Positions 1 to 34,807 of a stretch of DNA of 34,807 nucleotides are shown in pieces. The position numbers and the translations under genes were made by a program. This DNA comes from an uncultured Microbacteriaceae bacterium. Its GTDB lineage: Bacteria; Actinomycetota; Actinomycetes; Actinomycetales; Microbacteriaceae. The notes under the pieces are model-generated. The model was not told where the DNA came from and ran no database searches. It saw only the letters and a list, made by a program, of their open reading frames with translations. The DNA is taken from the NCBI GenBank assembly GCA_937872445.1, contig CALMSL010000043.1, positions 1 through 34,807 of the forward strand. The letters are read 5' to 3'. Position 1 is the first letter of the stretch. The number at the start of each line of letters is the position of its first letter.

Positions 1-2
1 TT

Positions 3-103
3 CCCTGAGGCTCTCGAAGGGAACACGCAAGTGACTCGTGCCCTGAGGGATCGCGCAGCGATCGTCTCGAAGGGAACCTGCCAGCAATCCGTCGGCGGAT
101 TGC
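3..103. repeat. REP-like hairpin cluster
   Basis: Two imperfect copies of a CCCTGAG...TCGAAGGG element lie at 3-21 and 41-74. The second copy encloses a perfect GATCGC-GCA-GCGATC hairpin (50-64). A further perfect 8-bp stem GCAATCCG-TCGG-CGGATTGC lies at 84-103. None is followed by a T-tract, so simple intrinsic terminators are unlikely. The CCCTGAG/TCGAAGGG pattern resembles the short intergenic palindromes scattered through many actinobacterial genomes (recalled, not searched). Nothing coding is supported in 1-152. Confidence 0.5.
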
Positions 104-140
104 CTTGCCGAACACCACGGAGTGCGCCTTCCACTGCCGC

Positions 141-146
141 TATTGT
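141..146 (+). promoter_or_regulatory. -10 hexamer TATTGT for leaderless HNH gene
   Basis: TATTGT ends exactly 6 nt before the ATG at 153, so transcription would begin at or next to the start codon. No Shine-Dalgarno is visible there. No convincing -35 hexamer is seen. Confidence 0.4.
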
Positions 147-152
147 TTGCCC

Positions 153-845
153 ATGGTGTTCGTCGAAAAGTTCGCGGACGGTGTCGTCGATCTCTACGCC
201 GATGCGCTCGCGGCCGCGGCGGAAGCGCTTGCAGATCGGAAAGTAAGCACCGCCGAAAGAAGTTTGGCTGCAATTTCGGGTGAGCTCTGGGTTGGTACGG
301 TGAGGATGACCAGGAGCACCGCCACCGATTTCGTCGCGGTGCGCCCGCGAGTGATCTCCGATGGCACCAGAGCGCGGGTGTTCATTCGAGACGGCTTTCG
401 ATGTTCCTATTGCGGTGGCCGCGGGATCCCGCGGTGCGTGATGGTCGGAATCAGTGATGTCTTCCCCGAGTTGTTCGCATACCACGCCAACTATGCGCGA
501 GGTCGCATCCACCCGGCCTACTGGGTGCTTGCGCTGGAGGCCGATCACACAGTGGCGCATGCGCGAGGAGGTCCGGCCGGGGAAGACAATCTCACCGCCA
601 TGCATGCCCTCTGCAACACCACGAAGTCGGCCGCCGGCCTGGACGAAGTTGAGCCAGTCGAACGGCTCGACGAAAAACCGGGCTGGAGTGGTCTGATTCC
701 GCACTATCCCGGAATTGTTTCAAGCGGCAATGGTCACGGACGACGGCATTCCAAGGTCGGATACCACAGTCGATGGCTTCGTCGATTCGGACAGGTCCCG
801 CTCGACATCGAGGCGAATCCGCCGCTCGGGGTGACTTCCTGCTGA
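153..845 (+). CDS. HNH endonuclease domain protein
   Basis: A protein of 230 residues, read from ATG 153. The central part has an HNH/McrA-type nuclease layout: a CxxC zinc knuckle (RCSYCG), then after about 45 residues an ADH pair (EADHTVAHARGG), an asparagine (EDNL) and a later C/N pair (LCNTTKS). The first 70 residues and the C-terminal tail are not recognised. A start at 105 is possible in frame, but the extra residues (CAFHCRYC) come from the hairpin region, and 153 has a -10 hexamer at leaderless distance. HNH proteins of this kind are usually metal-dependent DNA nucleases; the target is unknown. It stands alone, with a convergent neighbour downstream. The annotation as an HNH protein is secure; the role is not. 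Confidence 0.75.
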   Translation: MVFVEKFADGVVDLYADALAAAAEALADRKVSTAERSLAAISGELWVGTVRMTRSTATDFVAVRPRVISDGTRARVFIRDGFRCSYCGGRGIPRCVMVGISDVFPELFAYHANYARGRIHPAYWVLALEADHTVAHARGGPAGEDNLTAMHALCNTTKSAAGLDEVEPVERLDEKPGWSGLIPHYPGIVSSGNGHGRRHSKVGYHSRWLRRFGQVPLDIEANPPLGVTSC

Positions 846-891
846 GAATTGCCGTGTGGCCAGCATTCTCGCCATGGCCGAACGGCCCGGA

Positions 892-1554
892 TCACCGCGT
901 TTTGCGTGTGAGCACGTAGTGCACGACTCCGGTGGGCGACGCGGTCACTTCGACCTCGAAGCGCTGCTCGAGTCCTTCCAGGCCATCCCAGAGCCGCACC
1001 CCGCGTCCGAGCACGATCGGAACCACGACCACGTGAAGATGGTCGACGAGATCGGCTTCGAGAAACTCGCGCACGACCGTCGGGCCGCCCCCGAGGCGCA
1101 CATCGAGTCCGTCCGCGAGCTCGGTCGCCAGTGCCAGAGCGTCGGCCGGAGGCAATTCACGGAAGAGGAACGTGGTCTCACCGACGACCAGATCCGGGCG
1201 CTGGTGATGCGTCAGCACGATCACCGGGCTGTGAAACGGCGGCTCCTCGCCCCACCAGCCGCGCCAGGATTCGTCCTCCCAGGGACCGACCTGCGGGCCG
1301 AATTTGCGGCGACCCATGATTTCCGCGCCGATCCCCCGATTGGTCGCGGCCGCGAAGGCATCGTCGACGCCGTGCGTGCCCTCCCCGACCGCTTCGCCCT
1401 CATGGCTTGACATGCTGACGAACGTGTTCGTGGGAAAGAACCAGCGCATCAGCCGGCCCCCGGCATGACCGAATGGCGTTTCGAGCGACTGACCTTCGCC
1501 CGTCGCAAAGCCGTCCAACGACACGGCCAGGTTGTGCACTCTGAGCGTTGTCAC
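892..1554 (-). CDS. DHFR/RibD-like reductase family protein
   Basis: A protein of 220 residues with the N-terminal pattern HNLAVSLDGFATG, an ...EIMGRRKFG segment, and the LGGGPTVVREFLEADLVDHLH segment (first part of the C-terminal half) typical of the RibD C-terminal/dihydrofolate-reductase-like family (YwjB/YyaP type). These proteins have the NADPH-binding DHFR fold; most are uncharacterised and should not be assumed to reduce dihydrofolate. The frame is open to a GTG at 1560, but GTG 1554 is preferred because TAGCGT (1561-1566) lies exactly 6 nt upstream and the protein then begins MTTLRVHNLAVSLDG, as relatives do. It is monocistronic: the HNH gene converges on its 3' end, and the next gene upstream on the same strand ends at 1608. 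Confidence 0.82.
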   Translation of the reverse strand: MTTLRVHNLAVSLDGFATGEGQSLETPFGHAGGRLMRWFFPTNTFVSMSSHEGEAVGEGTHGVDDAFAAATNRGIGAEIMGRRKFGPQVGPWEDESWRGWWGEEPPFHSPVIVLTHHQRPDLVVGETTFLFRELPPADALALATELADGLDVRLGGGPTVVREFLEADLVDHLHVVVVPIVLGRGVRLWDGLEGLEQRFEVEVTASPTGVVHYVLTRKTR

Positions 1555-1607
1555 GAGCACACGCTACCAAGCACCGGATACGCGGAAAAGGTGGCCGGCA
1601 CAGTGGA

Positions 1608-2642
1608 TCAGCCGACCGCGGCAACGTCGATGAGTACCTTGCCGGTGACGCCACTCTCCACTGCGGCGTGCGCCTCCGCGGTATGGGCGAGATCGAACCG
1701 GTGCAAAGGCAGACCGGACTCCTCCCCCACTCCCATGGCACAGTCGCGCACCGCTGCGGTGACGTCGTCCACCGCGGCACGTATCTCCTCGTCGCCGACC
1801 GTATAGAGCAGCAGGAACTGGTAGCGCACGTTCAGGCTGAAATGTTTTCGCACGTCGAGGCTCATCGTGTCGCCGCCATTGTTCGCGTACACCGAGACGG
1901 TCGCATGATTGGCAGCAATGGCGAGATTCAACTCCGCATTCTGAGCCGGAGAGACTTCGACGATGGTGTTGACGCCGCCCGGGGCGATGCGGCGGATCTC
2001 CGCGGCTGCATCCGACTTCCGGTAATTGACAACGTGGTCGGCACCGGCGGCCGTTGCGAGCGCAGCCTTCTCCGCTGAGCTCACGGTCGTGATCACCGTG
2101 GCGCCGGCCCAGTGGGCGAGCTGGATCGCAGCGTGCCCGACCGCTCCTGCACCGCCGGCGACGAGCACGATCGTGCCATCGAGCGCGCCCGGGTGCAGCC
2201 GGGAGGGGCCGTCCTCCGCCACGGTGAGGGCACGGTGTGCGGTCACCGCCGGCACCCCGAGGCTCGCGCCGAGGTCGAAGCTCGCGGAATCCGGCAACGG
2301 ATGCACGCGCTTGGCGGGCAGCACCGTGTACTCCTGTGCGGTTCCCCCGCTCGCCCGCTGATATGCCGCGAGCGTGAGCCAGACCCGGTCGCCCACGCTG
2401 ATACCCGTGACACCCGAGCCCACAGCGTCAACGACCCCGGCACCGTCCTGGTTCGGCACGACCTCCGGGTACGGCAACGCGTCACCCGGTTTGGCGCCCC
2501 GGCGCGACTTCCAGTCCGTGGGATTCACGCCGGAGACGACAATCCGCACGCGGACCTCCCCCGGGCCGGGCGCAGCGACCTCCCGGTCGACAAGGCGCAG
2601 GACGGAGGGATCCCCGGTTTCGCTGAAGATGACTGATTTCAT
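1608..2642 (-). CDS. Zinc-independent MDR oxidoreductase (quinone reductase type)
   Basis: A protein of 344 residues, full length for the medium-chain dehydrogenase/reductase family. The N-terminal GroES-like part contains GVNPTDWKSRRG and the QDGAGVV segment. The Rossmann part has the nucleotide-binding pattern VAGGAGAVGHAAIQLAHWAG. The cysteines and histidines that hold catalytic zinc in alcohol dehydrogenases are absent, so it belongs with NADPH:quinone reductases/zeta-crystallin-like enzymes. It probably reduces quinones or enones with NADPH in the cytoplasm; the substrate is unknown. It is transcribed divergently from the SGNH hydrolase gene across an 80-bp gap. No clear Shine-Dalgarno or leaderless -10 was found at ATG 2642. 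Confidence 0.85.
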   Translation of the reverse strand: MKSVIFSETGDPSVLRLVDREVAAPGPGEVRVRIVVSGVNPTDWKSRRGAKPGDALPYPEVVPNQDGAGVVDAVGSGVTGISVGDRVWLTLAAYQRASGGTAQEYTVLPAKRVHPLPDSASFDLGASLGVPAVTAHRALTVAEDGPSRLHPGALDGTIVLVAGGAGAVGHAAIQLAHWAGATVITTVSSAEKAALATAAGADHVVNYRKSDAAAEIRRIAPGGVNTIVEVSPAQNAELNLAIAANHATVSVYANNGGDTMSLDVRKHFSLNVRYQFLLLYTVGDEEIRAAVDDVTAAVRDCAMGVGEESGLPLHRFDLAHTAEAHAAVESGVTGKVLIDVAAVG

Positions 2643-2710
2643 GGTGAATTCAACCCAACCGGCCGCTCGGTTCTTCCCTGTGAACTCTATTCAACGGACA
2701 ATGACGAGAG

Positions 2711-2716
2711 TAAAAT
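2711..2716 (+). promoter_or_regulatory. -10 hexamer TAAAAT for leaderless SGNH hydrolase gene
   Basis: TAAAAT ends exactly 6 nt before ATG 2723. A weak -35 candidate, TATTCA (2688-2693), lies 17 bp upstream of it. There is no Shine-Dalgarno. Confidence 0.5.
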
Positions 2717-2722
2717 TCGCGC

Positions 2723-3583
2723 ATGAATAACCCAACTAAAGCTCAACCCCGGCTTTTGTCGCGCCTCGGCGCGCTCTCCCTCCTGACCACGGCGTTGATT
2801 TTTGGAACCTCCGCGGCCCCTGCTGCGGCCATGACACCACAAGGATGGTTTACCTCCTATTCCACCGCCAGCTATGTTGCGCTGGGAGATTCGTTCAGCT
2901 CCGGACAGGGCGCTCCGCCGTATCTGGCTGGCGACTGCCTGCAAAGCAAATACACGAGCTACCCGGTCATCACCGCGGCCCTCACCCGATACAAGCTCGT
3001 CGCCAACGAATCGTGCTCCGGAGCCGACATGGCGCACGTTGCACAGCAGTTGGCCGATGTGCCTGCCGATGTGAAGTCGTCAGCCAAATTGGTGACGCTG
3101 ACCGTGGGCGGAATCGATATCGGATCGAATGTGGTGCTCGCCGCCTGCGGAACGGATGCGGGCTCAGCGCAATGTGCCGCTGCCATCGGCCAAGCGATGT
3201 GGCTACTGACCTCGCCGGATTCCCCCCTCACGGCAAATCTCACCTCGACCTATGAGGCGATTGCCTCCGCCATGCCGAATGCCCGCGTCGTGGTATTCAC
3301 CTATCCGTATCTGTTCAAAGACGAGGTGTCGCTCCTGGGTGATCAGGTAAACGGTGCGCTGGCACTGTTGAACGGAATCATCGAGAGTGCGGCCGCCGGT
3401 ATCGCTCGCGTGCAGGTGGTGGACGTGACGCAGGAGTTCGCGAACCACGGCATCGGCTCGCGCATTCCGTATATCAGTTTCAATCCGAACGACCTGTACG
3501 CGACGGCCAACTTCCATCCGAATGCGCTGGGCAACGCGCTCGGCTACTTCCGGGCCATGGTGAACGACCACGCGCTGGGATAA
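2723..3583 (+). CDS. Secreted SGNH/GDSL hydrolase
   Basis: A protein of 286 residues. A Sec signal peptide (basic start, hydrophobic core at about 14-28, AAPAAA before a likely cut near residue 36) marks export. Block I with the nucleophile is GDSFSSG (Ser57), block II is SCSGAD (Gly100), and block V is NFHPNALG (His265). These are hallmarks of extracellular SGNH esterases/lipases such as those of Streptomyces, in which the Asp of the triad is often absent. In block III the usual GGND is GGID, so the oxyanion-hole Asn is replaced by Ile131. It probably hydrolyses an ester outside the cell, although activity may be altered by that change. Monocistronic, with a leaderless-type promoter. Confidence 0.85.
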   Translation: MNNPTKAQPRLLSRLGALSLLTTALIFGTSAAPAAAMTPQGWFTSYSTASYVALGDSFSSGQGAPPYLAGDCLQSKYTSYPVITAALTRYKLVANESCSGADMAHVAQQLADVPADVKSSAKLVTLTVGGIDIGSNVVLAACGTDAGSAQCAAAIGQAMWLLTSPDSPLTANLTSTYEAIASAMPNARVVVFTYPYLFKDEVSLLGDQVNGALALLNGIIESAAAGIARVQVVDVTQEFANHGIGSRIPYISFNPNDLYATANFHPNALGNALGYFRAMVNDHALG

Positions 3584-3662
3584 GACACGAGGAGGGTTTT
3601 CGGCCGCGCGGAGCTCATCGGCTCAAAAATCGGTCTGGGTCCTGCGTCCTAGACTCTGATTC

Positions 3663-4460
3663 ATGACCGACCTCGCGGGCAAACACGTAATTGTCACTGG
3701 TGGCTCGCAGGGCATCGGGGCTGCCGTCGCGCGCGAAGCGGCGGCCCTTGGTGCCCACGTCTCGCTGATTGCCCGCGGCGAAAAGGCTCTCCGCTTCACC
3801 GCCGAATCGATTGCGCCCACCGCGCGGTGGTCGGCCTGTGATGTGACCGACACTGAGGCGCTCACAAGGGCAATTCGGTCGTTGGAAACCGATGTGGGCC
3901 CGTGTGATGTTCTTGTGTGCTGCGCCGGGGTTGCCCTGCCCGGCAGGTTTCTGGAGGTCCCCCTGCAGGAACTGGAGGATCAGTGGCGCGTCAACGTGCG
4001 GGGTGCCGCCACGGCCGTCGGAAGCGTCGCGCCCGGCATGGCGGAGCGTGGTGCCGGCCATCTCGTGCTGGTCAGCTCAACGGCCGGGATTCTTGGTGTA
4101 CCCGGATACACGGGATACGCCGCCACCAAGTTCGCGATCCGCGGGTTTGCCGAGTCGCTGCGGTACGAGCTTGAGCCGCTCGGGGTGACGGTGACAGTCC
4201 TGTTTCCCCCGGACACCCAAACCCCCGGCTTCGATGCAGAGAATCTGCGAAAACCCCCAGAAACCGCCGCGATCTCCGGCAATATCACGCCGTTTGCGGC
4301 GAAGCGGGTAGCGGAGAAGCTGATCCACGGGATTCAACGCAATCGACGCATCGTCACCGTTGACACGCTGACCAGCGTCCTGCGGCGATTTGGCGGCATC
4401 CTTGAGCCTGCAGTGCACTGGTCATTCCTGCGAACCGTTCGTCGGGTGCGAGGACTCTGA
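3663..4460 (+). CDS. SDR family oxidoreductase (ketodihydrosphingosine-reductase-like)
   Basis: A protein of 265 residues with a classical short-chain dehydrogenase fold: the NAD(P) motif TGGSQGIG (13-20), CAG at 87-89 in place of NAG, catalytic Ser138/139 in LVSSTAG, and Tyr152/Lys156 in GYAATK. The continuation with FPPDTQTPGF, together with the N-terminal sequence, is reminiscent of 3-ketodihydrosphingosine reductase-type SDRs. The C-terminus (HWSFLRTVRRVRG) is amphipathic and basic and may touch the membrane. The substrate cannot be read from the sequence. TAGACT (3650-3655) lies 7 nt before the ATG, which again suggests a leaderless transcript. It precedes padR by 126 bp but is probably a separate unit. 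Confidence 0.82.
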   Translation: MTDLAGKHVIVTGGSQGIGAAVAREAAALGAHVSLIARGEKALRFTAESIAPTARWSACDVTDTEALTRAIRSLETDVGPCDVLVCCAGVALPGRFLEVPLQELEDQWRVNVRGAATAVGSVAPGMAERGAGHLVLVSSTAGILGVPGYTGYAATKFAIRGFAESLRYELEPLGVTVTVLFPPDTQTPGFDAENLRKPPETAAISGNITPFAAKRVAEKLIHGIQRNRRIVTVDTLTSVLRRFGGILEPAVHWSFLRTVRRVRGL

Positions 4461-4517
4461 CGATTGCGGCACGTCACGATGTCGGACACCGCCTTCCTCT
4501 CATCAGACTGTCGGGTT

Positions 4518-4531
4518 AACGATGTATCGTT
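4518..4531 (+). promoter_or_regulatory. Putative PadR operator AACGAT-GT-ATCGTT
   Basis: A perfect 6-bp inverted repeat with a 2-bp spacer lies 55 bp before the padR start; a related TATCGA follows a few bases on. PadR proteins commonly bind short A/T-containing palindromes in their own promoters, so autoregulation is inferred. Confidence 0.5.
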
Positions 4532-4586
4532 GAGGGTATCGAGGGGTCACAGACGGCCCCCGACCTACCGGACTCGAAGGACCATC

Positions 4587-5168
4587 ATGAGCAACGCACA
4601 AGGAAACAAGCGCTCCGGCTCCCGTCAGGGATTTCCCGGAAACGGCACGCACCAGCCGGGATTCGGCCTGTGGGAGGCGGTAGAGAACCTGCGCTCGGAG
4701 TTCGAGCGGCGCGTCGGCCCGAGGATGGGGTTGCGAATGGGGCGCGGCGACGTCCGTGCAGCGATCCTGAACCTTCTTGCCGAGGGGCCGATGCACGGCT
4801 ACCAGATCATTCAGGAGATTGAAAAGCGCAGCAACGGCGCTTGGAAGCCGAGCGCGGGCTCCGTGTATCCGACGCTGCAGATGCTCGCGGATGAGGGACT
4901 CGTTCTCGCGAAGGAAGCCGACGGCAGGAAAACGTATTCCCTCACCGAGAGCGGCACCGCCGAGGCCGAGACGGGCGGATCAGCGCCGTGGGAGTCCTCC
5001 TCGCACTGGGGTGGCGCTCGATCGGCTGTTCTGCCGAAGGCCGGCGTCAAGCTGGCGGAAGTAGTCGGGCAGATTGCGCGGGGCGGCACACCGGAGCAAG
5101 TGGATGAGGCGGTCGCCGTCATCGACGAAGCTCGTCGTAAGCTCTACCTGATCCTCGCTGAAGACTGA
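4587..5168 (+). CDS. PadR family transcriptional regulator
   Basis: A protein of 193 residues. After a polar, probably disordered N-terminus (about 45 residues) comes the PadR winged helix: AAILNLLAEGPMHGYQII, the SAGSVYPTLQML recognition region, and the wing DGRKTYSLTESG. The C-terminal part is helical (VDEAVAVIDEARRKLYLIL) and would mediate dimerisation. ATG 4587 is chosen because GAAGGA lies 5 nt upstream; the frame remains open further upstream, through the operator palindrome. It is followed after 36 bp by the AarF-like gene and presumably controls it along with itself. The ligand is unknown. Confidence 0.88.
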   Translation: MSNAQGNKRSGSRQGFPGNGTHQPGFGLWEAVENLRSEFERRVGPRMGLRMGRGDVRAAILNLLAEGPMHGYQIIQEIEKRSNGAWKPSAGSVYPTLQMLADEGLVLAKEADGRKTYSLTESGTAEAETGGSAPWESSSHWGGARSAVLPKAGVKLAEVVGQIARGGTPEQVDEAVAVIDEARRKLYLILAED

Positions 5169-5204
5169 GCGGATGCCGTCTCCACGTCGGCGTCGGGAAG
5201 AGAT

Positions 5205-6905
5205 ATGACGACCGTCAGGCACCTGCGCGCCCGCTACCGGAAGATCCTCCGGTTTGCCAGCAGGTACATCGTGCAGGAGTGGTGGTTCGAGGTCGCTCTC
5301 CCCCGCATTGGGCTTGCCAGCATTGGCCGCCGAAGCCGCGCATCCAGAACACGGCGCATCGCGCGGCATTTTCACGCCCTGGCGATCGAACTCGGCGGCC
5401 TCATGATCAAGGTCGGCCAGTTCATGTCCTCGCGGCTCGACGTGCTGCCGCCGGAAATTACGAGCGAGCTCGAGGGACTCCAGGATGAGGTCCCCGCCGC
5501 GGATTTCGCACTGGTCCGCGAACTTGCCGAGGCCGACCTCGGTGTTGCCCTCGAGAGCGCGTACACGTCCTTCGACCCGACACCGGTGGCCGCCGCCTCC
5601 CTTGGCCAGGTGCACCGTGCGAAGCTTTCGCCACGCGACGCCGACCTGGTGGGATTCACCGACGTGGTGGTGAAGGTCCAGCGGCCCGGGATCGACGAAA
5701 TCGTGAAAGTCGATCTCGCGGCGTTGCGCAAGGTCGCGGACTGGCTCAACCGGGTCAAGTTCATTTCACGGCGAGTGGATCTGCGCGCACTTCTCGGCGA
5801 GTTCGCCAGAATCAGCATGCAGGAGATCGACTACCTGCATGAGGGCAGCAGCGCGGAACGTTTTGCCGAGAACTTTGCCGACGATCCTCGGGTGCTGGCG
5901 CCAACGGTGGTGTGGGAGCGAACGACACGGCGTGTCCTGACGCTCTCCGACGTGACGGCCATCAAGATCAGCGACAGCGCGTCGCTCCGTGCCGCGGGGA
6001 TCAACCCGGCCGCGGTCGCGGAAGAACTCGCGAGTGCGATGTTTGACCAGCTCTTCACGCACGGCTTCTTCCACGCCGACCCGCATCCGGGCAACATCTT
6101 CGTCACGCCGACTGCGTCCGAGTCAACGAATGCATCTGGGATGCCGTGGGCCCTGACCTTCGTCGATTTCGGAATGATGGGCGAAGTGCCCGACTCGCTC
6201 AGGGGCGGCATGCAGCGACTCGTCGTCGCCGTGGCCGCGCGCGACTCGAAAGGATTGGTGGCCAGCATCCGGGAGATGGGGATGCTCCTGCCCTCCGCGG
6301 AAGGAGCGCCTCTCGAGCGGGCGATGAGCGAACTGTTCGACCGATTCGGTGGCCTGGGTTTTGCGGAGCTGCAGAAAGTGGATCCGCGCGAGTTCAGGGA
6401 CTTTGCGGACAAGTTCGGGAAAGTCATGCGGACGATGCCGTTCCAGCTGCCGGAGAACCTTCTCCTGATCATTCGCGCGGTGTCGGTAACCTCCGGAGTG
6501 AGCACGGCGCTGAATCCGGCATTCAACATTTGGACCGCGATCGAACCCTATGCCGCGCGCCTCACCCGCAAGGAGGGCGCCAATACCCTGCGCGCGTTCG
6601 CGGACCAGGCGCTCGCGACGGCGGGTGTCCTGGCGCGGCTGCCTCAACAACTGGACGACCTCAGCACCCTGATTCAGCGGGAACAGCTCGCCATCCGGAC
6701 GCCCGGCCTGGATCAGCGCGTTCGGGCGTTCGAACGATTGACGCACAGGGTTCTCTCGGCAATTGTGTTCGCCGGGCTTCTCCTCGGAGGCATCTTCCTG
6801 AAGCAAACCGATGAGGTGTTCGGATGGGTGCTCATGGGAGCTTCGGGGCTCCCCCTGCTGCATGCGTTGTTCGCCGGGATCTTCAGCCGGGACCCGTCGC
6901 GCTGA
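5205..6905 (+). CDS. AarF/ABC1/UbiB family atypical kinase
   Basis: A protein of 566 residues with the family hallmarks: KVGQ (69-72) within the N-terminal extension, the Ala-rich loop AAASLGQVHRA that replaces the P-loop, VVKVQRPG carrying the ATP-site Lys, the catalytic HADPHPGN loop, and VDFGMMG as the metal-binding DFG equivalent. Two hydrophobic spans lie near the C-terminus (about 515-560), as in UbiB. Family members are ATP-binding proteins tied to isoprenoid-quinone or membrane-lipid homeostasis; in menaquinone-using actinobacteria the precise role is unknown. GGGAAGAG lies just before the ATG. It is probably co-transcribed with padR and converges on the large membrane-protein gene, with only 22 bp between the stops. 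Confidence 0.9.
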   Translation: MTTVRHLRARYRKILRFASRYIVQEWWFEVALPRIGLASIGRRSRASRTRRIARHFHALAIELGGLMIKVGQFMSSRLDVLPPEITSELEGLQDEVPAADFALVRELAEADLGVALESAYTSFDPTPVAAASLGQVHRAKLSPRDADLVGFTDVVVKVQRPGIDEIVKVDLAALRKVADWLNRVKFISRRVDLRALLGEFARISMQEIDYLHEGSSAERFAENFADDPRVLAPTVVWERTTRRVLTLSDVTAIKISDSASLRAAGINPAAVAEELASAMFDQLFTHGFFHADPHPGNIFVTPTASESTNASGMPWALTFVDFGMMGEVPDSLRGGMQRLVVAVAARDSKGLVASIREMGMLLPSAEGAPLERAMSELFDRFGGLGFAELQKVDPREFRDFADKFGKVMRTMPFQLPENLLLIIRAVSVTSGVSTALNPAFNIWTAIEPYAARLTRKEGANTLRAFADQALATAGVLARLPQQLDDLSTLIQREQLAIRTPGLDQRVRAFERLTHRVLSAIVFAGLLLGGIFLKQTDEVFGWVLMGASGLPLLHALFAGIFSRDPSR

Positions 6906-6927
6906 CCTGCGTCGGCCGCCTCCCGGG

Positions 6928-9162
6928 CTACGGGCAGTCACCCGTGGGGTGGGCGGACTCCCAGGAGGCGATGTGAGCCACCGAGTTCGTGATGCGCAGG
7001 CGGCCGCGCGCTGCAAGTGTCGCCAGATGCACCCTGAGGGCTCTCCGTTCCGGTTCGCTCTTGACGGTGAATTGCTGATCGCGACCCCGCTCGCGTTCCA
7101 GCGAACCAACGGTGTAGACGTTCACTGTCGTCTTGCATTTCCACACGCCGTCCTCGCAGACCCAAATCTGGGTCGGCTGGATCGTCACCGTCTGGAAATA
7201 GTAGGTCGCGTGCACACTCACGAGCGTGTTCTTGCCCATCCACTCCGTCACCTTTCCGGCGACGAAAGCACCAAGGTTGGCCGTGGCAGCCAAACCCTGT
7301 GCGACCGCTTCGGGCAAACTCGTCGGTACGTTGGGGATCACATCGATCGCTCCGAGACCGTCGACAGTGCCCTTGACCGCCTCCAGGGAACCCTTGACGA
7401 ACTTCCCGGTCTGGAGCGAACCGACCGCTTTCGCGCCGCCCAGCGCTGCGTTGCGGCCGCTGAGGGCCGAGCCGATCGTTGTCAGAGTTACGCCGGCATC
7501 CTTGAGGCCGGTCACCAGGTCGGCACCTACCGTATCGGCACCATGCTGCGAAGACTCCTCCACGTGGGAGATCACATCGAAGTCCCGGAACAGTCGAAAC
7601 CGCTGAGCCGCTCCCACCGGAACGGCAACCGGGTTTGACGCAGTCTCCGAGTCGCAGCCGCAATTCGCGCGGGGCGTCGAACTCATCGGGGGCGTGACGA
7701 CCAGTCCCGGGGTGCTGGAATCACCCTGGGGTGTCGGCGTCGTGCTCGTGCCGTCCGCACCCTGACTGCCGGCGGCTCCTGACGCCGCTGAGGTCGCCGC
7801 GGTGCACGCCTCGTATGCTGCGCGCGCGGTGGCCTCCTGTTCCTCCGCTTCGGTGAACCGGGCGAGCCTGCGGTCGAGTTCGACTCGTTCTCGGTCCGCA
7901 TCGGATCGGGCGTCGACGAGATCGGACGTGAGGTGCTCAATGAGTTCCTCCAGGTCGCTCACGACAATCAACTCGCCGTCCAGTCTGGCGAATTCGGTGC
8001 CGCCCGACCCCGCGGTGGGCCCGTCGAGGGCCTGTTCGTACTCCGCGAGCAGAGTTTCCACCTCGGTGACCCGCGCCATCCGTTCGTTGAATGCTTCGTG
8101 CTGGGATTCGAGAAGTTCCCGCGCCGTTCCCTGGCGTCTCTTTGCATCGTCCCATGCCCGTCGTTCCCGCTCGCAGCTCGTGGGCTCCTTTTTCCGCACA
8201 ATCACGAACCACGTCAGGGTGATCAGGGCAATAAGCAGGACGATTCCGACAATCAGGAGCAGCCACCACGGCAGGGTCCCGCTCTGATCGGTCGTGGTCG
8301 ATGGGGGTCGGGTTTCCTCGATAGTTGGCTTGTCGAGAGCGATCGCGGTGGTGACAAGCGGGTATAAGTCGACCGAGGTTCGCGGAACGGGCGGGTACGC
8401 CGTGACAATGGATGAGCAGGTGGGGCACGAGCCGAACGATCCGTCGTGCACGTGGGACGCGAATCCCCAACTCACCGGCTGGGGGTTGTACGCCTCAAGG
8501 GTGCCCCAGTCGATGGCGGCCATGGCCCAGTCTGGCCCTCTGGCGAACAACCCGTTGAACGGGAGCGGTGCGAACCCGTTGCCAACGTCATAGAGGGTCG
8601 TATTGAACTTCCCCTCCAGCGTGAGCTGACTGCTCAACACGAGAGACGCACCCTGCCAGGTATCGCCAGGAAACTTGGATTGCGCAACCCATCCCGTCTC
8701 GCCAGCGAATCCTATGGGAAATTCGATTTGCGACACCAGTCCGGTCTGGGGACTCGCGTTCGTCGGCGTCGCGCGGGTAGCGACGAAGAACAGGTAGTCG
8801 CCGTTGTCGGTGAGACCATTGCCGACCGATTGATACTCGGTGGAAGTCCCCTGAATCGCGGCGTCCAGCCCGCTAAAACCCGCGGTACCGGGGCTCAGGA
8901 CCATGGCGCCAATCAGATCGGGAGTCGCGGCGGGCACCGCGTCTCGACTGAGGGTCGCGGTGCCGTGCGGGTTGTCGCCATAACGGTAGGACGCGACGCC
9001 AGGAACTGTGGCGAGCAATGACTCGATGCTCGTGACTGTCGTCGTGGCGATCTCGGCCCGCGAAATTACCGCAATCGCAGCGGGCGCATCGGCACTTTCG
9101 GTCGTCGGCAGAGGCGAAGCGAGGACCGCTCCGACCATGATTCCAGCTGCGACTAATCGCAT
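6928..9162 (-). CDS. Large single-span membrane protein with coiled coil, unknown family
   Basis: A protein of 744 residues that I do not recognise. ATG 9162 is chosen because GAGGAG lies 6 nt upstream; 11 extra in-frame codons exist before it. Visible parts are: signal-peptide-like residues 1-27; an extracellular region up to about 295 rich in Gly/Thr/aromatics, with a CPTC pair (246/249); one strong transmembrane span (about 298-322) ending in basic RKK; a charged helical, coiled-coil-like stretch (about 330-450); a Ser/Thr/Pro/Gly linker (455-500); a CGCD motif (501-504); and a C-terminal domain (about 510-744) with a Gly/Ala-rich helical part and a second Cys pair (669/676). The expected topology is N-terminal domain outside, coiled coil and C-domain inside. 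It is monocistronic and flanked by convergent and divergent genes. A role in envelope sensing or scaffolding is possible but not shown. Confidence 0.75.
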   Translation of the reverse strand: MRLVAAGIMVGAVLASPLPTTESADAPAAIAVISRAEIATTTVTSIESLLATVPGVASYRYGDNPHGTATLSRDAVPAATPDLIGAMVLSPGTAGFSGLDAAIQGTSTEYQSVGNGLTDNGDYLFFVATRATPTNASPQTGLVSQIEFPIGFAGETGWVAQSKFPGDTWQGASLVLSSQLTLEGKFNTTLYDVGNGFAPLPFNGLFARGPDWAMAAIDWGTLEAYNPQPVSWGFASHVHDGSFGSCPTCSSIVTAYPPVPRTSVDLYPLVTTAIALDKPTIEETRPPSTTTDQSGTLPWWLLLIVGIVLLIALITLTWFVIVRKKEPTSCERERRAWDDAKRRQGTARELLESQHEAFNERMARVTEVETLLAEYEQALDGPTAGSGGTEFARLDGELIVVSDLEELIEHLTSDLVDARSDADRERVELDRRLARFTEAEEQEATARAAYEACTAATSAASGAAGSQGADGTSTTPTPQGDSSTPGLVVTPPMSSTPRANCGCDSETASNPVAVPVGAAQRFRLFRDFDVISHVEESSQHGADTVGADLVTGLKDAGVTLTTIGSALSGRNAALGGAKAVGSLQTGKFVKGSLEAVKGTVDGLGAIDVIPNVPTSLPEAVAQGLAATANLGAFVAGKVTEWMGKNTLVSVHATYYFQTVTIQPTQIWVCEDGVWKCKTTVNVYTVGSLERERGRDQQFTVKSEPERRALRVHLATLAARGRLRITNSVAHIASWESAHPTGDCP

Positions 9163-9336
9163 GATGGGCTCCTCGGGGGCGAGTGCCCGGCACAATACCA
9201 GAGTTCGCCGCCCCCGGCTACCCTTTCGAAAATTGGCCCAACCGCCGCAACGGCCGCATGCGGTTGCCTGTCAGAAAACGACGCCGGCATCGGGTTACCA
9301 TGAAATTCCGGCTTTACGACTGACGAGAAAGTACTC
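9163..9336. other. Divergent intergenic region with hairpin
   Basis: The 174 bp between the divergent membrane-protein gene and lgt hold an inverted repeat CAACCGC...GCGGTTG (9239-9266, 7-bp stem, 14-nt interior that is itself partly palindromic). There is no T-tract, so a regulatory or structural role is more likely than termination. No small ORF with start signals was seen. Confidence 0.35.
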
Positions 9337-10284
9337 GTGACCCACTTCAGCATCCCCAGCCCTGACCCGGCCTGGGCCCAGTTCCAGCTTGGTCCGATCA
9401 CCATCCACACCTACGCGCTGTGCTTGCTTGCGGGCATGATCGCGGCGGCCATCATCACCCAGCGTCGACTTGGCCGACGCGGGGCCCGACCTGGCGTGGT
9501 GCTCGACATCATCATTTGGGCGATTCCGATCGGCATCATCGGAGCCCGCTTCTATCACGTGTTCACCCACGGAGGAGACTACTTCTACCCGGGCGCGAAC
9601 CTGTGGAACATTTTCGCCATCTGGGACGGCGGCAACGCGCTGTACGGCTCGCTGCTGGGCGGTGCCGTCGGCGCCTGGATCGGGTGCCGCCGCACGGGCA
9701 TTCGATTCTGGTCTTTCGCCGATGCGCTTGCCCCCGGGATGCTCGTCGCTCAGGCAATCGGCCGTCTCGGCAACTACTTCAACCATGAACTTTTCGGCCT
9801 TCCCACCACACTCCCGTGGGGGCTCCAGATCCTGCCGACGGATGCCATGTTCCCGAAGGGCCTCCCCGCCGACACCCTGTTCCATCCTCTGTTCCTCTAC
9901 GAGATGATCTGGAACCTGATCGGTGTGGGCATCATCCTGTTGATCGAGCGCAAGCTTCGTCAGCGGGGCGACTGGCTTCGTTGGGGACGCGCGTTCGGCG
10001 TGTACCTCATCTGGTACGGGCTCGGCCGCAGTTGGCTTGAGGCGATCCGCATCGACCCGACCAGTGACGCCCTATTCGGGATTCCGGCCAACATTTGGGC
10101 TTCGTTCGCCGCGGTCGCGCTGGGTATCGTCCTGATTGTGGTTCAAAGCCGACGGCACCCCGAGCCCGAAACATCCGTGTACCGCCCAGGGCGGGAGCCG
10201 CACGCAACGAATGCGCCGGAAACGGCTGCCGCGCCGGCGAAGGTCGAACAATCTGGGGATTCGACCGATTCGATTTCGCGGTGA
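9337..10284 (+). CDS. lgt: Prolipoprotein diacylglyceryl transferase
   Basis: A protein of 315 residues with about seven membrane spans. The Lgt signature GRLGNYFNHELFG is at about residues 141-153, and the earlier GARFYHVFTHGGDY and later YGLGRSWLEAIRID segments fit the family. Lgt transfers diacylglycerol from phosphatidylglycerol to the lipobox cysteine of prelipoproteins, the first step of lipoprotein maturation in the plasma membrane. The start is GTG 9337, with GAGAAAG 6 nt upstream. The polar tail after about residue 275 (Ala/Glu/Ser-rich) is longer than in E. coli and typical of actinobacterial Lgt. It is translationally coupled to the PAP2 gene by a 4-nt overlap. The window also encodes a likely substrate, the ABC binding lipoprotein. 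Confidence 0.93.
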   Translation: MTHFSIPSPDPAWAQFQLGPITIHTYALCLLAGMIAAAIITQRRLGRRGARPGVVLDIIIWAIPIGIIGARFYHVFTHGGDYFYPGANLWNIFAIWDGGNALYGSLLGGAVGAWIGCRRTGIRFWSFADALAPGMLVAQAIGRLGNYFNHELFGLPTTLPWGLQILPTDAMFPKGLPADTLFHPLFLYEMIWNLIGVGIILLIERKLRQRGDWLRWGRAFGVYLIWYGLGRSWLEAIRIDPTSDALFGIPANIWASFAAVALGIVLIVVQSRRHPEPETSVYRPGREPHATNAPETAAAPAKVEQSGDSTDSISR

Positions 10285-10997
10285 TCGAATTCACTGGGAT
10301 TCCCACGTCGCCTGGCCCCGCGCAACGGCTCAGTACCCGACGCAGCTTCGTCCTTCGGATGAGCCTGGGGGTCGTCGGGATCGCGCTCGTCGTGGCGGCC
10401 GGCGTGCTCATGACCCACTCGGCGGCGTGGACGGCCGCCGAAATGAATGTGCTTGAGGCATTCAGCGGTAACCACACTGCGACCCTCGACGTGCTGGCGC
10501 TGGGCGTCAACGTCCTGTTCAGCCCACTGGTGGCGGCGGCTCTGCTCGCAACGATGGCGCTGCTTGTTCTGCTCGTCACACGGCACCTGCGCACAGCGGT
10601 CGAGTTCGTGGTGCTCGTGGCCGGCTCCTGGCTCGGCACCGAAGCGATCAAATACATCGTTCAGCGACCGCGACCGGACTCCACGCTGCTCTCCCATCCG
10701 CTGATCAACGAATCCTCGTGGAGCTTCCCGAGCGGCCACACGGCGTTCGCGGCCTCCCTGGTGCTGGGATTCATCGTGCTCGCCCGCGGCCGCAGGTGGC
10801 GCCCCCTTATTGTCGTGGCCGGAATACTCGTTGCTCTCGCGGTGGCACTGTCGCGCGTCTACCTCGGCGTGCACTACGTGTCGGATGTCACCGCGTCACT
10901 CATCTACTCGACGATCGCGGTGAGTATTCTTGCGGCGCTGTGGAACCGGTATATCCGACCGCTACATCGGCGTCACAGAAACCGCCGCACCAATTAG
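10281..10997 (+). CDS. PAP2 superfamily phosphatase
   Basis: A protein of 238 residues, read from GTG 10281, which overlaps the lgt stop as GTGA; the in-frame extension back into lgt is rejected. All three PAP2 motifs are intact: K-x6-RP (124-132), PSGH (150-153) and SR-x5-H-x3-D (191-202), with five or six membrane spans around them. Such enzymes dephosphorylate lipid phosphates (phosphatidate, undecaprenyl-pyrophosphate or phosphatidylglycerol-phosphate) on the outer face of the membrane. Coupling to lgt suggests a shared lipid theme: Lgt consumes phosphatidylglycerol and releases glycerol-1-phosphate. This link is inference. The last 36 bp overlap the 3' end of the convergent ABC ATPase gene. 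Confidence 0.88.
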   Translation: MIEFTGIPTSPGPAQRLSTRRSFVLRMSLGVVGIALVVAAGVLMTHSAAWTAAEMNVLEAFSGNHTATLDVLALGVNVLFSPLVAAALLATMALLVLLVTRHLRTAVEFVVLVAGSWLGTEAIKYIVQRPRPDSTLLSHPLINESSWSFPSGHTAFAASLVLGFIVLARGRRWRPLIVVAGILVALAVALSRVYLGVHYVSDVTASLIYSTIAVSILAALWNRYIRPLHRRHRNRRTN

Positions 10998-12002
10998 AGT
11001 CAGGAACACTTTCGCACCCGGACGCGGGTTGTCTCGCACCGGGTGCTGAACCTCGATAATCGTCGCGCCGTCGTCCAGGAGCACGTTCGTGCGCCGGAAT
11101 GACCCAAGAAAACTCGACGAGATCACGGTACCGGGCATACCGGAACTCGAGAGCTCGACATCCTCCGGGCGCAGGAGGACGCGAACTGGACCGTCCGCTA
11201 CGTCGGGCTGAAGGAGGGGCAGTTTCTGGCCCAGAACCTCGACCTGACCGCCCCCAGCCACACCCGCGAGACGATTGCCGAGGCCGATGAATTCGGCCAC
11301 GAACGGGGTCTGCGGTCGACTGTAGAGATCTTCCGGCGTGCCGATCTGTTCGATGTTGCCAGCCTGCATCACGGCGACCCGGTCGGCGACGGCAAGCGCC
11401 TCCTCCTGATCGTGGGTCACGAACAGGGTCGTGATGCCCAGTTGCGTCTGAATTCGACGGATCTCCTCCCGCAACTGCACCCGGACTTTCGCATCGAGTG
11501 CGGAGAGAGGCTCATCGAGCAGAAGCACTCGGGGCTCGGTCACGAGCGCACGCGCAAGTGCCACACGTTGCTGCTGGCCACCGCTGAGCTCGTGCGAATA
11601 CCGGTCGAAGTGGCCGTCCAGTCCCACCAGCGAGAGCGCCTTCGCGGCTCGCTCCTTTCGTTCGCCGGCACCGACCTTGCGCATCCTCAGTCCGAATTCG
11701 ACGTTCTTGCCCGCGGTCAAGTGCGGAAAGAGCGAGTACGACTGGAACACCATCCCCATGTCGCGCCTGTTGGTCGGCTGATCCGTCACGTCCTCACCAT
11801 TGATGGCGATGGTCCCCGAATCAATCGTCTCCAGTCCGGCAATCGACCTCAGTGCCGTGGTCTTGCCGCAGCCGCTCGGGCCGAGCAATGCCACGAACTC
11901 GCCGGGCTCGACGGACAGGGAGAACGTGTTCAGCGCCCGCTGGCCGCCATAGGTCTTCGTGATATCCGTCAGTTCGACGGATACGGCCTGTGGTGAGTTC
12001 AC
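10962..12002 (-). CDS. ABC importer ATPase (putative polyamine type, PotA-like)
   Basis: A protein of 346 residues. Walker A is GPSGCGKT (41-48), followed by the Q-loop (VFQSYS), the signature LSGGQQQR (139-146), Walker B VLLLDE (159-164) and H-loop His197 in VTHDQEE. A C-terminal TOBE-like regulatory part follows from about residue 235. This is the CUT1/PotA/FbpC class that energises import of polyamines, iron, phosphonates or sugars. GTG 12002 is chosen because it overlaps the upstream permease stop (GTGA) and has GGAG 5 nt before it; the longer frame reaching 12284 runs through the permease gene and is rejected. Polyamine specificity is inferred from the neighbouring catabolic operon and the shared promoter box. 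It is the last gene of the unit. Confidence 0.88.
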   Translation of the reverse strand: MNSPQAVSVELTDITKTYGGQRALNTFSLSVEPGEFVALLGPSGCGKTTALRSIAGLETIDSGTIAINGEDVTDQPTNRRDMGMVFQSYSLFPHLTAGKNVEFGLRMRKVGAGERKERAAKALSLVGLDGHFDRYSHELSGGQQQRVALARALVTEPRVLLLDEPLSALDAKVRVQLREEIRRIQTQLGITTLFVTHDQEEALAVADRVAVMQAGNIEQIGTPEDLYSRPQTPFVAEFIGLGNRLAGVAGGGQVEVLGQKLPLLQPDVADGPVRVLLRPEDVELSSSGMPGTVISSSFLGSFRRTNVLLDDGATIIEVQHPVRDNPRPGAKVFLTLIGAAVSVTPM

Positions 12003-12832
12003 GTTGTCTCCTGGTTCCTTGTGCGCCGTGACGTGCCCGTTGCTCCTGCCCACCCGATAAGGAGCAGGAGCAGGAACACGAAGGCCAGGGCAAGCAGTGC
12101 AATGATGACGGCAACGTACGGGTCGCTTTGCGACATGAGCAGAATCGCGGTCTGGAGGTTTTGACGGCTCAGCAGCGAGGCGATGGTGAACTCCCCAAGA
12201 ACCACCGCGACCGAAATGAACGATGCGGCCATGATGCCGCGGCGCAGGTTCGGGATGAGTACCCGCCAAAACACCGACATCCACGAGGCACCGAGCGATC
12301 GCGCCGCCTCACTGAGGGTGTTGGTGTCGATGGCGCCAAGGTTGGACTGGATCGTCCGATAGGCGTACGGCAGCACGGTGATGCCGTAGGCGAAGGCCAG
12401 GGTCCACACGGAGCTGCCGAAAATTCGGGCAACCACCGAATAGACGGGAGCAAGGCCAACCACCAGCACGATGGCGGGAACCGTGATCGGGATGATGCAA
12501 ATGAATTCGAGAACGCGCCGCAGTTTCGGAAACTTCAATTGCACGAGCACCATGGTGGGCAGCAGGAGGAACAGCACGATCCCGACCGTGACCAGTGCGA
12601 GCATGAGAGAGTTCACGAGACCCGTGTACACGACGTCATACTTTGAGGCGTTCGCCGAGTCGAAGAGTCCCGTCCAGTGATCGAACGTGTAGCCGCCGGC
12701 GAGTCCGTTGCGCAGCGTGAACTCGATCATGGCCAGGATGGGGATCGCGAACAGGAATCCGACAATCCCGAGGATCACCCGGCGAGCCAGCTTGCTCGGG
12801 GCGATCCCTATTCGCGTCGTCGGGGAGCTCAT
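11999..12832 (-). CDS. ABC importer permease (PotC-like)
   Basis: A protein of 277 residues with six predicted membrane helices and the EAA loop of binding-protein-dependent permeases (LSEAARSLGASWMSVFWRVLIP). The position as second permease and the sequence style match PotC/inner-membrane subunits of polyamine or iron importers. ATG 12832 is preferred because it overlaps the stop of the previous permease (ATGA); an ATG three codons earlier (12841) is possible. Its own stop overlaps the ATPase start by 4 nt, so the three transporter genes are tightly coupled. It acts in the plasma membrane as a heterodimer with the next feature. Confidence 0.87.
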   Translation of the reverse strand: MSSPTTRIGIAPSKLARRVILGIVGFLFAIPILAMIEFTLRNGLAGGYTFDHWTGLFDSANASKYDVVYTGLVNSLMLALVTVGIVLFLLLPTMVLVQLKFPKLRRVLEFICIIPITVPAIVLVVGLAPVYSVVARIFGSSVWTLAFAYGITVLPYAYRTIQSNLGAIDTNTLSEAARSLGASWMSVFWRVLIPNLRRGIMAASFISVAVVLGEFTIASLLSRQNLQTAILLMSQSDPYVAVIIALLALAFVFLLLLLIGWAGATGTSRRTRNQETT

Positions 12833-13770
12833 CGCTGCCACATCGTCGTGCGCCTCTGGAGGAAGGAATATGCGGTCATCACGACGATCATGACCACGAT
12901 CATGCCGAGGGCGAGCGCGCCGGCCATGTTTGCCCGGCCGAGAATTGTCTCGCTGACGAGCGCTGCCCTGATCTGGAGCGGGACGATCTGTGATCCCTGG
13001 CTAATCAACGCGGCCGCCGTGGCGTACGCAGAGAACGCGTTCGCGAAAAGCAGGAGCAGGCTTCCGAAGAAGGCGGGCGCGAGCACCGGTGCGGCGATCC
13101 GGGTCCAATAGGTGAAGCGCCCGCCGCCGAGAGTGGCATTCGCTTCCGCCCACTGCGGCTTCAATCCCTCCAGCGCGGGCAGGAACGTAATAACCATGAG
13201 CGGCACTTGAAAGTACACATACGGAAGGATCAAACCGGGCACCGAATACAGCCAGACGCCATTGGCATAAATGTTGATGTTGAACAGGTTTTGCAGCCAC
13301 ACGGTGACCAGGCCCTGGACGCCGACGGTCGCGATGAAGGCAAAGGCGAGCATGACGCCGCCGAACTGGGCCAGGACGCTCGACGCGGACTCGATCATGC
13401 GGCGAAGCGGGCCATCCGGACGGGTTCCGAGGAGGGCGTAGCACACGAGCGCGCCGACGACCGCGCCGATGATCGAGGTGAGGGCCGAAACCCAAAAGGA
13501 CGAAACGAAAGTCTTGAGGATGACCGGATCGAAGATCGCGGCAATATTGTCGAACGTGAACTTCCCGGCATTGTCGAAGAATCCGGTGGCCATGGCGATG
13601 GCCGTCGGCAACGCGAGAAAGAGCAGGACGTAGGAGGCGAACGGGGTCAGACCGAGGAAGGCGAGTCCGCGTTTGCGCCGTCGAACGATGATGGGCCCGT
13701 TGCGCGGGTGGCGCCGAGACAGTGCCTCGGCGCCACCGCTGGCATCGGATTGATCAGACGCCACAGTCAT
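12829..13770 (-). CDS. ABC importer permease (PotB-like)
   Basis: A protein of 313 residues (315 from the alternative GTG 13776). A polar, basic N-terminus is followed by six or more hydrophobic spans and an EAA-type loop (QWAEANATLGGGRFTYWTRI). This is the first permease subunit of a polyamine/iron-class ABC importer. ATG 13770 is preferred to GTG two codons upstream. It begins about 10 nt after the binding-protein stop and overlaps the next permease by 4 nt. Order and spacing (binding protein, permease, permease, ATPase) define one operon. Substrate assignment rests on context. Confidence 0.86.
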   Translation of the reverse strand: MTVASDQSDASGGAEALSRRHPRNGPIIVRRRKRGLAFLGLTPFASYVLLFLALPTAIAMATGFFDNAGKFTFDNIAAIFDPVILKTFVSSFWVSALTSIIGAVVGALVCYALLGTRPDGPLRRMIESASSVLAQFGGVMLAFAFIATVGVQGLVTVWLQNLFNINIYANGVWLYSVPGLILPYVYFQVPLMVITFLPALEGLKPQWAEANATLGGGRFTYWTRIAAPVLAPAFFGSLLLLFANAFSAYATAAALISQGSQIVPLQIRAALVSETILGRANMAGALALGMIVVMIVVMTAYSFLQRRTTMWQR

Positions 13771-13779
13771 TTTCACACT

Positions 13780-14910
13780 CTACTGGCCAATGGCCGCTGC
13801 CCAGTTCTTGGAGAGCAGCGCGTTTGCCGCATCCGTCTGCGCCGTGGTCGGAGTGACCCGCTGCGCGGGGAGTTCACCGACTGTCTCCAGCGCCGTTTTG
13901 TCGACGGTTCCCGCCTTCGTCATCGCGTCGATGGTCACCGGGTAGGCGCCGCTGGCGAGGAACAGGTTCTGAACCTCAGGGCTGTACACGAACTCTTCCC
14001 ACAGTCGCGCTGCCGCCGGGTGTGGAGCATCCAGGTTGATGGCCTGGTTGTAGTAGCTGATGTACGCGGTTCCGGGAAGGGTGGTGACCTTCCAACCGGG
14101 AACAGTGGCCGCAGCCGCAAGGTTGTTGTAGCTCCAGTCGAACACGACGCCAGTTTCACCGGAGGCGATGGTTGCTGGCGTGGGGTCGACCGTGAGGAAG
14201 TTCCCCGCCTTGTTGAGCTGCGAGATGAAGTCGATGCCCGGCTGGAAATTGTCCAGCGTTCCGCCGCTCTGCACCGTGATCAGGCCGATTGCGGCAAAAG
14301 CCGCTCCCGCCTGCGTGGGGTCACCATTGATGGCTACGGCACCCTTGTATTCCGGCTTCAGCAGGTCCTGCAGGCTGGTCGGCTTCGGATACTTGTTGGA
14401 GTTGTAGCCGATCGACATGCTTCCGGTGTAGTCGTTGACCCACAGACCGGTCGGCTCCTTGTTGCCGTCCGGGATATCGGCCCAGTTCGCGACCTTGTAC
14501 GGCGCGAATTTCGCGGTGTTCGCAAGGGCGACAGCGGCGCCGAGGTCGAAGACGTCCGGCGCGGTGTCCTGGCCCTTGTTGTCGTCTGCGGCTTTGATCT
14601 CGTCTGCGCTGGATCCGTTCGGGTTGGCGGAATTGACCGTCAAGCCGTACTTTGCCTTGAACGCAGCAATGATTTTGCCGTAGTTCGCCCAGTCGTCCGG
14701 CAGCGCAATGACGTTGAGCGTGCCTTCCTTCTTCGCCGCCGCCACGAGGGCATCCATGCCGCCGAAATCGGCTGCACTGGTCGCCTTGCTCGCGTTGACC
14801 CCGCCATTGTTGGCACTGGAACCCCCGGTGTTCGCTGAGCATCCAGCGAGGGCGAGTGCGGCGACCGCGGCGACCGCCACGATGCCGTTGAGGGTACGAG
14901 GTTTGAACAT
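13780..14910 (-). CDS. ABC importer substrate-binding lipoprotein (putative polyamine)
   Basis: A protein of 376 residues. The N-terminus is a lipoprotein signal with lipobox LAGC (Cys24), followed by a Ser/Asn/Gly-rich linker. The rest is a family-1 periplasmic-binding-type fold (LVAAAKKEGTLNVIALPDDW, then DVFDLGAA, FDWSYNNLA, and Tyr/Asp/Trp-rich pocket-like segments), as in PotD/PotF and iron-binding proteins. It would be anchored outside the membrane by lipid after Lgt action and deliver substrate to the permeases. A GGAG Shine-Dalgarno lies 5 nt before the ATG. A promoter box almost identical to that of the amine-catabolism operon lies about 95 bp upstream, supporting a polyamine or related amine as substrate. 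Confidence 0.88.
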   Translation of the reverse strand: MFKPRTLNGIVAVAAVAALALAGCSANTGGSSANNGGVNASKATSAADFGGMDALVAAAKKEGTLNVIALPDDWANYGKIIAAFKAKYGLTVNSANPNGSSADEIKAADDNKGQDTAPDVFDLGAAVALANTAKFAPYKVANWADIPDGNKEPTGLWVNDYTGSMSIGYNSNKYPKPTSLQDLLKPEYKGAVAINGDPTQAGAAFAAIGLITVQSGGTLDNFQPGIDFISQLNKAGNFLTVDPTPATIASGETGVVFDWSYNNLAAAATVPGWKVTTLPGTAYISYYNQAINLDAPHPAAARLWEEFVYSPEVQNLFLASGAYPVTIDAMTKAGTVDKTALETVGELPAQRVTPTTAQTDAANALLSKNWAAAIGQ

Positions 14911-14981
14911 TATTTCTCCAATTCTTTACACAAGAAAGACCGCTGTCTTCTCCACGAGGGCACTCTGTTGAATGTTCTTTT

Positions 14982-15019
14982 GATGTTCCGCGCCATCCCG
15001 TAATTTGTCAATGGCCTGA
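14982..15019 (-). promoter_or_regulatory. Promoter/operator box of the ABC importer operon
   Basis: Read on the minus strand, TCAGGCCATTGACAAA (15019-15004) contains a perfect TTGACA -35. It matches 15 of 16 bases of the box before the APC permease operon. The downstream -10 (AACATC, 18-bp spacer) is weak. A FadR/GntR-type regulator could bind over the -35; this is inferred. Confidence 0.5.
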
Positions 15020-15049
15020 TGTTAGTCATTTGATTTGATTTCCCACCTC

Positions 15050-15065
15050 GTTCGCTACGGCGAAC
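15050..15065. other. Short hairpin GTTCGC-TACG-GCGAAC
   Basis: A perfect 6-bp stem with a 4-nt loop lies 20 bp after the MgtC stop codon (minus strand). Without a U-tract it is at best a weak terminator between the two transcription units. Confidence 0.35.
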
Positions 15066-15085
15066 AAATTGGTCTCATTTCATCT

Positions 15086-15796
15086 CTACTCGGTCTCCTC
15101 CTTCGTAACCAGAACGGACACAACCCCCTTGATCTCCGACAATCCCTCGACAAGGTCCTCGAGCGGCCCCCTGCCATGCCGGAACCTCATGCTCGCCTCA
15201 ACCCGCGAAACCTTTCCCGGCACTTCGATCTTGCGTGTCTCCGAGAGCGATGCTTCGTATCCGTGTCGGGTTGCCACGATGAGGATCTCCCGGAGGATGC
15301 CCCGATTTTCCTTGTAGGAAACGATAAAGACCTGATCGCGATCGATTTTGGGGATGAACCGACCCAGCAGCGGCAGGAAAATGACCGCGAGAAGGTAAAA
15401 CGCCGTCGCAATGATGGCGATGAGCGCCATCCCGGCACCGCACGCCATGCCGACTGCCGCCGTCATCCAGATACTTGCGGCCGTTGTCAGCCCGCTCACC
15501 ACGTTCTGGCGGACGAAGATGACGCCGGCCCCCAGAAACCCGATTCCTGACACGATCTGGGCGGCAATTCTGGAGGGATCCAACACGACCTCCGGCCCGA
15601 TGACGTTCGCGAACCCGTAGGCCGACACGAGCGTGAACACGGCGGCACCCAGCCCAACCAGGGTGTGCGTTCGCAGCCCGGCGCTCTTGAGCTTGCGTTG
15701 ACGTTCGCCACCGATGAGGGCGCTGAGCACGAAGGCGAGGGCCAACAGAACGATTTCCGTCAGCGTCGAATCGCTGATGAATTGAATGTGAATCAT
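15086..15796 (-). CDS. MgtC/SapB family membrane protein
   Basis: A protein of 236 residues. The N-terminal half has four or five membrane spans with the family pattern (SALIGGERQR, LRTHTLVGLGAA, GIGFLGAGVIF, GLTTAASIWMTAAVGMACG). The C-terminal half is a soluble ACT-like domain (VFIVSYKENRG ... VVSVLVTKE). MgtC proteins are linked to growth at low magnesium, pH adaptation and control of the F1Fo ATPase in pathogens; in non-pathogens the role is unclear. GGAAAGGA lies 5 nt before the ATG. The gene starts 31 nt after the stop of the gamma-glutamyl-GABA hydrolase and is probably the last gene of the amine-utilisation operon, an unusual place for this family. Confidence 0.88.
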   Translation of the reverse strand: MIHIQFISDSTLTEIVLLALAFVLSALIGGERQRKLKSAGLRTHTLVGLGAAVFTLVSAYGFANVIGPEVVLDPSRIAAQIVSGIGFLGAGVIFVRQNVVSGLTTAASIWMTAAVGMACGAGMALIAIIATAFYLLAVIFLPLLGRFIPKIDRDQVFIVSYKENRGILREILIVATRHGYEASLSETRKIEVPGKVSRVEASMRFRHGRGPLEDLVEGLSEIKGVVSVLVTKEETE

Positions 15797-15827
15797 GATT
15801 TCCTTTCCCGGTTGGGTCCGGCAGCAC

Positions 15828-16568
15828 CTAGCGGGTGCCGGAGTTCGACCGGGTCGCCCGGGCCGCGGTGATCAACCCTGCGAACAGTCCCTTGTCCTGT
15901 GTCGTTTCCGGATGCCACTGCACCCCGACCTGGAAGCGCTCGCCTTCCGCTTCCATTGCTTCCAGCACGCCGTCGCTGCTGCGCGCGGTGGCGACGAACC
16001 CTGGATGCACTGCGACGCCCTGATGGTGGTGGCACGCGACGACCAGAATCGGATCGACGAGTGAGGAAATTCGATGCCCAGGTTCGATCAGGACGTTCGT
16101 GGCTCCGTAGGTGTTGCCGGAGCCGGAATGGCTCGTGTTGCCCACGTCGTCGGGCAGGTGCTGAATGATCGACCCGCCCGCGTGCACCGCCATGACCTGC
16201 ATTCCGCGGCAGATCCCCAGGACCGGCAGCTGCCGGGATGCCGCAGCATCCAGCAGCCACAACTCGGAAGTATCGCGGTCGTCGTACCACGTGGTCACCG
16301 CGCCGTGCGGTTCCTGCCGGTACCGTGCAGGGTTGACGTCGGAACCGCCGGCAATGATCAGTCCATCAATTCGGGAAACCAGCAACTCGGCTACCGCTAG
16401 CGCGGGCACCGGCGGAATGAGCAGCGGTGCTCCCCCGGCTTCGACAACAGATTCGGCATACGCGGTCGGAAGAAGGTCCGCCGGCACACCATCCCAGGAC
16501 GACCAGGACGCCGACTGCCGATAGGTGCTGATTCCGATGACGGGAAGTACGGGCTCCGCGCTAGTCAA
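15828..16568 (-). CDS. puuD: Gamma-glutamyl-GABA hydrolase-like class I amidotransferase (PuuD-like)
   Basis: A protein of 246 residues of the peptidase C26 family. The nucleophile elbow is LGICRGMQ (Cys120), and the His/Glu of the triad lie in QWHPE (His219, Glu221). DGLIIAGGSDVNPARY and HHQGV are also typical. PuuD releases GABA and glutamate from gamma-glutamyl-GABA, the last step of the gamma-glutamylated putrescine pathway. The only well-placed start is TTG 16568, which overlaps the SDR gene end by 8 nt, so translation is probably coupled. The context (ligase, aldehyde dehydrogenase, permease) makes this role likely rather than general peptidase activity. Symbol by analogy. Confidence 0.85.
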   Translation of the reverse strand: MTSAEPVLPVIGISTYRQSASWSSWDGVPADLLPTAYAESVVEAGGAPLLIPPVPALAVAELLVSRIDGLIIAGGSDVNPARYRQEPHGAVTTWYDDRDTSELWLLDAAASRQLPVLGICRGMQVMAVHAGGSIIQHLPDDVGNTSHSGSGNTYGATNVLIEPGHRISSLVDPILVVACHHHQGVAVHPGFVATARSSDGVLEAMEAEGERFQVGVQWHPETTQDKGLFAGLITAARATRSNSGTR

Positions 16569-17349
16569 AGTCGGAGTCCAGAGATGTCACATAGGCGTTC
16601 GACAGGCCGCCGTCCACGAGAAAGTCCGTCGCAGTGATGAAGCTTGATTCATCGCTCGCGAGGAACGCGACCGCATTGGCGATCTCCTCAGGTTCCGCGA
16701 ATCGCCCCATCGGAATGTGGATGAGGCGCCGCGCAGCGCGTTCGGGATCCTTCGCGAAGAGCTCCTGAAGCAGCGGCGTGTTGACGGGTCCCGGGCACAC
16801 CGCGTTCACCCGAATGCCTTTCTTCGCAAACTGCACACCGAGCTCTCTCGTCATCGCCAGGACCCCGCCTTTCGACGCGGTGTAGGAGATTTGGGAGGTG
16901 GCAGCGCCCATGATGGCCACGAACGATGCCGTGTTGATGATTGATCCGGCTCCCTGCTCGAGCATGTACGGCAGCACTGCCTTGCAGCACAGGTACACGC
17001 TCGTGAGGTTGACCTGCTGTACTTTGTCCCACGCTGCAATTCCGGTCTTCAGGATCGAGTCGTCGTCTGCGGGCGAAATTCCCGCATTGTTGAACGCGAC
17101 ATCCACGCGCCCATACGTTGCCTTGGCGTGGGCGAAAAGCGCGTTCACGTCTTCCTCGAGGGCGACGTCGGTTCGCACGAAGGATCCGCCAAGTTCGCGG
17201 GCGATGGCGGCACCGTTCCTGGTATCGAGATCACCGATCACGACCGTGGCACCCTCCGCAGTGAACTTCCTCGCTGTGGCGAGCCCAATCCCGGAGCACC
17301 CCCCGGTGATGACGGCGATCTTGCCGTTGAGCTTCCCGGTTCCAGCCAT
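16561..17349 (-). CDS. SDR family dehydrogenase in amine operon
   Basis: A protein of 262 residues and a classical SDR: TGGCSGIG (15-22), acidic Asp40 after the second strand (prefers NAD), NNAG (87-90), Ser142, and catalytic Tyr156-x3-Lys160 in SYTASK. PGPVNTP and the C-terminal FLVDGG strand complete it. Many such proteins are labelled 3-oxoacyl-ACP reductase, but here it sits inside the gamma-glutamyl-amine operon and more likely oxidises or reduces a pathway side product (an aldehyde/alcohol). That is inference; no substrate can be read. It starts 5 nt after the aldehyde dehydrogenase stop and overlaps the hydrolase gene. Confidence 0.85.
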   Translation of the reverse strand: MAGTGKLNGKIAVITGGCSGIGLATARKFTAEGATVVIGDLDTRNGAAIARELGGSFVRTDVALEEDVNALFAHAKATYGRVDVAFNNAGISPADDDSILKTGIAAWDKVQQVNLTSVYLCCKAVLPYMLEQGAGSIINTASFVAIMGAATSQISYTASKGGVLAMTRELGVQFAKKGIRVNAVCPGPVNTPLLQELFAKDPERAARRLIHIPMGRFAEPEEIANAVAFLASDESSFITATDFLVDGGLSNAYVTSLDSDFD

Positions 17350-17354
17350 CGAAA

Positions 17355-18749
17355 CTACCTTTCCGTTGAAATGAATACGTTCTTTACTTCGCTGAACGAG
17401 TCGGGCGCATCCGGGCCGAGCTCGCGCCCGAGACCGGACTGCTTGAATCCGCCGAATGGTGTCCAGTACCGCACCGAGGAATGGGAGTTGATGGACAAAT
17501 TCCCGATGTCCAATGCCCGGGCGACCCTCAACGCTCGGCCGATATTGGAGGTGAACAGCGAGCCGGCCAAACCGTACTCGGTGTCATTCGCTTTCGCGAT
17601 GGCGTCGGCCTCATCCGTGAAGGGCATGACGGCGACGACCGGCCCGAACAATTCGTCCTGCCACACCGGATCCTGTGAATCCGCGGGCAGCACCACCGTC
17701 GGCGCCAGCCAGAATCCGTCGCTGCCGGTGACGGTCGAGCCGCTGTAGGCGACTGTCGCCTTGTCCAGATAGGCGGCGACCGAATCGCGCTGCCGTGCCG
17801 AAACCATGGGACCCATCTCAGACTCGGGCGATGCCGGATCCATGACCTTCACGGCCTTCACTGCAGGCTCCAGCAGCTCCAGGAAGCGTTCGTACACGCT
17901 CTCCTGCACCAGAATGCGCGAACGTGCGCAGCAGTCCTGGCCGGAATTGTCGAAAGCACCGGCGGGGGCGGATGCGGCGGCCCCGTCGAGGTCGGCATCG
18001 TCGAAGATGATGTTCGCTCCCTTGCCGCCAAGCTCAAGAGTCACCCGCTTCACCTGATCTGCGCAGCCGCGCATGATCGCCTTCCCCACCTCCGTCGACC
18101 CGGTGAAGGCGACCTTGCGGACGAGCGGATGGGTCACAAAACGGTTCCCGACCACCGTGCCCTTCCCGGGGACGATGGTCAGCACATGATCCGGAATGCC
18201 AGCCTCCAGCGCCAGCTCCCCAAGGCGCAGCGCGGTGAGAGGGGTGAGCTCCGCTGGTTTCAGCACAACCGTGTTCCCTGCGGCCAGGGCGGGGCCGAAC
18301 CCCCAGCCAGCGATCGGCATCGGAAAATTCCACGGGACGATCAGCCCGACGACGCCCAACGGCTCATGGAACGTCACGTCAACGCCACCGGCCACCGGGA
18401 TCTGCCTGCCGAAGTGGCGTTCCGGCGCGGCGGAATAGTAGTTCAGCACGTCGCGGACGTTTCCGGCCTCCCACCGGGCATTCCCGATCGTGTGGCCCGC
18501 GCCGATGACCTCCAGTTCGGCAAGTTCCTCAAGGTGGGAATCCACGGTCGTGGCGAACTCGCGGAGCAACCGTGCCCGCTCCCCCGGGCTCACGTGACGC
18601 CAGCTCTGGAACGCCTCGTGCGCCGCAGCGATCGCGTCATCGGTTTCGCGTTCATCCGCAAGTGCGACGTCGGTCACTGTCGACCCGGTCGACGGATTGA
18701 TCACGCTGTGGATTCCGCCGGCGGTGAAGTCAGATGTGGGGAAACGCAT
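17355..18749 (-). CDS. NAD(P)-dependent aldehyde dehydrogenase (PuuC-like)
   Basis: A protein of 464 residues, slightly shorter at the N-terminus than the usual 480-500. It has PWNFP (Asn141), KPAE (Lys164), TGSTEVG (216-222), the general base Glu239 in TLELGGKGAN, and the catalytic Cys273 in FxxxGQDCCA. This is the ALDH class that oxidises gamma-glutamyl-gamma-aminobutyraldehyde or aminoaldehydes to the acid. Lying between the glutamine-synthetase-like ligase and the gamma-glutamyl-GABA hydrolase, it is the expected second oxidation step. Gene spacing is 6 nt to the ligase stop and 5 nt to the SDR, so they share a transcript. A plain betaine- or vanillin-type aldehyde as substrate cannot be excluded. 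Confidence 0.9.
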   Translation of the reverse strand: MRFPTSDFTAGGIHSVINPSTGSTVTDVALADERETDDAIAAAHEAFQSWRHVSPGERARLLREFATTVDSHLEELAELEVIGAGHTIGNARWEAGNVRDVLNYYSAAPERHFGRQIPVAGGVDVTFHEPLGVVGLIVPWNFPMPIAGWGFGPALAAGNTVVLKPAELTPLTALRLGELALEAGIPDHVLTIVPGKGTVVGNRFVTHPLVRKVAFTGSTEVGKAIMRGCADQVKRVTLELGGKGANIIFDDADLDGAAASAPAGAFDNSGQDCCARSRILVQESVYERFLELLEPAVKAVKVMDPASPESEMGPMVSARQRDSVAAYLDKATVAYSGSTVTGSDGFWLAPTVVLPADSQDPVWQDELFGPVVAVMPFTDEADAIAKANDTEYGLAGSLFTSNIGRALRVARALDIGNLSINSHSSVRYWTPFGGFKQSGLGRELGPDAPDSFSEVKNVFISTER

Positions 18750-18755
18750 GAAACG

Positions 18756-20153
18756 TCAGAGCCTTTCGAATCCGCGGCGGAGTTCCCAATCGGTCACCGC
18801 GGCATCGAATGCGGCGATTTCGGTGTCCGCGTAGTGCACATAGTGTTTCACCACATCCGCCCCGAACACCTGAACGGCGATCGCGGATGAAGCAAACGCG
18901 TCGCGCGCTTCATGCAGCGTCGATGGAACCCGTGGGGCGCCGGAGGTGTAGGCGTTCCCCGTTGTCTCCGGTTCCAGTTCGAGTTCATGCTCGATGCCGT
19001 ACAGGCCGCCGGCAAGCATCGCGGTGAGCGCAAGGTATGGGTTCACATCGCCACCCGGAAGCCGATTTTCCATGCGTGCGCTTGCACCATGACCGACCAG
19101 CCGAACCGCGCAGGTGCGATTGTCCTGGCCCCAGGCGACCGCAGTCGGCGCGAAGGATCCCGCGACGAATCGCTTGTAGGAATTGATGTTCGGCGCATAG
19201 AACAGCGTGAATTCGCTCATCGTCTTGAGCACGCCCGCGATGAAGTGGTCATAGAGCGCAGTGCGGGTGCCGGAGGCGCTGTCCCAGAAAACAACGTCGT
19301 CGGTGAGCGAACGAAGCGACATGTGCACGTGGCAGGAGTTGCCTTCCCGCTGATTTGGCTTTGCCATGAACGTGATGGACTGGCCGGCCTGCTGGGCGAT
19401 GTCCTTGGACCCGGTCTTGTACACGCTGTGGTTGTCTGCGGTGACCAGCACCTCGTCGTACTTGAATGCAATCTCGTGCTGGCCGAAATTGCATTCGCCT
19501 TTCGCCGACTCGACGGTCATACCCGCATCCCACATCATGTTGCGAATTGTGCGCAACAGCGGCTCAACGCGGGATGAACCAAGGATCGAGTAATCAACGT
19601 TGTACAGATTTGCCGGAGTGAGATTTCGGTAGCTCCCGTTCCAGGCATCCTCGTACGTCGTGGTGTAAATCATGAACTCCAGTTCAGTGCCGGCCACCGC
19701 TTTCCAGCCAAGCGCGGCGGCTTTGTCGACCTGGGCACGCAGCATCGCCCGCGGGGAGACCGCCACTGGCGCGCCGTCTGTTGTCTTGAGATCGCACTGG
19801 ATCATGACGCTGCCAGCACGATAGGGCAGGCGGCGAATGGTGTCGAGGTCCATCTCGAACACCATGTCCCCATATCCCTTCTCCCAGGACGTGATGTCAT
19901 ACCCGTCGACCGTGTTCATTTCCGTGTCGACGGCCAGGAGATAGTTGCAGCCCTCCGTGCCATGCGCAAGCACCGAGTCGAGAAAGAATTGCGCTTGAAT
20001 CAATTTGCCCTGAAGGCGACCCTGCATATCCGTGAACGCGAGTACGACAGTGTCGACGTCGCCTTCCGCGATGATGGCAGTCAATTGCTCAACGGTGAGC
20101 ATCCGATCGTTGCGAGGGTGGGACAGTGCCGTGGTCATTCTTGAATCGCTCAT
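18756..20153 (-). CDS. Glutamine-synthetase-like gamma-glutamylamine ligase
   Basis: A protein of 465 residues with the beta-grasp and catalytic domains of glutamine synthetase. Metal and ATP ligands are seen in GTELEF (Glu157/Glu159), KGECNFGQHE (219-227), the shortened GNSCHVHMS (His275/His277) and RMENRLPGGDVNPYLA. The NLYDLPPE adenylylation loop of GlnA-I is absent, and RLPGGDVNPY replaces RxPxxxANPY. These traits mark the PuuA/GlnA3/GlnA4 group, which joins glutamate to putrescine or other amines instead of ammonia. It opens the catabolic route encoded by the genes downstream. The start overlaps the regulator's stop (ATGA). Whether the amine is putrescine, another polyamine or ethanolamine cannot be decided here. 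Confidence 0.88.
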   Translation of the reverse strand: MSDSRMTTALSHPRNDRMLTVEQLTAIIAEGDVDTVVLAFTDMQGRLQGKLIQAQFFLDSVLAHGTEGCNYLLAVDTEMNTVDGYDITSWEKGYGDMVFEMDLDTIRRLPYRAGSVMIQCDLKTTDGAPVAVSPRAMLRAQVDKAAALGWKAVAGTELEFMIYTTTYEDAWNGSYRNLTPANLYNVDYSILGSSRVEPLLRTIRNMMWDAGMTVESAKGECNFGQHEIAFKYDEVLVTADNHSVYKTGSKDIAQQAGQSITFMAKPNQREGNSCHVHMSLRSLTDDVVFWDSASGTRTALYDHFIAGVLKTMSEFTLFYAPNINSYKRFVAGSFAPTAVAWGQDNRTCAVRLVGHGASARMENRLPGGDVNPYLALTAMLAGGLYGIEHELELEPETTGNAYTSGAPRVPSTLHEARDAFASSAIAVQVFGADVVKHYVHYADTEIAAFDAAVTDWELRRGFERL

Positions 20154-20869
20154 TTCAGTAGACCCTTCAGGAGTGCTGCCGTTGCGTCGCAGTGATCTTC
20201 CATGACGCTGCGCGCTGTGTCGGCTTTTCCCTCCAGGATGGATTTCGCCACCTGTTGGTGCTGGCGTTCCGAGTTGGTGATGTTCTTTTGGAGGAACGGA
20301 ATTTCCTCCAGATACTGGTGGATCCTGGTTTGGATCATGCTGCTGGCTTTGGTCAGCTCGGGTGAGCCGCAGACGGACGCAATGGACAGATGAAAACGTG
20401 CGTCGGCCTGACGGTATTCGGCGGGGTCAGTCGCCTCGGCGAGATCTTTCACGCAATCACTCAGAAGTGACTTCGCCTCCGCGCTCAGGGGCAGGGAGGC
20501 CGCCAGGTAGCAGGCACCCGGTTCGATGACCCGCCGAAAGAGGACAATGTCGGTGATTTCGTTGAGACGATCCGCGATATCGACCTGGTCGGGGAGCCGA
20601 GTCGGTCGAACTCCTTCGACGAGAGTTCCACCTCCTCGTCCTCGCGTCGTGCTGACAAATCCGGCCGCTCGCAAAGCGCTGATCGCCTCGCGAACCGTGG
20701 CCCGCGAGACTCCGAGTTTTTCGCCAAGCACCCGCTCTGGTGGGAGCAGTGTTCCAGGTTCGAAAATTCCGAGCTGGATCGCTGATCCCAGCTGTTCAAC
20801 ACAGGACTCGAAGGCCATGTGGCCCCGGACCGGGTGCAGAACAGCGTCTACCAGGCGGGTGCGTGACAT
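20150..20869 (-). CDS. FCD-domain GntR (FadR subfamily) regulator
   Basis: A protein of 239 residues. The winged helix (about 17-85) contains PPERVLGEKLGVSRATVREAI. The FCD effector domain keeps its metal ligands: Asp156/His160 (DARFH), His204 (RQHQQ) and His226 (EDHCD). FCD regulators respond to small carboxylates or amino-acid-like ligands and usually repress their operon. GGGAG lies 5 nt before the ATG. The gene sits within the operon it probably controls, 22 bp after the permease and overlapping the ligase by 4 nt. The boxes at 22520-22535 and 15004-15019, which contain GGTCTGACC or a variant, are plausible targets because FadR-type operators contain TGGTC/GACC halves. Confidence 0.88.
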   Translation of the reverse strand: MSRTRLVDAVLHPVRGHMAFESCVEQLGSAIQLGIFEPGTLLPPERVLGEKLGVSRATVREAISALRAAGFVSTTRGRGGGTLVEGVRPTRLPDQVDIADRLNEITDIVLFRRVIEPGACYLAASLPLSAEAKSLLSDCVKDLAEATDPAEYRQADARFHLSIASVCGSPELTKASSMIQTRIHQYLEEIPFLQKNITNSERQHQQVAKSILEGKADTARSVMEDHCDATAALLKGLLK

Positions 20870-20891
20870 CGTTCTCCCAAAGTGCTCGGCG

Positions 20892-22442
20892 TCAGTTCAA
20901 CAGTTTGTCAGGGTCATCCACCGTAAGGTGCGCGATCTCCTCCTTCGTCATGAAGTGGTGCCGACCCTTCGTGAGCCACAATACGGTCGCCAGGATAACC
21001 ACTACGACAACCGCGATCGGCGAGTAGTTGAAGGTATCCACTGTGATCGGCGCCAGGGGCGGCAGCACGAACAGGATGCAGATGATGACCACCCATACGA
21101 CGGCGATCCAGCCGATCGGTGCGCTCCACTTGCCCAGGTGCCACGGCCCGTGGACGAAATCCTTGTTGAGCCGTCGCAGGAACACCGGTGTCACGTAGGC
21201 GATGTAGAGCCCAATGACGGCGACCGACGTGACGGCGAGGTAGGCGGTGGTGTTGAACAGTGCCGGGACAACCAGCACGATCGAGCAGCCAACGCACAGC
21301 CAGATCGAGTTCGTCGGACTTCCGGTGCGCGGGTTGACCTTGGCCCAGATCTTGGATCCGGGCAGTGCACCGTCACGGGAGAAGGCGAAGCTCATCCGGG
21401 AGTTTGCCGTGACGGACGCCATGCCGCAGAAGAACTGCGCGCCGCAGATGATGAAGAGCAGGAACTTCGCCATGTCGGGGTTGTTCAACGCGTCGAGGAA
21501 GATCTGCGCGGGGGGAAGGCCGGAGGCGCTACCCAGCAGCTTGTCTATTCCCGCATCGCTGCTGTCCTTGATTGCCGCTGTAATGGAGAACAGCAGGATC
21601 CACCCGCCGATGATCGAAATCACGACGCTCATCACAATGCCTTTCGGGGCGGCAAGCGCGGCGCTCTTCGTCTCTTCCGCGACGTGCGCAGATGCGTCGT
21701 AGCCCGTGTAGGTGTACTGCGCCATGAGCAGGCCCATGAGGAACACATAGGGTCCGAACGACCAACCGGTTCCGTTGTACCATCCGGTCATCGTCCAGCT
21801 GAAGGACTGATGGCTCGTCGGCATGATCCACAGAACCGCCACAATGATCAGGACGCCGAATATGTGCCACCAGGCGGACACGCTCGAAAGAATGCTCACG
21901 AGCGAGACGCCGAAAGCGTTGAGCGCACCGTGAATGATGATGAGCACCACGAACAACACGAACGTGTTGAGTGCTGTCGGAGTGACCCCGAAGGTGAGGT
22001 CGGCGAAGGCCATCATGGTCGTCGCCGCACCGAAGTCGATCGCGGCGGTGACCGCCACTTCACCGAGGAAGTTGAACCACCCGACGTACCAGGCCCAGAG
22101 TTTCTTGTTCCGTTTGGCAAGACGGCCGGCCCAAAAATACAGGCCGCCGGCGGTGGGATAGCGGGAGCACACCTCGGCCATTGCCAGTGCTACGAACAGC
22201 ACGAAAACGCCGACGATGGGCCAGCCGAGATTGATTGCGGAGGGGCCACCGGATCGCAACGCGATCGAGTAGGAGGTGATGGCTCCCGCGAGGATCGAAA
22301 TGATGGAGAAGGAGACGGCGAAGTTCGAGAATCCGGACATGCCGCGATGCAGCTCCTGCTTATAGCCGAGCCGAGCCAATTCTGCCGCATCGGCGGCAGC
22401 CTGGGCTTCAGATGCAGACACCTTTGTTGCTCTGTCAGTCAT
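20892..22442 (-). CDS. APC superfamily amino acid/amine permease
   Basis: A protein of 516 residues with about twelve membrane spans. The N-terminal LHRGMSGFSNFAVSFSIIS and the GYDASAHVAEETKSA loop are typical of the amino acid/choline transporter branch of the APC superfamily (GABA permease, BAT, putrescine porters). It imports its substrate with a cation gradient through the plasma membrane. As first gene of the operon, it should supply the amine for the ligase; GABA or an amino acid is also possible. It overlaps nothing upstream and has a 202-bp leader region with a conserved promoter box. Together with the ABC system, the cell would have two importers for the same pathway. Confidence 0.88.
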   Translation of the reverse strand: MTDRATKVSASEAQAAADAAELARLGYKQELHRGMSGFSNFAVSFSIISILAGAITSYSIALRSGGPSAINLGWPIVGVFVLFVALAMAEVCSRYPTAGGLYFWAGRLAKRNKKLWAWYVGWFNFLGEVAVTAAIDFGAATTMMAFADLTFGVTPTALNTFVLFVVLIIIHGALNAFGVSLVSILSSVSAWWHIFGVLIIVAVLWIMPTSHQSFSWTMTGWYNGTGWSFGPYVFLMGLLMAQYTYTGYDASAHVAEETKSAALAAPKGIVMSVVISIIGGWILLFSITAAIKDSSDAGIDKLLGSASGLPPAQIFLDALNNPDMAKFLLFIICGAQFFCGMASVTANSRMSFAFSRDGALPGSKIWAKVNPRTGSPTNSIWLCVGCSIVLVVPALFNTTAYLAVTSVAVIGLYIAYVTPVFLRRLNKDFVHGPWHLGKWSAPIGWIAVVWVVIICILFVLPPLAPITVDTFNYSPIAVVVVVILATVLWLTKGRHHFMTKEEIAHLTVDDPDKLLN

Positions 22443-22480
22443 GAAAGTTCACTCTCTATCCAGGGGGGAAAATGGAGTCG

Positions 22481-22535
22481 ATTGACAATCTGTGCACATC
22501 ATTCCGCTCCGAAGGTAACTTTGTCAATGGTCTGA
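22481..22535 (-). promoter_or_regulatory. Promoter/operator region of the amine operon
   Basis: On the minus strand TCAGACCATTGACAAA (22535-22520) holds a perfect TTGACA -35, with AATGAT as a -10 at 18-bp spacing. GGTCTGACC is a small palindrome of FadR type. ATTGACAA (22481-22488) and TTGTCAAT (22521-22528) form a perfect 8-bp inverted pair 40 bp apart, possibly two regulator sites or an oppositely directed -35. Confidence 0.55.
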
Positions 22536-22608
22536 CCCCAGACATTAAGTTGTCTTCATGGAGACAGGGCGCGCCACCCGCAGTTCGTTGTGATTCGCCC
22601 GAACCGCC

Positions 22609-22653
22609 TTGACGAACTGTATACAGGTGTATAGCCTGCTATACATGCGTATA
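22609..22653 (+). promoter_or_regulatory. TetR promoter with double operator
   Basis: TTGACG (22609-22614), a 17-bp spacer and TAGCCT (22632-22637) make a promoter whose start point falls at or next to ATG 22645. Two TATAC-N4-GTATA palindromes (22620-22633 and 22640-22653) are 20 bp apart, and a perfect TGTATAGC-CT-GCTATACA repeat (22628-22645) lies between their centres. The operators cover the -10 and the start codon. Confidence 0.65.
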
Positions 22654-23346
22654 GTTCGTGAGGAGCAGCCCTCCGACCTGTCCACGCGCGCGCGAATCCG
22701 CAACGCTGCCATCGAAGAGTTCGCGATCCGCGGTTTCGGCGCATCCGTTCGCGAGATCGCCGCCCGCGCGGGTGTGACGGCGGGGCTCATCACCCACCAC
22801 TTCGGTTCGAAAGACAATTTGCGCGCCGAGTGCGATGCGGAGGTGATCCGCCTGTACCGCACGATCAAGGGCGGCGGTGCCGCGATGTCGCCCGCGCAAT
22901 CGATGGCCGTCCTCGCCGAACTCGACGAGTACGCCCCCATGTTCGTCTATATCCTCCGCAGCGTGCGCGACGGAGGCGAGGCGGGCATCCAATTCCTGGA
23001 ACAGATGATTCAGGAAGCAATCACCTTCTCCGCCGAAGGGGAAAAATCCGGACTCGTCCGGCCGAGTCGTGACCCGGAGGCACGCGCCCGATACCTCGTG
23101 ACGTCGAGCCTCGGCGGCATCCTCCTCCAGCTTTCCCTTCACCCGCAGCTCGATCTCGCGGATGTGCGCGTGACGTTTCGCAGGATCGTGGAGGAAATTT
23201 CGCTTTCCGCTCTGGAGCTGTACACGGAAGGCGTGCTGACCGACCGCCGCTACCTCGACGAGTACCTGCTCTACGTTGGCGATCCTCCGGGCACGGCCGA
23301 GACCTCGACCATGACCACCCCGCAAACTTTGGAGCACACACCATGA
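22645..23346 (+). CDS. TetR family repressor of the adjacent ABC exporter
   Basis: A protein of 233 residues with a canonical TetR N-terminus: TRARIRNAAIEEFAIRGF, then the helix-turn-helix ASVREIAARAGVTAGLITHHF followed by SKDNL. The C-terminal ligand domain is helical, and the tail after residue 215 is polar. ATG 22645 is chosen over TTG 22609 because that TTG is part of a -35 hexamer. There is no Shine-Dalgarno, so the mRNA is probably leaderless. The gene ends with an ATGA overlap onto the ABC ATPase gene, so repressor and exporter are one operon and the repressor limits its own synthesis. The inducing ligand is unknown; a drug-like compound is usual. Confidence 0.9.
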   Translation: MRIVREEQPSDLSTRARIRNAAIEEFAIRGFGASVREIAARAGVTAGLITHHFGSKDNLRAECDAEVIRLYRTIKGGGAAMSPAQSMAVLAELDEYAPMFVYILRSVRDGGEAGIQFLEQMIQEAITFSAEGEKSGLVRPSRDPEARARYLVTSSLGGILLQLSLHPQLDLADVRVTFRRIVEEISLSALELYTEGVLTDRRYLDEYLLYVGDPPGTAETSTMTTPQTLEHTP

Positions 23347-24299
23347 CCACCTCGAACGCAGTGACCGTGGAGGGCCTCGAAAAGAACTTCGGTTCGACTC
23401 GCGCGCTCGACGGACTGAACCTCACCATCGAAACCGGCACCGTCGCCGGATTCCTCGGCCCCAACGGGTCGGGAAAGACGACCACCATCCGCATCCTGCT
23501 CGGACTCCTCAAAGCCGACGGCGGAAACGCAACCCTCCTCGGCGGCGACCCGTGGAAGGATGCCGTCGAGCTCCACCGCCGCATCGCCTACGTCGCGGGC
23601 GACGTGACGCTCTGGCCGAGCCTCACCGGCGGCCAGGCCATCGACATCCTCGGATCCCTTCGCGGCGACCTCGACCGCATTCGGGTCGAGCAGTTCCTCC
23701 AGCGGTTCGACCTGGATCCGACGAAGAAGGCGCGCAGCTACTCCAAGGGCAACCGGCAGAAGGTCGGCCTTGTCGCGGCATTCGCGAGCCGCGCCGAACT
23801 GCTGATCCTCGACGAGCCAACGAACGGGCTCGACCCCCTCATGGAGGGCGTGTTCACCGAGTGCGTCGCCGAGGCGAAGGCCGAGGGTCGCTCTGTGCTG
23901 CTGTCCAGCCACGTTTTCGCTGAGGTGGAGAAACTCTGCGATACCGTGACGATCATCCGCGACGGCCGCACCGTCGAATCCGGCACGCTCGCCGAGCTTC
24001 GCCACCTGCAGCGCTCGACCATCACGCTGACGCTGGACGGGGACCCGAGTTCGCTCGAGACCGTCGACGGGGTCAACGACTTCGTCGCCGACGGGGGGCA
24101 CGCCACCTTCACGGTGGATAGCGCAGCGTTGCCGGCAGTTCTCGCCGCCATTGCGCCGCTGAAACCCCGCGAATTGGTCTCCACTCCCCCGTCACTCGAG
24201 GAATTGTTCCTGCGCCACTACGGCGTGCACCCGGTGGACACCGGCGCGTCTGTGGCACCACAGGCTGAGGCGGCACAGGCCGAGGCGGCACAGCGATGA
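23343..24299 (+). CDS. ABC exporter ATPase (drug/polyketide type)
   Basis: A protein of 318 residues. Walker A is GPNGSGKT (39-46), the signature is the variant YSKGNRQKV in place of LSGGQ, as usual in this exporter group, Walker B is LLILDEPTNGLD, and the H-loop lies in LLSSHVF. A C-terminal extension after about residue 220 resembles the DrrA/CcmA-type tail and ends in an Ala/Glu/Gln-rich repeat (AEAAQAEAAQ). It powers the membrane partner encoded next, with which it overlaps by 4 nt. The substrate is presumably a hydrophobic toxic compound. Confidence 0.9.
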   Translation: MTTSNAVTVEGLEKNFGSTRALDGLNLTIETGTVAGFLGPNGSGKTTTIRILLGLLKADGGNATLLGGDPWKDAVELHRRIAYVAGDVTLWPSLTGGQAIDILGSLRGDLDRIRVEQFLQRFDLDPTKKARSYSKGNRQKVGLVAAFASRAELLILDEPTNGLDPLMEGVFTECVAEAKAEGRSVLLSSHVFAEVEKLCDTVTIIRDGRTVESGTLAELRHLQRSTITLTLDGDPSSLETVDGVNDFVADGGHATFTVDSAALPAVLAAIAPLKPRELVSTPPSLEELFLRHYGVHPVDTGASVAPQAEAAQAEAAQR

Positions 24300-25957
24300 C
24301 CACCTCCACCGCCGCGCGCACCCACAGCGCGCCTCCCACAGTGTCCTCGAACGCGTTCGTGAACGCATCAACCGGGTTCGGCATCATGGTGCGGTTCATC
24401 CTGCGCCGAAACTGGCTCCGGATGCTCATTTGGCTCGTCGTGCTCGCCGGAATGGTCGTGCTCGTGATCGACTCCCAGCGCGAGCTGTTCCCCACGCAGG
24501 CCGACCGGGATGCCTACGCGCTCGTGGCCAACACGCCAGCGATCGCCGCGCTCACCGGTCTGCCGTACGCGGCGGGAACGCTCGGCGGCATCCTCAACAT
24601 CAAACTGTGGATGACCATGGCCATCGCGCTGTCCTTCGCCGTCATCTTCCTGGTGACGCGCAACGGGCGCGCCGAAGAGGAGGCCGGGCGCACCGAGCTC
24701 CTGCGCGCGGGCGTCCTCGGAAACCATGCCTATTCGCTCGCGAACTGGACGGTCTTCTCCGCGTTTGCGATCCTCGTCGGGCTCGCCAGCGCGGGTGCGG
24801 CCATCAGCCAGGAATTGCCCGTCGACGGCGCACTGACGATGGGGGCATCCTTCGCCGCCACGGCGCTCGTGTTCCTGGGAGTGTCGGCCGTCGCCGGCCA
24901 GCTGACGAGAACGAGCGGCGGGGCGAACGGCCTCGCGTCGACCGTCCTGGGCATCAGCTATCTCGTGCGCGCGGTCGCCGACGTCCAGGGCGAGGGCGAG
25001 AACGCGAGCTGGCTCGCCTGGCTCTCCCCCATCGGCTGGGCGCAGCAGTCTCGCTCCTACGGCGACAACGACTGGTGGCCGCTCCTGCTGTGCGTTGGCG
25101 CAGCTGTCATCCTCCTGGTCGTGGCGCTCGCGCTCGAGCGCGGGCGGGACCTCGGCGCCGGACTTATCCCCGAGCGAGTGGGTCCGCGCAGCGCCACCGC
25201 GGCACTGCGCACCCAGACCGGGCTCACGATTCGGCTCCAGCGCGGGTCGATCATCGGATGGAGTGTCGGCATCGTCGTGTTCGCGATGTTCTTCGGCGGC
25301 GTCGCCACAGCCATGGCGAACCTCCTCTCCGGCGACAGCCCGATTGCGCAGGCCTTCCTCGGCGGATCGAAAAACATCCTGGACGGGCTTCTCGGGTTCT
25401 TCCTGATGGCGAATGCCCTCCTGGTTGCGGCATTCGTCCTGCAGAGCGCCGACTCGATTCGCGCGGCCGAGTCCAAAGGCCGCACGGAAATGCAGTGGTC
25501 CTCGGCGATTTCGCGGATTCGATGGGCGGCAGCCCGCATGGTTGTTCCCGCGGTCTGGTCGCTCGGGTTGCTCGCCGTGAGCGGAGCGGCGATCGGGGCA
25601 ACATTCGGCGCGGCGGTCGGCCAGCCTGATCAGGCGTGGCGATTCCTGGGCGCATCGGTCGCCTATTGGCCTTCGGCGCTGCTCGTGATCGGTGTGGTCG
25701 TGCTCTGTGCGGCAGTGATCCCGCGGGCCGCAGCGGCGGTCACGTGGGCGCTGTACGCCGTTGCCGTGGTCCTGTCCATGTTCGGCGACCTGTTCGGGCT
25801 TCCGGACTGGGTCATCAAGAACACGCCCTTCACCGCGATTCCACGCCTCGGCATGGACTTCACAGTCCTGCCGCTCGTCGTGGTCACAGCGCTTGCCGTA
25901 ATTGCCGGCGGCATCGGCCTGTGGGTCTTGAGGAACAGGGATATGACCAGCGCGTAG
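24296..25957 (+). CDS. ABC exporter permease (polyketide antibiotic exporter family)
   Basis: A protein of 553 residues with roughly ten to twelve hydrophobic spans in two similar halves. Each half begins with a conserved cytoplasmic helix before its first span (FGIMVRFILRRNWLRMLIW and GLTIRLQRGSIIGWSVG). The second half has RAAESKGRTEMQWSSAISR in a cytoplasmic loop, the first half RNGRAEEEAGRTELLRAG. This doubled architecture is that of the COG3559-type exporters found beside antibiotic genes in actinobacteria (for example tetronasin resistance). It forms the pore for the ATPase just upstream, in the plasma membrane. Expression is tied to the TetR gene through overlapping starts and stops. 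It is last in the operon; the amidase follows after 22 bp. Confidence 0.88.
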   Translation: MTTSTAARTHSAPPTVSSNAFVNASTGFGIMVRFILRRNWLRMLIWLVVLAGMVVLVIDSQRELFPTQADRDAYALVANTPAIAALTGLPYAAGTLGGILNIKLWMTMAIALSFAVIFLVTRNGRAEEEAGRTELLRAGVLGNHAYSLANWTVFSAFAILVGLASAGAAISQELPVDGALTMGASFAATALVFLGVSAVAGQLTRTSGGANGLASTVLGISYLVRAVADVQGEGENASWLAWLSPIGWAQQSRSYGDNDWWPLLLCVGAAVILLVVALALERGRDLGAGLIPERVGPRSATAALRTQTGLTIRLQRGSIIGWSVGIVVFAMFFGGVATAMANLLSGDSPIAQAFLGGSKNILDGLLGFFLMANALLVAAFVLQSADSIRAAESKGRTEMQWSSAISRIRWAAARMVVPAVWSLGLLAVSGAAIGATFGAAVGQPDQAWRFLGASVAYWPSALLVIGVVVLCAAVIPRAAAAVTWALYAVAVVLSMFGDLFGLPDWVIKNTPFTAIPRLGMDFTVLPLVVVTALAVIAGGIGLWVLRNRDMTSA

Positions 25958-25979
25958 CAAACTCGGGCAGGATGGCGGT

Positions 25980-27332
25980 ATGACGACATCCACTGCCCTT
26001 GACATCGTTTCCGCAGTCCAATCGGGCGAGCAGAGCCCGGTTGCCGTGGTGGAGGGCGCCCTGCAGCGCATCCGGGAGAACGAGAACCTGGGCGCGCTGC
26101 AGGAGGTCTTCGCCGAAGAGGCGCTCGCCGAGGCGGCGGCCCTGGCGAACGCCAAGGATCTCGCTACGCTCCCCCTCGCCGGTTTGCCGATTCTCATCAA
26201 GGACACGATTCCGGTCGCCGGGCACCCGATGCGCGTCGGGTCCCTGGCGACGAGCGCTGAGCCCTCCGCGCACGATCACGAGGTTGTTCGGCGGCTGCGC
26301 GTAGCGGGTGCGGTCATTCTCGGTCTCACGACAGTTCCCGAACTGTGCGTGTTCGCGACCACGGATTCCCCCGCCGGCATCACCCGCAATCCGTGGAATC
26401 CGGATCGAACCCCTGGCGGGTCCTCCGGCGGATCAGGGGCGGCAGTTGCGGCCGGAATCGTGCCGGTGGCGCACGGCACCGACGGCATGGGCTCGATCCG
26501 CATTCCGTCGGCCAATAACGGCCTGTTCGGCATCAAGCCCGGCCGCGGCACCGTTCCGGCGGACCTCGGCGGCGATTCCTGGGGTGGAATGGCGGAGAAC
26601 GGACCCCTTGCCACAACCGTTGCGGATGCGGCACTCGTCCTGTCGGTGATGGCCGGGAATCCGGAGCTCGCGGCCGTGACCGAGCCGGCTGCGCCGCTGC
26701 GCATCGGCGTGGTTCCCGCGACGACATCCTTCCTCGTCCGTCTCGATCCGGAATGGAAGAAGTCGCTTTTGGCGACCGCCGATGCGCTGCGCGAGGCGGG
26801 CCACGAAGTCGAGGTCACGCGTTTCCCCTACCCAGCCAACCCGATCCCCATGTTTGCCCGATGGTTTGCCGGAGTGGCGAAGGATGCCGAGGGTCTCGAC
26901 GACTCGAAGCTGCAGCCCCGCACACTGCGCCACGTGAAGCTCGGACGGCAAGCCCTGACGAAGGGCTGGGTGAAGGAGCGCGACACCGACCGCCTCGAAG
27001 CGGATGCCCGCGCGTTCTTCGCCGACCACGACATCCTGCTCACGCCGATGCTCGCGCGCTCAGCCCCGAAGGCGGAAGCGTGGCACCACCGCTCCTGGCT
27101 GCGGAACATCTGGTCGAACCTGCAGTATGCGCCGTTCGCTGCACCGTGGAACATGGTGGGCTGGCCCGCGGCATCCGTGCCAGCAGGGTTCGACGCGAAC
27201 ACCGGGATGCCGACCGCCGTGCAAATCGTCGCGCCGCCCGGCCGGGAGTCGCTGATCCTCGGCGTGGCCGCGCAAATCGAACGGTTGCGCCCCTGGCCCC
27301 GGACGGCGCCGGCCGGCAACTCGGTCAGCTGA
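25980..27332 (+). CDS. Amidase signature family hydrolase
   Basis: A protein of 450 residues with the Ser-cisSer-Lys triad: Lys74 (ILIKDT), cis-Ser148 in TPGGSSGGSG and nucleophile Ser172 in DGMGSIRIP, with the 24-residue Ser-Ser spacing seen in GatA. The usual DTGGSIR is DGMGSIR here, a variant that keeps the serine. It hydrolyses amide bonds; the substrate (aryl or aliphatic amide, amino-acid amide) is open. No gatB or gatC lies nearby, so it is not the tRNA amidotransferase subunit. CAGGAT (25968-25973) could act as a -10 exactly 6 nt before the ATG, or AGGA as a distant Shine-Dalgarno. Its last 8 bp are shared with the convergent thioesterase gene. Confidence 0.88.
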   Translation: MTTSTALDIVSAVQSGEQSPVAVVEGALQRIRENENLGALQEVFAEEALAEAAALANAKDLATLPLAGLPILIKDTIPVAGHPMRVGSLATSAEPSAHDHEVVRRLRVAGAVILGLTTVPELCVFATTDSPAGITRNPWNPDRTPGGSSGGSGAAVAAGIVPVAHGTDGMGSIRIPSANNGLFGIKPGRGTVPADLGGDSWGGMAENGPLATTVADAALVLSVMAGNPELAAVTEPAAPLRIGVVPATTSFLVRLDPEWKKSLLATADALREAGHEVEVTRFPYPANPIPMFARWFAGVAKDAEGLDDSKLQPRTLRHVKLGRQALTKGWVKERDTDRLEADARAFFADHDILLTPMLARSAPKAEAWHHRSWLRNIWSNLQYAPFAAPWNMVGWPAASVPAGFDANTGMPTAVQIVAPPGRESLILGVAAQIERLRPWPRTAPAGNSVS

Positions 27333-28113
27333 GCGAACGCAGGGTGAGAATCTGCTCTGCGCGACCGAATGGCCCTGCCAAATCGCACAGAACCGTGGAC
27401 GTGAGCCCGATGCCATCGCTGCCGAACGAGACCGAGTTTTGCAGGCCCAACCACTCCCCGTGCGGCTCGCGGTACAGGTGCAATTGCAGGTCGACGTTCG
27501 GGAACGCGTAGCCGCCCGGCCCCGGCTCCACGCGCGTCGCGATCCCGTTGCTCGTATCGGCGACCCCGATGAGCCGGGCAAGATCCGAGAACGGGCCGGG
27601 TGAGACGAGCGGATGCCTCGGCCTGATCCAGGCGCGGCCATGCCCCGGTGCGTGGCCCGGAAGCGTGCGGATCTCGATCGAGTGGATGTAGCCGCCCGGC
27701 CACTCTCCCAGCGTGGTCGGTCTGGCTGATTCCGGCGGTCCGGACATCGGCTCGTCCTCGATGCCTTCGATGGCGCTCGTGTCCGAGAGTTGCAGCCGCC
27801 ACGCTGTCGCGCGCACGGCAGTCCGTCCGCCGGAGACGAGTTCCGCCTGCACGAGTTCGATGGTGCGGCCCGCGCGTAACATGGTCGTGACCACCTCGAA
27901 TTCGCCATCCGGGATCAGACCGAGAATGTCGTAGCTGATGCGCGCCATCCGCAGGTCGTCGCGCGGTTGGAAGTTCTCGAGGCAGTGCGCGAGGATCCCG
28001 GATACCGGCCCCATGTGCTGTTCGTGCGGATTCCACGCGCCCTGCGTGTGCACGGTGGCGGTGAAGTGACCGTTTCCGTAGTCGACGTAGTAAGGCTCGG
28101 ATGCCGCGCTCAC
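27325..28113 (-). CDS. Acyl-CoA thioesterase-like (double hotdog) protein
   Basis: A protein of 262 residues with TesB-like thioesterase architecture: an N-terminal hotdog (GPVSGILAHCLENF, RISYDILGLIPDGEFEVVT, AGRTIELVQAELVSGGRTAVRA) and a C-terminal hotdog (NVDLQLHLYREPHGEWLGLQNSV, ...GLTSTVLCDLAG). Such enzymes hydrolyse acyl-CoA thioesters; the chain length is unknown. GTG 28113 overlaps the upstream methyltransferase-like gene (GTGA), and the longer reading to 28512 is antisense-like extension inside that gene. The stop overlaps the amidase stop, the palindrome TCAGCTGA carrying both terminators. Confidence 0.83.
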   Translation of the reverse strand: MSAASEPYYVDYGNGHFTATVHTQGAWNPHEQHMGPVSGILAHCLENFQPRDDLRMARISYDILGLIPDGEFEVVTTMLRAGRTIELVQAELVSGGRTAVRATAWRLQLSDTSAIEGIEDEPMSGPPESARPTTLGEWPGGYIHSIEIRTLPGHAPGHGRAWIRPRHPLVSPGPFSDLARLIGVADTSNGIATRVEPGPGGYAFPNVDLQLHLYREPHGEWLGLQNSVSFGSDGIGLTSTVLCDLAGPFGRAEQILTLRSLS

Positions 28114-28625
28114 TTCTGCTCCCCCGGTCCCGGTTCTGGCCACCGGCCGATCCCGGGAATGAACCGGCCCACGCGCTGCGCGTACGCGGCAAATTCCGGA
28201 TGGCGTGCCGCGAGCATCCGTTCCTCCCACCGTGCCTTCACGGCAAAGAGGACGACGAGCGCAATCCAGGTCGCGAGATGCCACCAGGAGGCGCCGAGGA
28301 CGACGAGCCCCGCCCCGGCGATCATGAGGCCCGAATAGATTGGGTTGCGGACGACCCCGAACGGCCCGCGAATAACCAGTGCGGCGTGATCTTTGGGGAT
28401 CGGGCTCGCAGTGAGGGAGGACCCGAGGCTGAGGAGTCCTCCGGAGGCGATGATGAGTCCGGCCAGGACAAGCACGCCGGTCACGATCAGGACGCCAGGG
28501 TTTCGGGGCCACCAGCCGCCGTATGGCTCCAGTATCAATGCTGCGAGCAGGACCAGTTGCAGGGCCACGAGGCTCGCGGCCCCGGCCCTGCTGGCATCGT
28601 TCCGCGGGGCGCCGCTCGTGGTCAT
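28110..28625 (-). CDS. Isoprenylcysteine carboxyl methyltransferase-like membrane protein
   Basis: A protein of 171 residues with four membrane spans. The C-terminal half carries the ICMT/PEMT pattern: GPFGVVRNPIYSG, an RWEERMLAARHPEFAAYAQRVGRFIPG segment with the EE/Y/R residues that hold S-adenosylmethionine. Bacterial members are membrane methyltransferases with mostly unknown acceptors (isoprenoids, phospholipids). ATG 28625 is used; no good Shine-Dalgarno is seen (AGAGAG at most). It overlaps the thioesterase start by 4 nt, so the two are co-translated, and a link to acyl or isoprenoid lipid metabolism is plausible but unproven. Confidence 0.82.
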   Translation of the reverse strand: MTTSGAPRNDASRAGAASLVALQLVLLAALILEPYGGWWPRNPGVLIVTGVLVLAGLIIASGGLLSLGSSLTASPIPKDHAALVIRGPFGVVRNPIYSGLMIAGAGLVVLGASWWHLATWIALVVLFAVKARWEERMLAARHPEFAAYAQRVGRFIPGIGRWPEPGPGEQK

Positions 28626-28647
28626 GCTCTCTGTGCCTCGGTCGCCG

Positions 28648-28743
28648 TCAGTCGGTGCGAATCATGGCGACCATCGCCATAACTCCGATAACTGTAACGA
28701 CCGCACTAATGATTGCCATGATGGTGAGGAGGACAGCTTCCAT
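28648..28743 (-). CDS. 31-residue single-span membrane peptide A
   Basis: The open frame runs from ATG 28743 to TGA 28648. It starts MEAVLLTI, is hydrophobic over about residues 3-28, and ends in the polar IRTD. It resembles peptide B encoded just upstream: both have VLLTI near the N-terminus and the pattern G-V-x-A-x-V-A-M, hydrophobic, basic, Ser/Thr, polar at the C-terminus, with a 4-residue length difference in between. GATACT lies exactly 6 nt before the ATG, so it is probably leaderless. The family is not recognised. Size and shape fit small membrane regulators or type I toxins, but no antisense RNA was identified. Confidence 0.6.
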   Translation of the reverse strand: MEAVLLTIMAIISAVVTVIGVMAMVAMIRTD

Positions 28744-28749
28744 GTGGCC

Positions 28750-28779
28750 AGTATCGCCCGGAAGTTGACATAGGGCCAA
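28750..28779 (-). promoter_or_regulatory. Promoter of peptide A
   Basis: TTGGCC (28779-28774), an 18-bp spacer, GATACT (28755-28750), then ggccac and ATG. The -35 begins one base beyond the stop codon of peptide B. The element closely matches the peptide B promoter. Confidence 0.55.
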
Positions 28780-28872
28780 TCAGTGAGATTTAACCATGGC
28801 GACGAGTGCGAAAACGCCGAGGATGGCGACAATCGTCCCAATGGTGAGCAGTACGTATTCGATCGGATGCAT
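28780..28872 (-). CDS. 30-residue single-span membrane peptide B
   Basis: The open frame runs from ATG 28872 to TGA 28780. It begins MHPIEYVLLTI, has a hydrophobic core through about residue 27, and ends KSH. It shares VLLTI and the GVxAxVAM tail with peptide A, so the two look like a tandem duplication. AATACT ends 6 nt before the ATG, the same geometry as in A. An AGGAG occurs 12 nt upstream of the ATG, too far to be a good ribosome site and upstream of the predicted start point. No function can be assigned. Confidence 0.6.
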   Translation of the reverse strand: MHPIEYVLLTIGTIVAILGVFALVAMVKSH

Positions 28873-28878
28873 AGTGCC

Positions 28879-28907
28879 AGTATTCTCCTGTTCCGCGTTT
28901 CAGCCAA
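28879..28907 (-). promoter_or_regulatory. Promoter of peptide B
   Basis: TTGGCT (28907-28902), a 17-bp spacer, AATACT (28884-28879), then ggcact and ATG. Compared with the peptide A promoter it shares TTGGCY and ATACTGGC. It lies just beyond the stop of the GNAT remnant. Confidence 0.55.
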
Positions 28908-28908
28908 C

Positions 28909-29239
28909 TCACCGCACGAGTCTGATCTCCCGGATGTTGTCGTAGTCGGGGTCGATCTTCTTCGCGCCGTCCGGTTCGAATCCGTTTCGACGGTAGAACG
29001 CGATCGCGCGCGGGTTCTCGTCGAGTACCCAGAGCATGGCGGGGCGGCCGCTGAGAACGGCATCCAGCAGCGCCTGGCCGAGTCCGGATCCGTGGTGTGC
29101 TGCGAGGAGGTAAATGGTGCTGAGTTCAATATCTCTCGGGCGGAAACTTTCCCGTGTAGGTTTCCACGTGGGCGAGATAGTGCACGCGCCCGATCGCGTC
29201 GGCGTCCTCGATCGTCGCCTTCCGCACGCTCCCGTTCAT
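28909..29239 (-). pseudogene. GNAT acetyltransferase remnant with internal deletion and frameshift
   Basis: From ATG 29239 a normal GNAT N-terminus is read (VRKATIEDADAIGRVHYLAH, then ETYTGKFP), but it hits TGA at 29128-29126 after 37 codons. In another frame the C-terminal part continues to the stop at 28911-28909: LSTIYLLAAHHGSGLGQALL with the acetyl-CoA-binding loop, then ENPRAIAFYRRNGFEPDG. The whole coding length is about 108 codons, where relatives have about 165-175. The strands between the N-terminal helix and the acetyl-CoA motif are missing, so the likely cause is one out-of-frame deletion of roughly 170-200 bp near 29126-29140. The promoter-like TACTAT (29251-29246), 6 nt before the ATG, is still intact. 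It is unlikely to give an active enzyme. Confidence 0.75.
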
Positions 29240-29313
29240 GCTCAGATAGTACGCGCAGGCAGGCGGGACACGGTTCGGGCACGAATGTCAGTGGTGGGGT
29301 ATTCACTGAAGGT

Positions 29314-30669
29314 ATGGAAGAAGTCCGCAGCGAAGAGGTCGCACAATGTGACCTCGACCGCGAGTTCGAGCGTGAGCTCGACTGGGACTTTGACCGCGAG
29401 TTTGATGATCTGGTGGCCGCGTGGTCCGCGCATCACGGCGACTACGACGAGACGCAGGATTGCCTGGATACCCTCGTCGAGACCCGCACGATGATTGCTT
29501 CTCTGCAGGCACGCGAGCAGCGGTGCCTCGCGCGGCTCGAAGCAATTGCATTGGAAAGCGCCAAGGCAGCACCGAAGTCGCCGCATCAGGACAATCGTGA
29601 GATCGCCTGGCGTTCCATGGTCGCCGAAATTGCGGTCGCGACGCGGCTTGCCGACCGCACCGTGCAAAGCATGGTGAGTTCCGCGGCAGCGCTGGTGGGG
29701 TCTTTGCCCGCGACACTGATTGCTTTGGATGCCGGACGGATCTCGCTGGCCCACGCCCGCGTCATTCTGGAGCACAGCGTGGGAATCGACGAGGAGCGGC
29801 GAGCGAATTACGAGCGGCAGCTCATCGAGCGGGCAGAGGCAACGACTCCCGGCAAGCTCGCGACGACGGCAAAAATCGTCTCAGCACGCCTCCGGACCGA
29901 AACGTTCGAGGAACGGCACGCGGCGGCGTGCGACACCCGGACCGTTTCGATCAGGGAACTCGACAACGGAATGTCCGAGCTGCTTCACCTGCTGCCGACC
30001 CCGTTCGCCGCCGCGATATTCGACCGGCTGACCCGGCAGGCGAAAGCCGTCTCCGCTGCGGGCGACCCGCGCACGCGAGACCAGTTGCGCTCAGACCTCG
30101 CGACGGACCTCCTGCTCACCGGTGAACCCGCGTCCGGCGAGGACGCTCCGCACACGGCTGCAGAAGGCATCAAGGCTCAAATTTCGATCACGATTCCGGC
30201 GCTCACGCTTCTCGGCAAGGGCGATGAGCCAGCCGCCCTCACCGGACGCGGGCCGATCGACCTCGACACGGCGCTTCGGCTTACTGCCAACGCGCCGGAG
30301 TTCACGCGCGTACTTACCCACCCCGTCACCGGGATGGTCGTGGCGGCCGACATCTACCGGCCAACCGCCAGCGTTCGGAGGTTTCTGTCGGCACGGGATC
30401 AGCACTGCCAGTTTCCGGGATGCACGCGGGACGCCCGATGGTGCGATGCCGACCACACGATCGCGTGGGAGGACGGTGGAAAATCCGTCCCCGAGAACTT
30501 CGCGCTCCTCTGCCGCTGGCACCACATTCTCAAACACCATTCACCGTGGAAAGTCAGACAGGTCTCCCCCGGAATCCTCGAATGGACGAGCCCGCAAGGC
30601 GTCGTCGTATCCGGCGCCGACCCGCCGGGTCCGCGATTCGAATATGTTGACACCCCGCCACCCTTCTGA
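29314..30669 (+). CDS. DUF222 / 13E12-type HNH endonuclease domain protein
   Basis: A protein of 451 residues. The N-terminal 20 residues are highly acidic with repeated DREF/DFDREF units. The DUF222 helical region spans about 30-290 (ETRTMIASLQAREQRCLARL, ALDAGRISLAHARVI). The C-terminal HNH domain has CQFPGCTRDARWCDADH, then NFALLCRWHHILKHH, with both zinc cysteine pairs and the DH/N/H residues present. This family is multicopy in actinobacterial genomes and was named after the mycobacterial 13E12 repeat; nuclease activity is expected but the biological role is unclear. ATG 29314 is the only reasonable start; the frame is open back to 28783 across antisense sequence. GAAGG lies too close to be a normal ribosome site. 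Confidence 0.87.
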   Translation: MEEVRSEEVAQCDLDREFERELDWDFDREFDDLVAAWSAHHGDYDETQDCLDTLVETRTMIASLQAREQRCLARLEAIALESAKAAPKSPHQDNREIAWRSMVAEIAVATRLADRTVQSMVSSAAALVGSLPATLIALDAGRISLAHARVILEHSVGIDEERRANYERQLIERAEATTPGKLATTAKIVSARLRTETFEERHAAACDTRTVSIRELDNGMSELLHLLPTPFAAAIFDRLTRQAKAVSAAGDPRTRDQLRSDLATDLLLTGEPASGEDAPHTAAEGIKAQISITIPALTLLGKGDEPAALTGRGPIDLDTALRLTANAPEFTRVLTHPVTGMVVAADIYRPTASVRRFLSARDQHCQFPGCTRDARWCDADHTIAWEDGGKSVPENFALLCRWHHILKHHSPWKVRQVSPGILEWTSPQGVVVSGADPPGPRFEYVDTPPPF

Positions 30670-30715
30670 CCGCCTTTCTAACCGCCTTTCCGACCACTGT
30701 TCCGTCCGCTCTTCA
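30669..30715 (+). repeat. Degenerate 12-bp tandem repeats after a stop codon
   Basis: ACCGCCTTTC occurs at 30669-30678 and again at 30681-30690, followed by two decayed units (gaccactgttcc, gtccgctcttca). The repeat starts at the last base of the DUF222 gene's stop codon and fills most of the 75-bp gap. Confidence 0.5.
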
Positions 30716-30732
30716 CGGCACTCCGCGGTGGA

Positions 30733-30738
30733 TATGGT
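30733..30738 (+). promoter_or_regulatory. -10 hexamer TATGGT for leaderless FAD oxidoreductase gene
   Basis: TATGGT ends exactly 6 nt before ATG 30745. A weak -35 TCTTCA (30710-30715) is 17 bp upstream. There is no Shine-Dalgarno. Confidence 0.5.
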
Positions 30739-30744
30739 TAGTGC

Positions 30745-31998
30745 ATGAGCACGAATTCCGCGGGAATCAAGCACGTTGTCGTCGTAGGCGCAGGAATGAT
30801 CGGCCTGACCACCGCGTGGTATCTCCAGGAACGTGGGGTGAACGTCACCGTCGTCGACCGCACTGGTGTCGCCGCCGGTTCCAGTTGGGGCAACGCCGGC
30901 TGGCTCACCCCGGCGCTTACCCTGCCGCTCGGCGAACCATCCGTGCTTATGTCGGGCCCGAAGGCGATGCTCAGTTCGAAATCTCCGCTCTACATCCCGC
31001 TCGCGCTCGACCCTAGACTCATCCGGTTCCTGCTCGGATTCGCCCTGCATGCACTCCCCCGCCAGTGGCGGAAATCCATCGAGATTTTCGCGAAAGTGAA
31101 CCCCATCGCGATGGAACCGTTCCACGAGCTTGCCGCAGGTGGAGTGGCGGAACCGGTCAAGGAAGCCAAACCGTTCCTTGCCGGGTTCCTTAGTGAAAAG
31201 GACCGCAAAGGTCTGCTCCACGAGTTCGAGGCCGTCACCCGCAGCGGCGGAACCGTCGACTTCGACCTGGCCACGGGCGACGAGTTGCGCGAGTTCGAAC
31301 CGACACTGTCGGATGCCGTCGCGTGCGGCGTCCTGCTGCGCGGCCAGTACTTCATCAACCCACCCAGGTACGCAGAGTCTCTCGGTGCGGCCGTCGTCAC
31401 ACGTGGCGCAGAATTGAAAACCGGCTTCGACGTGACCGACATCCGCGACTCGGAAAGCGGTGTCGACGTCGTTTCGGCAACGGGACAATCCGTCCACGCC
31501 GACGCCGTCGTCATCGCAACCGGTGCCTGGCTCAACACGCTTACGCGCCGGTTCGGTGTCAAGGCGATCGTGCAGGCCGGCCGCGGCTACAGCTTCAGCG
31601 TGAAGCCGGAGGTCATCCCGACGCACCCGATCTACTTTCCGGCGCAACGGCTCGCGTGCACGCCCCTCGGCGACCGGCTTCGGATCGGCGGCATGATGGA
31701 GTTCCGCAGCGTCGATGCGGCACCGGATCCGCGCCGCATCCAGACTCTCATCGCTGCCGGCCGCCCCGTCTTCCAGGGGGTTGACTGGGATGCCCGCGAA
31801 GAGGAATGGGTCGGCGGCCGCCCCGTCACGGCCGACGGCCACGCCCTCATCGGAGCGACGAAGAACCCGCGCGTGTTCGTGGGCGGCGGTCACGGCATGT
31901 GGGGAATCGCGCTCGGCCCGCTCACCGGGAAGTTCCTGGCCGGCGCGATCGTCGGCGAGCCCGATCCCCTGCTGAAACACTTCGATCCTCTCCGGTAG
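30745..31998 (+). CDS. DadA-like FAD-dependent amino acid oxidoreductase
   Basis: A protein of 417 residues. The N-terminal dinucleotide motif VVGAGMIGLTTAWYLQERG with a following acidic strand end (VVDR) binds FAD; SSWGNAGWLTP is typical of D-amino acid dehydrogenases (DadA), as is the C-terminal GGGHGMWGIALGPLTGK. The enzyme oxidatively deaminates D-amino acids or related secondary amines, passing electrons to the respiratory chain. Sarcosine/glycine oxidases and gamma-glutamylputrescine oxidase are distant relatives, so the exact substrate is not fixed. It stands alone, 8 kb from the amine operon. The promoter has leaderless geometry. Confidence 0.85.
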   Translation: MSTNSAGIKHVVVVGAGMIGLTTAWYLQERGVNVTVVDRTGVAAGSSWGNAGWLTPALTLPLGEPSVLMSGPKAMLSSKSPLYIPLALDPRLIRFLLGFALHALPRQWRKSIEIFAKVNPIAMEPFHELAAGGVAEPVKEAKPFLAGFLSEKDRKGLLHEFEAVTRSGGTVDFDLATGDELREFEPTLSDAVACGVLLRGQYFINPPRYAESLGAAVVTRGAELKTGFDVTDIRDSESGVDVVSATGQSVHADAVVIATGAWLNTLTRRFGVKAIVQAGRGYSFSVKPEVIPTHPIYFPAQRLACTPLGDRLRIGGMMEFRSVDAAPDPRRIQTLIAAGRPVFQGVDWDAREEEWVGGRPVTADGHALIGATKNPRVFVGGGHGMWGIALGPLTGKFLAGAIVGEPDPLLKHFDPLR

Positions 31999-32021
31999 TG
32001 GCGTCGCACCGGTTGTTTCTT

Positions 32022-32037
32022 TCGAATAGATATTCGA
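32022..32037 (+). promoter_or_regulatory. LexA (SOS) box of imuA'
   Basis: TCGAAT-AGAT-ATTCGA is a perfect palindrome matching the actinobacterial LexA type (TCGAAC-N4-GTTCGA). It lies between TTGTTT (32013-32018, -35) and GATACT (32036-32041, -10, 17-bp spacer); that -10 ends 6 nt before ATG 32048. Confidence 0.8.
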
Positions 32038-32047
32038 TACTTAAGGG

Positions 32048-32704
32048 ATGTCCAACACTGCGCTGGCGAGCGTCCCCGAACTGCGGGAACGCATCCGGCA
32101 ACTGCAGGCGACGAAGCTCGACACCCGCAGCCTGCCCACGCATCCGGCGATCGCTCGGCTGCTGCCCGGCGGCGCGCTCCAAAAGGGCGCGACCTACTCG
32201 GTCGACCGCTCCCTCACCCTGACCATGCTGCTGCTCGCCGCACCGTCTGCCGCCGGAGCGTGGTGCGGCGTCGTCGGGGTGCCCGAGTTCGGCGTGGAAG
32301 CCGCGGCCGGATTCGGCATCGACCTCGGGAGGCTCGTGCTGGTTCCCGACCCCGGCGACCAGTGGCTCGCCACGACGGGGGCGATCGCCGACGCGCTGCG
32401 TGTCATCGTGACCCGCCCGCCAAAACGGGCAAGCGATGCGAGTGTTGCACGGCTCTCCGCACGGTTACGCAAACGCGGTGCAACGCTGCTCGTGCTGGGC
32501 AACGGGTTGCACAACACCTGGCCGCAGAGCGAAGCGATGCTGAGCATCACCGAAAGTTCCTGGACCGGAATCGGCGACGGCCATGGCCACCTGCAGTCGA
32601 GAGAAGCCACCGTGACCGTCACGAGCAGGACGGGTGGCAGGCCCCGCAGCGCGCGCATCCTTCTGCCCGAAAAATACAGTGACACAGGAGTGCAATCGGC
32701 CTAA
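32048..32704 (+). CDS. imuA': ImuA'-like mutasome protein
   Basis: A protein of 218 residues, weakly RecA-like: a LPGGALQKGATYSV stretch stands where RecA/SulA-type proteins have the P-loop but lacks the GKT, so ATP binding is doubtful. Hydrophobic strands LTMLLLAA, RLVLVPD and TLLVLG follow, as in an ATPase core. In actinobacteria a protein of this kind is encoded with ImuB (and DnaE2) and is needed for DNA-damage-induced mutagenesis. The assignment rests on the SOS box, on imuB downstream and on overall likeness. It is leaderless by promoter geometry. A methyltransferase gene separates it from imuB, and that gene's promoter lies in the last 26 bp of this gene. Confidence 0.75.
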   Translation: MSNTALASVPELRERIRQLQATKLDTRSLPTHPAIARLLPGGALQKGATYSVDRSLTLTMLLLAAPSAAGAWCGVVGVPEFGVEAAAGFGIDLGRLVLVPDPGDQWLATTGAIADALRVIVTRPPKRASDASVARLSARLRKRGATLLVLGNGLHNTWPQSEAMLSITESSWTGIGDGHGHLQSREATVTVTSRTGGRPRSARILLPEKYSDTGVQSA

Positions 32705-32707
32705 GCT
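32679..32707 (+). promoter_or_regulatory. Promoter of the inserted methyltransferase gene
   Basis: GTGACA (32679-32684), a 17-bp spacer and TAAGCT (32702-32707), which starts with the imuA' stop codon and ends 6 nt before ATG 32714. It has no LexA box. Confidence 0.6.
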
Positions 32708-32713
32708 CCGTCC

Positions 32714-33475
32714 ATGGCATTCGACGTACCCGCAGTCGCGTACGACCGATTCATGGGCCGGTACGCGAACGTGCTTTCCGCACCGTTCGCCGACTTTGCG
32801 GGCATCCGCGCCGGTCAGCGGGCACTCGACGTCGGATGCGGGCCAGGAGCCCTCACCACTGAACTCGTCTCGCGGCTCGGTGCGGATGCGGTCGTTGCAG
32901 TGGACCCTTCCGTCTCGTTCGTGCAGGCCGCCCGCGAGCGTCTCCCGCACGTCGACATCCGGGAAGGGACCGCAGAAGATCTGCCATTCCAGAACGACTC
33001 CGTCGACGTTGCACTCGCACAACTCGTCGTGCACTTCATGTCAGACCCCATCAGGGGACTGGGCGAAATGCGGCGCGTGGTTCGCCCGGGCGGCGTTGTC
33101 GCCGCCAACGTTTGGGATTTCGTGAGCGAGCGCTCACCGGTCAGTTTGTTTTGGCATGCCGCACGCGAGATCAACCCAGATGGGCACGGTGCATCCCTGC
33201 TGCCGGGTGCCCACGAGGGCGATCTCAGCGAGCTGTTCACCGCGGCGGGGCTTGTGGACGTCACCGAAGTGCCGCTGGAGGTCAGCATGGAGCATCCCGA
33301 CTTCGAGGAGTGGTGGGTGCCCTATACGGGCGGAGTTGGCCCGATGGGCGCATACTTCGCGTTGCTCACCGAAAAGCAGCAGGTGGCGTTGCGCGAGCAG
33401 TGCCGTGCCATGCTCCCTACCGGCCCCTTCACTCTGGTCTCACGCGCGTGGGCCGCCCGCGGGACTGTGGGGTAA
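32714..33475 (+). CDS. Class I SAM-dependent methyltransferase
   Basis: A protein of 253 residues. Motif I LDVGCGPG (38-45) binds S-adenosylmethionine, the acidic AVDPS ends the second strand, GTAEDLPF is motif II, and LGEMRRVVRPGGVV is the post-motif strand-helix. This is the Methyltransf_11/UbiE-like group with many small-molecule acceptors; the acceptor is unknown. It lies between imuA' and imuB, with its own non-SOS promoter and a leaderless start, so it need not be part of the mutagenesis system. The 3' end carries a 13-bp tandem repeat that begins at its stop codon. Confidence 0.87.
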   Translation: MAFDVPAVAYDRFMGRYANVLSAPFADFAGIRAGQRALDVGCGPGALTTELVSRLGADAVVAVDPSVSFVQAARERLPHVDIREGTAEDLPFQNDSVDVALAQLVVHFMSDPIRGLGEMRRVVRPGGVVAANVWDFVSERSPVSLFWHAAREINPDGHGASLLPGAHEGDLSELFTAAGLVDVTEVPLEVSMEHPDFEEWWVPYTGGVGPMGAYFALLTEKQQVALREQCRAMLPTGPFTLVSRAWAARGTVG

Positions 33476-33507
33476 ATCTGCGGAGTAAATCTGCGAGGTA
33501 ATGCTGC
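33472..33507 (+). repeat. 13-bp tandem repeat at a stop codon
   Basis: GTAAATCTGCG occurs at 33472-33482 (containing the methyltransferase stop TAA) and again at 33485-33495; a third, decayed unit GTAATGCTGC follows at 33498-33507. Confidence 0.55.
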
Positions 33508-33527
33508 AAACAGCTCGCTGGCAATTG

Positions 33528-33543
33528 TCGTAGATATGTTCGA
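33528..33543 (+). promoter_or_regulatory. LexA (SOS) box of imuB
   Basis: TCGTAGATATGTTCGA matches TCGAACATATGTTCGA at 14 of 16 positions. It overlaps the first bases of GATACT (33542-33547), which ends 6 nt before ATG 33554. The left half is the degenerate one. Confidence 0.72.
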
Positions 33544-33553
33544 TACTTGATGA

Positions 33554-34807
33554 ATGGCTTTTCCCACGAGTGCTCCGGAGCGCGTGCTGCTCCTGTGGTG
33601 CCCGGACTGGCCGGTTGAGGCGGCCATTCGCACTCAGGGTCTGAAACCGGATGCCCTGATTGCCATCATCGAGACCGGCCGCGTGTTCGCGTGCTCGGCC
33701 TCCGCCCGCGCCGAAGGCGTGATCCGCGGGCTCAAACTGCGGGAGGCACAGGCGCGTTGCCCCTCCCTCATCGTCACACCGCATCGCCCGGACGATGAAG
33801 CGCGCGCATTCGAACCCGTGCTCACCGCGATCGAGGAGCTCATGCCTGGAGTGCAGCCGCTACGTCCCGGCGTGTGCGCCATCCGGGCACGCGGCCCCGC
33901 CACCTACTACGGCGGCGAGGAAGAGGCAGCTCTCTGGCTGCTCGACCAGCTCGACGAGCTGGGCGTGCCCGGTACCCGCATCGGCATCGCCGACGGCGTG
34001 TTCACGGCGGAGCAGGCGGCCAGGCAGCGGTTTCCGCAGCGCATCCGCGTCGTTTCGGCAGGGACAGCAGCGGAGTATCTCTCTCCTCTGCCCATTGGAG
34101 TCCTCGATGATTCCAGCGCGAACGAGGCATCGGTCGTGACGCTCCTGCGGCGGCTCGGCATGTACACGCTCGGCGACTTCGCTGCTCTCGATGCCGGCGA
34201 TGTGCGCGACCGTCTCGGCGAACAGGGCGCGCGGCTGCACGCTCTTTCCGGCGGGCTGGACTCGCGGCCGGTCGTTGCCCGCGTTCCGTCAGACGATCTG
34301 GAGTGCGCCATCGACTTCGAACCCGCCGTCGATCGCATCGACCAGGTCGCGTTCGGGGTACGCGCCCTTGCCGACCGGTTCATCGCAGGACTCACCTCCG
34401 CGAAACTTGTGTGCACGGCCGTGCGCGTCGAACTGGACTCGGAGAGCGGCGAACTCTCCTCGCGCACGTGGCTGCATCCGCGCTCGTTCACCGCGTCGGA
34501 AGTCGTCGACCGCGTGCGCTGGCAACTGCAGGGCGGCGCGTCCGAAGTGGGGTTGAGTTCCGGCATCGTCACTGTGCGGCTCATTTCGGCGAGCGTCGAC
34601 TCGATTGGCAACCACGAGGAAGGGCTGTTCGGCGGCGGGCCGGATGAGCGCATCCACCACGCCCTCTCGCGCGTGCAGGGCATGCTCGGCCGCACCGCCG
34701 TGCTCACGGGCGCCATCGGCGGCGGGAGGGGCCCGGCGGACCGCATGACGCTCGTCCCGTGGGGGGACCGGCTCCTGGATGTCCCCCAGCCCCCACCCCC
34801 CCGGCCC
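33554..34807 (+). CDS. imuB: ImuB, DNA polymerase Y family mutasome adapter (3' partial)
   Basis: 418 codons are open to the window edge with no stop. The N-terminus (VLLLWCPDWPVEAA) and the stretch VFACSASARAEGVIRGLKLREAQARCP are those of Y-family polymerases of the ImuB branch. The palm position that holds Asp-Glu in active Y polymerases is replaced (PGVCAIRARG), as expected for ImuB, which is thought to serve as a non-catalytic bridge between the beta clamp, ImuA' and DnaE2. The helix-hairpin-helix-like LLRRLGMYTLGDFAAL segment and a little-finger region follow. LexA box and leaderless -10 lie upstream. The last 30 bases are almost pure C-runs and may contain errors. dnaE2 would be expected further downstream. 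Confidence 0.88.
   Translation, partial: MAFPTSAPERVLLLWCPDWPVEAAIRTQGLKPDALIAIIETGRVFACSASARAEGVIRGLKLREAQARCPSLIVTPHRPDDEARAFEPVLTAIEELMPGVQPLRPGVCAIRARGPATYYGGEEEAALWLLDQLDELGVPGTRIGIADGVFTAEQAARQRFPQRIRVVSAGTAAEYLSPLPIGVLDDSSANEASVVTLLRRLGMYTLGDFAALDAGDVRDRLGEQGARLHALSGGLDSRPVVARVPSDDLECAIDFEPAVDRIDQVAFGVRALADRFIAGLTSAKLVCTAVRVELDSESGELSSRTWLHPRSFTASEVVDRVRWQLQGGASEVGLSSGIVTVRLISASVDSIGNHEEGLFGGGPDERIHHALSRVQGMLGRTAVLTGAIGGGRGPADRMTLVPWGDRLLDVPQPPPPRP

Follow-up and report, generated by a model that had tools for sequence, protein, structure and literature searches.

On the minus strand of a 34,807-nucleotide stretch of Microbacteriaceae DNA (the window, that is, the whole stretch analysed here), two frames coding for 30 and 31 residues, pep1 and pep2, lie one behind the other, and the question they raise is whether frames this short are genuine genes and, if so, what their products do. 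A sequence-only reading had proposed that they are duplicated real genes for single-span membrane peptides, each with its own conserved leaderless promoter, and that the peptides may act as type I toxins or as subunits or regulators of membrane complexes. Re-reading the sequence bore out the two frames, the promoter-like boxes and their spacings to the base (Table 1).

Two short frames and their promoters

Promoter 1 consists of TTGGCT, 17 nt, AATACT, 6 nt and the ATG of pep1, and promoter 2 of TTGGCC, 18 nt, GATACT, 6 nt and the ATG of pep2, the TTGGCC immediately abutting the pep1 stop codon. At both genes the -10 box would place +1 on or near the start codon. In mycobacteria, as described in the available part of Shell et al. 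2015 (PMC4633059), the leaderless layout has the -10 box directly before the start codon without a special motif, and leaderless initiation needs nothing beyond a 5' ATG or GTG.

Table 1. Coordinates of the features discussed, in the window unless another locus is named.
Feature	Position	Strand	Remarks
pep1	28780..28872	minus	30 aa single-span membrane protein; ATG 28872, stop 28780-28782; sequence MHPIEYVLLTIGTIVAILGVFALVAMVKSH
pep1 -35-like TTGGCT	28902..28907	minus	weakly kept in relatives
pep1 -10-like AATACT	28879..28884	minus	6 nt before ATG; RATACTGG in 7/7 pep1 loci
pep2	28648..28743	minus	31 aa single-span membrane protein; ATG 28743, stop 28648-28650; sequence MEAVLLTIMAIISAVVTVIGVMAMVAMIRTD
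pep2 -35-like TTGGCC	28774..28779	minus	unchanged in G003
pep2 -10-like GATACT	28750..28755	minus	6 nt before ATG; unchanged in G003
PEMT/ICMT-like membrane methyltransferase	28110..28625	minus	PF04191, 36.2 bits, cut-off 25; 22 nt after pep2
acyl-CoA thioesterase-like gene	27325..28113	minus	4HBT_3, 4HBT_3C; overlaps methyltransferase end
ImuA' (218 aa)	32048-32704	plus	NF058630, 170.6 bits, cut-off 65; starts 6 nt after RATACT
IMS-family polymerase frame (at least 418 aa)	33554-34807	plus	PF00817, 39.4 bits, cut-off 23.2; starts 6 nt after RATACT
second single-span leaderless-type ORF of Homoserinimonas OAct 916 (G071)	L129, 1501-1608	plus	weak profile hit read in frame

The promoter had been described as conserved, and for the -10 box this holds: RATACTGG precedes the ATG in all seven pep1 loci, although it was not a criterion of the protein searches, and the gap from the hexamer to the ATG is 6 nt in all six copies of the window's genus and 9 nt in that of G071. 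It does not hold for the -35 box, where an exact TTGGCY is found by eye in three of the seven promoters, the others showing TTAGCC (G003), CTGGCC (G001 and G071) or no clear element (G007).

Within the window, the strict pattern TTGGCY-N16..18-RATACTGG-N3..5-ATG occurs just at pep1 and pep2. The looser RATACT-N4..8-ATG occurs four times, namely at pep1, at pep2, at a frame of 218 aa and at one of at least 418 aa that extends to the window end. These last two, ImuA' and an IMS-family polymerase frame, are DNA-damage mutagenesis genes and also look leaderless here. A special regulon element was dropped as an interpretation, since the promoter also stands before these two frames. Across the genome, ATACTGG-N2..6-ATG is modestly enriched (nine occurrences against three of the reversed pattern), and the nine comprise pep1, pep2, two sites that by eye look like gene starts (82 and 162 aa) and five that by eye do not. 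The ATACTGG promoter is also found elsewhere in the genome before an antitoxin-like gene and a MarR-like gene (both named by eye). Both peptides appear to have a leaderless promoter of their own, as proposed, but the layout is a general one, and the promoter looks like an ordinary leaderless promoter rather than a special paired element.

Conservation of pep1, pep2 and possible relatives

A protein search found pep1 in six of the eight genomes of the window's genus, probably the one holding Terrimesophilobacter mesophilus (Microbacteriaceae), at E <= 1.1e-9. It also occurs in Homoserinimonas sp. OAct 916 (G071), from another genus of the Microbacteriaceae, as seen when family-wide hits were read in frame. 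A pattern scan of a named collection recovers the same pep1 loci besides the window's own, and these belong to Terrimesophilobacter mesophilus, to four MAGs (titled Cryobacterium, Micrococcales or Homoserinimonas) and to Homoserinimonas sp. OAct 916. The protein search gave no pep1 match in the two other genomes of the genus, G002 and G004 (93 and 94% complete), so pep1 may be dispensable.

The sequence-only reading had suggested comparing synonymous with non-synonymous change in relatives. Among the six copies of the genus, with the start codon left out, 13, 4 and 27 of the 29 columns at codon positions 1, 2 and 3, respectively, are variable (binomial p = 1.3e-4), the pattern of a short ORF under purifying selection. 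Between the window and the copies in G005, G001, G007 and G006 there are 12 to 29 nucleotide differences but just 3 to 7 residue differences, whereas a neutral simulation (uniform substitution, without transition bias) expects 8 to 17 residue changes and gives values as low in at most 1 of 2000 runs for each of the four. The G071 copy is far more diverged, its residue differing from that of the window in 20 of 29 codons, and says little on selection. Each of the other five reading frames of the region is stopped in at least one of the six copies compared, one antisense frame staying open in five of them. Because variation falls on 27 of 29 third but just 4 of 29 second positions, selection must act on the peptide; with its presence in six genomes of the genus and in G071 and with its promoter retained, pep1 is a real gene, as had been proposed.

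The N-terminal MHPIEY of pep1 is strongly kept within the genus. Conservation along the predicted helix shows no significant periodicity (permutation share 0.41 at 100 degrees), and a conserved helix face was accordingly dropped as over-reading; any packing face is for this reason just a guess.

The evidence for pep2 is of a different kind. A profile including pep2, run against 398 genomes of the family, detected pep2 in just two of them, those of the window and G003, apart from weak hits, among the matches listed. The flanks of these two are about 94.5% identical; between them, the 96 nt of pep2 show a single synonymous change, the 93 nt of pep1 two changes and the 516 nt of the methyltransferase 10. 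With two sequences and too little change for a selection test, pep2 is a probable gene. As to its kinship with pep1, a profile made from pep1 only retrieves pep2 in its own genome at E = 0.008 (the next hit being at 1.0), and single-sequence searches with either peptide miss the other in that genome at E <= 10. The local alignment score of the two peptides is 58 against a shuffle mean of 24, with none of 5000 shuffles as high, and 9 of 300 hydrophobic segments from other loci reach the same value, a control biased by its top five, which are opposite-strand frames chosen for their resemblance to pep1. At the DNA level the similarity is modest, with a score of 18.5 that 44 of 3000 null scores (mean 11.9) also reach. 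Together, these comparisons make pep2 probably a paralogue of pep1, with a strength of paralogy that appears moderate. The idea of duplicated real genes thus stands for pep1, which is selected, and probably for pep2 as its paralogue, but the pep2 part comes from two genomes that are about 94.5% identical.

Two further ORFs suggest a wider family, with one genome each. Homoserinimonas sp. OAct 916 has a second ORF on another contig, MDPVAPLLYALLAINFILGAAALVSMMSRPRHRSTH, lying behind GAATACTGG and ATG (E = 0.124), and G160, from another genus, carries a pep2-like ORF, MAGVLLGVVGLITLVGGVLGIMALVAMVRSPYKG (E = 0.004), without an ATACTGG box. The G160 ORF aligns gap-free to pep2 with a score of 71 against a shuffle mean of 25, although shuffle scores are optimistic for both ORFs, which were chosen by resemblance among many weak hits. 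In a seven-row alignment that takes in pep2, the G160 ORF and the second G071 copy, only M1, G20, A23 and V25 are invariant (numbering of the first row, G160).

The searches behind this picture returned many hits that were not accepted. The pep1 search of the family matched 31 of 398 genomes at E <= 0.1, and seven were accepted (six of the genus and G071). Among the other 24, G356 had no locus and 23 were read in frame and rejected, since none combines a short complete ORF with the promoter; many of these are located on the strand opposite a gene that probably encodes a glycogen-debranching enzyme. A pattern of promoter, ATG and HP codons matched 8 of 398 genomes, seven of them accepted and G135 not, and its reversed control gave none among the matches listed. 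With a longer pattern, 18 stretches were found in a collection of genome contigs (6 accepted, 12 not). At order level, a profile search of 396 genomes gave two at E <= 0.001; one is the window's own, and the other, G489, has a frame of 371 aa and was rejected. At E <= 1 the profile including pep2 had hits, almost all of them weak, in 293 of 398 genomes; 14 short-frame hits among the matches listed were read, of which that of G160 was accepted and four represent a Kdp-linked ORF.

This Kdp-linked ORF encodes about 27-31 residues with one membrane span. In G117 (L075, from about 1489, MEKTVLDVVFVLGILALIALVALVGRAVERL) and in G241 (L136, from about 310, VLDVVYVLAIVAVFGVVALVAWGVEKL), it immediately precedes a KdpF-like ORF and a KdpA-like frame (both named by eye), and similar ORFs occur in G223 and G043. 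The G117 ORF reaches no Pfam or NCBIfam cut-off, and its product is possibly a second small Kdp-linked subunit.

The placements of these ORFs, in tandem in the window and G003, on two contigs in Homoserinimonas sp. OAct 916 (both copies with ATACTGG before the ATG) and as a pep2-like ORF in G160, allow a speculative and rather doubtful reading. A portable cassette of about 135 bp, made of a leaderless promoter and a single-helix ORF with a G-x2-A-x-V core, might copy and relocate as a unit within the Microbacteriaceae. Such a cassette would be fast-evolving, with a different partner in the membrane retuned by every copy, and the minimal gene would be its own mobile regulatory part; we regard this extension as similarly doubtful.

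Gene neighbourhood and proposed role

In the window, pep2 is followed by a PEMT/ICMT-like membrane methyltransferase gene and an acyl-CoA thioesterase-like gene (Table 1), and a single pep1-pep2-methyltransferase-thioesterase transcript is likely. On the other side of pep1, a GNAT acetyltransferase gene (28909-29239, minus strand) is broken, with two parts in different frames. The window is missing about 150 bp here compared to G003, where a frame of 159 codons is open, and the broken gene is either a pseudogene or an assembly error.

The neighbours of pep1 differ between genomes. It precedes the methyltransferase in G000, G003, G006 and G007 (with pep2 between them in G000 and G003), and in G006 the methyltransferase GTG comes right after the pep1 stop. 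The thioesterase directly follows pep1 in G005, which has no methyltransferase match, and the next long frame beside pep1 is convergent in G001 and G071. Neither pep1 nor the methyltransferase is matched in G004, and G002, which gave no pep1 match either, carries a truncated methyltransferase remnant and a distant second relative. The remnant (L099, about 1504-1715) has its middle missing and lies in a region that gave no pep1 match. No single gene adjoins pep1 in all seven genomes, and the neighbouring gene by itself is not the answer to the role of pep1.

Peptide and promoter are constant across the loci while the downstream context varies, and for this reason we prefer the reading that pep1 and pep2 are trans-acting, single-helix accessory or regulatory subunits of a putative membrane partner, to which we give about even odds (roughly 0.5). 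The sequence-only reading had left a choice between toxin and subunit or regulator; the second is favoured, and synteny, selection and the lack of a phage or plasmid match for pep1 (with the low-complexity filter on) speak against a type I toxin. In this model, pep1 and pep2 would be paralogous single-span microproteins made from leaderless mRNAs, with transcripts that begin on or beside the A of the ATG, where ribosomes would presumably initiate without a Shine-Dalgarno site. From its charges, the helix would insert with the acidic N-terminal end outside and the basic tail inside; the G071 copy of pep1 has no basic tail. The G-x2-A-x-V stretch in the second half of the helix may then serve to bind a resident membrane protein or complex, and selection would keep the peptide itself and not its translation as such. 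Pep2 would be a tandem copy, promoter and ORF together, that arose in the lineage of the window and G003. The methyltransferase is the first candidate partner in genomes that have one.

A special case of this model, in which the peptide is a dedicated small subunit or regulator of the PEMT/ICMT-like methyltransferase, is rather doubtful. It is consistent with the two genes lying on the same strand, adjoining or separated just by pep2, in G000, G003, G006 and G007, and with G004 and G002, which gave no pep1 match and have, respectively, no methyltransferase match or the remnant and a distant second relative. G005, G001 and G071, however, keep pep1 without the methyltransferase in that place. 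A search of the family for the methyltransferase matched 53 of 378 genomes (4 in the genus, 49 outside), and we read 28 of these loci, namely those of G006 and G007, which show pep1, and 26 from other genera, none of which has a pep1-like ORF upstream: in 22 of them, the 320 bases ahead of the match contain no hydrophobic ORF of 20-50 codons, and the hydrophobic ORF found upstream in the other four (L116-L119) is unlike pep1 by eye.

The same compact, same-strand spacing to the methyltransferase in the window, and the G006 stop directly before the GTG, could also point to a cis-acting leaderless uORF whose translation couples or tunes the methyltransferase-thioesterase operon, the peptides having little effect of their own. 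In mycobacteria, according to the available part of PMC4633059, small leaderless ORFs coupled in this way are over-represented, and in some cases their architecture is conserved but their sequence is not. The feature conserved here is the amino acid sequence, and pep1 has a convergent neighbour in two genomes and persists in one without a methyltransferase match, therefore pep1 is not just a cis leader, and we consider this explanation unlikely.

Size, a single hydrophobic helix and charged ends make the peptides similar to type I toxins, among which tandem copies occur, and one or both could in principle be repressed by an antisense RNA. The usual mechanism of these toxins needs sequestration of a 5' UTR or Shine-Dalgarno site, and a leaderless mRNA has neither. 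Synteny is stable and selection operates within the genus, and no match was found to phage or plasmid records for pep1 or to plasmid records for pep2 (with the BLAST low-complexity filter on, by which the hydrophobic queries may be partly masked). A consensus promoter scan found no site on either strand here, a scan that also misses both sense promoters, and an Rfam scan gave one match, far below the gathering score. We therefore judge a type I toxin very unlikely.

YohP is of the same size class as pep1 and pep2. In E. coli it reduces membrane potential (PMC12719787, available part), but a comparable stress microprotein, lowering membrane potential when made and having no stable protein partner, is quite improbable here, as the strongly kept MHPIEY end and G-x2-A suggest a specific contact.

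A candidate family of small membrane proteins

KdpF, CydX, CcoS/FixS, CtaJ and AcrZ are single-span, partner-binding accessory subunits of membrane complexes, and pep1 and pep2 resemble them in being short and having one helix, and would share the partner-binding role. Profile matches stay below cut-off, with FixS at E=0.048 (13.9 of 23.1 bits) and CtaJ at E=0.31 (11.4 of 43 bits) for pep1, and with 'smalltalk' at E=0.016 (15 of 24.7 bits) for pep2; neither peptide matches the KdpF profile at E <= 10. Pep1, pep2, the two G071 copies and the G160 ORF all stay below the cut-offs of the Pfam and NCBIfam models; pep1 matches no solved structure, and the G160 ORF no plasmid record (with the low-complexity filter on, which may partly mask a hydrophobic query). 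Oxidase and Kdp families are absent among the flanking window genes and the L046 and L049 neighbours scanned with Pfam, a scan in which no family was assigned to the G001 neighbour or to the 553 aa gene at 24296 and for which the flanks of the other relatives were compared just with the window genes.

Compared to the mycobacterial leaderless small proteins (Shell et al. 2015, PMC4633059, available part), pep1 and pep2 share a tiny ORF at the presumed mRNA 5' end, directly after the -10 box and often ahead of an operon. The differences are that pep1 is membrane-spanning, is clearly selected and also occurs beside a convergent neighbour, and that its starts are inferred rather than mapped. Type I toxins such as Fst (PMC10903887, seen in part) and TimP are similar in size and hydrophobicity, whereas pep1 appears leaderless and is selected and syntenic, with no sign of an antisense RNA in a promoter scan that misses the sense promoters as well. 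Both small subunits with a single span and small leaderless proteins are known kinds, as far as the available parts of PMC4633059, PMC10903887 and PMC12719787 go. The pep1/pep2 family is not named, among the matches listed, in titles and abstract openings of the literature on the genus and on leaderless small proteins in Actinobacteria or Microbacteriaceae, a search mostly without subscription papers.

Overall, pep1 and pep2 do not look like toxins but like a new family in an already known class, that of small membrane proteins. They add a small membrane protein family without a Pfam or NCBIfam cut-off match, and indicate that a leaderless promoter, taken together with codon-position conservation, can reveal a true 30-codon gene in raw sequence. 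The two also offer a concrete pair for testing microprotein duplication.
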